A DNA stretch of 64,000 bases, taken from assembly GCF_015207285.1 (NCBI RefSeq), contig NZ_JADEXD010000008.1, positions 1 through 64,000 on the forward strand. The letters run 5' to 3'. Below the pieces are notes generated by a model. It saw nothing but the letters and a program-made list of their open reading frames with translations, did no database searches and was not told the origin of the DNA. Shown piece after piece: positions 1 through 64,000 of this stretch. The translations under genes and the position numbers were made by a program. Each line of letters opens with the position of its first letter. Position 1 is the first letter of the stretch. This stretch comes from Tychonema sp. LEGE 07203 (lineage in GTDB: Bacteria > Cyanobacteriota > Cyanobacteriia > Cyanobacteriales > Microcoleaceae).

Positions 1-184
1 TTGAGTTTTACCGCTTGATGACTTAGCTTTTCAGGCATTATAGAATTGCTAATACGTAAATGCCACGTTTTCTATAGTTGTCTTTTTGTCAAGTACAATT
101 TATACCAAATTAGATGAGCTTACCCTGCTGGTTGACTTTACTTGCAAATTGGCGATCGCCGAACAATAGCACAAACAGTTCGCG

Positions 185-285
185 ATCGCAACCAAAGAAA
201 CCGGGTTTTTTCGCAAATCTGGGCGCTGTAAAGCGTTTTCTCGTAAAAACCCGGTTTCTGACCACCCGGTTTCTGACCACCCGTG
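185..285. repeat. AACCCGG/CCGGGTT palindromic repeat cluster
   Basis: The gap before the first gene holds the palindromic word AAACCGGGTTT and repeated copies of CCCGGTTTCTGACCA. The same word recurs at 9525-9715 and 42556-42712, so it is a dispersed repeat of this genome. I see no convincing gene in positions 1-443; short open frames here run through the repeats. Confidence 0.6.
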
Positions 286-443
286 CGATCGCGAACTAAT
301 AAATAAGTAGACCAAGAAAAAAAACAGAGCACTTATATCTTCAACCCTTGACTTGCGGGTTTTTTCAGTGTAGAAGCGGTTGAAATCGCCGAATGTTAAT
401 ATTAAACTCAATCTAAAATCTAAAATCTAAAATCTAAAATCGA

Positions 444-1733
444 ATGACAAACCCCAGCGAATACCGGCAAAGACGCGAACAGTTAATGGCAAAAATTGGC
501 AGCGGGACAGCGATATTTCGCAGCGCCCCCGCAGCCGTCATGCACAACGATGTAGAATACGCCTACCGACAAGATAGCGATTTTTTTTACTTAACAGGTT
601 TCAAGGAAGCGGGGGCGGTAGCAGTGCTCGCGCCGCACCACGAAGAACACAAATTTCTCCTCTTCGTGCAGCCAAAAGACTTGGAAAAAGAAACTTGGCA
701 CGGTTATCGCGCTGGAGTAGAAGGTGCTAAGGAGTTGTACGGCGCAGATGAAGCGTTTCCCATCGCCGAACTTGCCGAAAAATTGCCAAAATTTCTAGAA
801 AAGGCCGATCGCATATACTATCACTTCGGGCGCGATCGCACCTTCAACCAAACAATCCTCAATCACTGGCAAAGATTGATGGCAACCTACCCGAAACGCG
901 GTACAGGGCCAACAGCAATCGAAGATTCCAACATCATTTTACACCCGATGCGGCTGGTGAAAAGCGAAACAGAATTAGCATCAATGCGGAAAGCAGCTAA
1001 TATCTCAGTTGTCGCCCACAACCGCGCCCAAGAATTCGCTAAACCTGGCAAGTACGAATACGAAATTCAAGCAGAAATCGAACATATTTTTGGCATGAAT
1101 GGTGCCACTTCCGCTTATCCTTCCATTGTTGCATCCGGTAACAATGCCTGCGTCCTCCACTACATCGAAAACAACCGCCAAATACAGGAAAATGATTTGC
1201 TGCTAATAGATGCCGGTTGTGCTTGCAACTACTACAACGCCGACATTACTCGCACCTTTCCTATTAGCGGCAAATTCACCGCCGAACAACAGATTATTTA
1301 CGACTTAGTTTTGCAAGCACAATTGCAGGCAATCAGTCAAGTATATCCGGGAAATCCTTACAGCAAAATTCACGAAACAGCAGTCCGCGTTTTGGTGGAA
1401 GGTTTAATGGATTTAAAACTTTTGGTCGGCGACATTGAAGAGATAATTAAAGAGGAGAAGTACAAGCCGTTTTATATGCACCGCACCGGACATTGGCTGG
1501 GATTGGACGTGCACGATGTCGGCGTTTATCAGTACGGCGAAAATCCGCAAGTTTTGCAGGCGGGACAAGTGCTGACGGTGGAACCGGGAATTTATATTTC
1601 TCCTTATATTAAACCCGTAGAAGGACAGCCGGAGGTTCCTGAAAAATGGCGCGGTATTGGTGTGAGAATTGAAGATGATGTTTTGGTGACAGTTGACAAT
1701 CACGAAGTCTTGACGGCGGGAGTTCCTAAATGA
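444..1733 (+). CDS. pepP: Xaa-Pro aminopeptidase (M24 family)
   Basis: The 429-residue product matches aminopeptidase P, a cytosolic dinuclear-metal peptidase that removes an N-terminal residue preceding proline. The N-terminal creatinase-like domain covers about residues 1-165 (the YRQRREQLMAKIG and FYYLTGF region). The catalytic pita-bread domain follows, with metal-ligand motifs LLIDAGC, DITRTFP, HRTGHWLGLDVHD and LTVEPGIYI, and a C-terminal GVRIEDD. Length is as usual for the family. The ATG lies just after a short repeated AAAATCTAAAATCT stretch. It is monocistronic, followed by heptamer repeats. Confidence 0.93.
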   Translation: MTNPSEYRQRREQLMAKIGSGTAIFRSAPAAVMHNDVEYAYRQDSDFFYLTGFKEAGAVAVLAPHHEEHKFLLFVQPKDLEKETWHGYRAGVEGAKELYGADEAFPIAELAEKLPKFLEKADRIYYHFGRDRTFNQTILNHWQRLMATYPKRGTGPTAIEDSNIILHPMRLVKSETELASMRKAANISVVAHNRAQEFAKPGKYEYEIQAEIEHIFGMNGATSAYPSIVASGNNACVLHYIENNRQIQENDLLLIDAGCACNYYNADITRTFPISGKFTAEQQIIYDLVLQAQLQAISQVYPGNPYSKIHETAVRVLVEGLMDLKLLVGDIEEIIKEEKYKPFYMHRTGHWLGLDVHDVGVYQYGENPQVLQAGQVLTVEPGIYISPYIKPVEGQPEVPEKWRGIGVRIEDDVLVTVDNHEVLTAGVPK

Positions 1734-1736
1734 TTG

Positions 1737-1797
1737 TTGATTGTTGACTGTTGACTGTTGGCTGTTGACTGTTGGCTGTTGGCTGTTGACTGTTGCG
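1737..1797. repeat. Heptamer tandem repeat (GTTGACT/GTTGGCT)
   Basis: Consecutive 7-bp units of GTTGACT and GTTGGCT follow the pepP stop. Arrays of this kind recur at 45175, 47527, 49870, 52855, 54622 and 61234. They resemble the short tandemly repeated repetitive sequences known from filamentous cyanobacteria. Confidence 0.8.
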
Positions 1798-1870
1798 GCA
1801 TTTAAATTGTATGTTAAAACAAATCAATGAGTGGGGTGTCCCGCCCGCCCTGAATATACAATTTAAATGC
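1798..1870. repeat. MITE-like palindromic repeat, family 1
   Basis: A perfect 15-bp inverted repeat, GCATTTAAATTGTAT at 1798-1812 and its complement at 1856-1870, encloses a GC-rich centre (GTGGGGTGTCCCGCCCGCCC). Related copies with the same arms and centre lie near 27697-27800 and 42417-42539, so this is a dispersed non-coding family. Another heptamer-like array (CCAACTGCCAACTA) follows at about 1915-1977. Confidence 0.7.
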
Positions 1871-1985
1871 GCGACAGCTTATTTCTTCTTTATTATTTGT
1901 TGGTTATAATTCCGAATTACCAACTGCCAACTACCAACAGCCAACTGCCAACTACCAACAGCCAACTGCCAAACAAACAGCCCTT

Positions 1986-4577
1986 ATGTGTATCGATCCT
2001 GCAGACAACGCACGGCGTAGCTATCCCGCAGGGAATCGACCTCTCGAAACCTGCGAAGCATTAGTAGCAGAGCAAAGCGCGAAAATTCGGCAACTCGAAG
2101 AACAGTTGCAACAGCAGAGAGAATTGTGCCAGAAATTAGCAGCACAACTTAAAGCAGTAGAAAATTCCAACTCTGCAGGTTGTGTAACTGAATTGGATAT
2201 CGCCGACGATCGCACTGAATTAATCGCATCTCTGGAAAAAAGCCAGGAAATGTACCGAACTCTGATCGAACATTATCCGAATGGCTCGGTGTTTTTGTTC
2301 GATCGCGATTTGCGCTATACTCTGGTTGACGGTCAAGGTTTGGCAGTAGCTGGTTGGTCTAAAGAACAGTTGGAAGGCAAAACATTGCAGGAAGTATCGC
2401 CACCTGAAGATTTGCATCTTTTTGAAACTCAATATCGCGCGGCTTTGGCAGGAGAAGAAAATACTTTTGAATATAAATACCGCGATCGCTTTTATTCAAT
2501 AACAATTTCTCCAGTCAAAAACGACCGACAAGAAGTTTTTGCAGGCATGGTAGTTACTCAAGATATTAGCGATAAAAAGCAGGCAGAATTCGCGATGCAG
2601 CGCCTGCAGAACGAGCTAGAAATAAAATATAATAAGCGCACTGAAGATTTAAGAATAGCCAACCAACAATTGCGGGAAGAAATTATCGAACGCTGGCGCG
2701 CTGAAGAATTTTTGCGGGAAAGCCAGCAACAGCTAGAATTGTTTTTTTCTCAATCTTTAGATGGCTTTTTTTTTATGATGCTGGAGGAACCAGTCCACTG
2801 GAACAATGCCGCTGACAAGGAAAAAGTTTTGGATTACGTATTTGCTAGCGGGCGGATAACGAAGGCAAACGATGCTTTGATAGCTCAATACGGAACTACT
2901 CGGGAAGAATTGATTGGCAAAACAATTAACTTTTTTTTGTCCCACAACTTGGCTGGCTGCAGAGAGATGTTCAGACAATTTTTTGATGCTGGCAGAATTC
3001 ACATCGAAAATGACAATCGCAAGTTTGACGGGGAGAGAATTTGGGTAGAAGGCGACTATATTTGCATTTACGATTCCCTGGAAAGAATCGTAGGTTATTT
3101 TGGCGTGCAGCGGGATGTTAGCGATGCCGTGGCGGTAGCTACGCAACGCAAACAAGCTGAAGCAGCACTGAAAGAAAGCGAAGAAAGATTCAGACAGCTA
3201 GCAGAAAATATTGAAAGCGTGTTTTGGATGGTAGGCATTCAACCCCAGGAAATTATTTATATCAGTCCGGGTTACGAAAAAATTTGGGGCAGAAGCTGCG
3301 CTGAATTGTATGCTGCGGGGCGCTTTATTGCAGATTCCATCCATCCAGAAGATCGAGATCGCGTTGTTGCTACATTGACTAAAAAAATTGTAGCTGAGGA
3401 CGAGATGGAATATCGAATTGTCAGGTCGGATGGCGAAATTCGCTGGATTCGCGATCGGGCTTTTCCTATTATAGATCGAGCTGGTCAAGTTTACCGCATC
3501 GTTGGCATTGCAGAAGATATTAGCCAAAACAAACAGGCCGAAAAAGCGCTCCGTGAAAGTGAAGAACGCTTCCGCCAGCTAGCAGAAAATATCCAAGATT
3601 CCTTCTGGTTAGTTTCTGCTGAATTGACAGATTTATTGTATGTAAGTCCCGCTTACGAACAAATTTGGGGGCGCAGTCGCGAAGAATTGTATGCAGAGCC
3701 CTTAAAAATGATGGAGTGGGTGCATCCAGAAGATAAACATTTGCTGCAAGAGGCAATGGGGCGAGTGTTGCAGGGCGAGTCTACCTATACCGAATATCGG
3801 ATTTTTATGCCAGACGGCACTATTCGCTGGGTGTGCGATCGAGCTTTTCCTATTTACGATGAATCGGGCAACATTTACCGCATCGCGGGTATTTGCGAAG
3901 ATATTAGCGATCGCAAACTGACTTCTGCCCGCATCCAAGCAGCACTCCGCGAAAAAAAAGTATTGCTCAAAGAAATTCACCACCGAGTCAAAAATAATAT
4001 GCAGGTAATTTCCAGCCTGCTGCAATTACAAGCTCAATACATTGAAGACGAACCGACGCTAGCTTTATTTGAAGAAAGTCAGACGCGCATCCATTCAATG
4101 GCTTTGATTCACGAGCAACTGTATCAATCTGAAAATCTCGATCGGATCGATCTCCAGCCCTACGTAGAAAACTTGGTAGCTAATTTGTATCAATCTTTTG
4201 GTTGCGGCAACACTTCCATCCAATTCAATCTCAACGTTGACCCAATTTTTTTAAATATAGAAACAGCAATTCCTTGCGGTTTAATTATTAACGAACTGGT
4301 TTCTAACTCCTTGAAATATGCTTTTAGCCAAAGTTTGACCGGAGAAATTAATATTGATTTTTTTTATGAAATAACTTCTCAGCATTTTCACTTAAGTATT
4401 CAAGACAACGGCAGCGGATTCCCTCCGGGTTTTGACGTAGAGAATACCGAATCGTTAGGATTGCGATTAGTGCGGATGTTGACCAGCCAATTAGATGGAA
4501 CCCTTGTTGTTGACAGTGAGTGCGGAACTTGTTACCATATTAGTTTCGTTGAACTAAAATATCGGATGCGCCTTTAA
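1986..4577 (+). CDS. Multi-PAS sensor histidine kinase (HisKA_2 type)
   Basis: This 863-residue soluble kinase has an N-terminal coiled coil (about 30-65) and four PAS regions (about 85-205, 255-385, 395-515 and 520-645); the last two are close paralogues. It ends with a HisKA_2 dimerisation domain (LLKEIHHRVKNNMQ, His665/His666) and an ATPase domain (N box NELVSNSLKYAF, G box DNGSGFPPG). No membrane segment or receiver is visible. The next gene starts 9 bp downstream and encodes a receiver-kinase, so the two probably form a phosphorelay operon. The start is uncertain: the ATG sits in repeat-derived sequence with no clear ribosome site. The ligand is unknown. Confidence 0.85.
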   Translation: MCIDPADNARRSYPAGNRPLETCEALVAEQSAKIRQLEEQLQQQRELCQKLAAQLKAVENSNSAGCVTELDIADDRTELIASLEKSQEMYRTLIEHYPNGSVFLFDRDLRYTLVDGQGLAVAGWSKEQLEGKTLQEVSPPEDLHLFETQYRAALAGEENTFEYKYRDRFYSITISPVKNDRQEVFAGMVVTQDISDKKQAEFAMQRLQNELEIKYNKRTEDLRIANQQLREEIIERWRAEEFLRESQQQLELFFSQSLDGFFFMMLEEPVHWNNAADKEKVLDYVFASGRITKANDALIAQYGTTREELIGKTINFFLSHNLAGCREMFRQFFDAGRIHIENDNRKFDGERIWVEGDYICIYDSLERIVGYFGVQRDVSDAVAVATQRKQAEAALKESEERFRQLAENIESVFWMVGIQPQEIIYISPGYEKIWGRSCAELYAAGRFIADSIHPEDRDRVVATLTKKIVAEDEMEYRIVRSDGEIRWIRDRAFPIIDRAGQVYRIVGIAEDISQNKQAEKALRESEERFRQLAENIQDSFWLVSAELTDLLYVSPAYEQIWGRSREELYAEPLKMMEWVHPEDKHLLQEAMGRVLQGESTYTEYRIFMPDGTIRWVCDRAFPIYDESGNIYRIAGICEDISDRKLTSARIQAALREKKVLLKEIHHRVKNNMQVISSLLQLQAQYIEDEPTLALFEESQTRIHSMALIHEQLYQSENLDRIDLQPYVENLVANLYQSFGCGNTSIQFNLNVDPIFLNIETAIPCGLIINELVSNSLKYAFSQSLTGEINIDFFYEITSQHFHLSIQDNGSGFPPGFDVENTESLGLRLVRMLTSQLDGTLVVDSECGTCYHISFVELKYRMRL

Positions 4578-4586
4578 CAAAAGAAT

Positions 4587-5804
4587 ATGAGCCCTATAAA
4601 AATTTTGGTTGTAGAAGACGAAGTTATTGTCGCAGCCGACATAGCAGGCCGATTAAAAAAACTGGGTTATGCAGTAATAGCTACAGTTGTTTCAGGGGAA
4701 GAAGCTATTAAAAAAGTCACAGAAGAACGACCAGACTTAGTGTTGATGGATATCGTGCTAAAAGGTGAGATGGACGGCGTAACAGCCGCCGAAAAAATCA
4801 GAGCCAAGGTTGATGTACCGACAATATTTTTAACAGCTTATGCCGATGATAAGACGTTGCAAAGAGCGAAAATTACAGATCCATTTGGTTATATTATCAA
4901 ACCTTTTCAACAAAATGATTTGCGAGTGGCGATCGAGATTGCTTTGCACAGGCACTCCATCGAAGCCAAGATGCGAGAATCTCTGAAAGTTTCGGAAGCA
5001 ACTAGAGAGTCGCTGGCAGAAAAATCGCACCGCCAAAACCAGTATATTTCAATGGCTGCTCACGAATTGCGTAACCCGCTCAACGCGATTTTAATCTCTG
5101 CGGAACTCTTAAAGATCGATCGCACTCGCAGCAGTGACGAATCCCAAGTCAAAACCCTGCGGCTGGTGCACTCAGCTACCCAAAAGATGAACCAGCTAAT
5201 CGACGATATGCTGTTCGTGGGCAGAGCAGAATCAGGTAAACTCAAATGCAATCCATTCCCGATAAATTTAGTCGAATTTTGTCAAGAGTTGCTGGCTCAA
5301 TTGCAGTTAGGAAATGAAGCCCACAAACTAACATTAATCCCGTCTGACGTTACCAGCGCGATTTTAGACCAACAACTGCTGTACTGCATTATTTCTAACT
5401 TAATTGTCAACGCCATCAAATATTCCCCAAACGGCGGTGAAGTCAGCTTGGAATTGGAATACCTTCAAGCAGGCGGTGGAGACAAAGAAGCTATTTTCTG
5501 TTTGTCTCCTGAGTGTTTAATTCCCAATTCCAATTTTACAAAAATTAATTCTCCTTCACTAATTATCCGCATCCGAGACGAAGGTATCGGCATCCCAGAA
5601 ACCGAAGTCGGGAAAATATTTGAAATGTTCTACCGCTGCAAGAATACTGAGAGGATTAAAGGTAACGGTTTGGGATTGACGATTGTTAAAAAAGCTGTGG
5701 ATTTGCAAGGAGGTGCGATCGGCTGCGAAAGCAAAATCGGCATCGGTACTACCTTTACAGTCGCGCTTCCTTACATTGCACTTTCCTCTAAAAGTCATAG
5801 ATAA
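4587..5804 (+). CDS. Response regulator-histidine kinase hybrid
   Basis: The 405-residue product begins with a receiver (residues 4-120; acidic pocket VVEDE, phospho-acceptor Asp in VLMDIVLKGEMDG, conserved Lys in IIKPF). A coiled linker leads to a HisKA domain (MAAHELRNPLNAIL) and an ATPase domain (NAIKYSPNGG, DEGIGIPETE, GNGLGLTIVKKA). It follows the multi-PAS kinase by 9 bp and is probably its partner: the upstream kinase would phosphorylate this receiver and gate the second kinase. An insert of about 30 residues in the ATPase domain (around CLSPECLIPNSNF) is unusual. The output target is not in the cluster. Confidence 0.85.
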   Translation: MSPIKILVVEDEVIVAADIAGRLKKLGYAVIATVVSGEEAIKKVTEERPDLVLMDIVLKGEMDGVTAAEKIRAKVDVPTIFLTAYADDKTLQRAKITDPFGYIIKPFQQNDLRVAIEIALHRHSIEAKMRESLKVSEATRESLAEKSHRQNQYISMAAHELRNPLNAILISAELLKIDRTRSSDESQVKTLRLVHSATQKMNQLIDDMLFVGRAESGKLKCNPFPINLVEFCQELLAQLQLGNEAHKLTLIPSDVTSAILDQQLLYCIISNLIVNAIKYSPNGGEVSLELEYLQAGGGDKEAIFCLSPECLIPNSNFTKINSPSLIIRIRDEGIGIPETEVGKIFEMFYRCKNTERIKGNGLGLTIVKKAVDLQGGAIGCESKIGIGTTFTVALPYIALSSKSHR

Positions 5805-5811
5805 GACTTAT

Positions 5812-6396
5812 CTAATCATCAAAATATGGTAAAATCCACTCAACCGCCGCCGCTAAATTTGCTGCAATAAAATCCGGTTTAGTATGGTGCTGATACTTGC
5901 CGCTCAACACGCTTTCCCCGTAACCAGTCTGCACCAAAATACCAGTACAGCCGGCATTGTGAGCCAGATCCACATCAGTTGCTTTGTCTCCCACCATAAA
6001 ACTGTTCTGTAAATCCAAATTGTGTTCCCAAGCGGCGGCTACCAACATCCCTGTATTCGGTTTTCGCCAAGTAGTATATCGTGTAAATTCTGAGTTTATT
6101 CCACCTTCGGCTTCGCTCAAATAAGGGCAGTAATAAAGAGCGTCTAAGGTCGCTCCTGCTTCATTTTTTAATAGTTGACAAAGGCGTTTGTGCAAAGCTT
6201 CAACGTGGCTGACTGGATAATAATTTCTCGCCGGGCCAGATTGATTGGAAACCAGACAGCAAAATATTTTGTGGTCATTTAAACGGCGTACAGCTTGGGC
6301 TATTCCTGGGATTAAATGCAAATCTTCTACTTTGTGGATGTAGCCCGCTTCAATGTTGAGTACGCCATCTCTGTCCAGAAATACTGCTCGTTTCAT
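5812..6396 (-). CDS. HAD-IIIA phosphatase, GmhB-like
   Basis: The product resembles D-glycero-D-manno-heptose 1,7-bisphosphate phosphatase, which dephosphorylates a sugar bisphosphate in nucleotide-heptose synthesis. HAD motif I is FLDRDGVLN with both aspartates, motif II lies in CCLVSNQSG, motif III in WRKPNTGM and motif IV in MVGDKATDVDLA. I chose the ATG at 6396 because it directly precedes the conserved KRAVFLDRDG; an upstream in-frame start at 6432 adds 12 unconserved residues. The zinc-loop cysteines of typical GmhB appear largely missing (YYCPYLSE, TTWRKP), so substrate specificity is less certain. A glycosyltransferase of the heptosyltransferase family lies nearby on the same strand. 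Confidence 0.8.
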   Translation of the reverse strand: MKRAVFLDRDGVLNIEAGYIHKVEDLHLIPGIAQAVRRLNDHKIFCCLVSNQSGPARNYYPVSHVEALHKRLCQLLKNEAGATLDALYYCPYLSEAEGGINSEFTRYTTWRKPNTGMLVAAAWEHNLDLQNSFMVGDKATDVDLAHNAGCTGILVQTGYGESVLSGKYQHHTKPDFIAANLAAAVEWILPYFDD

Positions 6397-6441
6397 ATAT
6401 AATTCATTAAAAATTGGGTGATGAATTGTCAAGTTTTATGG

Positions 6442-7275
6442 TTAAATTAGTGGTTCCCAATTACAGATAGACTCTGGCTCGATCGGGCAGGTTTTGGGTG
6501 CGATCGGATTTCCGTTGAGTTCGAGATCGGTCAGTCTAGTCAAGGATGCTAGCGGTTTGATGTCGCTGATTTTATTGTCTCTGAGGTTGAGCCAAGTCAG
6601 GTTAGTCAAGGATGCTAGCGGTTTGATGTCGCTGATTTTATTGTAGTTGATGATGAGCCAATCCAGGTTAGTCAAGGATGCTAGCGGTTTGAGATCGCTG
6701 ATTTCATTGCCGCTGAGGATGAGCCGAGTCAGGTTAGTTAAGGATGCTAGCGGTTTGAGATCGCTGATTTGGTTGTCGCTGAGGACGAGCCGAGTCAGGT
6801 TAGTTAAGGATGCTAGCGGTTTGATGTCGCTGATTTGGTTGTCGTTGAGGTAAAGCCAATCCAGGTTAGTCAAGGATGCTAGCGGTTTGATGTCGCTGAT
6901 TTGGTTGCCGTTGAGCCATATCCCAGTCAGGTTAGTCAAGGATGCTAGCGGTTTGAGATCGCTGATTTGACGCTCGAAGCCGAGGTTGAGTTGCGTGAGA
7001 CTAGAAAGTTTCTGATTAGCCAGATCGCACTCAGTAGTCCCCGCTTCCTTCAATAGCGCCTCAACAGTATATTTAGCTTCTGGACTCAAAGAAGCTTTTC
7101 GGCGACACCAATCCGCAAATGTTAGTCCACTATTTCGCGGTTGCCGATCGGCGACTAATGCGGAAGGTTTATTGTTTCCCGGTTGCGGATCTGCGGCTAA
7201 CTCGGAAGGTTTATTTCCACATGATGCTAGGCTGAGCGCACTACAAGTAACTGCTATCAACTTTGGTAAATTCAT
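6442..7275 (-). CDS. Leucine-rich repeat lipoprotein
   Basis: From the ATG at 7275 the product starts MNLPKLIAVTCSALSLASC, a signal peptide with a lipobox (LASC), so it is probably a lipoprotein. A spacer with two copies of a QPxN/KPSxL unit follows. About eight leucine-rich repeats of 22 residues come next, each like NQISDIKPLASLTNLTWLNL, the internalin-type short LRR. At DNA level the 66-bp repeats are almost identical, so copy number may vary by recombination. It probably binds proteins at the cell envelope; the partner is unknown. An alternative start at 7314 would bury the signal peptide and is less likely. Confidence 0.8.
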   Translation of the reverse strand: MNLPKLIAVTCSALSLASCGNKPSELAADPQPGNNKPSALVADRQPRNSGLTFADWCRRKASLSPEAKYTVEALLKEAGTTECDLANQKLSSLTQLNLGFERQISDLKPLASLTNLTGIWLNGNQISDIKPLASLTNLDWLYLNDNQISDIKPLASLTNLTRLVLSDNQISDLKPLASLTNLTRLILSGNEISDLKPLASLTNLDWLIINYNKISDIKPLASLTNLTWLNLRDNKISDIKPLASLTRLTDLELNGNPIAPKTCPIEPESICNWEPLI

Positions 7276-7473
7276 GTGTTTGTGTGCCACTATAAGGGTC
7301 ATCATCTTGTACATCTAACTTTCTGATACATGAAAATCCGACAAAAGTTTAAAAAATTTTGTTCGCAGTAAGGACTTCTGTCATTTTTGATCTTACCCAA
7401 ATCTGCCTTGAGGACTTTAGTCCTTACTACGAACTTTTGGGAGGACTTTAGTCCTTACTGCGAACCTTTGTTT

Positions 7474-8439
7474 TTAACCGCCCCAAACTTTCTTTAAAAC
7501 TTCTTGAGGAGAGATGTCTGCCATTTTGCCAGTAGGAGATTTAACTCCCAAAAATCGATCGCTCTTTGGCAACAATTTCGCCGGTTCAGTCGGGCCGAAC
7601 AAAGCTATTGTATAAGTTTGCACCGCCACCGCTAAGTGCATCGGCGCACTGTCAGTGCATATCATCAAATTAGCTGCAGCAATGGTGGCCGCCAACTTGC
7701 CAACATCATCCGGCGAGATTACTTTCAGCTTCGGACACAACTGAACTAACTTGGTCACGAAAGCTTCATCTTCGGGGCCTTTCACCACAACAACGGGCAA
7801 ATTAGGCTGCCGCTGCTGACAGTCTTCAATTATTTGTTTCCAGTTGTCTGTAGGGTAAATTTTGTCAATACCTTTAGACAGGGCTAGCTGACTGGAACCG
7901 CCGTGAATTAGAATGTAACCGCTTTCTTTTACACCCAGCCTCTGCTGTTCGGCTTCCGCCCACTGAATGTCCTGTTTTGGTACATTAATTGCTAGGGGCG
8001 GACAAGGATTTTCAATGTTGAATCCTTGGAGCAAATCGTGGTACATTGAAGCTGCGTACTGTTCTGTTTTGAGCGGTACGGGATCGGTGAGAAATAAACC
8101 ATTGTTGCTTCCTGCATAGCCAACTCTTTGGGGAATTCCAGTCAGCCACAGCAAAAGTCCTACAGTCCACCGCTGGCCGAGTGAAATCACTGCTTCGTAT
8201 TCGCGATCGCGAATTACGCCCAGTAAATTGCCCCAATCTGCCATAGAGTTGCGGTCTTTGAAATTGTACGTCAAAACTTCTTTGACGGACTTGCAGACTC
8301 GGTAAGCACTTTTTGCCCTCGGTTCCACGATGACATCAATCTGAGAGTCTGGATAAGACTGCTTGAGGTCGTCAAGAGTGGGGAAAAATAAAATTTGGTC
8401 GCCAATCCCGCCAGGGACAAGTGCTAGTATTCGCATCAT
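7474..8439 (-). CDS. Glycosyltransferase family 9 (heptosyltransferase-like)
   Basis: The 321-residue protein has the GT9 (ADP-heptose:LPS heptosyltransferase) pattern: N-terminal ILALVPGGIGDQILFFPTL, a central YILIHGGSSQLALSKG and a C-terminal nucleotide-sugar site MICTDSAPMHLAVA followed by IALFGPTEPAK. Length fits the family. It acts in the cytosol or at the inner face of the membrane, moving a sugar from a nucleotide donor to a surface glycan. The nearby GmhB-like phosphatase makes a heptose donor plausible but not proven. The ATG lies next to a HIP1-like site. Confidence 0.85.
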   Translation of the reverse strand: MMRILALVPGGIGDQILFFPTLDDLKQSYPDSQIDVIVEPRAKSAYRVCKSVKEVLTYNFKDRNSMADWGNLLGVIRDREYEAVISLGQRWTVGLLLWLTGIPQRVGYAGSNNGLFLTDPVPLKTEQYAASMYHDLLQGFNIENPCPPLAINVPKQDIQWAEAEQQRLGVKESGYILIHGGSSQLALSKGIDKIYPTDNWKQIIEDCQQRQPNLPVVVVKGPEDEAFVTKLVQLCPKLKVISPDDVGKLAATIAAANLMICTDSAPMHLAVAVQTYTIALFGPTEPAKLLPKSDRFLGVKSPTGKMADISPQEVLKKVWGG

Positions 8440-8607
8440 AAACGATCGGGCTATTGTTGATCGAGGTAGCTCTCCGAGATCGGTCTTCGGCTATCAGCTT
8501 ATAGTATTTTTAGAGTTTAAAAGCTACTGGCCGATAACTAAACAACTGACTCAAAAGTACAGGACGCTCTTATTATATATATCTAGTTGGGTTAAAACGG
8601 TTAGTTA

Positions 8608-9291
8608 ATGCACTTATTAATTGCGGCGGCGGGTTCGGGGCGACGGATGGGGAGTCAGCGGAACAAACTGCTGCTGACTTTGCTCTCTAAACCTTTGCTG
8701 AGTTGGACTTTGGCTGCTGCTGAAGCTTCGCAGCAGATTAGCTGGATCGGCATCATGGGCCAGCCTGATGATTTTCCAGATTTTAAGGCAATTTTGGGCG
8801 ATTTAGCTTTGGTGAAGCCCGTGGAACTGATTTTGGGAGGCGCTACCAGACAAGAGTCAGTTTACAACGGTTTGCAGGCTTTGCCGCCCAAGGCCGATCG
8901 AGTGTTGATTCACGACGGCGCGAGGTGTTTGGCAACTGCTGAATTGTTCGATCGCTCGGCAGAGGCTCTGTTGGGCTGTCCGGGCTTGATTGTCGCCGTC
9001 CCGGTCAAGGATACAATTAAGGTGGTGGACGAGTCTAGAATCGTGCGAGACACGCCGGACAGGAGCAATTTGTGGGCGGCCCAGACTCCCCAAGGATTTG
9101 AAGTGAAATTGTTAAAGCAGTGTCACGAACAAGGGCGACAGCAGGGTTGGGAAGTTACAGACGATGCCGCTTTGTTTGAAAAATGCGGTTTAGCAGTGCG
9201 AATTGTCGAGGGGGAAGAGACGAATTTGAAGGTGACAACGCCCGTTGATTTGAGCGTAGCAGAATTCATTTTGCGCCAAAGATTCGGATAA
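8608..9291 (+). CDS. ispD: 2-C-methyl-D-erythritol 4-phosphate cytidylyltransferase
   Basis: IspD couples CTP with methylerythritol phosphate in the plastid-type isoprenoid pathway, in the cytosol. The 227-residue protein starts with the nucleotide-binding loop AAAGSGRRMGSQRNK and continues with LGGATRQESVYNGL, VLIHDGARCL, AVPVKDTIK, AAQTPQGF, TDDAALFE and ETNLKVTTP, all standard for the family and in the right order. It stands alone on the plus strand, divergent from the glycosyltransferase gene. Confidence 0.95.
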   Translation: MHLLIAAAGSGRRMGSQRNKLLLTLLSKPLLSWTLAAAEASQQISWIGIMGQPDDFPDFKAILGDLALVKPVELILGGATRQESVYNGLQALPPKADRVLIHDGARCLATAELFDRSAEALLGCPGLIVAVPVKDTIKVVDESRIVRDTPDRSNLWAAQTPQGFEVKLLKQCHEQGRQQGWEVTDDAALFEKCGLAVRIVEGEETNLKVTTPVDLSVAEFILRQRFG

Positions 9292-9485
9292 ATTATTATC
9301 AACGGATGCCGGCTGGTTTGGTCTGACAAGCAGCGGTTGAAGCCGCCGATTCTTCTTTCACAAACCTGTTTGTTTCGCTTTTTGATGTTTTTTTCAAAGC
9401 AACTGTTCCCGGATTTTTGGGTAGTTATGTGTGACTTGTTGAGGAACAGGCCGGAGAGCCTGTTCTTGACTGTGGTACAAGATGT

Positions 9486-9775
9486 CAGTTAAAACTGATT
9501 GCACCCTTCGTGTGGAAGCTCTTAAAAACCGGGTTTCTGAACGAAAGATATAGGTTGTGATGCGGTTTTTGCGGTCAGAAACCCGGTTTTTGCCACAGGT
9601 GCAATATCTCAGTTAAAACTGATTGCACCCTTCGTGTGGAAGCTCTTAAAAACCGGGTTTCTGAACGAGAGATATAGGTTGTGATGCGGTTTTTGCGGTC
9701 AGAAACCCGGTTTTTGCCACAGGTGCAATATCTCAGTTAAAACTGACAGAAGAGCACCATTCGTGTGGAAGCTTT
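9486..9775. repeat. 124-bp tandem repeat, two copies plus a partial third
   Basis: CAGTTAAAACTGATTGCACC starts at 9486 and again at 9610, with near-identical sequence for the full 124-bp period; a third partial copy starts at 9734 and decays after about 40 bp. Each full unit holds two inverted AAACCGGGTTT words that can pair across the unit. No gene is visible in the region 9292-10509; the remainder of the gap holds dispersed repeats. Confidence 0.85.
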
Positions 9776-10234
9776 TTATGGGCGGGCTCTCCTGCCCAAC
9801 CCCTACTCCCCACAAGAAAATGCACTTGTTGACAGAACAGGCCGGACAGCCTGTTCTTGACAATTGTGCAAGATGTCAGTTCGATCGCATTTGTACTGAT
9901 TTTTTTCTGCTCCTAGACGCTTGAGATTGCACCTTTTTTAGGAAATGAATCAGCCCAACCCAATTTTCTGATAAAAAAAAATCAGGGTGAGCGAACACTC
10001 GTCGAGCAATATTTGCCCGTTAGGGACCCGTCGCCAGCGGTTTTTTTCGCTAAACAACCAAACTCTAGAACGCTTATAGATGAGTTTGCTTGTCCGGCGG
10101 TAGCAAGTAGGGGAAACTGTAAGTAGCAAGTCAGTCCCAGTACGGGCCCAAAGCACTTAAAAACAGTGTTTTGCTCGACTATTCCTAGAGAGGAACTATT
10201 GAATGGCTGAAAGTATTGATAGTTCGTTAGGTTT

Positions 10235-10346
10235 GATATCGTTGACCGTTGCATCGTCAGGTGATTTAACCGGCTCTAGTACACAGAGTACACAGAGTCC
10301 GAGAATATATATCTGAATCATTCCGATGAAGAGAGGATTTGATATG
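10235..10346. repeat. Dispersed palindromic repeat, family 2
   Basis: The arms read ATATCGTTGACCGTTGCATC on the left and, inverted, a related word ending ATTTGATAT on the right. The centre ACACAGAGTCCGAGAATA is shared with the copy at 47265-47372, which also shares the flanking ATCTGAATCATTCCGATG. It lies about 160 bp upstream of kaiA. Confidence 0.7.
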
Positions 10347-10536
10347 AGATGGGTTTTCAAATCGGGACTTAGGTATCAAAACCTGCACAAATCGGGTTTT
10401 TAACAGGATTCTTGGGCTAGGACGAATAATTTTCTCCAAAAACCAAGGTGATGGCTATCGGTGCGTAAGTTCTACAAATGTTAAGTCTTTTGTCAAGGAG
10501 ATATCAACTCTGAGCAATCCAGAAGTTTCGGGCAAC

Positions 10537-11493
10537 TTGGGTGTTTCACCTACAGCTTTGCTCCCCCAACTGTCGATCGGTATTTTTGTTCGCTCACAGG
10601 AACTCGCAGGCTCGGCGATCGCTCTTTTGAGGGACGAGCGCTATGCTTTAACGCACATGAAGTCGGCAATGGAGTTTTTGGGACTCCTGAAACACAATTA
10701 CCACCTCGATTGTTTGGTTGTTGAGGTAGATGGGGATCGGCGCGCGCTTCTGAGCAAGCTGCAAGAACGATCGCTCTTTTTGCCTGCTGTGATTTTTTCG
10801 CCCCAGCCGGCGGAGGATGGAATACCACAACCACCACCTTCAGATAATTTTGAGGCCGCGCCCAGTACCGCCGACAACAGTCAAGAACAAAGTTGTACTT
10901 TTTTTTATCACCCTGCTGAGGTGCAACTGCCGATCGCCCGAGCGAGCGAAATAGCTGAAAGTATCGATCGGGCGATCGGACAATTTCTCAAACTTTCAAC
11001 TTTGGTTCCAGTCAACAACCAATCCGCCAGCGTCGATGCGACAACCCAATTGACAGCTCAAAGTTTGCTAAGCCGACAGCAGCGGCGACTTGCAGAAAAA
11101 TTACGGGAGCGATTAGGATACTTAGGTGTGTATTATAAAAGAAACTCCCAGATTTTTTTGCGAAATCTGTCTGAGTCAGACAAGCAAAAGTTTTTGGAGC
11201 AACTCAAGTCAAGTTATCGCGACATCGTTTTACATTATTTTTCCGAAGATAGTTCGGTCAACAATCAAATAGATGAATTTGTGAATTTGGCTTTTTTTGC
11301 TGACGTTGCCGTGACTCAAATTGTAGAAATTCACATGGAATTGATGGAGGAATTTGCTAAGCAGCTAAAATTAGAAGGGCGCAGCGAGGAAATATTGCTC
11401 GACTACCGCTTGACTCTGATTGACGCGATCGCTCATCTGTGCGAGATGTACAGGCGATCGATTCCCAAAGAGAAATCTCAACCTAGAGAGTAG
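10537..11493 (+). CDS. kaiA: Circadian clock protein KaiA
   Basis: KaiA stimulates KaiC autophosphorylation in the cyanobacterial clock. The N-terminal pseudo-receiver spans about residues 10-140 (QLSIGIFVRSQELAG, LDCLVVEVDGDR). The C-terminal four-helix KaiC-binding domain spans about 175-318 (LREKLRERLGYLGVYYKR, DYRLTLIDAIAHLCEMYRR). Two features make it typical of full-length KaiA: about 318 residues and position directly upstream of kaiB. No ATG fits the 5' end. The frame can start at TTG 10537 or at CTG 10510; the latter has AAGGAG at 10495-10500, nine bases ahead. I list the TTG start but the CTG is a serious alternative. Confidence 0.93.
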   Translation: MGVSPTALLPQLSIGIFVRSQELAGSAIALLRDERYALTHMKSAMEFLGLLKHNYHLDCLVVEVDGDRRALLSKLQERSLFLPAVIFSPQPAEDGIPQPPPSDNFEAAPSTADNSQEQSCTFFYHPAEVQLPIARASEIAESIDRAIGQFLKLSTLVPVNNQSASVDATTQLTAQSLLSRQQRRLAEKLRERLGYLGVYYKRNSQIFLRNLSESDKQKFLEQLKSSYRDIVLHYFSEDSSVNNQIDEFVNLAFFADVAVTQIVEIHMELMEEFAKQLKLEGRSEEILLDYRLTLIDAIAHLCEMYRRSIPKEKSQPRE

Positions 11494-11660
11494 AAGGAAG
11501 AAAGCAGAAGCTAGAATTTAACAAAACAGAAAGGAGAAAACATTCGGTCGGGCGATCGGCCAGCATAAATTATTATAAAATAACAAAGAATAGCCACTTA
11601 AAGACAAATAACAACTACAACTAACATCTGACCACTCATACTCAACGTTTAAAAAAGTTC

Positions 11661-11975
11661 ATGAGTCCTCTAAAGAAAACCTACGTTCTCAAGCTCTACG
11701 TTGCAGGGAATACCCCAAACTCTGTGCGAGCTTTGAAAACCCTAAAGGACATCCTAGAACAAGAATTTCAAGGAGTCTACGCCCTGAAAGTCATCGACGT
11801 TCTCAAAAATCCTCAGCTAGCAGAAGAGGACAAAATTTTGGCAACCCCCACTCTAGCGAAAATCCTGCCGCCCCCGGTGCGAAAAATTATTGGCGATTTG
11901 TCCGATCGCGAGAAAGTTCTGATAGGATTAGATTTGCTCTATGAAGAACTCCGCGAAGAAGACCTGAATTCATAA
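11661..11975 (+). CDS. kaiB: Circadian clock protein KaiB
   Basis: The 104-residue thioredoxin-like KaiB switches fold and binds phosphorylated KaiC, sequestering KaiA and starting dephosphorylation. The start [17 protein letters not shown], the central [18 protein letters not shown] and the end [20 protein letters not shown] are hallmarks of the family. It sits 167 bp after kaiA, a gap that probably holds the kaiBC promoter. The 280-bp gap to kaiC is long for a pair that is usually cotranscribed. Confidence 0.97.
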
Positions 11976-12255
11976 GACGATCGGGTGACAGTCAGTCGAT
12001 TTTTGATTTTTGATTTTTGATTGTTTGCTCCACAGATGAACCTAGGAGTTCGCACAAAAATCGAAAACTGCGATCTCTTCACCACTGTTGTCGGAAAGCA
12101 AGTATCCGTTTTTGGGCGGAGTGATTGGCGAGCAGTCAGCAGTCATTAATTATCGAGCAAAATCCCAAACTAAAAGCTCAGTAAAAAAACTCATACTCAT
12201 GAGCGACAGTTAATGACTGACAACAAAAGAATACTGAAAGCAGACAAAAATCGAT

Positions 12256-13818
12256 ATGAATGAAATGATTCAAACGGTGAAACCAGAAGGATTTGCAACC
12301 GCAGGAGTTCAAAAAATTCGCACGATGATTGAGGGTTTCGACGACATCAGTCACGGCGGAATGCCAGTCGGCAGAACTACCCTAGTCAGCGGCACATCAG
12401 GAACTGGAAAAACGTTATTCGCCGTACAATTTATCTATAACGGAATCACCCACTTTGACGAACCAGGAGTCCTCGTAACCTTTGAAGAATCTCCCACAGA
12501 TATTATTAAAAACGCTTGCAGTTTCGGGTGGGATCTGGCCAAATTAATCGATGAAGGCAAGCTATTTATTTTGGATGCTTCCCCCGATCCCGAAGGTCAG
12601 GATATCGTAGGAAATTTTGATTTGTCTGCCTTGATCGAGCGGATTCAGTACGCTATTCGCAAGTACAAAGCCAAGCGAGTTTCCATAGATTCGGTGACAG
12701 CCGTATTTCAGCAGTACGACGCTGCATCGGTAGTGCGCCGAGAAATTTTTCGCTTAGTGGCGCGGCTCAAACAAGTAGGCGCAACTACAGTTATGACTAC
12801 CGAAAGACTGGAAGAATACGGCCCGGTGGCGCGGTTTGGAGTCGAAGAATTTGTATCGGATAATGTAGTAATTGTTCGCAACGTTTTAGAAGGGGAACGC
12901 CGCCGCCGCACAATGGAAATTCTGAAGTTGCGCGGCACAACTCACATGAAAGGCGAATATCCTTTTACTATGACTAATGACGGCATTAATATTTTCCCGC
13001 TAGGAGCGATGCGATTAACTCAAAAGTCTTCTAACGTGCGGGTGTCTTCGGGAGATAAAACTCTCGACGAGATGTGCGGGGGCGGTTTCTTTAAAGACTC
13101 GATTATTTTGGCTACGGGTGCGACGGGAACTGGCAAAACTCTGTTGGTGAGCAAGTTCTTGCAGAATGCTTGCATGAACGGCAATCGGGCGCTGCTTTTT
13201 GCTTACGAAGAGTCGCGGGCTCAGTTGTTCCGCAATGCTTATTCTTGGGGTATTGATTTTGAGGAAATGGAACAGAAAGGACTGCTTAAACTGCTGTGTA
13301 GTTACCCGGAATCTGCGGGTTTGGAAGACCACTTGCAGACGATTAAATCAGAAATTGCTGAGTTCAAACCTTCTCGAATTGCTATAGACTCGCTGTCGGC
13401 TTTAGCTAGGGGTGTCAGCAATAATGCTTTTAGGCAATTTGTAATCGGAGTAACGGGTTTTGCGAAGCAGGAAGAAATCACCGGCTTTTTTACAAATACC
13501 AGCGATCAGTTTATGGGTTCCCATTCAATTACTGACTCGCATATTTCTACGATTACTGACACGATTCTCATGCTTCAATATGTAGAGATTCGCGGGGAAA
13601 TGTCGCGGGCAATTAATGTGTTTAAGATGCGCGGTTCGTGGCACGACAAAGGAATTCGGGAATATACGATTACTGAGGGAGGGCCGCAAATAAAAGATTC
13701 GTTCCGCGGTTACGAACGGGTGATCAGCGGTTCTCCGACTCGGATTGCGATCAATGAAAAAAGCGAACTGTCGCGGATTCTTCAGGGCGTGCAAGGTCAA
13801 GATGATGACGGCATTTAA
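12256..13818 (+). CDS. kaiC: Circadian clock protein KaiC
   Basis: KaiC is the hexameric ATPase, autokinase and autophosphatase core of the clock. The 520-residue product has two RecA-like domains, CI with Walker A GTSGTGKT and CII with GATGTGKT. The phosphorylation pair falls exactly at Ser431-Thr432 (DSHISTITDT), the numbering of the Synechococcus protein. Catalytic glutamate pairs are visible in TFEESP and AYEES. The C-terminal A-loop region (SGSPTRIAINEKSEL) for KaiA binding is intact. Its 3' side is now the border of an integrated element. Confidence 0.98.
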   Translation: MNEMIQTVKPEGFATAGVQKIRTMIEGFDDISHGGMPVGRTTLVSGTSGTGKTLFAVQFIYNGITHFDEPGVLVTFEESPTDIIKNACSFGWDLAKLIDEGKLFILDASPDPEGQDIVGNFDLSALIERIQYAIRKYKAKRVSIDSVTAVFQQYDAASVVRREIFRLVARLKQVGATTVMTTERLEEYGPVARFGVEEFVSDNVVIVRNVLEGERRRRTMEILKLRGTTHMKGEYPFTMTNDGINIFPLGAMRLTQKSSNVRVSSGDKTLDEMCGGGFFKDSIILATGATGTGKTLLVSKFLQNACMNGNRALLFAYEESRAQLFRNAYSWGIDFEEMEQKGLLKLLCSYPESAGLEDHLQTIKSEIAEFKPSRIAIDSLSALARGVSNNAFRQFVIGVTGFAKQEEITGFFTNTSDQFMGSHSITDSHISTITDTILMLQYVEIRGEMSRAINVFKMRGSWHDKGIREYTITEGGPQIKDSFRGYERVISGSPTRIAINEKSELSRILQGVQGQDDDGI

Positions 13819-13947
13819 TAGCCAGCAGTTTGTTGTAGGGTGAGCGGAGGCGCACCACCGCTGTATCCCGATCGCGATCGCCAAAACGGGCAATCTCACA
13901 ATTGCTCATCAAGGGCGATCGCCAGAAATCAATCAATTCATTAACTT

Positions 13948-13970
13948 AAATGAGCACGGAGGGATTTGAA
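13948..13970. other. Left attachment repeat (attL)
   Basis: A 23-bp exact copy of the 3' end of tRNA-Arg(CCG) plus three flanking bases; its core is TGAGCACGGAGGGATTTGAA. The identical sequence at 22960-22982 is the true tRNA end. The left copy diverges right after the 23 bp, as expected for the hybrid site left by site-specific integration. Confidence 0.88.
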
Positions 13971-14126
13971 TCAAAGCCTCGCTCTTAAATTACGATTTTC
14001 CGTCGTTCTAGCCATTTTTTGCACCCACTCTGAAAGTCCTGTTTTTGATTTGAGCGAACACTGAGCGACGTGCTGTAGGCTGAGTGCATCAGTCAAACTC
14101 ATCACTATCAGAGTAGGGAGCGAAAG

Positions 14127-15560
14127 ATGAGCGAAAAATCAAATCCAGTCACAGCGAGTACCACCGCAGACTACCTTGTTGGTTACGAGCGGATTCTAGA
14201 CTACTTCCAACAAGCACAGAAAGAATGCCCCAAGGGGGTAGGGCTAAAAAGAGACAGGAAAGCCAGCGGTGGTTACATAACGCTGCAATTCAAGTTAGGT
14301 GACAAGCGGGTCAACAAAACTTGTGGGTGCTACCTGACGATGCAAGGTATCACTGATGCTCTGAGGAAAGCTCATCTAGTTGCGAGCGCTTTGCAATCAT
14401 TCTCTAGCGAAAGTCGATTTTTAGCCTGGTATGATGATGTTATTTTGGACAAAAACGTCATCAAGAATGATTTGATAACGTTTGGTGAGGCGATAGCAAA
14501 AGTAGAAAAAGAATACTGGGAGGGACGTACTAAACGCCGCCAACAACGCGACAGGAATAATGCTAGCCATCAAAGCTCTTGGGGATGTGTTTACGGACAA
14601 TATTTTAAACTGCTACCAAAAGAGGCAACTGTAAACTCAGTAGATATTTTGTCTGTCATTCACATTAAGAAGCAAGGAACTAAATGCTTTAAGAACTGTT
14701 TGTGTGCAATGAAAAAACTAGCTGAGACTATTGGCGATACTGAGTTGTTGTGTAGACTTAAAGAAATTGACGGTACGCAAACAGAATTTCGGGAAGACCT
14801 TCAAACTTTATCAGTGGATGATTTTCTCAAGCTTCGCATTCAGGTTCTCAGTGTCTCCGGTGACAAGCGATACCATCTGGAATCACGTAAACGGTGGCTG
14901 TGGGTATTCTCAATGCAGATGGTGTACGGCTTTCGGGTTCACGAAGTGTTTGCTATTCAGAACATCGACAAACCTTTTAAAACAAAGGATGGCGTTATTA
15001 TCCCGGCACTGAGTGAGCCAAATAACATAAAGATGATTGCTGTTGTTGGTGACAAGACATTACTCGACACGACGACTAAAACTGGCTACCGACTGTGTGT
15101 GCCGATGCTTCCCCCTACTCATCTTGACTTGATAGAATGCTTAGAAATCAAGTCAGGTAAATTGCCTGAGATTGGCACGCTATCAAGTAATCCGAAAACA
15201 ATTGCTGGACTGTATAGTGACCGCGCCCAAAATATTTTAAGAAGATGGAATAAAGGTTTTACCCAAACCCATGCTTTACGCCATCTCGCTAATCTCAGCG
15301 GTCAAATGGCTGGGATGTCTCAGGAAACAAGAGCTAAAAGTCTGGGGCATTCACCACAGATGAATGAGACTGTTTACAAGCGTCGCGCTAACACTGAGAC
15401 GACAATTGATTTATTAACTCAGTCTACGAAGGAAGCTATTCCTTTGGGCAGTGCGATCGGGGTTCTTAAACAGTTAGGTAGTGATGTAAAAAATATCAAA
15501 CTGCTAGCCGCTATTTACGGTATTACACCCCACGAAGTGATGGAGTTGCTTGCCGAATAA
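14127..15560 (+). CDS. int: Tyrosine recombinase (integrase)
   Basis: The 477-residue product is the likely integrase acting on the flanking repeats. Catalytic residues can be assigned: Arg270 in VYGFRVHEVF, His382 and Arg385 in THALRHLANLSGQ, His408 in KSLGHSPQMNE and the nucleophile Tyr417 in ETVYKRR. The N-terminal half (about 1-250) carries arm-binding and core-binding regions that I cannot resolve further. It sits 157 bp inside the left repeat and reads inward. GGGAGCGAAAG lies just before the ATG. The catalytic set is intact, so excision may still be possible. Confidence 0.9.
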   Translation: MSEKSNPVTASTTADYLVGYERILDYFQQAQKECPKGVGLKRDRKASGGYITLQFKLGDKRVNKTCGCYLTMQGITDALRKAHLVASALQSFSSESRFLAWYDDVILDKNVIKNDLITFGEAIAKVEKEYWEGRTKRRQQRDRNNASHQSSWGCVYGQYFKLLPKEATVNSVDILSVIHIKKQGTKCFKNCLCAMKKLAETIGDTELLCRLKEIDGTQTEFREDLQTLSVDDFLKLRIQVLSVSGDKRYHLESRKRWLWVFSMQMVYGFRVHEVFAIQNIDKPFKTKDGVIIPALSEPNNIKMIAVVGDKTLLDTTTKTGYRLCVPMLPPTHLDLIECLEIKSGKLPEIGTLSSNPKTIAGLYSDRAQNILRRWNKGFTQTHALRHLANLSGQMAGMSQETRAKSLGHSPQMNETVYKRRANTETTIDLLTQSTKEAIPLGSAIGVLKQLGSDVKNIKLLAAIYGITPHEVMELLAE

Positions 15561-15718
15561 TTTGAAACAAAACTTTACACCCCTGTGTTGACAAGGGGAA
15601 GGAAGTCTGCGATCGTAAGTAACTGAGGAAGATTGATGCGCGACTGACTAGCGTACCACCGCTAACCAAGTCACGACTTCCCCAAACGTTACGTTACAAC
15701 GCTTGGAGCCGAATAATT

Positions 15719-16051
15719 ATGCCACATACAGACGATTGTCCTTGCGGGCGATCGCAACTCTTTACGTTTGACGGAACCGACAAAATTGTTATTGACCGTC
15801 AGGTTTTTAAACATTTGCTGGGTCTTGTTTGTCAATCCACTGATATTCTTGCCAACGCTCGTCATCGTGAAATTTTTCTCGAATCGCTCGACACTTACTT
15901 AACTGAAGCCACTGCTTTAGATGATAGCGATTGTTTTCGCGCTTCCCTTCTTCTCGATGCTTACTACGAATACGTTCCAGCAAGTTTAGTTTTGCTTAGT
16001 CATGTTTTGGATGAAGCTTATGAATTGATGCGGGGGCTTAAGCATGACTAA
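15719..16051 (+). CDS. Unknown small acidic protein of the element
   Basis: The 110-residue product is not recognised. It starts MPHTDDCPCGRSQLFTF, with a Cys-Pro-Cys near the N terminus, and is otherwise helical and acidic with no membrane segment. It opens a run of six ORFs joined by overlaps or zero gaps (15719-18085), which implies one transcript. Its last codons overlap the next ORF by 8 bp. The 158-bp space before it, after the integrase, may hold the promoter; a TTGACA occurs there but no convincing -10. Confidence 0.65.
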   Translation: MPHTDDCPCGRSQLFTFDGTDKIVIDRQVFKHLLGLVCQSTDILANARHREIFLESLDTYLTEATALDDSDCFRASLLLDAYYEYVPASLVLLSHVLDEAYELMRGLKHD

Positions 16052-16517
16052 ACCCCTCGTCAGCTACCGTCGCATCGACCAACTCAAGGCGATCGCTTTT
16101 TCCTGCGGGTTCACCAATGAAGATGCTCGACAGTTCGGCAAGCTTTCAAAAACTTCTACGTGGGAAGCACTGCTTGAGCTTTACTTGGTTGATGGTCAGA
16201 CACTAGACACGCTGCTAGACAAACCACTAGACAACGTAGACGCTGTAGACACGACACCTGACTTGCTTTGTGTAGACGGTTCTGTAGACACTGTAAACAC
16301 CCTTGACTGGACTAACGACGGTTCATTCCCTGTATGCGGTTTCAACCGCCAAAATTCCACCTTTTTAGACTGGGTTGATTTTGGACAACTCATCGCACTT
16401 GTACTCGCATCGGCAGGAGTGTTTGTGCTGGCAATGTCTATGTGGCGACAAATCAATCCCCTGAATTTATTTCCCTCCCCAGTTCGCATCAACATTCAAA
16501 TCGGGACAAAATTATGA
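16044..16517 (+). CDS. Membrane-anchored protein containing a DNA-repeat-coded segment
   Basis: The 157-residue protein is not recognised. Residues about 53-90 are an Asp-rich run of LD and VD dipeptides coded by repeated CTAGACA/TGTAGACA words (see the repeat entry). A single membrane segment follows at about 115-136 (LIALVLASAGVFVLAMSMW), then a basic tail. It overlaps its upstream neighbour by 8 bp and its downstream neighbour by the ATGA arrangement at 16514, so translation is probably coupled. The Asp-rich segment may be constrained by the DNA word more than by protein function. Confidence 0.6.
   Translation: MTKPLVSYRRIDQLKAIAFSCGFTNEDARQFGKLSKTSTWEALLELYLVDGQTLDTLLDKPLDNVDAVDTTPDLLCVDGSVDTVNTLDWTNDGSFPVCGFNRQNSTFLDWVDFGQLIALVLASAGVFVLAMSMWRQINPLNLFPSPVRINIQIGTKL
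16202..16299. repeat. TAGACA box array inside a coding region
   Basis: Eight related 8-mers occur in one strand: NCTAGACA starting at 16202, 16214 and 16226; CGTAGACG at 16235; TGTAGACA at 16244 and 16283; TGTAGACG at 16271; TGTAAACA at 16292. Spacings are 12, 12, 9, 9, 27, 12 and 9. Two more ACTAGACA boxes 12 bp apart lie at 17343 and 17355. The same words recur at 22162-22499, at the other end of the element. Confidence 0.8.
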
Positions 16518-17023
16518 GCTTACAACTACGCCTTTTCGGCGGCAATTCTGATGCTGGAAAACTTACTACCAGCAACGACGGCGGACACGCTATTGACAAA
16601 TCAAAAGTTCTGGCAAGCACTTACGCAAGTGTCATCACACCGCTAAATCCTGGTAACTTTTCCAGCATCCGCAGTGTGCCAGTTGTGCCGGCACCGCGCT
16701 ACTTCACTAAGGAAGAAGCGGACGCTATGAAAGACTTGGCAAAGGAAAAAACAGACGGTGCAAAACAGTCTAAACGCGCCTATGAAGCACTGGCAAAAGT
16801 TGAAGAAGCCGATGCTAAAGTTCACCGTCATCACCGCAAATATGAGGGTGCTGTGGCTGATAACGAACTGGGTAAAAAACGCTCAGACACTCGACTGGCT
16901 AAGCACTTGCACAGTTTGCGTCCCGGCTATGCACGACTGGGTTTAGGGCTGGATAAAGCTGACTCCGACGCGCGTACTCGGATTGATGCGATTAAAGCCA
17001 AGCTGACGGGAGGGACTAACTAA
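16514..17023 (+). CDS. Unknown hydrophilic helical protein
   Basis: The 169-residue product begins MSLQLRLFGGNSDAGKLT and is not recognised. The first 75 residues are polar and low in structure; residues about 75-150 are strongly helical and charged (EEADAMKDLAKEKTDGAKQS), with coiled-coil character and a basic His/Arg-rich middle. No membrane segment. The start at 16514 is chosen because it overlaps the previous stop as ATGA; a frame-open upstream start at 16442 would overlap the neighbour by 76 bp. The next ORF starts directly after its stop. Confidence 0.6.
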   Translation: MSLQLRLFGGNSDAGKLTTSNDGGHAIDKSKVLASTYASVITPLNPGNFSSIRSVPVVPAPRYFTKEEADAMKDLAKEKTDGAKQSKRAYEALAKVEEADAKVHRHHRKYEGAVADNELGKKRSDTRLAKHLHSLRPGYARLGLGLDKADSDARTRIDAIKAKLTGGTN

Positions 17024-17287
17024 ATGAAAGCGATGTATCTGGCAAACTACTTCCTTGCCGGGTGTATCGCTTTCTCCCTTCTAGGGTGGATAGCGAGTCT
17101 GCATCCAATGGCGATGAAAGCCGTTTTATTCTTGTTGGCAGGGATTGCGATTGCTTGGGGGCTGAGCTGGTTGCTTGACTATTCCCTGAGTAAGTTGCTT
17201 AAGATTTCAGTGGCTGATTTACAAGCAGTTTTAATCGGCGGTTTGGCGATGCTGCTGATTGGTTTGGGGGTGTTTCTATGCAGCTAA
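17024..17287 (+). CDS. Small integral membrane protein
   Basis: The 87-residue product is almost wholly hydrophobic, with three predicted membrane segments: residues about 6-25 (ANYFLAGCIAFSLLGWIAS), 31-51 (MKAVLFLLAGIAIAWGLSW) and 64-86 (LQAVLIGGLAMLLIGLGVFL). It is not recognised. Its ATG follows the previous stop without a gap, and its end overlaps the next ORF by 10 bp. Within a plasmid-like element it could be a pilot, holin-like or anchoring protein, but nothing in the sequence decides this. Confidence 0.6.
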   Translation: MKAMYLANYFLAGCIAFSLLGWIASLHPMAMKAVLFLLAGIAIAWGLSWLLDYSLSKLLKISVADLQAVLIGGLAMLLIGLGVFLCS

Positions 17288-17823
17288 AACTGTTTGTGTT
17301 GAGTGCGTCCTCTGTCGTGCTGTGGTTGGTTCCACTAGCAGCACTAGACAAAAGACTAGACACTCACAAAGCGGTGCAAGGGGTGAGTTTGTGCGCTGCG
17401 ATTGCTTGTGCTGTTACCGCTGGCAACATCGCTCGTCAATTAGCTGACGAGGGAGAACTTGAGGAATTGAAACTAAGAGCAATTAAAGCTGATGTAGAGG
17501 ATGAAATCAGCACCAGCGTCTTTATTTCACAGCAACAAAGACAGCAGGAAGCAGAACTTATTTTGACTTCCCCTGGTGTTGATGTGGAAGCTGGCCGACA
17601 AGCGCTGGAAGCTATATATAGCAGTGACTTACAGGAAACTACTTCCGCTTCCGACTCTCCTGATTACCCTATATACTTGGAAGTCTGTAAGTCAATGGAA
17701 GCGGGTAAGTCTGTGACTTGGATTGTTGAGAATGTACTGAAAATGGGAGGGCGCAATTTTGCCAAGGGCAAGGTAAAATTAGAGTCAATTTTGCAACAGT
17801 TTGAGGGAAGACTCAATGAGTGA
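17278..17823 (+). CDS. Unknown membrane protein with helical C-terminal domain
   Basis: The 181-residue product has two hydrophobic segments near the N terminus (about 4-22 and 37-56), then a charged helical region (ADEGELEELKLRAIKADVED) and a C-terminal domain from about 128 (YPIYLEVCKSMEAGKSVTWI) that resembles the small helical ends of some cyanobacterial plasmid proteins. That resemblance is an impression, not a search result. It overlaps the upstream membrane gene by 10 bp and the next ORF by 8 bp. Two ACTAGACA boxes lie in its 5' part. Confidence 0.6.
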   Translation: MQLKLFVLSASSVVLWLVPLAALDKRLDTHKAVQGVSLCAAIACAVTAGNIARQLADEGELEELKLRAIKADVEDEISTSVFISQQQRQQEAELILTSPGVDVEAGRQALEAIYSSDLQETTSASDSPDYPIYLEVCKSMEAGKSVTWIVENVLKMGGRNFAKGKVKLESILQQFEGRLNE

Positions 17824-18085
17824 ATCACTACAACTAGGAAGCTTCCGAGTGATAGGAACTAAAACAGAAATCACAAACACCTTGGCATTTTTAAGAACTA
17901 AGGGTTGCGTGTGGAACAGCAAGGAAAAATATCATGCTCAACGGGGTGACGCAAATAAGTTTGCCTATTACCTAAATAACGTAAGAACGCCGCTTGTAAT
18001 AACATTCGCACCCAATCCCAATGAACCACAGCCGAAGCCCTATGACGCGGTGCTGGGTGACAAGAGGCGATCGAACCAAACTTGA
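17816..18085 (+). CDS. Unknown small protein, last of the small-ORF run
   Basis: The 89-residue product starts MSESLQLGSFRVIGTKTEI and is not recognised. It is a compact mixed alpha/beta-looking protein without membrane segments, ending in a Pro-rich basic tail. The ATG at 17816 overlaps the previous stop within ATGAGTGA; a frame-open start at 17801 is possible. It is followed by the 550-bp non-coding, structured region before the replication gene. Confidence 0.55.
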   Translation: MSESLQLGSFRVIGTKTEITNTLAFLRTKGCVWNSKEKYHAQRGDANKFAYYLNNVRTPLVITFAPNPNEPQPKPYDAVLGDKRRSNQT

Positions 18086-18112
18086 GCTAAAATTCAAAAC
18101 AAGTAAAACAGT

Positions 18113-18480
18113 CCTAGCCCCGCAAGGGTAGCCCTCAAAACAAGGGTGCTCTAGGTTATCTGTTAAGACCAAATAGGCAATTGGTGGAGTCCCAGGCTGT
18201 GGCGACGCAGCTTAATCTACAAGCGACTCTCGGCCGTTTAGACCGAGAAAAAGCTTTGGAATCAGAAAGAGTAGGCGCAAGATGTTCGGCTTGAGTGGGT
18301 TTTTGAAATATCCTTAAGCAAATTTCTGCGGGAATCTTTCCAAAGTAGAGTCATGCGGGAGGGCGGATCTAAGCAGAGTCCGGGAAACTGGCAGCTACGC
18401 GGGCTGCGCGTACCAAGGATGCAACACACCAATTTACAAACCCTAAGCTGAAGAACCCATTGGTACGGGGAAACTGGCTT
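18113..18480 (+). ncRNA. Candidate structured RNA upstream of the replication gene
   Basis: The 554-bp gap 18086-18639 has no gene but clear foldable pieces: an outer stem CCTAG/CTAGG (18113-18117, 18151-18155) with an inner CCC-GCAA-GGG hairpin; GCTGTG-GCGA-CGCAGC at 18196-18211, a 6-bp stem closed by a GNRA tetraloop; TCTCGG/CCGAGA at 18228-18248; and GGGAAACTGGC repeated at 18382 and 18468. Two GNRA loops argue for a folded RNA. Strand and ends are guesses. No known RNA family was recognised. It could control copy number or expression of the replication gene. Confidence 0.4.
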
Positions 18481-18553
18481 TTTTCACCATACTTTTTTGG
18501 TGAACAAGAGCTAGGTTCCAAATTTTAGCTATATCTCAAAACCCACAAACAAC

Positions 18554-18595
18554 AAAAAACCGTTGCATCAATTGGAACCTGAACAACGGCTTTTT
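18554..18595 (+). terminator. Possible terminator before the replication gene
   Basis: An A6 run is followed by CCGTTG (18560-18565), an 18-nt loop, CAACGG (18584-18589) and CTTTTTG. The 6-bp stem plus T5 fits a weak intrinsic terminator that would end the small-ORF or RNA transcript ahead of the replication gene. Alternatively it is an attenuator. Confidence 0.5.
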
Positions 18596-18639
18596 GAAAC
18601 CTATAAACATTCAACCTGTCCAGAGGACGGGCTAAATTC

Positions 18640-21396
18640 ATGTATTCAAATGATACATCAAATTCTGCATTTCCACAATTTAATGGTTTCATCCCAAAGC
18701 ACCTGACTGAGTGGGTTGAAGGCTCAGCCGTATCGGAAGCGATCGCCTCCCTCAACATCGAATCGCTGACGGTCAAAGAAATCAACGAACGCATCCGTCC
18801 AAAAGAACCCATCAAAACAGGGGGTTGGTGGTGTCGAGGTGTCTTGTGGAAAACAGGTCAACGGGCCGGCAATTGGTACGGACAAGGCAAGCTAGATAAG
18901 TCACATCAGCCAGAAGGTTCTAAACCGCGCAAATACCTTACAGGTAGCGGCATGGAACCCGACGCAATTTTCCTAGCAATGCCTGATAGAGATTATTGGG
19001 CAAAAGTTCACGCTGACAAATCCATCCCCCGTCATTGGACAGAGGGAACTAAGAAGGCCGGCGCTGGTTTAAGCATTGACCTAGCTGTTATTGCGCTCAC
19101 GGGTGTTTGGAATTGGGGCAAGGACGGAGAGCTGGCAGCTTTTGTTAAGCAATGGACACAGCCCGACACCATCCACTATATAGACTTTGATTCGGACTAT
19201 GCGGCCAACCCATATTGCCGTGCAGCCATTTTGAAGTTTGGCCGCTTACTGGAACAGGAGGGTTGCGAGGTATACGTAACGGTTTGGGATACCAAGTTTA
19301 AAGGGATGGATGATTTTATCAAAGCTAACGGTGGTGACGCTTTCAAAGAGGCTGTAGCGAGTGCGTTACCTCTCACTAAGTGGGAGAAACAGCTTAAGAA
19401 AGGCGATCGCAAAAATGACGCTTCTAACCGTAATATTTCTTTAACTCCTCACCCGCGCACGCGAGAAGAAGTAGTATGCCAGAAGTATGACAGTAGTAAA
19501 AGTGAGTACATCCCAGACAATGCACCAGTTGCAGAGCAAAATTACGTGCATAAAGCCATTGAGGCACTGTATTCTGACAAGCCTTGGGTATCGATAGCGG
19601 GGCAGCTTTTTGAATTCACTGGGACTCATTACGAACTGCGATCAGAAGCTGCCGAGAAACGACGTATTCTTGACTGGTTAAGCACTTACTCTGAATTTGT
19701 GAAGGGGAAATATCGCTGCAATCGTTTTAACTCTGCCAGTGCTAACGAGGTCTACAACTGTATGGTCTTAGCTGTGGCCGTAGACCCTAATACCATCAAT
19801 CCAGATGGGTTGAACTCTTCTAAGGGGATAGTGAAAATCAATCCTGATGGCTCTCACTCGCTTGTGCCACATGACCCCAACCAGGTCTATACCTACGTCG
19901 GCTGCAACTATGACCCCAACATTGATTCTGCAGATTGCGATCGCCTTTTAGAATGCCTGGAACCGTCCCAGCGCGAGATACTTTTGAGAACTGCTGCTGC
20001 TGCATTGAATTTGAAGCTGGTGCGTTCAAGATTGACGGGACGGGGCGTTAAAGGTTTGCTGTGCTACGGCGAGGGGTCTAACGGTAAGGATACTCTGCGG
20101 GCTGTGTTGGCCGCTGTCTTTGGGCGGGGGATGACTGGGAAGTCTTTGTCTGACTTCAGGTCCTATGACAATGGTCGCAAGTTTTCTCTGGCAGGAATTG
20201 AAGGAAGCACCTGTAACTGGGCTTCTGAAAATACTGCAAAAGTAGACTTGGATACCATTCAGAGTCTTAAGCAGTTCATCACGGGCGACCCTCTTGATAT
20301 TGAGCGCAAGGGTAAAGACAGCTATGAATACAAGCCTGCCGCTATCTTTCTCGCCAACTGCAACAAACTACCATCCATCACCGGGGGAACAGCGGCAATT
20401 GATGACCGATACGGCATTTTGAGTTTTAAAAAAACTTACAAACGTGATGCTGACTTGTCTCAGGGCGAGCTGGAAGCTGACCCGCGCTTTAAGGATGATG
20501 AGAATTTTATCCTTGAGCGGATTGCCCCGGCGATGCTTAACAAGATGCTGAAGCGGTTGCCACTGCTGTTGACCGAGGGCATTGACTATAAGGCAACACG
20601 TGAAGCAATGCGGGAAGCTCAGGAGGAAAGTCGGCACTTGTGGCAGTTCGCTCGCGAGGTTGGTTTGGAGGTTCAGTCTGGCGGCCGTGTTTGGGTTACG
20701 GATTTATGGCAGCAGTTGCAAGACTGGTATGTGGAATCTGGGATTTTAGAGATTGAGGTCAGCGACAAGAGCAAGCAAAAGCTAGTTTGGAATGAACTTT
20801 CTAACAAGTACGATGCCCCGGTGAAAGCTGTAAACCAGTTGTATGCAAGGTTGTGCGAGATTTTCCCTAAATTGACAAAACATCGTTGTGAAGACCGCGA
20901 CAACCCAGAACGGAGAGGGCAAAAATTCTTGATGGGAATCAACTTCGTGCAAAGTTCCACAAAAACTCACAAAACTGGGTTGGCAGAGTTGGCAGTAGAC
21001 ACAGCAAGCGTTACAGGGTTGGCAAGTGAGTTGGCAAAAAATAGTGCCAACCCAGTTGCCAACTCACAAACCCTTACACACAGCGCTGCCAACCCTGCCA
21101 ACCCAGTTTCCTCACCTTTTGCGGAAGTGTGCAATTTACTCTCTCAACTTACGGATGATGAGCGACAAAAAATGGCAGATTTACTCACTGGCATTCCTTG
21201 CTCTGACCCCATCAAGGCTTTCAGAGTCGGAGACAAAGTGGCTGGCAACAAACCAGAGGACTCTAGCTACAACTGGCACGGTCGCATCGTTGAGATTCAC
21301 ACGAGCATCAGTTGCAAGGTTGACTGGCAAGAGCGCGAAGGGGTCAGAGGTGGCCGAATAATCTCAATGCTCTTCTGCCATCTGCGGAAAATCTAA
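18640..21396 (+). CDS. Replication protein: DUF3854/TOPRIM-like plus SF3 helicase
   Basis: The 918-residue product looks like plasmid or phage primase-helicases of cyanobacteria. The N-terminal DUF3854/TOPRIM-like half shows Glu135 (TEGTKKAGAG), Asp182 and Asp184 (YIDFDSD) and KGMDDFIKANGG. A D5-type region (about 300-440) leads to the SF3 helicase with Walker A GEGSNGKDTLR (477-487), WASENTAK and IFLANCNKLPSI. From about residue 770 the tail is low in complexity (TGLAELA, ANPANPV) and is coded by a mirror-symmetric DNA array; a final beta-rich segment (FRVGDKVAGNKPEDSSY) follows. It probably starts element replication. A hairpin terminator follows the stop. Confidence 0.85.
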   Translation: MYSNDTSNSAFPQFNGFIPKHLTEWVEGSAVSEAIASLNIESLTVKEINERIRPKEPIKTGGWWCRGVLWKTGQRAGNWYGQGKLDKSHQPEGSKPRKYLTGSGMEPDAIFLAMPDRDYWAKVHADKSIPRHWTEGTKKAGAGLSIDLAVIALTGVWNWGKDGELAAFVKQWTQPDTIHYIDFDSDYAANPYCRAAILKFGRLLEQEGCEVYVTVWDTKFKGMDDFIKANGGDAFKEAVASALPLTKWEKQLKKGDRKNDASNRNISLTPHPRTREEVVCQKYDSSKSEYIPDNAPVAEQNYVHKAIEALYSDKPWVSIAGQLFEFTGTHYELRSEAAEKRRILDWLSTYSEFVKGKYRCNRFNSASANEVYNCMVLAVAVDPNTINPDGLNSSKGIVKINPDGSHSLVPHDPNQVYTYVGCNYDPNIDSADCDRLLECLEPSQREILLRTAAAALNLKLVRSRLTGRGVKGLLCYGEGSNGKDTLRAVLAAVFGRGMTGKSLSDFRSYDNGRKFSLAGIEGSTCNWASENTAKVDLDTIQSLKQFITGDPLDIERKGKDSYEYKPAAIFLANCNKLPSITGGTAAIDDRYGILSFKKTYKRDADLSQGELEADPRFKDDENFILERIAPAMLNKMLKRLPLLLTEGIDYKATREAMREAQEESRHLWQFAREVGLEVQSGGRVWVTDLWQQLQDWYVESGILEIEVSDKSKQKLVWNELSNKYDAPVKAVNQLYARLCEIFPKLTKHRCEDRDNPERRGQKFLMGINFVQSSTKTHKTGLAELAVDTASVTGLASELAKNSANPVANSQTLTHSAANPANPVSSPFAEVCNLLSQLTDDERQKMADLLTGIPCSDPIKAFRVGDKVAGNKPEDSSYNWHGRIVEIHTSISCKVDWQEREGVRGGRIISMLFCHLRKI
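20979..21102. repeat. Mirror-symmetric array of eight TTGGCA boxes
   Basis: GTTGGCA starts at 20979, 20988, 21018 and 21030; its complement TGCCAAC starts at 21045, 21057, 21087 and 21096. Gaps between starts are 9, 30, 12, 15, 12, 30, 9, and every left box reflects exactly onto a right box about 21040.5. The outer arms (20972-20995 and 21086-21109) match over 24 bp with one mismatch; sequence between the inner boxes does not. The array lies within the coding tail of the replication gene. Confidence 0.9.
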
Positions 21397-21414
21397 GCGA
21401 TCGTTGCCACAACA

Positions 21415-21471
21415 GCCACCAGTGAAAGTTACCCAAAACTTTATGTAACCCCACTGGTGGCGGCTATTTTT
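21415..21471 (+). terminator. Intrinsic terminator of the replication gene
   Basis: A 10-bp perfect stem, GCCACCAGTG (21415-21424) with CACTGGTGGC (21452-21461), is followed by GGCTATTTTT. It lies 18 bp after the replication gene stop. Confidence 0.75.
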
Positions 21472-21532
21472 CCGAATTTTCGGCGGAGTCTGTGGACTTC
21501 GACAGAGCTTGCTAGCGAAAATTCGGAAAAAT
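21466..21532. repeat. 17-bp perfect inverted repeat, cruciform-like
   Basis: ATTTTTCCGAATTTTCG at 21466-21482 is repeated in inverse at 21516-21532 with a 33-nt centre that itself has a TCTGT/ACAGA stem. T runs lie outside on the left and A runs outside on the right of the strand, the reverse of a two-way terminator, so another role such as an origin or protein site is possible. Confidence 0.75.
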
Positions 21533-21553
21533 CCCGCTAGAAATGGAAAGAAA

Positions 21554-21904
21554 TCAAATCAATCTCAACGTTCGTTTTTTAGCAGATTTCAATTCTGCTT
21601 TCAAGCTTTCAATCTCAGCGCGCAATTCATTATTTTGACAAGTCAAAGCATGAGCACAAAAACGCAAATAATGTAGCTTCATGGTTTTGGAACCATCAAA
21701 ATCTTTGGAATCTTCATCCTCAAAAGAATAAAACGGGGGAGAGAAATATTCCTGCCCATCAAGATATCTAGCAATTTCCAAGAGCTGGTCAGCCAAAGAA
21801 ATTGGTACTCTGATGGTCTTAATATCGTTTGTAGACCATGTAGAAGGACGCCCTGACCCTAATCGCTTTCCACCACGCCCCCTAGCCTTAACTGATTTAA
21901 TCAT
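21554..21904 (-). CDS. Ribbon-helix-helix-like DNA-binding protein with basic N terminus
   Basis: The 116-residue product has a basic glycine-rich, AT-hook-like N terminus (RGRGGKRLGSGRPSTW) and then TIRVPISLADQLLEIARYLD, which reads as a ribbon-helix-helix strand and helix. The C terminus is a charged coiled coil (NNELRAEIESLKAELKSAKK). It probably represses or helps partition or replicate the element. It converges with the replication gene and is divergent from the second ribbon-helix-helix gene across a 342-bp spacer. No toxin partner is visible. Confidence 0.65.
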   Translation of the reverse strand: MIKSVKARGRGGKRLGSGRPSTWSTNDIKTIRVPISLADQLLEIARYLDGQEYFSPPFYSFEDEDSKDFDGSKTMKLHYLRFCAHALTCQNNELRAEIESLKAELKSAKKRTLRLI

Positions 21905-22009
21905 GAAATCAAGGAAAATATTGATTAATTGTATCGATTCAAAAATGGCTGTATCCCAAGCACATTAAAGGTTCTAATATATTAATTTATTATTATTTTT
22001 CTTAGTTAT

Positions 22010-22107
22010 ACCGGGTATCACTCACCCCGGTTGGCCTGCGGCGCCCTAAATCTTCACCGTCGCGGCCGGGAGGGCGGGCCATAACCCGGCTCCCCCCCCG
22101 GCCCACG
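22010..22107. other. GC-rich block next to an AT-rich block, candidate control region
   Basis: In the 342-bp divergent spacer, a strongly AT-rich stretch (21961-22008) is followed by about 100 bp that is very GC-rich, with a C8 run and an arm pair GGCCGGGAG/CTCCC...GGCC that can fold. Such a jump in base composition is typical of origins or structured leader sites. No gene is visible in it. Confidence 0.4.
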
Positions 22108-22161
22108 TTCTCATCATATCAAACTCTAGAGCTATGAGTATGTCACTAGGAGCGATTTTCA

Positions 22162-22246
22162 TGTCAACATAGTTTGTAGACAATTTTGTTGACAATGTAG
22201 ACAGCAATCAGTTATTGTAGACAAATGATGTATACAGGTGTCAACA
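22162..22246. promoter_or_regulatory. Seven TGTNNACA boxes in the leader of the second RHH gene
   Basis: Boxes start at 22162 (TGTCAACA), 22175, 22196 and 22216 (TGTAGACA), 22187 (TGTTGACA), 22229 (TGTATACA) and 22239 (TGTCAACA); the last ends one base before the ATG. The consensus TGTNNACA is palindromic, as expected for a dimeric binder. Dense short boxes before a ribbon-helix-helix gene suggest an autoregulated operator or a partition centromere. Confidence 0.7.
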
Positions 22247-22579
22247 ATGAGTCAAAGTCAAGTCGTATCGTTCAGAGCTTCCGGTCACTTCCTGAATTGG
22301 ATAGAAGCTCAGAGGCTAAACGGTGAGTCGGTAAGTCAAGCTGCACAACGCATTCTCAAGGAAGTCTCAGGCACGTCTACAGCGCTGTCTACAGTGTCTA
22401 CACCAAGCGACACTAACACGCTGTCTACACTGTCTACATATTTGTCTACACAAAGCAATGATAGCGTCATGTCTACAAAAGTTGTAGACATTGTAGACAA
22501 GGCTGTAATCGATCGCCTTGACCCCGTGATGAAGCGGATGGCCGCTATTGAGGAACGGCTGGGAAAATTGAGTGCCTGA
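22247..22579 (+). CDS. Ribbon-helix-helix protein, possible partition or operator binder
   Basis: From the ATG at 22247 the product has 110 residues. Residues 1-37 (VVSFRASGHFLNWIEAQRL then SVSQAAQRILKEV) fit a ribbon-helix-helix domain. Residues about 38-85 are a Ser/Thr/Leu run (TALSTVSTP, LSTLSTYLSTQ) coded by repeated TGTCTACA words. The end (VIDRLDPVMKRMAAIEERLG) is coiled coil. A GTG at 22238 is an alternative start but overlaps the last operator box. The gene ends at TGA 22577-22579, directly behind a frameshift-like signal that could extend it into the next ORF. Confidence 0.7.
   Translation: MSQSQVVSFRASGHFLNWIEAQRLNGESVSQAAQRILKEVSGTSTALSTVSTPSDTNTLSTLSTYLSTQSNDSVMSTKVVDIVDKAVIDRLDPVMKRMAAIEERLGKLSA
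22374..22499. repeat. TGTCTACA/TGTAGACA array inside the RHH gene
   Basis: Exact TGTCTACA starts at 22386, 22395, 22422, 22431, 22443 and 22470, with CGTCTACA at 22374; exact TGTAGACA starts at 22483 and 22492. The first six boxes are spaced 12, 9, 27, 9, 12, a symmetric pattern, followed by 27, 13, 9. Eight exact copies of one 8-mer in about 115 bp are far beyond chance. Confidence 0.88.
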
Positions 22580-22607
22580 GTGATGGCAACGATGAATCAC
22601 TCAGGCA
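22561..22607 (+). promoter_or_regulatory. Candidate programmed -1 frameshift signal
   Basis: The heptamer G GGA AAA (22561-22567) has the X XXY YYZ form in the zero frame. After 5 nt (22568-22572) comes a 12-bp perfect stem, TGCCTGAGTGAT (22573-22584) with ATCACTCAGGCA (22596-22607), with an 11-nt loop; the zero-frame stop lies inside it. The -1 frame stays open to 22896. No T run follows, so it is not a normal terminator. Confidence 0.6.
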
Positions 22608-22611
22608 GGAA

Positions 22612-22896
22612 TTGAAAGCGGCCAACAAGCAACTTGCAGAATGGGATGCAGAACTGAATCAGTTACACGAGCGGAATGGTGACTTAGGTTTGGAAGTTCA
22701 GAATTTGAAGGAAGAACTCAAGGAAGCACGGCGCGATCAGGAAGCAAATAAAAAATCGGCTCCGACCGTCGCAGAATTTCCAGAGCCAGCCGACCTGCTA
22801 AACCAGTTGAAAGCGCGACGCAAAAAGTCCGGCGCAAACTTGGCAGATATGGAGGCAGTTTTGGAGATACTTGGAACAGATGGGAGCGAAATTTGA
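22612..22896 (+). CDS. Coiled-coil protein or frameshift extension of the RHH protein
   Basis: The 94-residue frame starting at TTG 22612 codes a charged coiled coil (LNQLHERNGDLGLEVQNL, EELKEARRDQEANKK) and a C-terminal helical part (PADLLNQLKARRKKSG). It has no good ribosome site and no ATG near its 5' end. The frame is open upstream through the hairpin to 22561. A -1 shift at the slippery site would join it to the ribbon-helix-helix protein, giving a product of about 216 residues. It may otherwise be reinitiated from TTG. Confidence 0.55.
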   Translation: MKAANKQLAEWDAELNQLHERNGDLGLEVQNLKEELKEARRDQEANKKSAPTVAEFPEPADLLNQLKARRKKSGANLADMEAVLEILGTDGSEI

Positions 22897-22959
22897 GCGG
22901 AAAATAGGACTATCGGTAATACAATTAACCTGAAACCCTTGCCCCGCAAAAGACATATA

Positions 22960-22982
22960 AAATGAGCACGGAGGGATTTGAA
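22960..22982. other. Right attachment repeat (attR) in tRNA-Arg
   Basis: The 23-bp copy identical to 13948-13970 overlaps the last 20 bases of the tRNA gene (22963-22982). The tRNA is left whole on this side, which is usual when an element integrates at a tRNA 3' end. Confidence 0.88.
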
Positions 22983-23035
22983 CCCCCGACCCTCAGGACC
23001 GGAACCTGATGCTCTATCCACTGAGCTACGTGCCC
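22963..23035 (-). tRNA. tRNA-Arg (CCG)
   Basis: The minus strand folds to a 73-nt cloverleaf. The acceptor GGGCACG pairs with CGTGCTC (one G-U pair), the D arm is GCTC/GAGC, the anticodon stem is TCAGG/CCTGA with loop TTCCGGT (anticodon CCG), the variable loop has 5 nt, and the T arm has loop TTCAAAT. The CCA end is not encoded. It is the integration target of the element on its 3' side. Confidence 0.95.
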
Positions 23036-23376
23036 TCAACTTTTCAGACTGTAACACGTCTTGGCGAAAATGTCTAGTGGATAGAGCAAATTCGATCGCC
23101 TGTTTCCAAACCGCAGGGCCCAGAAGGGGTGCAACTCGCCCGCAGAGAGCGCATCAGAGACTGCAAATTTTACCTAAATCGTCAATAATACGACAATGGG
23201 TCAAATAATAGACTTTAATATAGCAAAGATTAGGTTCGCATTCGATCGGGGTCAAACATCTACCACACCTAATATAGCCCCCAGGAATGCCCTCTAGCTA
23301 GTCGGAGATGGCGCTGCTGTTAAGACAGACTCTGCAAAAACGGTTCTAGGCTGAGTTCACCAAACCTCTAAATCTT

Positions 23377-26244
23377 ATGGCTTCTAAAATTTTAGACAAA
23401 TTACCGCTGCGAACAGTTCTCATAGTTCCATTTGTACTGCAAATCGTGGCAGCAGTGGGGCTTGTAGGATATTTGTCTTTTAAAAACGGACAAAAAGCAG
23501 TTAACAACCTTGCCAGTCAGTTAATGAACGAGGTTAGTTTGCGGGTAGAGCAAAACCTAGAAGTTTACCTGACAACTCCCCATCAAATCAATCAAAGCAA
23601 GCTCGATACAGTCAAGCTCGGGTTGTTAAATATGGAAAACTTATCACAATGGGAAAAATATCTGTGGCGGCAAGTACAATTATATCCCTATATCAATTTT
23701 ACTGCAGTTGGCAACGAGAATGGAGACTATCGAACCGGAGAAAAACTGTCAAATGGCTCTCTAATGATTAATGCCTCAGGCAAATCTACGGGTTTTGATT
23801 TTTATTCTTACAATACTAATGATCGGGGCGATCGCACCACCGTAGCAACCGTTGTCAAAAACTTTGACATCCGGCAACATACTTCCTACCAAGATGCAGC
23901 TAATGCCGGCAAACCAACATGGAGTTCCGTTTATATTTCCTTCCTAGAACCGACATTAATCCTCAGCGCACTCCAACCCGTATACGAGAACGATATGCTA
24001 GAAGGAGTATTAGTTAGTGCCTTGCGTCTCGACCATATTGGCAGATTTTTAAACAATCTCAGAATCGGCAAATCAGGGCAAGCATTTATTATCGAAAAAA
24101 ATGGTACATTACTCGCAACTTCAACTGCCGAACAACCCTTCCGTACCGAAGGCAATAAAAAAGAAGTGTTTCAAGCCGAAACCAGTATCAACCCCTCAAC
24201 TCAAGCTACAGTAAAATATCTAGCAGCTCGTTTTGGACAATTACAAAATATTACAACTTCCTATCTCTTGAATTTTGAAATAAACGGCAAGCGACAATTT
24301 GCAAAAGTTCTACCATTCCAAGACGGCAAAGGTTTAGACTGGCTGATTGTAGTAGTAGTTCCCGAAGCAGATTTTACCGAAGAAATCAATAACAATACCC
24401 GCACGACGATTTGGCTGTGTTTCGCAGCTTTACTAATAGCTGTCTCCATTGGCATTCAAACTTCTCAATGGGTGACAAATCCTATTTTGCGCTTAAATAC
24501 AGCAGCCAAAAACATTGCTAAAGGTGAATGGGACAAAACAGTAGAAAGTCAACGCTCTGACGAATTGGGGGAATTAGCCAAATCCTTCAACAGCATGGCT
24601 CAACAGCTCCAACAATCCTTTGAAACATTAGAACAGCGAGTGCGGGAGCGAACTGCCGAATTGGCTGTAGCTAAGGACAAAGCCGAAGTAGCAAATCAAG
24701 CTAAAAGTACCTTTCTTGCCAACATGAGCCACGAATTGCGATCGCCCCTCAATGCAATTCTCGGCTTTTCCCAACTGATGACTCGCAGCCAAACCCTATC
24801 CCCAGAACATCAAGAAAATATTAGCATAATTAATAGCAGCGGAGAACACCTGCTCACCCTGATTAATAACGTGCTCGATTTATCGAAAATTGAATCGGGG
24901 CGCACCACCCTCAATCCCAAAAAATTTGACCTCTATCAACTGCTAAACGACTTGGAAGATATGTTTCAGCTTAAAGCAGATGACAAACACTTGCAGTTAG
25001 TTTTCGAGCGCAGTCCCGACGTGCCGCAATATGTAGAAACTGACGAGTTGAAATTGCGGCAAATCTTAATCAATTTGCTCAACAACGCTCTAAAATTCAC
25101 AAATGAAGGCGGCGTTGCGGTCAGAGTTAGCAAGCACTCATCCGACACAAATAACCAAAGAAAAGGCGAAACACTTGACATTTCAATTTCCTCAGAAAAC
25201 ACCGAAAATTCCGCCCCTAATAGTAGTTATAAAAAAAACCCAAAAACTCCTTCAGAAAACGCGAGTTATGCAACCACAGATAACGGTTTAGGTTCTACCT
25301 CTTCCTTGTTTCTTCATTTTGAAGTCAAAGATACAGGCCCAGGTATTGCTGCTAACGAATTAGACAATCTTTTTGAAGCTTTCGTCCAAACCGAAACAGG
25401 CAAAGATTCGCAAGAAGGTACAGGCTTGGGATTGCCAATTAGCCGCAAATTTGTGGAATTAATGGGCGGCGAAATGAGCGTCAGTTCTGTTGTAGGGGAG
25501 GGAACTAATTTCAAGTTTGACATTCAAGCTTTTGCGGTGGATGTGGCTGACATTGAAACCCCAAAACCTACCCGCCATGTGATTGGACTCGCACCCAACC
25601 AACACCCCTATCGAATTTTGATTGTAGACGATAAACCGCTGAACCGTCAACTATTAATGAAACTTCTCGCGCCTCTAAGTTTTGAACTAAAAGAAGCTGT
25701 TAACGGTGAAGAAGCTATTGAGATTTGGGACAGTTGGGAACCGCATTTAATTTGGATGGACATGAGAATGCCCGTAATGGACGGCTACGAAGCAACAAAA
25801 TACATTAAAGGCACTATTAAAGGTCAAGCTACTGCTGTTATTGCGCTGACAGCGAGCGTTTTGGAGGAAGAACGGGCTGTTATTTTGTCGGCGGGCTGCG
25901 ATGCTTTTATGCGGAAACCTTTCCGGGAAGCCGATATTTTTGATGCTATGCACAAACATATCGGAGTGCGCTATATTTATGAAGATCCGGGTCAAGCTAA
26001 TTTATCGGCAATCCCAGAGGGCGATCGCGAAATGACTGAGGCTGATTTCGTGAAATTGCCTGAGTCGCTGGTAGCGGATTTAAAGCTGGCAATACTGAAT
26101 GCAGATATGGATTTAATTGAAAGCTCGATCGAGCAAATTCGATTAAAGGATGCAGTAACGGCTAGTGCGATCGCCAATTGTATAGAAAATTTCGAGTACG
26201 ACAAAGTATTAAAGTTAATTTCTCAAGCAAGCTCACATGAATAA
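23377..26244 (+). CDS. Membrane hybrid sensor kinase (dCache-HAMP-HisKA-HATPase-REC)
   Basis: The 955-residue kinase has a first membrane helix (about 13-33), a large extracytoplasmic dCache-like sensor (about 40-340), a second helix (about 345-365, TIWLCFAALLIAVSIGI), HAMP, HisKA with His452 (NMSHELRSPLNAILGF) and an ATPase domain (NLLNNALKFTNEGG, DTGPGIAANE, GTGLGLPIS). A receiver follows with Asp795 (IWMDMRMPVMDGYEA) and Lys in MRKPF. A 35-residue polar insert sits in the ATPase domain. Its end overlaps the next gene by 8 bp, so it leads a four-gene signalling operon. The ligand is unknown. Confidence 0.9.
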   Translation: MASKILDKLPLRTVLIVPFVLQIVAAVGLVGYLSFKNGQKAVNNLASQLMNEVSLRVEQNLEVYLTTPHQINQSKLDTVKLGLLNMENLSQWEKYLWRQVQLYPYINFTAVGNENGDYRTGEKLSNGSLMINASGKSTGFDFYSYNTNDRGDRTTVATVVKNFDIRQHTSYQDAANAGKPTWSSVYISFLEPTLILSALQPVYENDMLEGVLVSALRLDHIGRFLNNLRIGKSGQAFIIEKNGTLLATSTAEQPFRTEGNKKEVFQAETSINPSTQATVKYLAARFGQLQNITTSYLLNFEINGKRQFAKVLPFQDGKGLDWLIVVVVPEADFTEEINNNTRTTIWLCFAALLIAVSIGIQTSQWVTNPILRLNTAAKNIAKGEWDKTVESQRSDELGELAKSFNSMAQQLQQSFETLEQRVRERTAELAVAKDKAEVANQAKSTFLANMSHELRSPLNAILGFSQLMTRSQTLSPEHQENISIINSSGEHLLTLINNVLDLSKIESGRTTLNPKKFDLYQLLNDLEDMFQLKADDKHLQLVFERSPDVPQYVETDELKLRQILINLLNNALKFTNEGGVAVRVSKHSSDTNNQRKGETLDISISSENTENSAPNSSYKKNPKTPSENASYATTDNGLGSTSSLFLHFEVKDTGPGIAANELDNLFEAFVQTETGKDSQEGTGLGLPISRKFVELMGGEMSVSSVVGEGTNFKFDIQAFAVDVADIETPKPTRHVIGLAPNQHPYRILIVDDKPLNRQLLMKLLAPLSFELKEAVNGEEAIEIWDSWEPHLIWMDMRMPVMDGYEATKYIKGTIKGQATAVIALTASVLEEERAVILSAGCDAFMRKPFREADIFDAMHKHIGVRYIYEDPGQANLSAIPEGDREMTEADFVKLPESLVADLKLAILNADMDLIESSIEQIRLKDAVTASAIANCIENFEYDKVLKLISQASSHE

Positions 26245-27673
26245 CCACATTCCTAGCACCGATCGCGGTAATATTTTAGTAGTTGACGACACCCCAGCTA
26301 ACTTGCGACTGCTAGCTGGAATTTTGAATGGCAATGGCTATAAAGTCCGCCCCGTACCTAGCGGCGAATTAGCGCTTTCTGCTGCTAAAGGTATGCCTCC
26401 CGATTTAATTTTGCTGGATATTATGATGCCGGAAATGAACGGGTATGAAGTTTGCGAAAAAATCAAAGCTGACGAACGCACTCGCGACATTCCGGTAATT
26501 TTTATTAGCGCGATTAATGACGTACTAGATAAGGTCAAAGCCTTTGCTGTCGGCGGGGTAGATTATATTACCAAACCCTTTCAAATGGAAGAGGTTTTAG
26601 TTAGGGTAGAAACCCATTTAGCCATGTGCCATTTACGAAAAAAGCTCCAACAAAAAAATGATGAACTTACCGTCACTTTAGACGAACTGCACGCAACTCA
26701 GCATCAATTAGTTCAATCAGAAAAAATGGCCGCATTAGGGCAACTAATTGCGGGGATTGCTCACGAAATCAATACCCCGCTGGGGGCGATTCGATCGTCT
26801 ATTGGCAATATTACCAGCTTTTTGGATAACAATCTTGAAACTTTGCCTGTTTTTTTTAAAGAACTCTCAGCCGAACGCCAGCAAGATTTCTTGAGTTTGA
26901 TGTACAGTTCCCGCCAACAAAATTACGCTTTATCTACGCGAGAAAAACGAGAATTGAAAAGAGGCGTAAAGCAGCAACTACAATCTGCAGAAATTGCCAA
27001 TGCTGACAGCCTAGCCAATATTTTAGTCAATATCGGATTGCAGGGAAACCTGGAAGAATTCTTGCCGTTGCTCAAAGATCCTGAAAGCGAAAACATTATT
27101 AAAACCGCCTACGATTTTGCGAGCATTCACAGAAGCGCCAAAACCATAGCTACCGCTACAGAACGCGCTGCTAAAGTCGTCTTTGCCCTGAAAAATTATG
27201 CGCGTTACGATATCAATAGCGAAAAATTACAGGTGAATATTACTGAGGGAATTGAAACTGTATTAACTCTTTATCAGAACCAGCTCAAGCAAGGTGTGGA
27301 AATAGTCAGAAACTATGAAGCTGAATTGCCTGCCGTACTGTGTTATCCCGACGAACTAAATCAAGTTTGGACAAATTTAGTTCACAATGCCTTACAAGCG
27401 ATGGAGAATCAAGGAACCTTAACAATTGACGCGATACAGCAAGATACCAACGTTCTCGTAAAAATCACCGACAGCGGAAAGGGGATTCCACCAGAAATTT
27501 TGCCGAGAATTTTTGAGCCGTTTTTTACCACCAAACCTGCCGGAGAAGGCAGCGGGTTAGGATTGGATATCGTTGAAAAAATCATTAAAAAACATCAGGG
27601 TAAAATTGATGTGAAGTCTGTGCCCGGACAAACAGAATTTACAGTGTCTGTGCCGATTAATTTAATTGAGTAG
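26237..27673 (+). CDS. Response regulator-histidine kinase
   Basis: The 478-residue protein has an N-terminal receiver with Asp61 ([16 protein letters not shown]) and Lys in YITKPFQ. A coiled coil leads to a kinase core with His176 ([17 protein letters not shown]) and an ATPase domain ([37 protein letters not shown]). A long helical insert (about 190-310) separates His and ATPase parts, as in soluble kinases of the NtrB-like H-box type. It overlaps the upstream hybrid kinase and likely receives phosphate from it. Confidence 0.88.
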
Positions 27674-27696
27674 TTGACACTCTCCAGACATCTAAG

Positions 27697-27800
27697 CTGT
27701 CGCACATTTAAATTGTATATTCTGGGCGGGCTTTGGGACTCGCCCCGCTCAGAGTTCGATCGTTTTTTAACAGACAATGTAAATGTACAAAAGCTGAGCT
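27697..27800. repeat. MITE-like palindromic repeat, family 1 (degenerate copy)
   Basis: GCACATTTAAATTGTATATT on the left and a degenerate inverted arm ACAATGTAAATGT on the right enclose a GC-rich centre (GGGCGGGCTTTGGGACTCGC). It is a diverged copy of the element at 1798-1870. Confidence 0.55.
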
Positions 27801-27902
27801 GGGGCTAAAAATTTGCAGTCTACCGCGCACCATGTAGAATTTAGACAACGATGTGCTTGCCAATCGGGATTCACTCAGCCAGACTCAAGGAGAAAATTAG
27901 CG

Positions 27903-28298
27903 ATGTCTAAACCAGCAATTTTGTGTGTTGACGATGAATTAGCAGTGTTGGAAAGTCTGGAAATTGAACTGCTACAGGCATTTAACGGTAAATATCTTTG
28001 CGAATTTGCTGAAAGCGCAGCAGAAGCACTGGAAATTATTGAAGAGCTATGTGAAGAAGAGGTTAACATTCTAGTGATTGTCTCTGATTGGTTGATGCCC
28101 GGAATGAAAGGAGATGAGTTGCTGATTGCAATTCATCAAAAATATCCGCAAATTGTGACAGTGATGCTGACGGGGCAAGCCGACGCAGAAGCAATCGAAC
28201 GCGCAAAAACTCAAGCAAATCTTCATGCTTTCATACAAAAGCCTTGGAAAAACCTAGAATTAATTGAAGCAATCAAGTCTGGTCTAGCAAATTTATGA
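27903..28298 (+). CDS. Single-domain response regulator
   Basis: The 131-residue product is a receiver alone: acidic pair CVDDE, phospho-acceptor Asp62 (IVSDWLMPGMKGDEL), Thr in VMLTGQAD and Lys in FIQKPWKN. The TGQAD and KPW motifs are those of receivers coupled to cyclases and HD-GYP proteins. Start ATG 27903 directly precedes the conserved PAILCVDDE; an upstream frame to 27813 adds unconserved residues. It overlaps the cyclase gene as ATGA (28295-28298), so the two are translated together. Confidence 0.88.
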   Translation: MSKPAILCVDDELAVLESLEIELLQAFNGKYLCEFAESAAEALEIIEELCEEEVNILVIVSDWLMPGMKGDELLIAIHQKYPQIVTVMLTGQADAEAIERAKTQANLHAFIQKPWKNLELIEAIKSGLANL

Positions 28299-30901
28299 AA
28301 AAACCCGTCATTATTTGTGTGGATGATGAGCAGACTATACTCGATAGTCTGGAAATAGACTTGCTAAAAGCCTTTGAAGATAAATATTTAATTGAAACTG
28401 CCCAAAACGGCGAAGAAGCTTTAGAGTTGCTGTCAGAACTTTTAGCAGAACAGTATGAAGTTCCTTTGGTTATTTCCGATCATATCATGCCGAAGATGAA
28501 AGGAGACGAACTCTTGAGGAGCGTTCATGCCATCTCGCCGAACACTCTCAAGATTATGCTGACAGGCCAGGCAGATTTGGAGGCGGTAGCCAATGCTATT
28601 AACTATGCTAAATTGTATCGATACATACCTAAACCTTGGCAATCTGACGACTTAAAATTAACTGTCACTGAAGCAATATACAGATATTTTCAAGATAAAC
28701 AATTAGCCGAAAAACAAAGAGAACTTCAGGAGATGAATCAGGAGTTGGCAAGATTAAACCGCAAGCAGGCGATGCTAATTTCCAAACTTCACGAAAACGA
28801 AAGTCGGCTGACACAATACCTGGAAGCGATGCCGTTGGGCGTGTGCGTGCTCGATGCTAACGGTCAATCTTTTTATGCTAATCAGAAGGCGCGGGAAGTA
28901 TTTGGTAAAGGCAATGTGCCGCATATTAATTCGGAGCAGAAGGCGGCAATTTATCAATTTTATAAAGCCGGAACTAATGAGAGATGTCCTGTAGAAGAAT
29001 TGCCAATTATGCAAGCGCTCAGGGGCGAAAATGTGCGGACTGAGGGTGTGGAAATTCGGACTGGGAATAAGGTTGTTCCGGTAGAGAGTTGGGCGACTCC
29101 TATTTATGATTCTATTGGGGATATTTCTTACGGGATTATTGCTTTTACTGATATTACGGAACGCAAGCAAGCTGAAGCAGCGCTGGTGCAAGCTGAAGAA
29201 AAGTATCGCCAGATATTTGAAAATGCTCTTGAAGGTATTTTTCAGACGGCACCTGACGGAAAGTTAATCAGCGCTAATCCTGCTCTGGCTCAAATCTACG
29301 GCTATGATTCCCCTGAAGAATTGATGTCTAGTGTTAATGATATTCAGCGGCAATTATACGTGCAACCGCAGCGCCGACAAGAGTTTTTTGCGATGATGGA
29401 ACAGTACGGTACTGTGTCTGAGTTTGAGTCGGAAGTTTACCGCCGAGATGGTAGTGTTATCTGGATTTCTGAGGACGCGCGCACTATTTTTGATGCTAGC
29501 GGTAATGTGCTTTACTATCAGGGTTTTGCTGAGGATATTACTTTGCGAAGACTGGTAGATGTGGAACGACTCAGGTTTACGAATGATTTGGAAAAAGCTT
29601 TGGTAGCTCAAGAAAAGTTAAATGAAGCGCTGTTAGAAAGTGAAAGTCGGCTGACTCAATTGCTGGAAGCGGTACCGGTGGGTATATTTGTGGTAGATGG
29701 TGTGGGAAAACCTTGCTATATGAATTCTTGGGCTGAGAAAATATTTGGCAAAGGCTTGGTTTCTGATGTTATTCCTAGTAGTTTGTCGGAAGTTTATCAA
29801 ACTTACTGTGCTGGAAGCAATGAGCTGTACCCGGAGGATCTCCAACCGATTGTGCGGGCGCTGCGGGGGGAAGTGGTGCACGTTGACGATGCGGAAATTC
29901 ACCGCCAGGAGAAGATTGTGCCGATCGAGGTTTGGGCGACTCCAATTTACGACGAACGGAAAAACATAGTTTACGCGATCGCGGTTTTTCAAGACATCAC
30001 AGAGCGCCAAGAGGTAGAAACCGAGCGGCAAAAATTCACAAACGAGCTCGAAAAAGCTTTAGCAGCGGAAGAAAATTTAACAGATGCTTACGGGCGGTTT
30101 GTGCCGCACCAATTTCTCCACTTTCTGGGATATGAAAGTATTCTGGATGTAAAATTAGGCGATCAGGTGGAGAAAGAAATGTCGGTGCTGTTTTCAGATA
30201 TTCGCGATTTCACTACTCTTTCTGAAACGATGAATCCTGAAGAAAATTTTCAATTTATTAATGCTTATTTGTCGCGGATGGAACCGGTAATTACTGATAA
30301 TTTTGGGTTTATCGATAAATACATTGGCGATGCGATTATGGCGCTGTTTAATGGCAGCGCAGACGATGCTGTGAAAGCTGGAATTGCAATGCTAGAACAG
30401 CTTAACGAGTATAATATTAGTCGCCACCGACCCGATCGCCCGCCGCTGCAAATTGGCATTGGCATCAATACGGGTTCTTTGATGTTGGGCACGGTTGGCG
30501 GCCAAAGTCGGATGGACAGCACGGTGATTAGCGATGCGGTAAATTTAGCTTCCCGCGTGGAAAACTTGACGAAAGAGTATGGAGTCTCGATGTTAATTAC
30601 TCAAAATACTTTTATACAGTTGAACGAAGTTTATGATTTGAGATTGATCGATCGCGTCACAGTCAAAGGTAAATCGCAATTGGTAACGATTTATGAAGTA
30701 TTCAGCGGAGATCCGCCGGAGTTGCGACAGAAAAAGTTAGACACAAAAACAATCTTTGAGGAAGGTTTAGTATTGTACAATAATAACAGGTTTGCCGAAG
30801 CGAGAAAATTGTTTTCAGAGTGCCGGCAAATCAACCGTGAGGATAAGGTATTTCAAATTTATATGCAGCGATGCGTGAAACGGGCGATATATTCTATTTG
30901 A
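28295..30901 (+). CDS. Receiver-PAS adenylate cyclase (class III)
   Basis: The 868-residue protein has a receiver with Asp62 (VISDHIMPKMKGDEL) that is a close paralogue of the preceding one. Coiled coils and three PAS regions follow (about 165-290, 295-430 and 440-580; the first and third are similar). A class III cyclase domain ends it with metal aspartates Asp635 (LFSDIRDFTTLSE) and Asp679 (YIGDAIMALF). Lys675 in the base-binding region favours ATP, so cAMP is the expected product. DAVNLASRVE carries the transition-state Asn and Arg. Phosphorylation by the upstream kinases likely controls cAMP. It ends the operon. Confidence 0.88.
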   Translation: MKKPVIICVDDEQTILDSLEIDLLKAFEDKYLIETAQNGEEALELLSELLAEQYEVPLVISDHIMPKMKGDELLRSVHAISPNTLKIMLTGQADLEAVANAINYAKLYRYIPKPWQSDDLKLTVTEAIYRYFQDKQLAEKQRELQEMNQELARLNRKQAMLISKLHENESRLTQYLEAMPLGVCVLDANGQSFYANQKAREVFGKGNVPHINSEQKAAIYQFYKAGTNERCPVEELPIMQALRGENVRTEGVEIRTGNKVVPVESWATPIYDSIGDISYGIIAFTDITERKQAEAALVQAEEKYRQIFENALEGIFQTAPDGKLISANPALAQIYGYDSPEELMSSVNDIQRQLYVQPQRRQEFFAMMEQYGTVSEFESEVYRRDGSVIWISEDARTIFDASGNVLYYQGFAEDITLRRLVDVERLRFTNDLEKALVAQEKLNEALLESESRLTQLLEAVPVGIFVVDGVGKPCYMNSWAEKIFGKGLVSDVIPSSLSEVYQTYCAGSNELYPEDLQPIVRALRGEVVHVDDAEIHRQEKIVPIEVWATPIYDERKNIVYAIAVFQDITERQEVETERQKFTNELEKALAAEENLTDAYGRFVPHQFLHFLGYESILDVKLGDQVEKEMSVLFSDIRDFTTLSETMNPEENFQFINAYLSRMEPVITDNFGFIDKYIGDAIMALFNGSADDAVKAGIAMLEQLNEYNISRHRPDRPPLQIGIGINTGSLMLGTVGGQSRMDSTVISDAVNLASRVENLTKEYGVSMLITQNTFIQLNEVYDLRLIDRVTVKGKSQLVTIYEVFSGDPPELRQKKLDTKTIFEEGLVLYNNNRFAEARKLFSECRQINREDKVFQIYMQRCVKRAIYSI

Positions 30902-31040
30902 CACTCCTCGGCCGATCGGACACGAGAATTCTGAAGGACAAACTTTGGTGGATGAATCCGCCCAAAATATAATTTTTAAAAGATTTTTAGCCAGGTAAAC
31001 GCATCTAAATTAATTTGATATAGAAGAGCAGACAGTAACT

Positions 31041-31078
31041 ATAGCCTTTCTCGGTAACACGAGGTGCTAGGAGTGGCC
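31041..31078. repeat. Dispersed repeat GAGGTGCTAGGAGTGGCC
   Basis: The gap 30902-31263 has no gene. It holds a word around GAGGTGCTAGGAGTGGCC that recurs inverted at 48382-48420, together with a nearby ACCGGGCA repeat also seen near 35840. These are dispersed non-coding repeats. Confidence 0.6.
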
Positions 31079-31263
31079 AAACCGGGCAAACCGGGCATAT
31101 AGCGTTTCAAGCGAAAGATGAGGTATGCTAAGTTATGCTACATCTCGATTTTCGATTTTAGATTTTGGATTTACTCCACGGATAAATCACGTGGCGGGTA
31201 TCACAGGAGAAATTATTGGTCAAGAATCACCGCACATGAAAGAACGGTGATTCTGTCAAAGGG

Positions 31264-32349
31264 TTATTTTTTAATTTGACCCTGTTGCCAATTTCCTTCT
31301 AGCTTAGTGCCATCTGCATAAACGTAGGAACCTTGACCGTGTTTTTGACCGTTAAGGAATTGACCTTCATAGCGATCGCCATTGGCGTAAATACAGATAC
31401 CTTTGCCGTTAAACTGACCCTCGCGAAATTCGCCTTCGCAGCGATCGCCATTCGCAAAAATATAAACTCCTTTCCCACTCATCTTACCCTTGACAAAAAA
31501 GCCTTTATAGCTATTGCCATTAGCAAATTCGCGGACACCCTCACCATTAAATTCTCCATTCTCGAACGGCCCTTGATAACGTCCCCCTTCTTTAAAAGTA
31601 AACAACCCCTGACCTTGAGCGTTGCCCTTGACAAACTCTCCTTCATAGCGGTTGCCGTTCGGATATTCGCGAATCCCTTTGCCATCAAATTGCCCTTCAC
31701 TAAACTGCCCCTGATAACGGCCTCCGACCGCAAAAGTATAGGTTCCCTGTCCGTGAGGCAAGTTATTTAGTAAATCTCCTTCGTAGCGGTTCTTATTAGC
31801 ATATTGACAGACTCCTTTACCGTTAACTTTGCCTTCCTTAATATCTCCTTCGCAACGAGTGCCATCACTGAACGTAAAAGCCCCCCGCCCGCTGGGAGAA
31901 CCATTGGTAAAAGAGCCTTCATAACGAATGCCGTTAGCTGAAGTAAAAATACCAGCACCATCGAATTCACCGTCTTTAAAACTCCCCTCGTAGCGGTTGC
32001 CGTTAGCAAATTCGCGGACACCTTGACCGTTGAATTGCCCGCCGGCAAATTCTCCTTGGTATCGGCCTTCTTCTTTAAACGTATAAGTCCCCTTACCGTG
32101 AGGTTTGCCGTTGACAAATTGCCCTTCATAGCGATCGCCATTGGCATATTCGCACCTAGCGGGCCCGCTGAGTTTTCCCTCACTCAATTCTCCCTCGCAA
32201 CGTCCGCCATCGGGTAGAGTAATTACTCCTGCCATTGCGCTGTGAGGGTTAACAAACAACTGAGCAATTCCCAAGTTAGAACCAAGTAATAGAGCGAGTC
32301 CAAGTCGCTGATATTTACTTAATGTTGCTGGCAAAATTTCCAAATTCAT
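31264..32349 (-). CDS. MORN-repeat protein, probably exported
   Basis: The 361-residue product starts with a signal-peptide-like stretch (LGLALLLGSNLGIAQLF ending SAMAG) followed by about 13 MORN repeats of 23 residues, each like YANGDRYEGQFLNGQKHGQG or FKEGGRYQGEFAGGQFNGQG. MORN repeats form an elongated beta sheet that in other systems binds lipid or protein. It may act in the periplasm or cell surface. The repeats are similar at DNA level, so copy number may change. No operon partner is visible. Confidence 0.85.
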   Translation of the reverse strand: MNLEILPATLSKYQRLGLALLLGSNLGIAQLFVNPHSAMAGVITLPDGGRCEGELSEGKLSGPARCEYANGDRYEGQFVNGKPHGKGTYTFKEEGRYQGEFAGGQFNGQGVREFANGNRYEGSFKDGEFDGAGIFTSANGIRYEGSFTNGSPSGRGAFTFSDGTRCEGDIKEGKVNGKGVCQYANKNRYEGDLLNNLPHGQGTYTFAVGGRYQGQFSEGQFDGKGIREYPNGNRYEGEFVKGNAQGQGLFTFKEGGRYQGPFENGEFNGEGVREFANGNSYKGFFVKGKMSGKGVYIFANGDRCEGEFREGQFNGKGICIYANGDRYEGQFLNGQKHGQGSYVYADGTKLEGNWQQGQIKK

Positions 32350-32438
32350 AGTTTACAAAAAATTCAATTTTTAACTTTGCTGTTGCTTGAACGGTGCTCA
32401 AGAATTCCCAACTAAATTGCTATAATTTCACAAGAAAT

Positions 32439-33839
32439 CTACTCGTTAAGCTGGAAAGTAATGGATGCTGTTTTTCCTTGAATGACACTTTCTGATGAGG
32501 CAAATTTCCATTTTTCTACTGTTTTAATCGCAGCGCGATCGAAGTCATCGTACTTGCTAGAAGTCAAAATCTCGATGTTGAATGCCTTACCGTTAGGGTC
32601 AATGTCAAACTTGACTTGCACTCGGCCCTGCCGCCCTTCTTTTCTGGCGGCACTGGGATATTCAGGTTTGCCGCAGCTAATGCAAGTACCTGGTGCCGGG
32701 CCCGAAGGGCGCGCAGGACTTCCGCCTCCTCCTGGATTTGTCGGTTTTGGCACTGAGCCCGAACCGCTGCCAAAGGGATCTGAAGAGCCTCCCCCACCAG
32801 TTCCACTACCACCGGATGCTGAGTTCGAGGGACTTCCTCCTGGGTTTGTGGCATCGGCGATCGCACTTGGCGAATTGCGGCCGCTTCCTGGCCTGGTAGC
32901 TGTGACTGGCGGGCCGGCTGCGGGAGCTCGGGCGATCGGGCCAGAACCGCCCGCAAATGGCTCTTCTGAGGAAGATATTTCGCTTTCACTTTGGGCGGGA
33001 TTTCCTGCTGGATTTGTGACATCGGCGATCGCACTTGCCGAATTGCTGCCGCTTCCTGGCCTGGTAGCTGTGACTGGCGGGCCCGCAGTGGGAGCTCGGG
33101 CGATCGGGCCAGAACCGGCGGCAAATGGCTCTGAGGATGGCGAGGGCGAGTTATTGTTTTCAGGACTATTCGATGACTGGGGATTTCCAGCATCTGCAGT
33201 AAAATCTGCGGAACTCTCAGCGCCCTTGGGGCGAGACTGGGTAACGGGTGGCTCGCTTTTAGGAGGTTCCTCACTGGCTCTGGGGCTATTATTTTTGGGA
33301 GGATCGGGCGATGGGGTTTTGGGTTCGTTGGCGATCGGGCTTGGAGGAGTTTCTGGGGGAGTCAAATCCTGTTTCGGTGCGATCGCAGAAGGCTCTTCTG
33401 GAATCGGCGGGGGTGTTGCTGCTACCGGGGCTTCCAGAGGAATCGGCGGGGGCGCTGCCACCACCGGGGCTTCCAGAGGAATCGGCGGGGGTGTTGCTGC
33501 TACGGGCGGCTCCTCTGGAATCGGCGGGGGTGTTGCCGCTACGGGCGGCTCTTCTGGCGGAGTTGGCTCTGGTGGCGGTGCTGGTTTGAACGTTTCGGGC
33601 GGCGGAGATACCTTTTCTGGAATAACCGGCTCTGGCTTGGTTTTCTCTACTTTCGGTTCATCCAGCATGACGATTTCAATGGCATCGTCTGCAAATTCAG
33701 CAGGTTTAACCAACGCCAGAAGTAAGGGCAGCGCCACGCCGTGCAGCAAGGTTGAGGCGATAAAACCGATCGCCAGGAGTTTTTTGAGAGCTTCTTCTTG
33801 TTGTTGTCTTTGCGTCGCCGAAATATTTGAAAAACTCAT
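32439..33839 (-). CDS. tonB: TonB-family energy transducer
   Basis: The start ATG 33839 has AAAGGAG upstream, so the product is 466 residues. One membrane helix (about 20-44) is followed by a Pro/Glu-rich periplasmic spacer with repeats of ATPPPIPEEPPVA. Then two ~56-residue repeats contain GSGPIARAPTAGPPVTATRP, and a Gly/Ser-rich part precedes a C-terminal TonB domain (GRVQVKFDIDPNGKAFNIEI, TVEKWKFA). TonB carries proton-motive energy to outer-membrane receptors together with ExbB-ExbD, which are encoded divergently 755 bp away. No receptor gene is in the window. Confidence 0.85.
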   Translation of the reverse strand: MSFSNISATQRQQQEEALKKLLAIGFIASTLLHGVALPLLLALVKPAEFADDAIEIVMLDEPKVEKTKPEPVIPEKVSPPPETFKPAPPPEPTPPEEPPVAATPPPIPEEPPVAATPPPIPLEAPVVAAPPPIPLEAPVAATPPPIPEEPSAIAPKQDLTPPETPPSPIANEPKTPSPDPPKNNSPRASEEPPKSEPPVTQSRPKGAESSADFTADAGNPQSSNSPENNNSPSPSSEPFAAGSGPIARAPTAGPPVTATRPGSGSNSASAIADVTNPAGNPAQSESEISSSEEPFAGGSGPIARAPAAGPPVTATRPGSGRNSPSAIADATNPGGSPSNSASGGSGTGGGGSSDPFGSGSGSVPKPTNPGGGGSPARPSGPAPGTCISCGKPEYPSAARKEGRQGRVQVKFDIDPNGKAFNIEILTSSKYDDFDRAAIKTVEKWKFASSESVIQGKTASITFQLNE

Positions 33840-34594
33840 GCCCGATCGATCTCCTTTATGGATGGGTTGGTGGCATCCTGGCTGGCTCCCCGACATCACC
33901 GGAAACAAGCTACCAACTGCTGGTTGAGCTTGCTATCAACGATGAACTTACAAATCTGATAAGAAGACTGTCACTTTTTTTAACACTCTTGCTATTCTTT
34001 TGCATTTATTTTGTTTCGCTCTAGCGAGCATACGCCATCACTGAGCATTTCCTCTGGCTGGAGTTTACCTCCCTCCCATGGGCGCTGTCAATATTCGGAT
34101 TCTGACAGGGAAAGCTTCCAAAACTCTTTAAATACAAGATTCTATACGCCAATATACCAACATTTTTCAGCATTCTCAAGATTTTCAGAGAATTATTCAT
34201 AGTTTTTTGTGGACTTAATATGTTAAATAATAAGTAAATTTTATAATAATTTGTGAATTAGGGCTTGACATTTCTGAAAATCTGTGAAATTCTAATTGAG
34301 AATATTTAACAGTATTTAAGATTATTGTTAACTCCTAACGCACATCCTTAGCAAGGAAGCAGGGGCAGAAAAATCGGTCAGGATCGCAGCAGGAGCATTT
34401 TGGTTGCAGGCGAAGATAGTCAGATACAGGTAGCGCGGGAAGTGCGGGAAGTGCGATCGCGCGATCGTGAAACAATTTTCCGTCTGAATCACTTGTGCCT
34501 GCTTGAGGCAGAAACTATACCAGCCTGCGATCGGGCTAATTGCACCATTAGGCAACTGGCGATCGCTCAACACAGCTAACGAGAATACAAACCA

Positions 34595-35254
34595 ATGGAT
34601 GCTTTCATTTACATTTTTAAAGCCGCAGGCATTGTTGCTTGGCCGCTGTTAGCCTCGTCAATCGCAGCAGTCGCACTGATTTTAGAGCGTCTTGCCTTTT
34701 GGTTTAGGGTAAATCGGCGACAGCGGCGAGTTGTGCGGGAAGTGCTACAAACCTACAGCCAAAATCCCGATTCCGCCATCAAAAAGTTGCAAGTAAATGC
34801 CGATTTGCCCTTAGCCAGAATTTTTTTAGAAGCATTAGAATTAGACTCGCCCAATATCGAAGAATTTCGTCTTGCCCTAGAGAGTGCTGCTCAGGCAGAA
34901 ATCCCTATTCTGAAGCGATTCAATACAATATTTGACACCATTATTAGCCTCTCCCCGCTATTTGGATTGCTTGGCACAGTTTTGGGGTTAATTACTACAT
35001 TTAGTTCCCTCAAATTGGGGAATGCCGGGGGCAGCAATGCTGCGGGCGTTACCGGTGGGATTAGCGAAGCCCTCGTCTCTACGGCATTGGGGTTAGTTGT
35101 TGCAATCTTTACGCTCCTATTTGCCAATATGTTTCGCGGGTTTTACTTGCAGCAAATGGCTTTTATTCAGGAAGCTGGAGGTCAGCTAGAGTTATTGTAC
35201 CGTCACCGCTACGAACAATTATCAAGAGAATCTAATTATGCGCCTACCCGATGA
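34595..35254 (+). CDS. exbB: ExbB/TolQ proton-channel protein
   Basis: The 219-residue inner-membrane protein has three helices, at about 11-30, 125-150 and 165-190. The conserved MotA/TolQ/ExbB region reads SPLFGLLGTVLGLITTFSSL and ISEALVSTALGLVVAIFTLL. With ExbD it forms a proton channel that drives TonB. Its 3' end overlaps exbD by 17 bp. The 755-bp gap between tonB and exbB (33840-34594) contains no clear gene; I see no certain Fur site. Confidence 0.9.
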   Translation: MDAFIYIFKAAGIVAWPLLASSIAAVALILERLAFWFRVNRRQRRVVREVLQTYSQNPDSAIKKLQVNADLPLARIFLEALELDSPNIEEFRLALESAAQAEIPILKRFNTIFDTIISLSPLFGLLGTVLGLITTFSSLKLGNAGGSNAAGVTGGISEALVSTALGLVVAIFTLLFANMFRGFYLQQMAFIQEAGGQLELLYRHRYEQLSRESNYAPTR

Positions 35255-35639
35255 ACCTGATAATATTGCCCAAATCAATATCGTGCCAATGATTGATGTG
35301 GTATTTGCCATATTGACGTTTTTAATTATTTCCTCTCTTTCTTTATCAAAATCCGAAGGTCTACCCGTAAATTTACCCAAAGCATCAACTTCTCAGATTC
35401 AGGACTCGCCTGCTAAAATAACCGTCACTATTGACGATCGGGGAAAATTAATGGTTGATAAAACTTCAGTCAGTTTAGACCAGATTGAGAGTGCGGTGAA
35501 ACAGGCGATCGGGTCAAATCCGAACTCCTTAATTGTGCTGAATGCGGATCAAAGTGTCAATCACGGAAATGTTGTGGAAGTTATGGATAGATTGCGCCGA
35601 ATTAAGGGAGCTAAGTTAGGGATTGCTACCACAAGGTAG
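35238..35639 (+). CDS. exbD: ExbD/TolR biopolymer transport protein
   Basis: The 133-residue protein has a short cytoplasmic N terminus, one helix (about 15-37) with the conserved membrane Asp in PMIDVVFAILTFLIISS, and a periplasmic domain (KITVTIDDRGKLMVD, LIVLNADQSVNHG). The Asp is the proton-carrying residue of the family. Overlap with exbB indicates one operon. A hairpin-like TTGACACTTCT/GGAGTGTCAA pair lies just after the stop. Confidence 0.9.
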   Translation: MRLPDEPDNIAQINIVPMIDVVFAILTFLIISSLSLSKSEGLPVNLPKASTSQIQDSPAKITVTIDDRGKLMVDKTSVSLDQIESAVKQAIGSNPNSLIVLNADQSVNHGNVVEVMDRLRRIKGAKLGIATTR

Positions 35640-35694
35640 AGATATAATTTGACACTTCTCGTGCCCGATTTGCCCAGGAGTGTCAATTGGTAAA

Positions 35695-35790
35695 TACAGA
35701 GGAAGACAAGAGAGAGATGAATACAGAACTATGAAGCGCGGATTAGATATGACTCGATTTGATAATTCCGATGCTACCGGATTTGATATC
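35695..35790. repeat. Dispersed repeat, family 3
   Basis: The segment from ATACAGAGGAAGACAAGAGA to CGGATTTGATATC matches, in inverse orientation, the segment 52886-53005 beside oriC. Its end shares the CCGATGCTACCGGATTTG word of family 2. The gap 35640-36000 contains no gene. Confidence 0.6.
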
Positions 35791-36000
35791 ATTTATAGCC
35801 TTTCTGTGCTCTGGTATGAGGTACTATCCGGGATAGGCCAAACCGGCCAAACCGGGCATAGGGTATAGGGCTATCCTCACTTTTTTGATAACCGCTATAG
35901 GATTGCCATACCATAATTATTGTTTCGATTTTCCCAAAATAATGCAAATGTAGGGAAGATTCAAACCCCGATCGACTAAATCATCCCCAAATCTCAAATT

Positions 36001-37098
36001 TCAAATTGTTGAGACGGGCAGGGAAACTGAAACTGTGGTTTCTGGTTGCGGCAAACTTTCTATTTTAAATTTTCCTCCGTGCAATTCTGCAAGGCGCTGA
36101 ACGATGGCCAGGCCCAATCCTAAACCTGCTTGTTGGTAAAGTTGGCGATCGAACTGTCTGTAAGCTTCTAGCTGTGCAATCTGATCCGCAGTCATGCCGC
36201 GACCTCGGTCTGTGACAGACAAAATAAATGTCCGATTTTCTACAAAAGCGCTTAAAAAAACCGGGGTTCCTTCTAAAGAAAACTTGAAGGCATTGTCCAG
36301 CAGTTCTTCGACAATTTTTGTAAGTTTTATAGAATCAATAGCTACTGACGAATCTTGCAGGTTTAATTGTAAATCATCTGTTCTATTCGCTTGTTTGGCT
36401 TGCTGCCGCGCTTTTTCGGCCAGCAAAGATTTGACGCAGCTAAATTCGCTGCTACGCATCTCAAGAAGCTGTTTGGGATTTGTGGCTGCTATTTCCAGTT
36501 CTGCATACAGCAAAAAATTCTGAATCAGCCTGTACAAGCGATGACCGGAAGTGTTAATTTGACCGATCATTTCTAAAATTTCGGATTCTTCAAAAACTTG
36601 ATATTCTGACAACATTAGTTCAGAAAAACCCAAAATGGCATTCAAAGGAGTCCGCAGTTCGTGGGGCAGCGACATACTAATATTAGTTCGCAATTCGTTG
36701 AGAGTTTGTTGAGACTGCGTGCTAATTGTTTTATATTTTTCAAGTCGAATAGCAATTGCTTTTAGGAGTTCTTGTGGCGTACAAGGTTTGGTAATGTAAT
36801 CGTCTGCTCCCAGTTCCATTCCCGTGCGAATGTCGCTTTTATCGGCTTTGGCTGTGAGAAAAATAAACGGAATTGTGGCAGTTAGGGGTTCGCAGCGCAA
36901 GGCTTTGAGGACGGCTTGACCGTCTATTTCCGGCATCATCATGTCGCACAAAATTAAATCCGGGATTTGGGCGATCGCCAATTTGATGCCGGTTTTGCCG
37001 TTGCTGGCTCCAATTCCTTGAAAATTCTCGGCTTCCAGTAAATCTAAAATATTTTCTCTAATCGCTTCTTCGTCTTCAATCACCAAAATTTTTACCAC
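36001..37098 (-). CDS. Response regulator-histidine kinase
   Basis: The 365-residue protein carries a receiver (VIEDEEAIREN, phospho-Asp in LILCDMMMPEIDGQ, Lys in YITKPCTP). HisKA reads LPHELRTPLNAILGFSEL and the ATPase has ELLDNAFKFSLEG, DRGRGMTADQI and GLGLGLAIVQRL. It belongs to the common cyanobacterial REC-kinase class. It is the last of four minus-strand signalling genes; the 109-bp gap to its upstream neighbour allows cotranscription. Target unknown. Confidence 0.87.
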   Translation of the reverse strand: MVKILVIEDEEAIRENILDLLEAENFQGIGASNGKTGIKLAIAQIPDLILCDMMMPEIDGQAVLKALRCEPLTATIPFIFLTAKADKSDIRTGMELGADDYITKPCTPQELLKAIAIRLEKYKTISTQSQQTLNELRTNISMSLPHELRTPLNAILGFSELMLSEYQVFEESEILEMIGQINTSGHRLYRLIQNFLLYAELEIAATNPKQLLEMRSSEFSCVKSLLAEKARQQAKQANRTDDLQLNLQDSSVAIDSIKLTKIVEELLDNAFKFSLEGTPVFLSAFVENRTFILSVTDRGRGMTADQIAQLEAYRQFDRQLYQQAGLGLGLAIVQRLAELHGGKFKIESLPQPETTVSVSLPVSTI

Positions 37099-37207
37099 GG
37101 TAATTACTCCTTTTAATTAATAGTTGGTTAGAAACATCTGCGTTCAGATACTTGACAATATTGTTGATTCCGGGATAAAATAAAGGGTGAACTGCAAATG
37201 CTTATAG

Positions 37208-38722
37208 TTAATAATTAAGTTGTTCTGGGCGATCGAGAGTTAAAGGCAAGGTGATAGTGAAAGTTGTGCCTTTTCCTTCTTCACTGTCGATCGCCAGTTG
37301 GCCCCCGTGAAGTTCCACAGCCCGTTTCACAATTGCTAAGCCGAGACCGGTTCCGGAAATAGTGCCGACATTTGTAGCTCGGTAAAAAGTTTCCAATATC
37401 CGCTCTAAATCTGCTTGGGGAATCCCGATACCTCTGTCTTGAACTTGGAAAACAGCTTTTTGGTTTTGACAGTTGAGCTGCAAGGAAATTGTACTGCCGG
37501 CGGGGGAATATTTGATGGCATTTGAGAGGATGTTTCCCAAGATTTGCCGGAGCAGTTTTTCATCCATTTGAGCGTCGCAGTTGTCGCATTGATGTTTAAA
37601 GGCGATCGGGTGTTGGTTGCTGTCGTTGAGCTGTTGCTCTTCAACCACTTGGCGGCAAAATTTTTCGAGGTTTAAGGAAACCGGTTGAAACTGCAAGGTG
37701 TTTGCTTCGATTTTGCCAATTACGAGGATATCTTCTAATAACTCTGTCATGCGTTTAATTGCTAATTGAATCCGCACAAAATGAGTAGATTTTTTATCTT
37801 CACTCCACTTAGAACTGTAATCTTGCAGCAATCCAGTCGAAAATTGGATGGTTGTTAAGGGGGTGCGGAACTCGTGAGAAACCATTGTCACAAATTTGGC
37901 TCGCAATTCTGAAAGTTCTTTTTCTCGTGCGAGGGTTTTGAGAATTTCCGCTTCGGCTCGTTTGCGATCGCTAATGTCGCGGGCTTCAGCAATCAGCAGC
38001 AAAACTTGTCCCGTGTCACTTTTAACAGGTTTCAGCGAGAAATCAACTGTGATAATTTGGCCACTTTTGCCGAAAAAATCTATTTCGCCGCGAAAAAACT
38101 CGCCCGCAGCAGCTTTGGCGAGACCTTTTTTTAATTGTTCTTTACCATTTGGTGACTGCTGCCAAATCAACTGTTCCCAAATCGGGTAGCCAATAATATT
38201 TTGCGATCGAACTCCGGCAAAATCAAGGGCTGTCTGGTTCACTTCCAGCACGATTCCTTCGGGAGTCAGCAGCTTGGTAAGCTGAAACGAAGAGTCAAAA
38301 ATCGCCCGAAAACGCCGCTCGCTTTCCCGCAGCATTTGAAATGTTTGAGATCGTTCGATCGCGTAGCGGATCGTCCGCACTAACAATTGGGTGGTAATTT
38401 GACCTTTAACAATGTAATCTTGAGCTCCCAAGCGCACTGATTCCAGGGCCGTCGCCTCGTCGTCCAAGCCTGTCATTACTACCGTTGCCACATCGGGAGC
38501 CACTTCTCGCAGGCTAGTTAGGGTTTCCAAACCGTGGCTGTCGGGCAAAGAAAGGTCGAGCAAAACTATATCAAAGGATTGTTTGGACAGTTGGGCGATC
38601 GCCTCGTGCAGGAACTCAACAGACACCAGTTCCCACTGCACTCCCGCAGATACTTCTAACAGTTCTGCCAGCAAATCAGCATCAGCCGGATTGTCTTCTA
38701 CTAACAGAATCTTAATCCACAT
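37208..38722 (-). CDS. REC-PAS histidine kinase
   Basis: The 504-residue protein has an N-terminal receiver (LVEDNPADADLLAEL, phospho-Asp in IVLLDLSLPDSHGLE, Lys in YIVKGQ, where the usual KP is KG). A PAS domain (about 140-250) is followed by HisKA (TMVSHEFRTPLTTIQFS) and an ATPase domain (ILSNAIKYSPAG, DRGIGIPQAD, GTGLGLAIVKRA). It is of the type found next to Rcp1-like regulators. It lies 140 bp downstream of such a regulator on the same strand. Confidence 0.87.
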   Translation of the reverse strand: MWIKILLVEDNPADADLLAELLEVSAGVQWELVSVEFLHEAIAQLSKQSFDIVLLDLSLPDSHGLETLTSLREVAPDVATVVMTGLDDEATALESVRLGAQDYIVKGQITTQLLVRTIRYAIERSQTFQMLRESERRFRAIFDSSFQLTKLLTPEGIVLEVNQTALDFAGVRSQNIIGYPIWEQLIWQQSPNGKEQLKKGLAKAAAGEFFRGEIDFFGKSGQIITVDFSLKPVKSDTGQVLLLIAEARDISDRKRAEAEILKTLAREKELSELRAKFVTMVSHEFRTPLTTIQFSTGLLQDYSSKWSEDKKSTHFVRIQLAIKRMTELLEDILVIGKIEANTLQFQPVSLNLEKFCRQVVEEQQLNDSNQHPIAFKHQCDNCDAQMDEKLLRQILGNILSNAIKYSPAGSTISLQLNCQNQKAVFQVQDRGIGIPQADLERILETFYRATNVGTISGTGLGLAIVKRAVELHGGQLAIDSEEGKGTTFTITLPLTLDRPEQLNY

Positions 38723-38862
38723 AGCTTACACCTTTTTGATTTAAACGTTGGTACTATTCAAAGATAATCTTAAACTTTTGGACTAACTCTTTCATTTTTA
38801 ACTTAAAAATTCTGGTAGGACAAGGATCTGCCGCGGCTGTCCCAGGTTCCTCAATCAATCAA

Positions 38863-39312
38863 TTAATAAGTTATAGGAAGTTGAACAACTGCGAGCCAGA
38901 ACTCCTCAATTAACCTGACTACTTTAGTAAATTGCACGAAGTCTACAGGCTTGGTTATGTAACAGTTGGCATGGAGCGAGTAGGACTTGACAATATCTTC
39001 GGGAGCTGCTGAAGTGCTGAGAATCACGACAGGAATTAATTTTAACTTCTGGTCAGTTTTAATTTCTTCTAGCACTTCAATACCGCTTTTTTTCGGCAAA
39101 TTCAAATCGAGCAAAATCAAATCGGGACGGGGTACGCCCAGATAGGGTGCTTTTTTGCGTAAAAACTTGATTGCTTCGACTCCATCCTCCACAAAATGCA
39201 AGTTATTCAATATTTTACCCTCACCTAGGGCTTCTATTGCCAAATCGGCATCGCTGGGAGAATCCTCAATCAGCAGAATCTCAACGGGTCTAACAGTGCT
39301 TCGATCGCTCAT
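38863..39312 (-). CDS. Rcp1-like response regulator
   Basis: The 149-residue single receiver has phospho-Asp69 in DLILLDLNLPKKSGIEVL, the acidic EDSPSDADL, VVILSTSAAPED and Lys in CYITKPVDF, all typical of Rcp1, the cyanobacterial phytochrome response regulator. It lies 49 bp after the ethylene-receptor-like kinase on the same strand and is the likely direct phosphate acceptor of that kinase. No output domain is present, so it acts by protein contact or by relay. Confidence 0.9.
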   Translation of the reverse strand: MSDRSTVRPVEILLIEDSPSDADLAIEALGEGKILNNLHFVEDGVEAIKFLRKKAPYLGVPRPDLILLDLNLPKKSGIEVLEEIKTDQKLKLIPVVILSTSAAPEDIVKSYSLHANCYITKPVDFVQFTKVVRLIEEFWLAVVQLPITY

Positions 39313-39361
39313 AACCGACGTATCCTTTTGATTAGAGGAAAAAAGATTGAAATTTAAGCCT

Positions 39362-42178
39362 TCAGGTACTAATTATAGGAATAGTAAAGTAAAAAGTCGC
39401 TCCTTTTCCTTCCTGAGATTCCACCCAGATGCGCCCGCCGTGGCGTTCCACAATGCGCTTGCACATCGCCAAACCGATGCCGGTACCGGAATATTCGCGG
39501 CGTCCGTGCAGGCGACAAAAAATGATAAAAATGCGATCGGCATACTGCGGATCGATGCCAATGCCGTTATCGCGGACGCTGAACACCCATTCGCTATCTT
39601 GCCGGCCCGCAGCGATATGAATCAACGGGATATCTTCGCGACAAAATTTGATACCGTTGGCGAGCAAATTTTGGAATAACTGCACCAGTTGAAATTCATC
39701 TGCCATCACGGTTGGCATCGACTCGCAGGTAATGACAGCTTTTGTTTCGGCGATCGCAATTTGCAAATTGCACAAACTTTGCTTGACAGCAGCGTTGCTA
39801 TCGGCTGGCTCAAATTCTTTACCTCGGGTTCCCAGGCGCGAATAGGCCAACAAATCATTAATCAATTGTTGCATCCTGGTGGAACCGTCAACAATATAAT
39901 TAATATATTTATCTGCTTTAGCATCCAAATTGCCTTGATAGCGCTGGGCCAGCAATTGAGCGTAACTGGTAACGGCTCGGAGCGGTTCTTGCAAATCGTG
40001 AGAAGCCACATAAGCAAATTGTTCTAATTCCTTGTTAGAACGCTTCAAATCTTCTGTAAGTTGCAGCATTTGCCGCTCTGACTCTTTGCGGTCTGTAATA
40101 TTATAAATCAAGGCACAACACGACAGCATATTGCCCCGATCGTCCAATAGAGGACTGGCAGACATATAAGTCCAAATATCTTTACCGTCCTTGGTTTTGA
40201 ATTTAAATTCGTGTTGTTCAGCAATACCTTGCTTGCGCCGCTCGAAATTCTCAAGAGCTTGCTGTTTTTCCGGTTCGTCCATGAAATCCCAAAGCGGCCG
40301 CCCGAACATTTCTAATTCACTATAGCCTAGCATTCGCGCCATTGCGCGGTTCACATAAGTTGTGCGGGCGTTGCTGTCAATTACCCAAATACCTTCTTCG
40401 GCTAATTCAACTATTTGCCTGTACTTAAATTCGCTTTCCTGCAAAGCTGTTTCAGTTAGTTTGCGATCGGTAATATCTTTCATAAAACAGTGGTGGCCGT
40501 TAAATATCCCTCCTTCGTCGCAAGCTGCTACCATCGTTACTTGCTTGTAAAAAAACGAGCCATTTTTCCGAACGCCTCTAGCTTCAACTTCTACTTTGCC
40601 AGAAATTAGCATTTCCTGATAAGCTAAGGTCAACATCTCAACATCGTCAGGATGTACGGTAATTTGCCATGCCATGCCGAGCATTTCTTCCGGTTCGTAA
40701 CCGCAGGTACGAGCGTAAGCTCGGTTAATCTTCACATAGTGCCCCTCAATATCCAGCAGCGAAATGCCTTCCACCGCATTTTGCAAGGCATTGGTGAGGT
40801 CGCGCAGCTCTTTTTCAGCTTGTTTGCGTTGCGTAGCTGCCGCCACGGCATCGCTAATATCCTGACCGACACCTAAAAAACCCGTGATATTTCCTTCATT
40901 ATCAAATAAGGCAGTCACCGACAACTGCACCGGAAACCGCGAACCATCTTTGCGAATGTAAGTCCATTCATTTTCGTCAGCTATTCCCCGACGCGGCCAA
41001 GTAATAAAAATATCAAATCCCGGCTCTATTTTTACTCCCAATTCTTGAGACAAAACTTCCGCTCTTTTGCTGATTTCAAGAGGATCGTGAATAATTTCTG
41101 GCGTGAATTTGCCCACCACTTCTTCAGAGGAATAGCCTAATAGTTTCTGGGCGGCGCGATTAAATGTTTTAATTGTACCGTCGGTATCTGTGGAAATAAT
41201 TGTGTAGGTAGCGCTGTCAAGAATTGCATTTTGCAGTTGTGTCAGCTCCAACAAAGTTATCGCAATTCTTTGTCTGTAGGCTACTTCGTTTTGCAATTTT
41301 TGGTTAGAAATTTCCATTTGAACAGTGCGCTCGGCAATGCGATTTTCCAGAGTTTCATTGAGCAGTCGATTTTCCTCTTCTACCAGCTTGCGTTCTGTAA
41401 TGTCAGTAACGGTACATACATAACTTTTAACCTCCCCATTTTCTCCGATTTGACCGACAGCTTGAGCGAACACCCACCTCACCTGACCGCCATCAAGACG
41501 TTGAAAACGGTACTCAGATTTAAACGGCAATTGCTCCTGCGCGACGCTATACCATTGAGCAAAAACGCTCTCGCGATCGTCTGGATGAATGCCTCGCAAC
41601 CACCCTTTACCCAAAGCTTCATCGCAGGTGATTCCAGCAATTTGACACCAGCGTTCGTTGACATACAAACAGTTTTTTGAATTGTCAGCATAAAATATTC
41701 CAACTGGCGAAGCTTCTGTTAAAGTTTGATAGCGAGCGTCACTTTCTCGACGCTCGGCGATTTCTGTTTGCAGTATTTGATTAATCATCCCTAATTGAGC
41801 GGGACTCGTGAAAACTAATGCTTCAGGAATTAACGGAATTAATGCGAAAGCTGTATAAGCAGAAATCGTTGCGGTTATAAGTTTCAAGCTACCAGAAAGC
41901 CAATAAACAGGATGCCAAAGCGTCCAAACTTCCATTAAATGAGTAGTGCCGCAGGAGAGAATAAAGGCTCCAAACAGCCAAAAAATGTTGCGAAAGGGCA
42001 AATCTTTTCGTTTAAAGACAACATAAATCAGCGATACGGGTATTGAGTAGTAAGCCAGGGCAATTATCAAGTCTGACACTATGTGGAGCGCGACTAGCTC
42101 TCGCTGCCACAGGTAACAGTGGCCGTGAGGAATATAATTCCCGATGAATAACCAGTTATTTAATAAATTCCAGAGCAT
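39362..42178 (-). CDS. Ethylene-receptor-like multi-PAS histidine kinase
   Basis: The 938-residue kinase starts with three membrane helices. With an offset of 11, all seven residues known to matter for ethylene binding in plant ETR1 are present: Asp36, Tyr43, Ile46, Pro47, Ile73, Cys76 and His80 (SDLIIALAYYSIP, AFILSCGTTH). Cys76 and His80 would bind copper(I). About four PAS regions (150-700) follow, then HisKA with His727 (YVASHDLQEPLRAVTSY) and an ATPase domain (NGIKFCREDIP, DNGIGIDPQYA, GTGIGLAMCKRI). It resembles the Synechocystis Etr1/Slr1212 class but with PAS domains in place of a phytochrome-like GAF. Output probably passes to the downstream Rcp1-like regulator. Confidence 0.9.
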   Translation of the reverse strand: MLWNLLNNWLFIGNYIPHGHCYLWQRELVALHIVSDLIIALAYYSIPVSLIYVVFKRKDLPFRNIFWLFGAFILSCGTTHLMEVWTLWHPVYWLSGSLKLITATISAYTAFALIPLIPEALVFTSPAQLGMINQILQTEIAERRESDARYQTLTEASPVGIFYADNSKNCLYVNERWCQIAGITCDEALGKGWLRGIHPDDRESVFAQWYSVAQEQLPFKSEYRFQRLDGGQVRWVFAQAVGQIGENGEVKSYVCTVTDITERKLVEEENRLLNETLENRIAERTVQMEISNQKLQNEVAYRQRIAITLLELTQLQNAILDSATYTIISTDTDGTIKTFNRAAQKLLGYSSEEVVGKFTPEIIHDPLEISKRAEVLSQELGVKIEPGFDIFITWPRRGIADENEWTYIRKDGSRFPVQLSVTALFDNEGNITGFLGVGQDISDAVAAATQRKQAEKELRDLTNALQNAVEGISLLDIEGHYVKINRAYARTCGYEPEEMLGMAWQITVHPDDVEMLTLAYQEMLISGKVEVEARGVRKNGSFFYKQVTMVAACDEGGIFNGHHCFMKDITDRKLTETALQESEFKYRQIVELAEEGIWVIDSNARTTYVNRAMARMLGYSELEMFGRPLWDFMDEPEKQQALENFERRKQGIAEQHEFKFKTKDGKDIWTYMSASPLLDDRGNMLSCCALIYNITDRKESERQMLQLTEDLKRSNKELEQFAYVASHDLQEPLRAVTSYAQLLAQRYQGNLDAKADKYINYIVDGSTRMQQLINDLLAYSRLGTRGKEFEPADSNAAVKQSLCNLQIAIAETKAVITCESMPTVMADEFQLVQLFQNLLANGIKFCREDIPLIHIAAGRQDSEWVFSVRDNGIGIDPQYADRIFIIFCRLHGRREYSGTGIGLAMCKRIVERHGGRIWVESQEGKGATFYFTIPIIST

Positions 42179-42289
42179 AAGGTGCGATTTACAGCCAGTT
42201 AAAAGAACAAAACTGGATCTGAGCTATAATTTATAACTTATCTCAAATTTTTAAGATCGATCGGCGGTTGAAAGCTACTACAAAGTTGA

Positions 42290-42421
42290 TATAGCAATCC
42301 TAAATCATTTGCATAATTATTGTAGGGGCTCGCTTGCCTCGTGAAGAGCCCGATAGATAGGGGGGTAGGCATTCTTGGCACTACCCCTACAAATTTATCT
42401 AAATCATTTAGGATTGCTATA
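42290..42421. mobile_element. MITE-like element with TATAGCAATCC ends
   Basis: Inverted ends TATAGCAATCCTAAAT (42290-42305 and mirrored at 42406-42421) enclose about 100 bp without a gene, with inner GTAGGGG/CCCCTAC arms. This 132-bp unit looks like a non-autonomous transposable element. Confidence 0.65.
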
Positions 42422-42539
42422 AGCTATTCTGCATTTAAACTGTATGTCAAAAAACAATCTTCACAATGAGTGGGGAGTAGGGGTTGGGCAGGAGAGCCCG
42501 CCCTGAATATGCAATGTTTATTTGCGCGACAGCTTATAG
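42417..42539. repeat. MITE-like palindromic repeat, family 1
   Basis: CTATAAGCT at 42417-42425 is mirrored by AGCTTATAG at 42531-42539. Inside are GCATTTAAACTGTAT and GAGTGGGGAGTAGGGG and a GC-rich centre as in the copy at 1798-1870. A GCGACAGCTTAT end is common to the copies at 1870 and here. Confidence 0.65.
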
Positions 42540-42555
42540 AACCCATTTGATATCT

Positions 42556-42712
42556 ATTCTGCGTAAATCTCAGAAACCGGGTTTCTGTCTATATTTCTCG
42601 TCACCCCAACCAAAAACTCCAAGAAACCCGGTTTCTCGCCTGCGTAAATCTCAGAAACCGGGTTTCTGTCTATATTTCTCGTCACCCAACCCAAAAACTC
42701 AAAGATGTCAAA
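42556..42712. repeat. Direct repeat with AAACCGGGTTTCT palindromes
   Basis: GCGTAAATCTCAGAAACCGG starts near 42562 and again near 42643, each followed by GTTTCTGTCTATATTTCTCG; an inverted AGAAACCCGGTTTCT lies between them. The ~80-bp unit occurs twice. The whole gap 42179-42913 holds repeats only. Confidence 0.65.
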
Positions 42713-42913
42713 TGGGTTCTATAGCGAAACCCAACCTACAAAATAAAAACTCAAGCCTTGTTTAATTTATCGGTTATATCGTCGACGGTTGCATCGGAAT
42801 AATACAATCGAGTCAACAGTTAACACTCAACTATTCAGTTTTTCGACCCGCCCGTCAACTCTCAACAGTCAACATCATGAGGAGTGCAACCGGAATTGAT
42901 ATGAAAACTTAAT

Positions 42914-42945
42914 AAAAAAATGGGGCGAGCCAGAAGCACGCCCCA
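42914..42945 (-). terminator. Transketolase terminator
   Basis: On the minus strand a stem of TGGGGCG and CGCCCCA with one mismatch and a short loop is followed by a run of seven T (A7 at 42914-42920 on the plus strand). It lies just past the transketolase stop codon. Confidence 0.75.
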
Positions 42946-42966
42946 AATAAGATGATGCTGCGACTA

Positions 42967-44982
42967 TTAGCCCAACAGCGTCTTAGCTTTAGCTACCACA
43001 TTATCAACGGTATAGCCAAACTTTTCTAAAGCAACGGTGCCCGGTGCAGAAGCGCCAAATCGATCGATGCTCAAGCTGTCACCTTCAGCGCCCAAATAAC
43101 GTCCCCAGCCGAAGCTAGAAGCCGCTTCGACGGCTAACCGCTTGGTAACAGCTTTCGGGAGTACAGATTCGCGGTAAGCGGCATCTTGTGCGTCGAACAA
43201 TTCCCAGCAAGGCATCGAAACGACGCGGACTTTTTTGCCGGTGGCGCGCAATTTTTCAGCGGCATCAACGCAGAGGTATGTTTCGCCGCCGGTGCCGATT
43301 AAAATGATGTCGGGAGTGCCGCCGTCGTCGGACAAAATGTAAGCGCCTTTGGCTGTTCCTTCGATCGAGCTTCCGGCCAAATTGGGCAGATTTTGGCGAG
43401 ACAAAGCCATCAAAGTTGGGCGGGTGCGGCCTTCAATTGCCACTTTGTAAGCGCCGGATGTTTCGTTGCCGTCTGCAGGGCGCATTACCAACAAATCGGG
43501 AATTGCGCGCAGAGAAGCGAGGGTTTCCACGGGTTGGTGAGTCGGGCCATCTTCGCCCAAGGCTACGGAGTCGTGAGTCATTACATAGATAACTCCAGCT
43601 TCCGACAGTGCAGACAGGCGAATTGCGCCCCGCATATAGTCAGCAAATACCAAGAATGTTGCACAGTAAGGAATCAAACCGCCGTGGAGGACTAAGCCGT
43701 TGGCGATCGCCCCCATGCCGTGTTCCCGCACGCCAAACCGCAGGTTGCGTCCTTCGTATTGACCTTTTTGGAAATCTTTTTCACCCTTGAGCAGAGTCAT
43801 GTTAGAAGATGCCAAGTCAGCCGAACCCCCGATCAATTCAGGTAGAACAGCAGCCAAAGCATTCAAACATTTTCCAGAATGGTTGCGAGTCGAATCTGCC
43901 TTATCTTCTGCCTTGTAAGTCGGCAAAACTTTATCCCAACCTTCAGGAAGTTTGCCAGCAACGGTGCGCTCGTATTCTGCTGCTTCTGCGGGATATTTTG
44001 CTTTATAATCCGCAAAAGTTTTATTCCATTCTTGCTCGGATTTAGCACCGCGATCGACTGCTTTGCGGAAGTGAGCCAAAGCATCATCAGGAACTTCAAA
44101 CGGTGCGTATTCCCATTTCAAGAAATCGCGAGTTGCTTGCACTTCATCGGTACCCAAAGCAGCACCGTGAGCGCTGTAAGAATTGCGCTTGTTGGGAGAA
44201 CCGTAACCGATGACTGTGCGGATTTTAATCAGAGTCGGTTTGTCCGTGACTTTTTTGGCTTCTTCAATAGCTTTGTGAACTTCTTCTGCGTTAGTATCTT
44301 CGTCGAGATTGGTATTGTCTACTGTAATGACGTGCCAGTTGTAGGCTTCAAAACGCTTGCCGACATCTTCGGTAAAGGCCAAGTCAGTGTCGCCTTCAAT
44401 GGAGATGTGATTGTCATCGTAGAGGGCAATTAATTTGCCCAGTCCGAGGTGTCCGGCCAAGGAACAAGCTTCGCCGGAAATACCTTCCATGTGGCAGCCG
44501 TCACCCATGATGACATAGGTGTGGTGGTCAACAATGGTGTGGTCGGGCTTGTTAAATCTGGCAGCGAGGTGAGCTTCTGCCATTGCCAAACCGACGGCGT
44601 TAGCAATGCCTTGTCCCAGGGGGCCGGTGGTAACTTCTACGCCTTCGGTGATGAAGTTTTCGGGGTGTCCGGGGGTTTTGGATTCCCACTGGCGAAATTG
44701 CTTGATGTCGTCGAGGGTGACGCTATCGTAGCCGGTGAGGTACATGAGGGCGTACTGCAGCATGCAGCCGTGTCCGGCGGAGAGGACGAAGCGGTCGCGG
44801 TTGAACCACTTGGGGTTTTTCGGGTTGAACCGCATGAAGCGATCCCACAGCACGAAGGCCATAGGCGCAGCGCCCATCGGCAGTCCTGGGTGTCCTGATT
44901 TTGCTTTTTCTACCGCATCGATGGCGAGAAAGCGGATAGAGTTGATGCAGAGTTCTTCGAGTGATTGGGTTGCAACAGCCAT
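42967..44982 (-). CDS. tkt: Transketolase
   Basis: Transketolase moves two-carbon units in the Calvin cycle and pentose phosphate pathway. The 671-residue protein has the start motif [18 protein letters not shown], the thiamine-diphosphate site [20 protein letters not shown] and [12 protein letters not shown], the central [16 protein letters not shown] and [16 protein letters not shown], and the C-terminal [13 protein letters not shown]. It is full length and cytosolic. An intrinsic terminator follows; it appears monocistronic. Confidence 0.96.
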
Positions 44983-45174
44983 AATTCTGGTTTTTTATAT
45001 TTAAGAAAGAGTGTGTGTGGTCGATTCTGTACAGCAGAGGTGCGATGAGGTTAGTTCGATCGCCTTTGTGCTGTTGAGTTTCTGTGGAACTGCCGTGAGG
45101 CTGCACTACCTATCATCTCATCACTTGCGATCGACAGACAACTTAATTTTTTAATGTTTCGGTCGCTTTGTGCT

Positions 45175-45304
45175 GTTGTCTGTTGTCTGTTGACTGTTGT
45201 CTGTTGACTGTTGTCTGTTGACTGTTAACTGTTAACTGTTAACTGTTAAGAGGGCCCGCCCGCACCATCCACCGCTCCTACTGTCTGTTGACTGTTGTCT
45301 GTTG
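45175..45304. repeat. Heptamer tandem repeats (CTGTTGA)
   Basis: GTTGTCTGTTGACTGTTGTC-type heptamers at 45175-45250 and again at 45281-45304 are split by a GC-rich piece (GGGCCCGCCCGCACC). The gap 44983-45587 between transketolase and lysS has no gene. Confidence 0.75.
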
Positions 45305-45587
45305 GGAGTAGGGAGAAGGTCTTCGTCAGAATTCAGAGCTTGCAGGTTGGGCGATCGCGAATGTATCTTGATTTTGTGACAAATTGGTCTGTGTTGCGAA
45401 GTTTATGATAGAGTTTGGTGTTTCTGACATCTTGCAGCTCGATCGCCAACAGCCAAGATGCCTGTTCCACAAAGAGTGAATTTTCTTGTGGGGAGTACGG
45501 GTTTGGCTCTTCTAGCGCACCCGATCGCGCGAGCGCCAGAATAGTGCAAGATGTCAGATATTTGTAATTTTAATTAGGCAATAACTA

Positions 45588-47141
45588 ATGACTCTGAGTG
45601 AAGCCGAAGTCCGCAGTCAAAAAGTAGACGAACTGCGATCGCAAGGCATTGAACCGTATCCCAGTCAATCCTACGCGCGATCGCACACAGCCAAACAAGT
45701 TCGGGAAATATTTAGTCAGCCGGGAAAAGAACTCGAAAACGGAGAAACAGATCCCGAAGAAATCTCCCTGCGAGTAGGCGGCCGCATCACTTCCAAGCGA
45801 GACAGCGGCAGCATTTGTTTCATCGATTTAAAAGACGCTACAGACAAAATTCAACTCAAAATCGAGAAAAAAATCGTCACCGGCGAAGTCGGTTTAAGCT
45901 TCAAACAAATAAAACAATTGCTCGATGTCGGCGATTTTGTCGGCATCGAAGGTATTGGCTGCCGCACCCCCAGGGGAGAACTTTCTATCTTGGTAAGGGA
46001 ATTAACGCTTTTATCAAAAGCTACGATGCAATTTCCCGATGCTTATTACGGCATTAACGACCCCGAAGTTTGCCGTCGCCACCGCGAAATGGATTTAGCA
46101 AGCAACCAAGACGCGCTCAACCGTTTTATGCTGCGAAGCCGCATCGTCCAAAGCATCCGTTCCTATCTCTGGAAAGCCAATTTTTACGAAATAGAAACCC
46201 CGACGCTGCAAGCAATTTACGGCGGTGCTGCAGCTAAACCGTTCATCACCCACCACAATGCTTTGGAAGTAGATTTGTATTTGCGCGTTGCTCCCGAACT
46301 GTTCTTGAAAAGAGCAATTTGTGGCGGTTTCGAGCGAGTATTTGAACTAGGAAAAGCCTTTAGAAATGAGGGCATTGACAGCACCCACAATCCAGAATTT
46401 ACATCCTTAGAAGTTTACCAAGCCTATGCAGATGTATTCGACATTTTAACAGTTGTCGAAGATGTGATTTGTTTCGCAGCAGCAGAAGTATTTGGCGATG
46501 TCAAAGAAATTGAAAATCAGGGAGAAACGATTAGTTTAGAACGTAAATACGACTACAGCGAAAAATATCCCGGTTTTAGCGGCAAACACTGGCAAGTGAA
46601 AACAATGGTAGAAGCTGTCAGAGACGAGTTTGGACTGGATTTTGACAGTTTGGACTTGGAAAGTGCGATATCCTCTGCAACCAAGCTAGAAATGCACCTA
46701 TCTCAGCTAGAAAAACAGAGTTTAGGCTACGTGCTGTATGCAGTTTTTGACAAATTAGTTGTCCCCAAACTAATTCAACCTACATTCATCATCGACTACC
46801 CTGTCGAAGTCAGTCCCCTAGCCAAAGGACACCGCAGCAAACCCGGATTTGTCGAGCGTTTCGAGTTATTTATCAACGGCACCGAATACTCGAACGGTTT
46901 TTCAGAATTGAACGATCCGAAAGAGCAAAGAAAGCGGTTTGAGGAACAGTTAGCACAGAAAAATGCAGGCGATGACGAAGCGCATCCAATGGATGAAGAC
47001 TTTATTCAAGCCTTATCTTTGGGAATGCCTAACTGTGCCGGAATGGGAATCGGTGTAGACAGATTGGTGATGCTTTTAACAAATACTCAAAGCATCCGAG
47101 ATGCCGTGATGTTCCCGACAATGCGGCCTGTCAAAGATTGA
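45588..47141 (+). CDS. lysS: Lysyl-tRNA synthetase (class II)
   Basis: LysS charges tRNA-Lys with lysine. The 517-residue protein has an N-terminal OB-fold anticodon-binding domain (about 55-155, VGGRITSKRDSGSICFIDL). The class II catalytic domain shows motif 1 around FYEIETPTLQ, motif 2 around FELGKAFRNEGIDSTHNPEF and motif 3 GMGIGVDRLVMLLT near the C terminus. Length is normal. Repeats lie on both sides; no operon partner. Confidence 0.96.
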   Translation: MTLSEAEVRSQKVDELRSQGIEPYPSQSYARSHTAKQVREIFSQPGKELENGETDPEEISLRVGGRITSKRDSGSICFIDLKDATDKIQLKIEKKIVTGEVGLSFKQIKQLLDVGDFVGIEGIGCRTPRGELSILVRELTLLSKATMQFPDAYYGINDPEVCRRHREMDLASNQDALNRFMLRSRIVQSIRSYLWKANFYEIETPTLQAIYGGAAAKPFITHHNALEVDLYLRVAPELFLKRAICGGFERVFELGKAFRNEGIDSTHNPEFTSLEVYQAYADVFDILTVVEDVICFAAAEVFGDVKEIENQGETISLERKYDYSEKYPGFSGKHWQVKTMVEAVRDEFGLDFDSLDLESAISSATKLEMHLSQLEKQSLGYVLYAVFDKLVVPKLIQPTFIIDYPVEVSPLAKGHRSKPGFVERFELFINGTEYSNGFSELNDPKEQRKRFEEQLAQKNAGDDEAHPMDEDFIQALSLGMPNCAGMGIGVDRLVMLLTNTQSIRDAVMFPTMRPVKD

Positions 47142-47246
47142 TTCGAGTTACTTTTTCAACCGCAGATATTTGCGGATGAACACAGATTGACGCAGATAGA
47201 ATTTCATCGGCGTTTATCTGTGTTAATCTGCGGTTCAAAACATATT

Positions 47247-47478
47247 AGACCTCTTGCAAAAATAATATCGTTTCCGCTTGCATCGGAATGATTTAACCTT
47301 ATTAGTACGCAGAGTACACAGAGTCCGAGAATATATATATCTGAATCATTCCGATGCTACCGGATTTGATATAATTAGGACGGGATCTGGGGCCCATCCC
47401 ACAATAAAAAACAACTCTTGTGGGATGGCCCCAGATCCCGTCCCATCAATTGATGAAAAGGATTTTTGCAAGAGGTCT
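47247..47478. mobile_element. Composite palindromic element with 17-bp inverted ends
   Basis: AGACCTCTTGCAAAAAT at 47247-47263 is mirrored exactly at 47462-47478. Inside lie a 108-bp family 2 palindrome (47265-47372) and a second hairpin with ~26-bp arms (47378-47404 with 47418-47442, one bulge, core GGGATCTGGGG). No gene is present. This nested structure of 232 bp looks like a non-autonomous transposable unit. Confidence 0.7.
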
Positions 47479-47526
47479 ATTCTTTCATATCATATCGTTT
47501 CTGGTTGCATCGGAATCATAAAATCG

Positions 47527-47592
47527 AGTCAACAGTCAACAGTCAACAGTCAACAGTCAACAGTCAACAGTCAACAGTCAACAGTCAACAAT
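47527..47592. repeat. Heptamer tandem repeat (AACAGTC)
   Basis: About nine consecutive AACAGTC units lie just downstream of the second TerD gene of the pair, next to a family 2 fragment (CATATCGTTTCTGGTTGCAT). Same heptamer family as at 1737, on the opposite strand. Confidence 0.85.
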
Positions 47593-47620
47593 TCCGGTAT
47601 GAGTGCAACCGCAATTGATA

Positions 47621-48220
47621 TCACCGCATAAACGAACCGACAACACCGTTCATATCCTCAGCCAAAGGATTTCCCAAAGCCTTAAATTTCCACTCGCCGC
47701 CTTCTCGATATACTTCTCCCATCAACATATTTAATTTGCCTTCATAGGAAGGATCGTTTGACAAGCGATAGCGGGCGATTTCTTTCCCTGCTGCATCTAC
47801 AGCCCTCACGTAAGCATTTTCTACCATGCCAAAATGCTGTTTTCTGTTTTTGGCATCGTAAATATTTACGCCCAAAATAATTTTGTGATATTGTGCTGGC
47901 AACGTGCTGAGTTTAACCAATATTTGTTCGTCGTCGCCGTCTCCCTCCCCGGTGAGATTGTCGCCTGAGTGCACAACTGTTTTGTCCTTTGACTCCAAAT
48001 GAGAGTAATAAATTACATCTTCTTTGTAATTTTTTAATTTGCCGTTTTCTCCCAGCAGCATAGCGTAGGAATCTAAGTCAAAGTTTGCACCGCTGCTTCT
48101 GCCGAAAAGGCCTTTTTTAGTTTGTGCAACATCCCAGCCTAAAGCCATTGTCAGTCGGGATAAGTCGAATTCGCTTTTGCTGAGAACTATTGATTGTCCT
48201 TTTGTCAAGTTGATAGCCAT
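47621..48220 (-). CDS. TerD-family stress protein
   Basis: The 199-residue protein has the TerD fold: SFSRLTM-like start (LTKGQSIVLSK), WDVAQ, a predicted calcium site GDNLTGEGDGDDEQI, PAQYHKIILGVNIYD and a C-terminal FKALGNPLAEDMNG. The family is linked to tellurite resistance and general stress and is thought to bind calcium. A paralogue lies 300 bp upstream on the same strand, so they may share regulation. Function in cyanobacteria is not known. Confidence 0.9.
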   Translation of the reverse strand: MAINLTKGQSIVLSKSEFDLSRLTMALGWDVAQTKKGLFGRSSGANFDLDSYAMLLGENGKLKNYKEDVIYYSHLESKDKTVVHSGDNLTGEGDGDDEQILVKLSTLPAQYHKIILGVNIYDAKNRKQHFGMVENAYVRAVDAAGKEIARYRLSNDPSYEGKLNMLMGEVYREGGEWKFKALGNPLAEDMNGVVGSFMR

Positions 48221-48522
48221 AGTTTTGTGATTTGGTAAGGTTTATAATGGAGATTTTTTAGCAAAACTTCGGACTGTTTTGGGTGCTAAGGATGACAGCG
48301 CTGACGGCCTTCTCAAAACTGGCGGTTCTCAAGCTTGGTGAGAATAGCCCTATGCCCGCGGAGGCCACAAAGGCCACGGAGGCCACTCCTAGCACCTCAT
48401 GTTACGCTCGGAAGGCTATATCTCTCATGGGTCTGATTGCTAAGAATCAAGGGGAATATTCGTACTCCTTCCGAATTTCCCCTCGATTTGTTTAGCTGGA
48501 ATCGACTTTTTATGCCGATTTT

Positions 48523-49095
48523 TTATCCGGCATACTTGTCTACAAAGCTTTGCAAGCCAGAATTGTAGCCTTCTCCGACTGCTTGGAACCTCCACTCGCC
48601 ATCTTTCTTGTAAAGTCTGCCAAACTCCACCGCAGTCTCCCTAGAAAAATCCTCGTCCAAATCGTACTTGGTGACTTCTGTGTTAGTAATGGTGTCGTAA
48701 ATCCTGATAAAAGCATTCCGCACTTGACCGAAGTTTTGCCTTCTCGATTCTGCTTCGTGGATTGTTACCACAAACACAATTTCTTCTACTGCCGGATCGA
48801 CTTTGGTTAAATCGACTGTAACGGTTTCATCATCTCCAACTCCTTCTCCGGTTAGGCTATCTCCCAGATGTATTACAGAAGAATCGGGCGACTGTTTGTT
48901 GTTGTAAAAAACAAAGTATTTTTCGCTGGGGATTTTGCCGCTAACTCCCAACATAAACACGGAAGCATCTAAGTCAAACGCCCCGCCCGTGTCTGTAGCA
49001 TTAGTATCCCATCCCAAACCGATCCCGGCATTTTTCAGCCCCGGTGCTTCTTTCGAGAGATTGATTCTGCCGCCTTTTTCCAAGTTGATAGACAT
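48523..49095 (-). CDS. terD: TerD-family stress protein
   Basis: The 190-residue TerD paralogue has the sequence order typical of the family: INLEKGGRINLSKEAP, GLGWDTNATD, FDLDASVFMLG, the calcium-site region GDSLTGEGVGDDETV, VTIHEAESRRQNFGQV and QAVGEGYNSGLQSFV. It is closer to canonical TerD/TerE than its neighbour. The 302-bp gap to the neighbour holds only dispersed repeats. Confidence 0.92.
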   Translation of the reverse strand: MSINLEKGGRINLSKEAPGLKNAGIGLGWDTNATDTGGAFDLDASVFMLGVSGKIPSEKYFVFYNNKQSPDSSVIHLGDSLTGEGVGDDETVTVDLTKVDPAVEEIVFVVTIHEAESRRQNFGQVRNAFIRIYDTITNTEVTKYDLDEDFSRETAVEFGRLYKKDGEWRFQAVGEGYNSGLQSFVDKYAG

Positions 49096-49287
49096 TTGCC
49101 CTCCTATTCACAACATCAGTAGCGTTACCGATCGCAATTATATCAATATTATATCAATTATTAGAGAAGCTTGACAAATTGCTGCTGAGACTCCTCGAAT
49201 CAATTTGAGATTTTAAATTTGGGATTTGAGATTGTAGAATTGACCCTGCGGATAAATCTGGAGGCTTTGTACCCTGGATGCTTGAGA

Positions 49288-49821
49288 CTAGAGGAGGTTG
49301 ACAATTTGCTTTTGGTACTCATCTTCGGTGATGAGTTCTCGGGTGCTTTCCACTCTGTCTAAAAACACGATGCCGTCTAAATGGTCGTGTTCGTGTTGAA
49401 AAATACGGGCTACAAAGTCTGTGAGTTGTTGTCGGTGGAGTTTGCCGTTTCTACAAGTGTATTCGATCTCGATCGCCCTGCTTCTGGGTACCAACCCCCG
49501 AATCCCCGGAATGCTCAAACACCCTTCCCAGTCTTTGACTGTCTCTGTGGATGCAGCCACAATCCGGGGATTAATCATCGCTGTGGGTTCCATCTTCGGT
49601 GCTTGGGGATACCGCAGGTTGGGGCGGGATGCGACGACGAACAGGCGATCGCACCTCCCTGCTTGAGGGGCGGCAATCCCCACTCCGTTTGCGTGTTGGA
49701 CGGTAGAAATTAGGTTGTCGATTAGCTGTTGAATGCGCGAGTCCTGAATATTCTCGACAACTTGCGACGGTTGGCGCAGTACAGGATTGCCTAACTGTGA
49801 GATTTGTAAGATTTCTGCCAT
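49288..49821 (-). CDS. def: Peptide deformylase
   Basis: Deformylase removes the N-formyl group from new proteins. The 177-residue protein has motif 1 GVGIAAPQAG, motif 2 EGCLSIPG (Cys metal ligand) and motif 3 as QHEHDHLDGIVFLDR, a HEHDH form of the usual HExxH with both histidines and the glutamate. It is complete. A long heptamer repeat array lies just upstream. Confidence 0.94.
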   Translation of the reverse strand: MAEILQISQLGNPVLRQPSQVVENIQDSRIQQLIDNLISTVQHANGVGIAAPQAGRCDRLFVVASRPNLRYPQAPKMEPTAMINPRIVAASTETVKDWEGCLSIPGIRGLVPRSRAIEIEYTCRNGKLHRQQLTDFVARIFQHEHDHLDGIVFLDRVESTRELITEDEYQKQIVNLL

Positions 49822-49829
49822 ATTTTTTA

Positions 49830-49985
49830 GTTATTAGTCATTAGTCATTAGTCATTGGTCATTGGTCATTGTTAGCTGTTGACTGTTGACTGTTGACTGT
49901 TGACTGTTGACTGTTGACTGTTGACTGTTGACTGTTGACTGTTGACTGTTGACTGTTAGCTGTTGACTGTTAGCTGTTGACTAAC
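49830..49985. repeat. Long heptamer tandem array (GTTGACT)
   Basis: TTAGTCA-type words are followed by about fifteen GTTGACT/GTTAGCT units between def and the HtrA gene. It is one of the longest arrays in the window, with low divergence between units. Confidence 0.85.
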
Positions 49986-50019
49986 AACTAACAACTCACA
50001 ACTAACAACTCACAACAAA

Positions 50020-51288
50020 TTATCTAATTTTTTGAACAGGCAAACTCCCCGGTTGCACAGTCAAGTTAAGTATTTGCCCGTTGCGATTAATCTCCATTTG
50101 CAACAAGCCGCCAACCTTAGCATTTTGCACGAAATCCTGAACAGCTTCCGACTGAATGATCGGCTGATTGTTAATCTTTTGAATCACATCTCCAGCCCGC
50201 AAACCGGCGGCCGCAGCGGGTGAATTAGGAACTACGCTCACAATAGCGACACCGCGATCGACTGCAACTCGCAAATTGCTATTAGGATTGCTGTTAATTT
50301 GCTGCTTAACATCAGGAGTCAGCGTCGCCATTTCAATGCCTAAATAAGCGTGTTCGACTTTTCCGGTGGAAATCAGTTCCTGCGCTACCTGTTGGGCCGC
50401 CTGAATTGGAATCGCAAATCCCAACCCTTGAGCACCTTGAATAATCGCGGTATTCATGCCAACAACTTCGCCCGAAGCATTCAGCAGCGGGCCGCCGGAA
50501 TTGCCCGGATTGATTGCAGCGTCTGTTTGAATAAAACCGATGCGCTTGTCGGGCACGCCCACATCAGAGCTCGATCGCCCCGTAGCGCTAATAATCCCCG
50601 CAGTTACCGAATTGTCCAAACCCAAAGGATTGCCGATGGCGATCGCCCATTCCCCAGACAACAGCTTATCAGAATTGCCGATCGCCGCCACAGGCAGAGC
50701 ATTCGCCTCAATCTTCACCACAGCCACATCCGTCACCTTATCCGCCCCCAACACCCGCCCCTGATAGCTGCGGCCGTCCCTGAGAGTTACATTTACCGTA
50801 TCTGCACCCTCTACAACGTGAGCGTTAGTGAGAATCACGCCGTCAGCCCCGATGACAAAACCCGAACCCGTACCCCGTTCGATCCCGCCCCGGCCGCCCG
50901 AATTCGGTTCTGCGCGAAAAAAATCTTCCGGTGACAGCCTTCTATTTCCCGGTTTCACCAGGCGCGAAGCGTCGATCCGCACTACGGCCGGGCCAACTTT
51001 TGCCACCGCGGCCACAATGAAATTCACATTGGCTGCATCCCCCGACAAGGGAACGGGCGGCAATACTTTGCTACCTTGAACCTCAGTCTTGGGAGGCAGT
51101 TGCAATTTTGGTTGCAGCGCCTCTTGTCCCGAATCGCCAGAATTTCCTCGTAATTGAGAAACCGTCAGCCGATCGCCCAACATGGCTGCTCCGGCTCCAG
51201 TTACCAGCAGCAATATGTAAATTGCCGGTTGCTTCCAAAACTTGCCTGTAGAACTCTTCATAGCCATGTTTTTAGGCTTTCCTGCCAA
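50020..51288 (-). CDS. HtrA/Deg-type serine protease with PDZ domain
   Basis: The 422-residue protease has an N-terminal membrane anchor (about 20-38, [16 protein letters not shown]). The trypsin-like domain has catalytic His in LTNAHVV, Asp in VTDVAVVKI and Ser in NPGNSGGP, and one PDZ domain follows (about 310-410, [17 protein letters not shown]). It is a HhoA/HhoB/HtrA-type periplasmic or thylakoid-lumen quality-control protease; which paralogue is unclear. It is divergent from dnaA with a 185-bp spacer. The first ATG could be any of M1, M8 or M10. Confidence 0.92.
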
Positions 51289-51473
51289 TTTTAAATATTT
51301 GCCTAGCAGCTCTTTGATACCTGCTATATCGCAGCCGGGCCGCCAAACTTTTGGGCGATGGCGTCCCGCCCTCGCCCGTGCTACGGCAGACTCCCTTAAA
51401 CTTTAGCATCTGAGGACTAAACTCTCTAGACTGTAGACTAAATCTCTTGAATGCCGATCGGCAGAAGTGAGCG

Positions 51474-52844
51474 ATGGACATTCCCCTCGAAAATCTGTGG
51501 AAACAGATACTTGAACATCTCCAGGTACAACTGAGCAGACCTAGCTTTGAAACCTGGATCAAAACTGCCAGAGCCGAACAGCTCGAAAATAACTGTTTGA
51601 TTGTCAGCGCCCCCAACCCCTTTGCTCGCAATTGGTTGCAAAAATATTACAGAGAAATCCTTGCCGATGCAGTCGAAGAAATTCTCGGCTATCCCGTAGA
51701 CATTTACTTGACAATTGCCGGGGGAAACGAAACAGACGACAGCAGCGACTCCGCCGCGATTTGGCCGTCCCCCATCGCCGATGTCCCCGAAAGCAACTCG
51801 CTTCACCCTCCCAAACCCGCCAATTTAAACCCCAAATACGTATTTTCCCGCTTTGTCGTCGGTTCCAACAACCGCATGGCTCATGCTGCTTCCCTCGCAG
51901 TAGCCGAGTCTCCGGGTCGAGAATTCAATCCCCTATTTTTGTGCGGCGGCGTTGGTTTGGGCAAAACTCATCTCATGCAGGCGATCGGTCATTATCGCTT
52001 GGAAATTGACCCCAACGCCAAGATTTTTTACGTTTCTACTGAAAAATTTACCAACGATTTAATCGCTGCCATTCGCAAAGACAGTATGCAAACTTTCCGC
52101 GACCATTATCGGGCTGCCGATGTTTTATTGATAGATGACATTCAATTTATTGAAGGCAAAGAATACACTCAAGAAGAATTTTTTCACACTTTTAATACTT
52201 TGCACGAATCCGGAAACCAAGTAGTTTTAGCTTCCGACCGACCGCCGCAGCAAATCCCCCGTCTTCAAGAGCGTTTGTGTTCCCGATTTTCGATGGGATT
52301 AATTGCAGACATTCAATTGCCCGACTTGGAAACTCGAATGGCAATTTTGCAAAAAAAAGCTGAGTATGAAAATATGCGACTGCCGCGAGATGTGATTGAA
52401 TACATTGCTTCTAGCTATACTTCCAACGTGCGGGAATTAGAAGGAGCTTTGATTCGGGCAGTAGCATATCTTTCAATTACCGGTTTGCCGATGACAGTAG
52501 AGAATATCGCCCCAGTTTTGAACCCGCAAACAGAAACCGTAGAGGCGACTCCCGATGCAGTAATTGCAGTTGTGGCCGAGGCATTTGATGTTTCTGTGGA
52601 AGATTTGAAAGGTATTTCCCGCAGGCGCGAAATTAGTCTCGCCCGTCAAATAGGGATGTATTTAATTCGGCAGCATACTGCTTTAAGCTTGCCAAAAGTT
52701 GGCGAAGTTTTCGGCGGAAAAGACCACACGACGGTGCTTTACAGTTGCGATAAAATTGCTCAACAGCGAAACACTGACCCAAATTTGGCCCAAACTTTGC
52801 GTCAATTGAGCGATCGAATTAATGTTGTCAGCCGCAAAACTTGA
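51474..52844 (+). CDS. dnaA: Chromosomal replication initiator DnaA
   Basis: DnaA binds DnaA boxes and opens oriC. The 456-residue protein has domain I (about 1-85), a short linker, and the AAA+ domain with Walker [14 protein letters not shown] and Walker B LLIDDIQF. The C-terminal helix-turn-helix has the DnaA signature [15 protein letters not shown]. It is complete, with seven DnaA boxes 245-430 bp downstream and dnaN next, the usual dnaA-oriC-dnaN order. Confidence 0.97.
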
Positions 52845-52854
52845 CAAGAAATCA

Positions 52855-53005
52855 GTTGACTGTTGACTGTTGACTGTTGACAGTTATATCAAATCCGGTA
52901 GCATCCCAATTGTAAAATAGAGTCAGATAAAATCCACGCTTCACCGTCCTGTATTCACATCTCTCTTGTCTTCCTCTGCGTTCTCTGCGCTCTCTGTGGT
53001 TAAAA
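52855..53005. repeat. Heptamer run and dispersed repeat family 3 beside oriC
   Basis: Three TTGACTG units at 52856-52882 are followed by an inverted copy of the 35695-35790 repeat (52886-53005; ATATCAAATCCGGTAGCATC at its left end). Both lie between dnaA and the DnaA boxes. Confidence 0.65.
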
Positions 53006-53088
53006 ATCATTCCGATCCAACCGAAAACGATATTATTACCAATTCCCAATTCTCAATTCCCTGTTTGGCCAATAACAGAAATCTTGCC

Positions 53089-53322
53089 TGTGGAAAAACC
53101 TGTGGAAAATTTACCCTTTGTTTGTGGAAAACTGTACTCGATCGCCCAAAAGAATTTTTGCACAAAAATGAGCGGGCGATCGGCAGCACCCACTTTTCCA
53201 CAAGTTTTCCACAGGTTGTTTTGAGCTGCAAGTCCCGTCCCACAAGCAATCAACTTTGTTTTCCACAGTTTCCACAGGGCGATCGACACAAAAAATATTC
53301 AATAAATAAAAAATACTGACAA
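53089..53322. other. Chromosomal origin oriC
   Basis: Six exact TTTTCCACA DnaA boxes and one near match are seen. Minus-strand boxes are at 53089-53097, 53101-53109 and 53123-53131. Plus-strand boxes are at 53194-53202, 53205-53213 and 53259-53267, plus GTTTCCACA at 53268-53276. The two sets face one another. An AT-rich stretch (53290-53320, AAAAAATATTCAATAAATAA) is the likely unwinding element. The site lies between dnaA and dnaN. Confidence 0.88.
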
Positions 53323-53473
53323 AGCCTGCACCCTGCAGAAATAATTGGCGGCGCGCCACAACCTCAGAAACCGGATTTATACCAACCCGCGCACCCTGCA
53401 CAAAGAAAAATCGGCCCGCCAACTTTCTGTGATAGGATTTGGTTTCGTCTCAAATCCGGTTAATTAACCTCCC

Positions 53474-54613
53474 ATGAAATTGGTTTGCACCCAAAGTGAC
53501 CTCAACGCCAACCTCTCGTTGGTAAGTCGGGCTGTTCCCTCCCGCCCCACACATCCGGTACTAGCCAACGTGCTCTTAGTAGCGGATGAGGAAAATCAGC
53601 GGGTTAGCTTGACAGCTTTCGATCTCAGTTTGGGCATTCGCACCAGCTTCGCAGCAGAAGTAACAGGCGGCGGCAGTTTTACCATACCCGCTAAATTGCT
53701 CAACGATATTGTTTCGAGACTCCCAGACGGAGAGATTACTTTAGAAGACGAAGCCGGGGACACCGTAGCCTATCTCACTTGCAGTTCTGGCAGCTACCAA
53801 GTCAGAGGCATGGGCCCAGAAGAATTCCCAGAATTGCCCGCAATCGAAGCCGGAACAATCCTCAAACTGCCGCCCGAAGCTTTGATAGAAGGACTCAAAG
53901 GAACTTTATTTGCGACAAGCCCCGACGAAGCAAAACAGGTACTCGCAGGAGTGCATTTAAAAGTCTTGCCAGATTGCTTGGAATTTGCAGCAACAGACGG
54001 GCACAGATTGGCAGTAGTTCAAACTGCAAACGAAAAAGCCGAAGGCGAAGAAACCCAAGAACAATTTGAGGTAACAGTTCCCGCCAAAGCATTGCGGGAA
54101 GTAGAAAGAATGCTAGTAATGCGGCAGTGGACTGAACCCGTTACGCTGCATTTCGAGCAGGGTCAAGTAGTGTTTGAATGGGCTGACCAGCGGTTGACAA
54201 CTCGCACCTTGGAAGGGCAATATCCCGCATACCGGCAGTTAATTCCGCCGTCTTTTGAGCGGCAAATTACCTTAGAAAGGCGATCGCTCTTAGCAGCAGT
54301 CGAAAGAATAGCAGTTTTTGCCGACCAAAAAAATAATATCCTCAAATGCAGCATCGACGAAGAAAATCAGGAAATCACCTTATCGGTAGATGCCAAAGAT
54401 GTCGGTTCCGGCAAAGAGTCAATGCCAGCACAGATTTCGGGAGACAGCATCGACATTGCTTTCAACGTGAAATACTTAATTGACATTTTGAAAACAGCTC
54501 AGTCTCCCGAAATTCAACTGCAATTAAACGCCGCTCTTGCGCCTGTAATTTTTCAGCCTTTGGGCGGAGTTAACGCTACATTCTTGGTGATGCCAGTTCA
54601 ACTAAGAGCTTAA
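53474..54613 (+). CDS. dnaN: DNA polymerase III beta subunit (sliding clamp)
   Basis: DnaN forms a ring dimer that tethers polymerase to DNA. The 379-residue protein begins MKLVCTQSDLNANLSLVSRA and shows the three-domain pattern of the clamp, with TIPAKLLNDIVSRLPDGEI in domain I, GVHLKVLPDCLEFAATDGHRL-like sequence in domain II and the C-terminal VNATFLVMPVQLR end. It follows oriC directly. Downstream is a long heptamer array. Confidence 0.96.
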   Translation: MKLVCTQSDLNANLSLVSRAVPSRPTHPVLANVLLVADEENQRVSLTAFDLSLGIRTSFAAEVTGGGSFTIPAKLLNDIVSRLPDGEITLEDEAGDTVAYLTCSSGSYQVRGMGPEEFPELPAIEAGTILKLPPEALIEGLKGTLFATSPDEAKQVLAGVHLKVLPDCLEFAATDGHRLAVVQTANEKAEGEETQEQFEVTVPAKALREVERMLVMRQWTEPVTLHFEQGQVVFEWADQRLTTRTLEGQYPAYRQLIPPSFERQITLERRSLLAAVERIAVFADQKNNILKCSIDEENQEITLSVDAKDVGSGKESMPAQISGDSIDIAFNVKYLIDILKTAQSPEIQLQLNAALAPVIFQPLGGVNATFLVMPVQLRA

Positions 54614-54621
54614 AAAGAGTT

Positions 54622-54765
54622 AGCAGTCAGTAGTCAGTAGTCATTAGTCATTAGTCAGTAGTCAACAGTTAACAGTCAACAGTCAACAGTCAACAGTCAA
54701 CAGTCAACAGTCAACAGTCAACAGTCAACAGTCAACAGTCAACTGTCAACACTCAACAGTCAACC
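54622..54765. repeat. Heptamer tandem array (GTCAACA)
   Basis: After dnaN, TAGTCAGTAGTC words lead into about fifteen GTCAACA units ending near 54765. The rest of the 337-bp gap holds AATCAGCGTT repeats and a CCGCAGAT/ATCTGCGG pair similar to that at 47160-47235. Confidence 0.85.
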
Positions 54766-54950
54766 GCAGACGGTGCCGCCAAAATTGTTGATACAATTAA
54801 TCAGCGTTAATCAGCGTTAATCAGCCTGTATCTGCGGTTAAAAAAAGATAGTTTTGCCACCGCAGATGACAATTGATGAACGCGGATTTACGCAGAGGTG
54901 GAAAGATCGGAAGAATTCTGATACTAACAAATTTGATATGACTTATTACT

Positions 54951-56390
54951 TCAAATTAATGGCAACAAAATCTCAAATTCCGTCCCCGTACCGGGCGTAG
55001 AATGCAAATTCAACTTGCCTCGATGCTTTTCCGTAACAATTTGATGAGTAATTGCCAACCCCAAACCAGTACCTTTCCCAGCAGGTTTAGTGGTGAAAAA
55101 TGTATCAAAAATCCGCCGCTGAATTTCTGGCGGAATTCCCGGCCCGTTATCGGCAATTCTGATCGCTATCCAAGCATTATTTTGATTTTCCCCGGCTGAT
55201 TCTGGGCTGAAGTCACCGTTTTTGCTGGCGGATGATAGTTGTTTTGCATTTTGTCGATCGCCCAAAACATAATTTTGCATTAATTGCGAACTTACGCAGC
55301 CTCCGTCAAAACTTTCTATTACCTCAGTTTCAATCCTAATCGCAGGCACAAAACCTTTTTTTCCTTTTACCTCTTCCAAAGCATCCATCGCATTGCTGAC
55401 GATATTCATAAACACCTGGCTCAACTGACCAGAATAACAATTGACTAAAGGCAAATCCCCATAGTTTTTAACTACTTTAAATCCGTACTTGAGACGGCTT
55501 TTCAGAATTAGCAGCGTACTGTCAATACACTCGTGGATATTAGCTTTTTTGCGATGGGTTTCGTCCATGTAAGAAAAGGTGTGCAGGCTGGTAACAAGTT
55601 CCGTCAGCCTCTCTGATGAAACTTTCATACTTTTGAGAATTTCCACCCAGTCTTCTTGCAAAAAATCAAATTCTATGTCTTCCTTGAGTTCGTCAATTTT
55701 TTCGCTGCGGCCGACAATTTGCTCGTAAGCAGACAGCAACTTCATGAAATCTTTCGAGTAGTTGGACAAACAGCCGAGATTTCCGCTGATGCAGGTGACG
55801 GGATTTCTAATTTCGTGAGCTACTCCAGCTACCATCTGCCCCAAACTAGCTAGTTTTTCGGTTTGAATTAGTTGAGATTGAGTTTGTTGCCTCAGCAATT
55901 TTGTCGCTAGTTCGTGAATGTTGGATTGGGCTACTAACAATTCGTGCACGTCCAGCAAACTATAAGTTTGAGGCGACACTTGAACCACAATCGGTTCGTA
56001 AAGCAGTTCTTTCGATCGTTGCAGCGACTTTCGGGCTGCATCCACAATTAAAGTATTGCTAGGAAAAATCAAAGTCTCAATTTCTGCAAAGCGGTACAAA
56101 GCCCTCACAGGTCGTTTTAAAAATAATTCTCGCCCAAAAGGACGGCTGAGAAATTCCAAAAATCTCCGCCGGGAAATCATGCCGACAAATTTACCTCGAT
56201 TGGTCAAAATGACTCCTGGCAACAGCAGATTAGCTTCTAACATCTGGGAAATTTTCATCCCCAAATCCATAGCTTCTACTTGAAAATCGTAAAGCGATAA
56301 TTCTTGGAGAGTAGAGTCTAAACCAAGTTGTCTTAGCTCAGCTTCGGACGCGGGTTGGACTGGTCTTTCTACGCAGGAAGTATTTAACAT
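54951..56390 (-). CDS. CBS-domain sensor histidine kinase
   Basis: The 479-residue soluble kinase has an N-terminal CBS-like pair (about 10-150; LLPGVILTNRGKFVGMISRR, YEPIVVQVSPQTYSLLDV). A coiled coil is followed by the kinase core with His in GVAHEIRNPVTCISGNL and an ATPase domain (NIVSNAMDALEEVKG, DNGPGIPPEI, GTGLGLAITHQI). A Ser/Asn-rich insert of about 40 residues is visible in the ATPase domain. CBS domains often bind adenosine nucleotides, but the ligand here is unknown. No regulator lies next to it. Confidence 0.87.
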   Translation of the reverse strand: MLNTSCVERPVQPASEAELRQLGLDSTLQELSLYDFQVEAMDLGMKISQMLEANLLLPGVILTNRGKFVGMISRRRFLEFLSRPFGRELFLKRPVRALYRFAEIETLIFPSNTLIVDAARKSLQRSKELLYEPIVVQVSPQTYSLLDVHELLVAQSNIHELATKLLRQQTQSQLIQTEKLASLGQMVAGVAHEIRNPVTCISGNLGCLSNYSKDFMKLLSAYEQIVGRSEKIDELKEDIEFDFLQEDWVEILKSMKVSSERLTELVTSLHTFSYMDETHRKKANIHECIDSTLLILKSRLKYGFKVVKNYGDLPLVNCYSGQLSQVFMNIVSNAMDALEEVKGKKGFVPAIRIETEVIESFDGGCVSSQLMQNYVLGDRQNAKQLSSASKNGDFSPESAGENQNNAWIAIRIADNGPGIPPEIQRRIFDTFFTTKPAGKGTGLGLAITHQIVTEKHRGKLNLHSTPGTGTEFEILLPLI

Positions 56391-57426
56391 AAATTCATCA
56401 GCACGCTTTTTTGGGGTTTTATTTGCCAGCGGACATTCAGCTACTAAACCTCAGCAGGTAAATAACTGAATATTTGGGTCTTTATCTCTCGGTCAACTGC
56501 ATTTTAAATTACACAAAAAGCTGACCGCGATCGATGGGATTTTACCGCTTCCAATATTAGGCAAGTTTGAGTGTGACCGAAATAGAATGCGCCCGGGCAA
56601 CTATGCCTCACTTTATTTTATACTGACTTGAGATTTACTGACGCTTGATTCGAGTATTTAATTATTAGTTAACCTTGAGTTATATTGTTAACCTGTTTTT
56701 AATAATTAATTAACTTGCCGCCGAAAGAATTAATTGATATAGCAATCGTCGCATCATTTTCAATAACTGGTTAAGAGGCTAGAAATCGATGTCACTCTTG
56801 AAGAGCCTCGCCTGCGAAAAGGTCGGCTCTTCGGAGTCCCAGAAGCGTTACCAGGCTCTTCCTGGTAACGAGTAGAAGGCCATACTGTTTCCCTACCGAA
56901 GCCCTGTAAATCATCAAAAAACAAACGCTGTAAAGTTCCTGTTTCAAGCTTGGGTAGGGATAGGGTTCAACACTGCTACCGTGTTATTTTTTATTGTGAG
57001 GAATCGGCAACAATGTCTGAGAGCAAATCCTGTAGCATTGGAACTGTGTAGTGCGATCGTCTCGATCGCGATTCAGACCGCTTTTCAAGACAATCGCTCG
57101 CTCAACGCTCCAAATATATAATTCCGATGCCACGGAAAACAATATAACTTCCGCAAGAAGATTTACCTAAAATTATTACCAAAAAGGGTTAGCAAGGAAA
57201 TTAAGGTTTCTGAATATTATCAAAAAGTGCGTACAGTAAATATTATGAAAATATCGATCTGCCAAAAATCTGTAAAAAAAGCTTACGAAAAAAAATTGGC
57301 AGCAGGTGAATAAAAGTTTCCTTCAAAAAATCTATCTGCACAAAAATGACAAAATCGAGTATAATGTTATTGCGAAATTGAGGATCGGTTGAGAAATACT
57401 GTTGAAAAAACTAAATTTATCGCATA
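56391..57426. other. Large gene-free region with hairpins
   Basis: About 1.0 kb without a credible gene. It holds tandem hairpins, GAAGAGCC/GGCTCTTC (56800-56832) and a perfect 10-bp stem CGTTACCAGG with CCTGGTAACG (56846-56870, 5-nt loop), plus fragments of dispersed repeats (ATTCCGATGCCACGG). No clear tRNA or rRNA. Confidence 0.6.
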
Positions 57427-57569
57427 AGAGCGCGAGAACTTAAGACCCGCGCTCTACCGCATCGGTGTCGGGTAACAGGTCGTCTCGCCGCTTGTCGATT
57501 CCCCTCGATGGGCATGAGACAAGCATTTACTGTATGCCGAAATCTCCGTAAATATGCCATAGTCTGAGT

Positions 57570-58709
57570 ATGTTAACGATGAACTACCGCTATCGTATCT
57601 ATCCCGATACCACCCAACAGGAAATTCTGTCTGAGTGGCTGGAGACTTGTCGCAAAGCATACAACTATGCTTTGCGAGAACTCAAGGATTGGTGCAATAG
57701 CCGTAAATGTTTGGTTGACAGATGCTCTTTAACGCAAGAATATATCATTCCTGCGAATGTGCCATTTCCAAGTGAAGTGAATCAGCTTAACGCTTTACCT
57801 AAAGCCAAGAAAGTTTTCCCCAGACTGGGTGAAGTGCCTTCTCAGGTTTTACAGCAAGCAATTAAGCAATTCCATAAAGCTTGGGAAAACTTTCAGAAAA
57901 GAGGGTTTGGGTTCCCTCGATTTAAGAAATATGGGATTGTTAAATCCTTGTTGTTCCCTCAGTTCAAGGAATCACCTGTAACAGGGAACAGTATCTTACT
58001 ACCCAAGATTGGCTCGATCGCAATTAACTTGCATCGCCCCATTCCAGAGGGATTTGCAGTCAAGCAAGTACGCATCCTTAAGAAAGCTGATATCTGGTAC
58101 GCCAGTATCAACATTCAGTGCGATGTGAGCGTACCAGATCCAAGACCACACGGTCATCCCATTGGTGTAGATGTAGGCTTAAAAAATTTTCTAGCTACCA
58201 GTGATGGAGTTCTCGTAAAACCGCCTAAGTTTTTTAGGAAGATGCAAAGCAAGCTGAAATTGCTGCAACGCAGACTAAATAGAAAAAAGCAGCGGTATAA
58301 GAATTACGAGAAACAACGGCTCAAAGTAGCTCGGATGCACCACAGGATTGATAACACTCGTAAAGACTTTCACTTTAAACGAGCTCACGCTCTTTGTGAG
58401 TCTGCCGATACGATCTTCATGGAATATCTGGATTTCACCGTTATGGCAAAAGGTTTTCTTGGAAAACATATGCTTGATGGTGGGTTCGGTCAGTTCCGCA
58501 GCATTGTCAATTATGTGTGCTGGAAACAGGGTAAGTTCTTTGGTGAAGTCAATAGTCGAGGTACAAGTCAGGAATGCCCTGAGTGTGGTGCGACTGTCAA
58601 GAAAGACCTGAAGGTTCGAGTACATCAATGTCCTGAATGTGGATACACGACGGATAGAGATGTTGCTAGTGGTCAGGTAATTAGGAATCTTAGGAATAGC
58701 CCTGATTAG
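57570..58709 (+). CDS. tnpB: TnpB RNA-guided nuclease (IS200/IS605 family)
   Basis: The 379-residue TnpB has the usual start (MNYRYRIYPDTTQQEILSEW, CRKAYNYALRELKDW), then the RuvC-like core with Asp in IGVDVGLKNFLATSDG, Glu in FMEYLDF and Asp in TTDRDVASGQVIRN. A zinc ribbon has four cysteines (ECPECGATVKKD and QCPECGY). All three catalytic acids and four cysteines are present, so it is likely active. TnpB uses an omega RNA from the 3' end of its own gene to cut target DNA. Confidence 0.93.
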   Translation: MLTMNYRYRIYPDTTQQEILSEWLETCRKAYNYALRELKDWCNSRKCLVDRCSLTQEYIIPANVPFPSEVNQLNALPKAKKVFPRLGEVPSQVLQQAIKQFHKAWENFQKRGFGFPRFKKYGIVKSLLFPQFKESPVTGNSILLPKIGSIAINLHRPIPEGFAVKQVRILKKADIWYASINIQCDVSVPDPRPHGHPIGVDVGLKNFLATSDGVLVKPPKFFRKMQSKLKLLQRRLNRKKQRYKNYEKQRLKVARMHHRIDNTRKDFHFKRAHALCESADTIFMEYLDFTVMAKGFLGKHMLDGGFGQFRSIVNYVCWKQGKFFGEVNSRGTSQECPECGATVKKDLKVRVHQCPECGYTTDRDVASGQVIRNLRNSPD

Positions 58710-58835
58710 TACCGTGGGACACACGGGAATGGAAACCGTCTGTGCAGGCGAACTCGCGGGGACTCAAAAGTCTAGCCAAGTGCCGAAATCCCGTAAGGGA
58801 GCAACCAGAAAATCTAAGAAGTGATTCTTAGAAAG
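58640..58835 (+). ncRNA. Candidate omega RNA of the tnpB element
   Basis: Family knowledge places the guide-scaffold RNA across the 3' end of tnpB and the element right end. Here the 125 bp after the stop are rich in foldable pieces (GGGACACACGGG, AAATCCCGTAAGGGAG) and close with an 8-bp hairpin with a GTGA loop at 58813-58832. The guide would start just after the right end, in AAGCCCGCGTTG. The 5' border is a guess. Confidence 0.5.
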
Positions 58836-58898
58836 CCCGCGTTGTACCTGTACTCAGGTCAACGTCGGGAGGATGTCACTGAAATAGACAGGTGCAAA

Positions 58899-59996
58899 TT
58901 GAGGATTGAAGGCGTACCCAAATTGACTAAATATTTACTGATCGGTTCCACAAAAGCTTACAGCGGCAAGTCTGCCATCGCCCTAGGGATGGCGCTCGCA
59001 CTCCGGGCAAAAGGACTCGCCGTCGCCTACGGCAAACCTCTGGGAACCTGTTTCAGCTCGGAGGGAGCTGGAACCGAGGAGGAAGACGTGCGGTTCGCGG
59101 TAGAGACGCTGAAACTCTCAGAAAGTCAGATGCCGTCAACATTGCTGTATTTGGACGAGGAGACGGTTCACAAGCGTTTGCGGGGAGAAGACACGACAGA
59201 CTACCGGCTCTCTCTAGCGAAATATTTGCAAGCCCCCAGCACTGACTTGGTGCTGTTAGAAGGCCCGGCTAATTTGGAGGAAGGCAGTTTGTTTGATTTG
59301 TCTTTGCCTCAAGTGGCTGAGGCGGTTGATGCTTCGGTGTTGCTGGTGACGCGCCCGATCGATCTTTACATAGACGATTTGCTGTCGGCTAAGCGGCGCT
59401 TGGGTTCGCGCTTGGCTGGGGTTGTGCTCAACGACGTGCCCTCGGACAAGCTCGAAGCCGTAACGGCGACTGTGCGGCCTTTTCTGGAGGCTGCGGGTAT
59501 TCCAGTGTTGGGAATGCTGCCGAGAAGCGCTTTGCTGCGGAGTGTCAGCGTCAAAGAATTGGTACATCAATTGAAAGCTGAGGTGCTCTGCCGTCGAGAC
59601 CGTTTGGATTTGATGGTGGAAACCTTGACAATTGGCGCTATGAATGTTAGCTCGGCTATGAAATATTTCCGCAAAGCCAGAAATATGGCGGTAGTCACCG
59701 GGGGCGATCGCACCGACATTCAGTTGGCGGCTCTCGAAAGCTCGACTCAGTGCTTAATTCTCACAGGGCACTTGCCTCCTTCTCCCCTGGTAATCGGCAG
59801 GGCAGAAGAAATGGAAATTCCAGTTTTGTCTGTGGATTTGGATACCTTAACCACGGTAGAAATTATCGACAGCACGTTTGGCAGCGTGCGCCTGCACGAA
59901 CGGATCAAGGTGGAATGCGTTACTCAGCTAATGGCAGAACACTTTGACTTGGACGGTACGATCGCATCCTTGGGTTTGCGATCGAGAGTCCATTAA
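58899..59996 (+). CDS. BioD-like P-loop/DRTGG protein (phosphotransacetylase-like family)
   Basis: The conserved product begins near TKYLLIGSTKAYSGKSAIAL (P-loop) and continues with a dethiobiotin-synthetase-like AAA domain (VLLVTRPIDLYIDDLLSAKR, LAGVVLNDVP). A DRTGG domain ends it (ALESSTQCLILTGHLPPSP). Homologues are annotated as phosphotransacetylase-family or cobyrinic-acid-like proteins; the reaction is not known. I chose TTG 58899 because no ATG fits. The frame is open back into the tnpB element end, so insertion may have replaced the original promoter or start. The rest of the gene is intact. Confidence 0.75.
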   Translation: MRIEGVPKLTKYLLIGSTKAYSGKSAIALGMALALRAKGLAVAYGKPLGTCFSSEGAGTEEEDVRFAVETLKLSESQMPSTLLYLDEETVHKRLRGEDTTDYRLSLAKYLQAPSTDLVLLEGPANLEEGSLFDLSLPQVAEAVDASVLLVTRPIDLYIDDLLSAKRRLGSRLAGVVLNDVPSDKLEAVTATVRPFLEAAGIPVLGMLPRSALLRSVSVKELVHQLKAEVLCRRDRLDLMVETLTIGAMNVSSAMKYFRKARNMAVVTGGDRTDIQLAALESSTQCLILTGHLPPSPLVIGRAEEMEIPVLSVDLDTLTTVEIIDSTFGSVRLHERIKVECVTQLMAEHFDLDGTIASLGLRSRVH

Positions 59997-60300
59997 GCCG
60001 CGCCGCCGGAGTTCGACGTATTCGGCAGCCGCAACTGAGGCAAGAAGGTATTCGGTAGAAGTAAAAAGGCAGAAAGATTTTTTTGAATTAAAAAATAATA
60101 AAAATGGAAAATCCTTAAATTCTTGATTTTTCAGGAATTCTACCTTCAGCTACGGCTGCCCAATGCCTTATGGCTCCCTCAAATCTCGCCATCCCCCAGT
60201 CAAATCTTGTAAATGTGCAATTTTTAACTGGTTTTTGGCGGCAATTGCTAGGGAGTCTGCTAAAATCCACAACGTAGTTTTATTTAATTTAATAAATTCT

Positions 60301-60804
60301 TTGAGTCAATCTATTGAGCTACCCAGAGTTGATGATTTTTTACAAGAACTTGCGGCGATCCAGCAAACCAGCTCCAAGCGGATTGCTCTTTTGGGTTCTC
60401 GCCACGTTCCTATTACCCACCAGCAGCTAATTGAGATGCTGAGCTACGCCTTAGTTCTGGGAGGCAATCAGCTCATCACATCTGGCGCTACAGGCACCAA
60501 TTCCGCCGCGATTCGGGGGGCAATGCAGGCAGATCCTAATCTGCTGACGGTGATTTTGCCACAAAGTATGAGCCGCCAGCCGCGGGAGTCTCGCGAGCAG
60601 CTAGAACAAGTGATACATTTGGTGGAAAATCCTAAAAATGATAGCTTGTCTCTCCCGGAAGCAAGCGCCATGTGCAATCAGGAGATTATTTCTCGCTGTC
60701 AGCAACTGATCTGTTTTGCTTTTCACGAAAGCCACACTTTGCTGAAAACTTGCCAAGATGCGGAAGAACAGCGCAAGGTGGTTACTCTGTTCTATTTTGA
60801 TTGA
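60301..60804 (+). CDS. DprA-like DNA recombination-mediator protein
   Basis: The product has a Rossmann-like DprA/Smf fold: RIALLGSRHVPITHQQLIEM, LVLGGNQLITSGATGTNSAA, LLTVILPQSMSRQPRESREQ and the end QRKVVTLFYFD. In cyanobacteria such proteins are annotated as DNA recombination-mediator protein A. The TTG at 60301 begins the conserved LSQSIELPRVDD; a longer frame from ATG 60163 adds 46 unconserved residues. It is shorter than true DprA. The gap 59997-60300 is AT-rich and has no gene. Confidence 0.78.
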   Translation: MSQSIELPRVDDFLQELAAIQQTSSKRIALLGSRHVPITHQQLIEMLSYALVLGGNQLITSGATGTNSAAIRGAMQADPNLLTVILPQSMSRQPRESREQLEQVIHLVENPKNDSLSLPEASAMCNQEIISRCQQLICFAFHESHTLLKTCQDAEEQRKVVTLFYFD

Positions 60805-60816
60805 AATGCGAGGCGG

Positions 60817-61236
60817 ATGATGCTGTTGGGATTGCCTGTGTCGGTTATTTTGCTTGATTGTATTGCTGCGGCGGCAGCGCTGGTTTATGCACCGTTTTTG
60901 GTGGTGGCCCTCGCCCGCTTGCAGCTAGGTTACGACCAAGCAGCCCCCCGCGCTATGTTTGATAGGTTGCCGGATTACGCTCAGCGGGCAACTTGGGCGC
61001 ACCAAAATTCGTTTGAGACGTTTATGCTGTTTTCGGCGGCGGCTTTGATGGCTTTTGTGACGGGGGTAGATTCGGAGGCGGCGGGTTGGGCTGCGATCGC
61101 TTTTACGATCGCCCGCTTGTTATTTTCCGTTTTCTATATTCTGAATGTGCCTCTGGGGCGATCGCTCATGTTTGCGATTAGTTCTTCCTGCACAGCTACT
61201 TTATTCTATTTCAGTTTAATGGCTGTTAATGGCTAA
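60817..61236 (+). CDS. MAPEG-family membrane protein
   Basis: The 139-residue protein has four hydrophobic segments (about 5-30, 62-85, 88-112 and 118-136) and the MAPEG-like ATWAHQNSFETFMLFSAAAL motif. The family includes membrane glutathione transferases; the cyanobacterial members are uncharacterised. It starts 12 bp after the DprA-like gene and may be cotranscribed. The start ATG is preceded by AGGCGG. Confidence 0.82.
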   Translation: MMLLGLPVSVILLDCIAAAAALVYAPFLVVALARLQLGYDQAAPRAMFDRLPDYAQRATWAHQNSFETFMLFSAAALMAFVTGVDSEAAGWAAIAFTIARLLFSVFYILNVPLGRSLMFAISSSCTATLFYFSLMAVNG

Positions 61237-61392
61237 TTGTTATTAGTCAGTTGGCAGTTGGCAGTTGGCAGTTGCTAGTTGGCAGTTGGCAGTTGTTAGT
61301 TGTTAGTTGTTAGTTGTTAGTTGTTAGTTGTTAATTGGCAACAGTCAACAGTCAACAGTCAACAGTCAACAGTCAACAGTCAACAGCTAACA
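61234..61392. repeat. Heptamer tandem arrays (TTGGCAG and GTCAACA)
   Basis: TTGGCAG and TTAGTTG heptamers are followed by GTCAACA units, then GCCCTGTTTGGCCAAT duplicated twice. It lies between the MAPEG gene and yajQ. Confidence 0.8.
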
Positions 61393-61484
61393 ATGCCCTG
61401 TTTGGCCAATGCCCTGTTTGGCCAATCCCTCCGCTTCGCTCCGCCCAATGCCCATTACCCATTACCATTACCAAATACTAATTT

Positions 61485-61976
61485 ATGGCTGCTAGTTATT
61501 CCTTTGATATTGTCAGCGATTTCGATCGGCAAGAAGTAGTTAACGCTGTTGACCAAACAGTACGAGAAATTCAAAGCCGATACGACTTGAAAGATACCAA
61601 AACCACCGTAGAATTGGGCGCAGAATCGATAGTTGTAAATACCGACAGCGAATTTACTCTCGATGCAATTCACACTGTTTTGCAAACAAAAGCCGCCAAG
61701 CGGAATTTGTCTCTGAAAATTTTTGATTACGGCAAAATTGAAGCTGCTAGCGGCAGCCGCGTCCGTCAAGAAATCAAACTAAAAAAAGGGATTGACCAGG
61801 AAATTGCCAAGAAAATCACTAAATTAATTCGAGATGAGTTTAAAAAGATTCAAGGCTCGATTCAAGGTGACGCAGTGCGCGTTTCTGCCAAGGATAAAGA
61901 TGATTTGCAGTTGGTCATTCAACGGTTGAAGCAAGAAGATTATCCAATGGCTTTACAGTTTACAAATTATCGGTAA
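61485..61976 (+). CDS. YajQ/UPF0234 nucleotide-binding protein
   Basis: The 163-residue protein matches the YajQ family: [51 protein letters not shown] and [17 protein letters not shown]. Some members bind cyclic di-GMP. It stands alone, converging with the next gene. Confidence 0.93.
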
Positions 61977-62013
61977 ATTTATAAAAGCTCAGTATTGGAT
62001 ACTCAGTTTTAGG

Positions 62014-63633
62014 TTAGATATCTAAACCGATGACTGTTAACTCAGGAGAATGTTCGACAACAAACTGGTAATATAACTCTTGCTTGGCTTGCGGCGGTAG
62101 AGACATTATCCATTCGAGCATTCCCATTTCACCTGCTACTATCTTCGGATTGGTGACAGTCGATCGCACTTTTATTTGCTCGTTGCGGCTGACTGGCAAT
62201 TGCTCTCTCAGTGTCAAGTCTACCTGCACCTGTTGCAAGTTGGTCACAATTAACCGATAAGCGTAGCTCGTGCGCCGCTGATTGCCGATCAGTTTTTTCT
62301 CTACTTGTCTTTCTACTAATTCGCGATCGATTTTTAGTCCTTCATCTATTCCTAAATTAAGCTTGAATTCTTCACCTGGCGAAATATTATCTAACTGTAA
62401 AATACCTACGAAAGTGTTGTCGCGAAAGATATTTGCCTTACCGGGCAGGAGAGTTACACCTGTTATCGGATTGGTTACAATTACTTGCAAATAAGCAAAA
62501 CTGACTAAACGCGGAACGGCTATATATTCAGGTTTAAACGGATAATTTTCGCTGAAAACAGTGACTTTGTGCGGCGTGCCGTCGCTGGGAATATTGGTAT
62601 TTCCTCCTACTTGAAAGGTGACAGTGCCGCCTGCTTTAGATACTGTTGCTGTGGCGGTTTGAGCTGCTATGGGTTCGGGTGCGGGAGGAGCGCTAGAAGC
62701 CATCATTGCCAAAGCCATCTCTGGTTCAGCAAACTGTCGCCTTCGTATTACCATCTCTGCGTTTTTAGCAGGTTTTGGTTGAAAAATATCGATAAACCAG
62801 GGTTCTATTTTTGGTGGCAAAGTTCCCAATCCGGGTTTTGCTGTGGATAAAGTCAGTGCTACTCCCGTCCAATCTTCGCCTGTATTTTGATTGACTTCGG
62901 CTAGGTAATTGAGATTAATTTGGTTGTTGGTAGTGTTGACTCGCAAGTCGTACAGGGGAGTCCAATTTGCTCGCGTTACTACATAGGAAACTTCGAGTTC
63001 AAAATTGCCGCTGCCGCTGGGTTCGATCGCAACAATGATGTTAATACTTTGTTGGGAATGGGGAGTTTGTACTTGCCGTAACTGCTGCTGTAAAGCTTGT
63101 ATTTGCTTGTCTAATTCGCGCTGTTGTCTTTTGTGTTGGGCGATCGCACTTACGTATTTTAGGTAATTGGTTCCTAAAAAGTTCAGCAATTCGCCTGTTT
63201 CGTTTAAACCAATCTGCTGTTTGGCGATACTGCTGGAAAAGAAACCAACACTTTTTTCGCTTAAACCTTCCACAAATTTGAGTTGAATTTTTCTGGCCGT
63301 TAACTTGTCTTCTATTGCCTGTTTTTGGGTTTCTAACTCTTGGATTTGTTGGGTTAATTCGGCGATGCGATCGCCCGTAGGTTCGCTGCTAAACACTGTT
63401 TCGGTGCGTACTCCCAGCAATCGCACGGCGACTGTACCCGCACCAGTGGCCCTGACTGACTCTGTTTCGAGGGTTGTGGGGAGAGAGGCGATCGTCAATT
63501 CGCGCTCGTTTCCCGTCAGGGCTACTGTGCCGCGGCGGGTTATTAGGGCGCGATCGGTATAAACTGTAACTTCACAGATGCGAGTATCCAGTGTGTTGAT
63601 ATTATCGCGATCGAGTAAATCTGAATTAGTCAT
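62014..63633 (-). CDS. MuiA-like DUF4139 protein
   Basis: The 539-residue protein has an N-terminal DUF4140 region (EVTVYTDRALITRRGTVAL) with a long coiled coil (about 80-215, Gln-rich). A C-terminal DUF4139 domain shows LEVSYVVTRANWTPLYDLRV, AEVNQNTGEDWTGVALTLST and LEWIMSLPPQAKQELYYQFV. The family is annotated as mucoidy inhibitor A, without a known biochemical role. Its start overlaps the stop of a 46-codon ORF by 8 bp. Confidence 0.85.
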   Translation of the reverse strand: MTNSDLLDRDNINTLDTRICEVTVYTDRALITRRGTVALTGNERELTIASLPTTLETESVRATGAGTVAVRLLGVRTETVFSSEPTGDRIAELTQQIQELETQKQAIEDKLTARKIQLKFVEGLSEKSVGFFSSSIAKQQIGLNETGELLNFLGTNYLKYVSAIAQHKRQQRELDKQIQALQQQLRQVQTPHSQQSINIIVAIEPSGSGNFELEVSYVVTRANWTPLYDLRVNTTNNQINLNYLAEVNQNTGEDWTGVALTLSTAKPGLGTLPPKIEPWFIDIFQPKPAKNAEMVIRRRQFAEPEMALAMMASSAPPAPEPIAAQTATATVSKAGGTVTFQVGGNTNIPSDGTPHKVTVFSENYPFKPEYIAVPRLVSFAYLQVIVTNPITGVTLLPGKANIFRDNTFVGILQLDNISPGEEFKLNLGIDEGLKIDRELVERQVEKKLIGNQRRTSYAYRLIVTNLQQVQVDLTLREQLPVSRNEQIKVRSTVTNPKIVAGEMGMLEWIMSLPPQAKQELYYQFVVEHSPELTVIGLDI

Positions 63634-63766
63634 TGCTACTAATGCCTTTACGAAACTCTTTTAGTGCTTCCAAAGGCGAAGCAAACAAAATGCAGCGTTT
63701 GAGCAAAGATAAATCTAACTCAGGCAGCAATTCGCTGTTTGTAATTTGCTCATAAGTTTGAACCAT
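63626..63766 (-). CDS. Small 46-residue protein upstream of the MuiA-like gene
   Basis: The short frame begins MVQTYEQITNSELLPEL and ends KEFRKGISSND. The stop overlaps the start of the MuiA-like gene by 8 bp, the usual sign of translational coupling. No family is recognised. The frame is mostly helical and acidic. Support is its tight coupling; it could be a leader peptide. Confidence 0.5.
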   Translation of the reverse strand: MVQTYEQITNSELLPELDLSLLKRCILFASPLEALKEFRKGISSND

Positions 63767-63807
63767 GACTGTCCTGTTTATTTCAAAATTCTAGCAATAA
63801 CTCAATG

Positions 63808-64000
63808 TTAACTCAGCGGCTCGATTCCCGCCAAATCCAAAATTTGAGGAATCAAATCTTCTCGCTTGACTGCCATCAGGTGAACTCCTTGACACAATTG
63901 CCGCGCTAGCTTGACTTGTTCGGCTGCAATTTTTATGCCTTCCTGCAAAGGTGCTGGGGATTTTGCCAAACGATCGATCGTCTCTTGCGGGATGTTGACT
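63808..64000 (-). CDS. metF: Methylenetetrahydrofolate reductase, C-terminal part
   Basis: The last 63 codons of a minus-strand gene run off the right edge. They code a sequence ending QVKLARQLCQGVHLMAVKRE then DLIPQILDLAGIEPLS, matching the end of MetF, which makes 5-methyltetrahydrofolate for methionine synthesis. The GVHLMAVK motif and the position at the C terminus fit. The rest of the gene is outside the window. Confidence 0.75.
   Translation of the reverse strand, partial: VNIPQETIDRLAKSPAPLQEGIKIAAEQVKLARQLCQGVHLMAVKREDLIPQILDLAGIEPLS

Follow-up and report, generated by a model that had tools for sequence, protein, structure and literature searches.

A mirrored eight-box array inside the rep gene of a cyanobacterial mobile element is a candidate replication origin

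We propose that an array of eight short boxes within the replication (rep) gene of a mobile element from Tychonema sp. LEGE 07203 is the element's replication origin, that it is read by the winged helix of the element's own Rep protein, and that the reading frame has been extended through the origin. We put the probability of this reading at roughly 0.87. The window (the whole 64,000-nucleotide stretch of DNA that was analyzed) contains rep and the array on a putative mobile element of about 9 kb, integrated at a tRNA-Arg gene (Table 1). The integrase-like open reading frame (ORF) matched nothing in Pfam or PHROG at E 0.1; it carries an H-x-x-R...LGH...Y pattern, which we take to be that of a tyrosine recombinase.

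The array consists of four GTTGGCA and four TGCCAAC boxes in exact reflection, with start spacings of 9-30-12-15-12-30-9 and coordinates that sum to 42081 in all four mirrored pairs, precisely as the initial annotation had described them. That annotation also reported 24-bp arms, a fair description given that an inverted-repeat search recovers 48-nt outer arms (20948-20995 and 21086-21133) that are 81% complementary. All eight boxes lie in codons 780 to 821 of the 918-codon gene. The array had been assigned to the coding tail of rep; it is indeed inside the gene, but according to the structure model it occupies a linker rather than the C-terminal tail, with aa 826-918 following it.

Chance is a poor explanation for this arrangement, as the suggested shuffling of synonymous codons made clear. 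When codons were redrawn from the gene's own usage without altering the peptide, eight TTGGCA/TGCCAA boxes were reached in 1 of 20,000 synonymous resamples, and 200 synonymous shuffles never yielded more than two mirrored pairs of any 6-mer, versus the four observed. This 6-mer test took in 75 of 87 tails (those of 300 nt or more), a genome set that overlaps the 79-locus survey described below, and the two sets of counts are not additive. In the 2.03 Mb of fetched loci (L138-L307), rep tails plus 350 nt, 0.15 Mb in all, contain 17 mirrors of at least four pairs, and the other sequence contains none; for at least three pairs the counts were 35 and 11.

Table 1. Features of the rep gene, the array, and the surrounding element (window coordinates)
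Feature	Position	Strand	Basis
23-bp direct repeat, attL-like copy	13948..13970	.	
Integrase-like ORF	14127..15560	+	
rep gene, 918 aa: DUF3854 primase-like, SF3/D5 (DUF5906) helicase, winged helix, linker, C-terminal part	18640..21396	+	
DUF3854 domain, aa 119-233	18994..19338	+	Pfam 2.9e-22; fold match to DnaG RNA polymerase domain
DUF5906 SF3 helicase core, aa 476-580	20065..20379	+	Pfam 6.9e-14
Winged-helix region, aa about 666-771; wing 749-762, proposed box reader	20635..20952	+	Structure model; wing-box association
Linker, codons 772-826, pLDDT < 50, coincides with array	20953..21117	+	Structure model
Eight-box mirror array, proposed replication origin	20979..21102	.	Box positions; synonymous resampling
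Box L1, GTTGGCA	20979..20985	+	
Box L2, GTTGGCA	20988..20994	+	
Box L3, GTTGGCA	21018..21024	+	
Box L4, GTTGGCA	21030..21036	+	
A/T-rich centre, 8 nt, AAAAATAG, separates the arms	21037..21044	.	
Box R4, TGCCAAC on +	21045..21051	-	
Box R3, TGCCAAC on +	21057..21063	-	
Right gap with stretch kept among 16 same-genus arrays, consensus AcAAaCCcTtacacAgagcg	21066..21086	+	
Box R2, TGCCAAC on +	21087..21093	-	
Box R1, TGCCAAC on +	21096..21102	-	
C-terminal part, aa 827-918, swapped between dissimilar types in relatives	21118..21393	+	Comparison of relatives
Small ORF, short match (12/31 identical) to rep-neighbour ORF of 4.6-kb minimal plasmid	21554..21904	-	
23-bp direct repeat, second copy, 3' end of tRNA-Arg gene	22960..22982	.	
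tRNA-Arg (CCG), proposed integration target	22963..23035	-	

All named PHROG and Pfam matches of Rep are primase or helicase families. Among solved structures, the best profile match was the SaPI5 primase-helicase (7ola, 1.8e-16). SaPI5 also ranked first by Z score (27.0 over model aa 290-761 and 26.9 over 289-771), while AsfvPrimPol was first and 7ola sixth by Foldseek E-value. The alignment to SaPI5 7om0 extends to model aa 771, the winged helix having been searched as part of the longer model; the E1 helicase fold scored Z 12.5 to 12.7. The winged-helix region is modelled at a block pLDDT of 81-93, and the array begins right after it, in a linker that is predicted to be disordered. The linker is followed by a short helical segment and by a small C-terminal part that is poorly modelled. 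The Pfam matches of Rep include no Rep_3 domain, the trait of iteron plasmids with Rep_3-type initiators.

Relatives from the same genus keep the geometry and change the boxes. The mirrored pattern 0-9-39-50/51 fits all 16 distinct same-genus linkers, which is what the initial annotation had suggested looking for, and three of them have a ninth box; a few boxes are degenerate. Each linker fits better than its six synonymous shuffles and six codon permutations. Of 17 aligned sequences, 16 entered the fit; L055, the 5' fragment of a frameshifted gene, was excluded since the 3' fragment of that gene (L036) was already counted. L035 and L040 each have an identical second copy, which was collapsed into the first. 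The 58% identity cut-off excluded L040_3303, a 313-aa ORF that has neither linker nor array, and the matches in L048 lack the wing and the array. The 16 linkers carry 13 box consensuses in about 10 groups (the L057 and L059 consensus was shifted by one position and its final A added by hand), and information is 1.79 bits per column within one array versus 0.03 to 0.64 across homologs.

Spacing and mirror are retained in these homologs, the box letters shift jointly, and the C-terminal part is exchanged, the opposite of the case (tail kept, boxes lost) that the initial annotation had named as contrary evidence. Two loci of one genome, L033 and L034, are 100% identical in the helicase, 99% in the C terminus, and 85% in the winged helix, and have the boxes GTGGAGCCA and TCGGTTCCA; L054 and L058 share an identical box type despite identities of 66% in the helicase and 85% in the winged helix. 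At 43% identity, Crocosphaera has near-identical spacings (9-30-12 / 11-30-9 and 9-30-11 / 12-30-9) with two other boxes. Coexisting elements that share one box, found as pairs in Nostoc sp. WHI, N. flagelliforme, and N. foliaceum, count against the origin reading.

The wing is probably the part of Rep that reads the boxes, judging from the way the two change together in related elements. With helicase distance controlled, box distance correlated with wing distance at a partial rho of 0.54 (0 of 1,000 permutations), compared with 0.26 (13 of 1,000) for the equally near 25 aa downstream and 0.05 for the C-terminal domain. Linkage may account for part of this association, since the downstream stretch reaches 0.26 and aa 665-689 reach 0.46.

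Of 79 genome loci, 39 have mirrors of at least three pairs, as do 6 of 11 plasmids (1 of 153 homologs was too short for testing). All 11 plasmids had at least two pairs, of which L140 (AAATAT) is chance-like and the value of L139 was matched by 9 of 60 shuffles; 23 of the 79 genome loci had no mirror of at least two pairs in the rep tail, which counts against the array being an origin. GC skew was weak in the 11 plasmids and did not coincide consistently with the array. Across 65 coding arrays, the first box starts a median of 6 nt past the approximate end of the winged helix. In two-armed arrays, of which 68 are coding and 53 non-coding, the centre has a median length of about 93 nt and is A/T-richer than the upstream gene. 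The compact same-genus arrays, with 8 nt in the window, do not have such a centre, a further point against the origin reading.

Arrays also occur outside the gene. A dense array directly follows the stop codon in 40 of the 45 viral homologs with a Rep that ends behind the winged helix, although 34 of the 40 have one box type and the viral cases are thus not independent. Strict mirroring is weaker behind these short Reps: 24 of the 45 viral loci exceed all 60 shuffles with at least two pairs, and 1 does so with at least three. Nine of 10 short-tail genome loci, Laspinema included, have no array directly downstream, and the lone exception (L190) is a gene interrupted inside the linker. At the short-Rep loci L178, L180, L227, and L307, array matches lie elsewhere than directly downstream. 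The same geometry with different boxes, and arrays outside the gene in short-Rep relatives, strongly support the earlier suggestion of selection at the DNA level for a protein-binding origin.

Seventeen CyRepA-like loci (L015-L031) were also scanned, and three had a dense two-orientation array. None was accepted as an array of CyRepA-like relatives: L016 and L017 are of SF3 type, and L030 advances in 7-nt steps and hence represents simple tandem repeats. L018 is also of SF3 type and has no array match.

An alternative hypothesis is that the array is an operator at which Rep or an adjoining small DNA-binding protein controls rep transcription or copy number, the origin lying elsewhere. Small ORFs do adjoin rep in the window, and RHH/CopG-type genes are annotated near rep in some fetched plasmids. 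We consider this improbable: exact TTGGCA is absent between 17888 and 20979, so none occurs just upstream of the rep start at 18640, the wing of Rep tracks box identity, and the arrays behind short Reps are at the 3' end, a poor site for a rep operator. The autoregulatory site that the initial annotation offered as an option accordingly finds little support. Iteron arrays of other plasmids can act in partition or handcuffing, and a parS-like or copy-control locus distinct from the start site is an equally improbable reading here. Three fetched plasmids have annotated ParM/StbA genes at a distance of about 1 kb from the rep 5' end, but the array sits 3' in rep, at least 3 kb from them, and annotated ParA genes are far from rep in other plasmids. 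Moreover, two minimal plasmids (4,586 and 4,363 bp) consist of Rep and two small genes; neither has an annotated partition gene, and the only array in each is a four-pair array in the Rep linker.

The perfect mirroring of the boxes and inverted repeats of 10 to 48 nt could also reflect selection for a folded DNA or RNA hairpin with the boxes as stem halves, an option that had been raised initially. This is more doubtful still, as matched changes are lacking: among the 13 of 16 same-genus arrays with exactly 4+4 boxes, the partner box carries the matching change at only 7 of 41 deviating positions, complementarity is 93% (434/468) in the boxes but 40% (108/273) in the 21-nt gaps, and the arms are about 100 nt apart in many relatives. 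That the repeats are simply a low-complexity protein linker with shared codons can practically be dismissed, even though each relative has peptide repeats (ELA/ANP and similar) and part of the geometry score survives synonymous shuffles because the peptide itself mirrors the geometry, since one box on opposite strands gives different peptides in the left and right arms, the synonymous resamples almost never reach eight boxes, non-coding arrays exist, and the segment is modelled as disordered.

Under the origin reading, Rep, with its primase-like DUF3854 domain and SF3/D5-type hexameric helicase, would bind the boxes through the winged-helix domain encoded a few codons upstream. The 4+4 mirrored boxes would place two Rep rings face to face over the short A/T-rich centre, which the opposed rings would melt before unwinding bidirectionally. 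In the relatives with a Rep that ends behind the winged helix, the array comes first after the stop codon; in the window element the frame would continue across the origin into a small C-terminal part that can be exchanged, and the disordered linker would be the translation product of the origin. The winged helix would form a single specificity cassette with the boxes, which change jointly with the wing. We further speculate, with the odds about even, that winged helix and embedded origin make up a contiguous, exchangeable cassette of about 450 bp, with the dissimilar C-terminal parts swapped independently. One recombination event could then supply a new origin together with its matching reader, and compatibility groups could arise without a stage of mismatched Rep and origin.

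SV40 T antigen and papillomavirus E1 are SF3 helicases that recognize mirrored boxes and assemble as two opposed rings, and the SV40 origin is non-coding and has four boxes. The window element shares the mirrored boxes and the SF3 helicase, and opposed rings are what we propose for it. The origin-binding domain of T antigen and E1 is N-terminal, according to PMC7581432. Like the window Rep, the self-loading D5-type helicases SaPI5 Rep and SCCmec Cch2 combine an SF3/D5 helicase and a C-terminal winged helix with iterons immediately 3' of the winged-helix coding sequence, and the same paper describes recognition of iterons directly 3' of the gene by the C-terminal domain in SaPI and Cch2 relatives (PMC7581432). 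In contrast, the window element and many cyanobacterial relatives run the reading frame through the putative origin, and the window element has an exact 4+4 mirror and a DUF3854 (TOPRIM/DnaG-like) primase domain. A putative origin downstream of rep, where SaPI5 has its own, is seen only in short-Rep relatives, unlike the array inside the gene in the window. The cyanobacterial plasmid initiators CyRepA1 and CyRepA2 have an N-terminal DUF3854 domain (PMC10079941), as does the window Rep. They pair it with a DEXDc helicase, whereas the Pfam matches of the window Rep include SF3/DUF5906 and no DEXDc domain.

The lambda O protein is not a helicase, and the phage has four iterons adjoining an A/T-rich region. 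Among PHROGs, the window Rep matches primases and helicases, and its named matches in PHROG and Pfam include no O protein. The two share iterons that lie inside the initiator gene and are translated, with the window iterons a presumptive origin. For phage lambda and Stx phages, PMC7466680 describes origin iterons within gene O that are translated, extra iterons adding residues. An origin inside an initiator gene is already known from lambda O; the SF3 form with concerted box swapping looks new. Full-text literature searches found no described origin for this widespread cyanobacterial replicon family.

The array would thus provide a readable candidate origin for the family, and the roughly 10 box groups in one genus offer a natural series of matched reader/box pairs. 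Together, these make the SF3/D5 recognition code and the birth of compatibility groups, in which we infer a role for the array, directly testable. Small compatible replicons of this kind could serve as tools for filamentous cyanobacteria.

The eight GTTGGCA/TGCCAAC boxes that the initial annotation placed in the tail of the replication gene (rep), with spacings 9-30-12-15-12-30-9 and a shared mirror sum of 42081, are all exact in the sequence. Its suggestion of selection at DNA level held when codons were resampled from the gene's own usage with the peptide fixed; eight TTGGCA/TGCCAA words then arose in 1 of 20,000 resamples. The best mirrored word forms 4 pairs, versus 2 in 200 synonymous shuffles, and the array, which is compact with a centre of only 8 nt, is the sole 4-pair mirror in a scan of the whole window. 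Window-wide TTGGCA counts are inflated because simple repeats outside the element share that word; a further word cluster and a 3-pair mirror formed by closely spaced repeats were also seen.

Features of the Tychonema window and of two comparison loci
Feature	Position	Remark
rep	18640-21396	918 codons
Mirror array	20979-21102	codons 780-821 of rep
Right gap of array	21066-21086
23-bp direct repeat, copy 1	13948-13970
23-bp direct repeat, copy 2	22960-22982	3' end of tRNA-Arg(CCG) gene
ORF	16044-16517
TTGGCA/GTTGGC word cluster	1757-1972	three minus-strand copies 21 bp apart
3-pair mirror	centred near 1861
7-nt tandem repeat runs	61251-61388	GTTGGCA-type, then GTTGTTA, then CAACAGT
ORF of 313 aa, locus L040	2398-3336	also in tandem copy
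TGAGAA array, viral locus L307	7437-7657	13 copies, two orientations

Pfam places DUF3854 at aa 119 to 233 of Rep and DUF5906 at aa 476 to 580; the named PHROG matches of the protein are primases and helicases. The structure model is confident in the helicase and winged-helix region (aa about 666 to 771), pLDDT falls below 50 in the array-coded segment (aa 772 to 826), and the C-terminal part is mostly poor too. Among solved structures, the best profile match is the SaPI5 primase-helicase 7ola (1.8e-16). In the VIA comparison 7ola has the top score (Z 27.0, rmsd 6.1, 380 aligned), with poxvirus D5/E5 and AsfvPrimPol next; by Foldseek E value AsfvPrimPol leads and 7ola is sixth. For the N-terminal part the match is to the DnaG RNA polymerase domain (Z 13.6).

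The full protein found matches in 73 of 98 genomes, many to DUF3854 only, and the helicase part in 55/388 order-level and 27/388 class-level genomes. The annotation had proposed looking for the same spacing in related elements, and it recurs there: all 16 distinct same-genus linkers fit 0-9-39-50/51 in both arms, each better than its own tail does after synonymous shuffling or codon permutation (6 of each), with one additional right-hand box in 3 of the 16 and a few degenerate boxes. Their box consensuses are of 13 kinds in about 10 groups, three seen twice (GGGTTGGCA, GAGTTACCA and ATCCGCAGA) and the others once (GCGTTGGCA, GTGGAGCCA, TTGGAGCCA, TCGGTTCCA, CATCGCAAC, CATCGCAAG, GCTCCAGCA, TCCTCAGCA, TCCTCACCG and ATCCCCAGA). 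The boxes of one element are thus alike (1.79 bits per column), and those of different elements are not (0.03 to 0.64). The right gap is conserved across the 16 arrays despite the differing boxes (0.98 bits per column, with 0.54 for the left gap and 0.93 for the 30 nt after the array) and is perhaps a host protein site or a priming site.

Two elements of Crocosphaera MO_199.B6 (about 43% identical) keep nearly the same pattern with two further kinds of box and one 11 step each (9-30-12 / 11-30-9 and 9-30-11 / 12-30-9). The 15 listed elements from Nostoc/Desmonostoc all have left arms with steps of 21-11-12-31-9; their right arms vary more, and about 105 nt separates the two arms. Added up, the left-arm steps come close to multiples of 10.5 bp, which would put the boxes on roughly one face of the helix.

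Mirrored pairs were counted in Rep tails in two tallies with overlapping genome sets. The first (75 tails) found at least two pairs in 55, at least three in 25 and at least four in 12; the second found at least two in 56/79 genome loci and 11/11 plasmids and at least three in 39/79 and 6/11, two of the 11 plasmid values being weak. No array is detectable in some members of the Rep family. Viral Reps end directly after the winged helix, and none of 62 viral loci has a mirror of at least two pairs within rep. In a scan reaching at most 600 nt past the stop codon in 55 distinct short-tail homologs (45 viral, 10 genome loci), a word repeated in both orientations exceeded all 60 shuffles in 41 (40/45 viral, 1/10 genome), and a GCGGACGCA-type box is common to 34 of the 40 viral arrays. 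Strict mirrors are rarer there: 24 of the 55, all viral, have at least two pairs beyond all shuffles, and one has at least three. Loci L230 and L252 show the form directly, with several boxes, an A/T-rich centre and several reversed boxes. The viral Rep homolog of L307 has no array directly behind its stop; the TGAGAA array there lies about 2.7 kb downstream.

Whether coding or non-coding, arrays hardly differ in median box number or median centre length (93.5 versus 93 nt); the word in this tally was picked for best fit, so single rows may be chance. Centres of at least 20 nt are richer in A/T than the preceding gene (0.66 versus 0.57 coding; 0.57 versus 0.43 non-coding). Relative to the approximate winged-helix end, the first box has a median position of 6 nt past it in 65 coding arrays and of -18 in 55 non-coding arrays, so some of the latter boxes extend into the last codons.

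With helicase distance controlled, pairwise box distance among 16 sequences was compared with protein distance along Rep (partial rho: aa 640-664, -0.04; 665-689, 0.46; 690-714, 0.27; 715-734, 0.24; 735-748, 0.41; 749-773, 0.54; 830-854, 0.26; 855-918, 0.05). The columns most tied to box identity include 750, 751, 755, 756, 764 and 768, and the modelled wing loop, the proposed box reader, spans about aa 749 to 762. Because the downstream segment still shows 0.26, linkage contributes, and with 16 sequences adjacency is not fully separable from co-adaptation. Two Reps of one genome (L033 and L034) have different boxes and 85% identical winged helices, with helicases 100% and C termini 99% identical; L054 and L058 have a box in common, winged helices 85% and helicases 66% identical. 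Judged from these sequences, both pairs show the pattern that an exchanged cassette would leave. Behind the linker, Rep relatives carry one of at least three unlike C-terminal parts, which are swapped without regard to box type.

The 23-bp repeats delimit about 9.0 kb that holds rep, small ORFs and an integrase-like ORF. Of the 11 related loci scanned, 10 contain a single tRNA gene, for Gly, Val, Ser, Leu or Arg. Genomes G005 and G004 each carry a tandem pair of almost identical element copies (7167/7191 and 9095/9115 positions), as expected if circles reintegrate. Nearly identical tandem copies at loci L035 and L040 (periods of 7112 and 9055 bp, adjoining tRNA-Arg(tct)) suggest repeated integration of a circle. 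The 313-aa ORF of L040 lacks both linker and array and closes with a winged helix like that of Rep (51% to aa 664 to 773); 3' of it lies a frame that by eye resembles the window's ORF at 16044-16517. The 313-aa ORF is possibly a separate regulator or a rep remnant.

Cyanobacterium aponinum plasmids of 4586 and 4363 bp carry a Rep frame plus two small genes by annotation, with one 4-pair array each, within the Rep linker (boxes GACTCA and GGGTAT, respectively). Both sizes are listed for AL20115 and for AL20118, and one plasmid of each size was sequence-examined; going by size, the two box types presumably coexist in one cell. Pairs with the same box in Nostoc sp. WHI (L209, L212), N. flagelliforme (L200, L208) and N. 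foliaceum (L193, L195) count against a strict compatibility rule. GC skew, computed for 11 plasmids, gave no consistent signal for the origin position.

No description of these arrays appears in the full-text literature searched, which includes a minority of subscription papers. Passages of PMC7581432 describe SaPI/SCCmec relatives in which the iterons sit directly behind the gene and are recognised by the C-terminal domain of its product, and for which two hexamers are proposed. Lambda and Stx origins lie mid gene O, where additional iterons lengthen O by residues (passages of PMC7466680), and an origin inside repA was considered by analogy in a mycobacterial prophage study (PMC7157519). The window resembles the SaPI/SCCmec systems in its SF3 self-loading initiator and the lambda and Stx origins in a Rep frame that passes through its candidate origin. 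Its Rep would unite both types, as a self-loading SF3 initiator with a reading frame that extends across the candidate origin.
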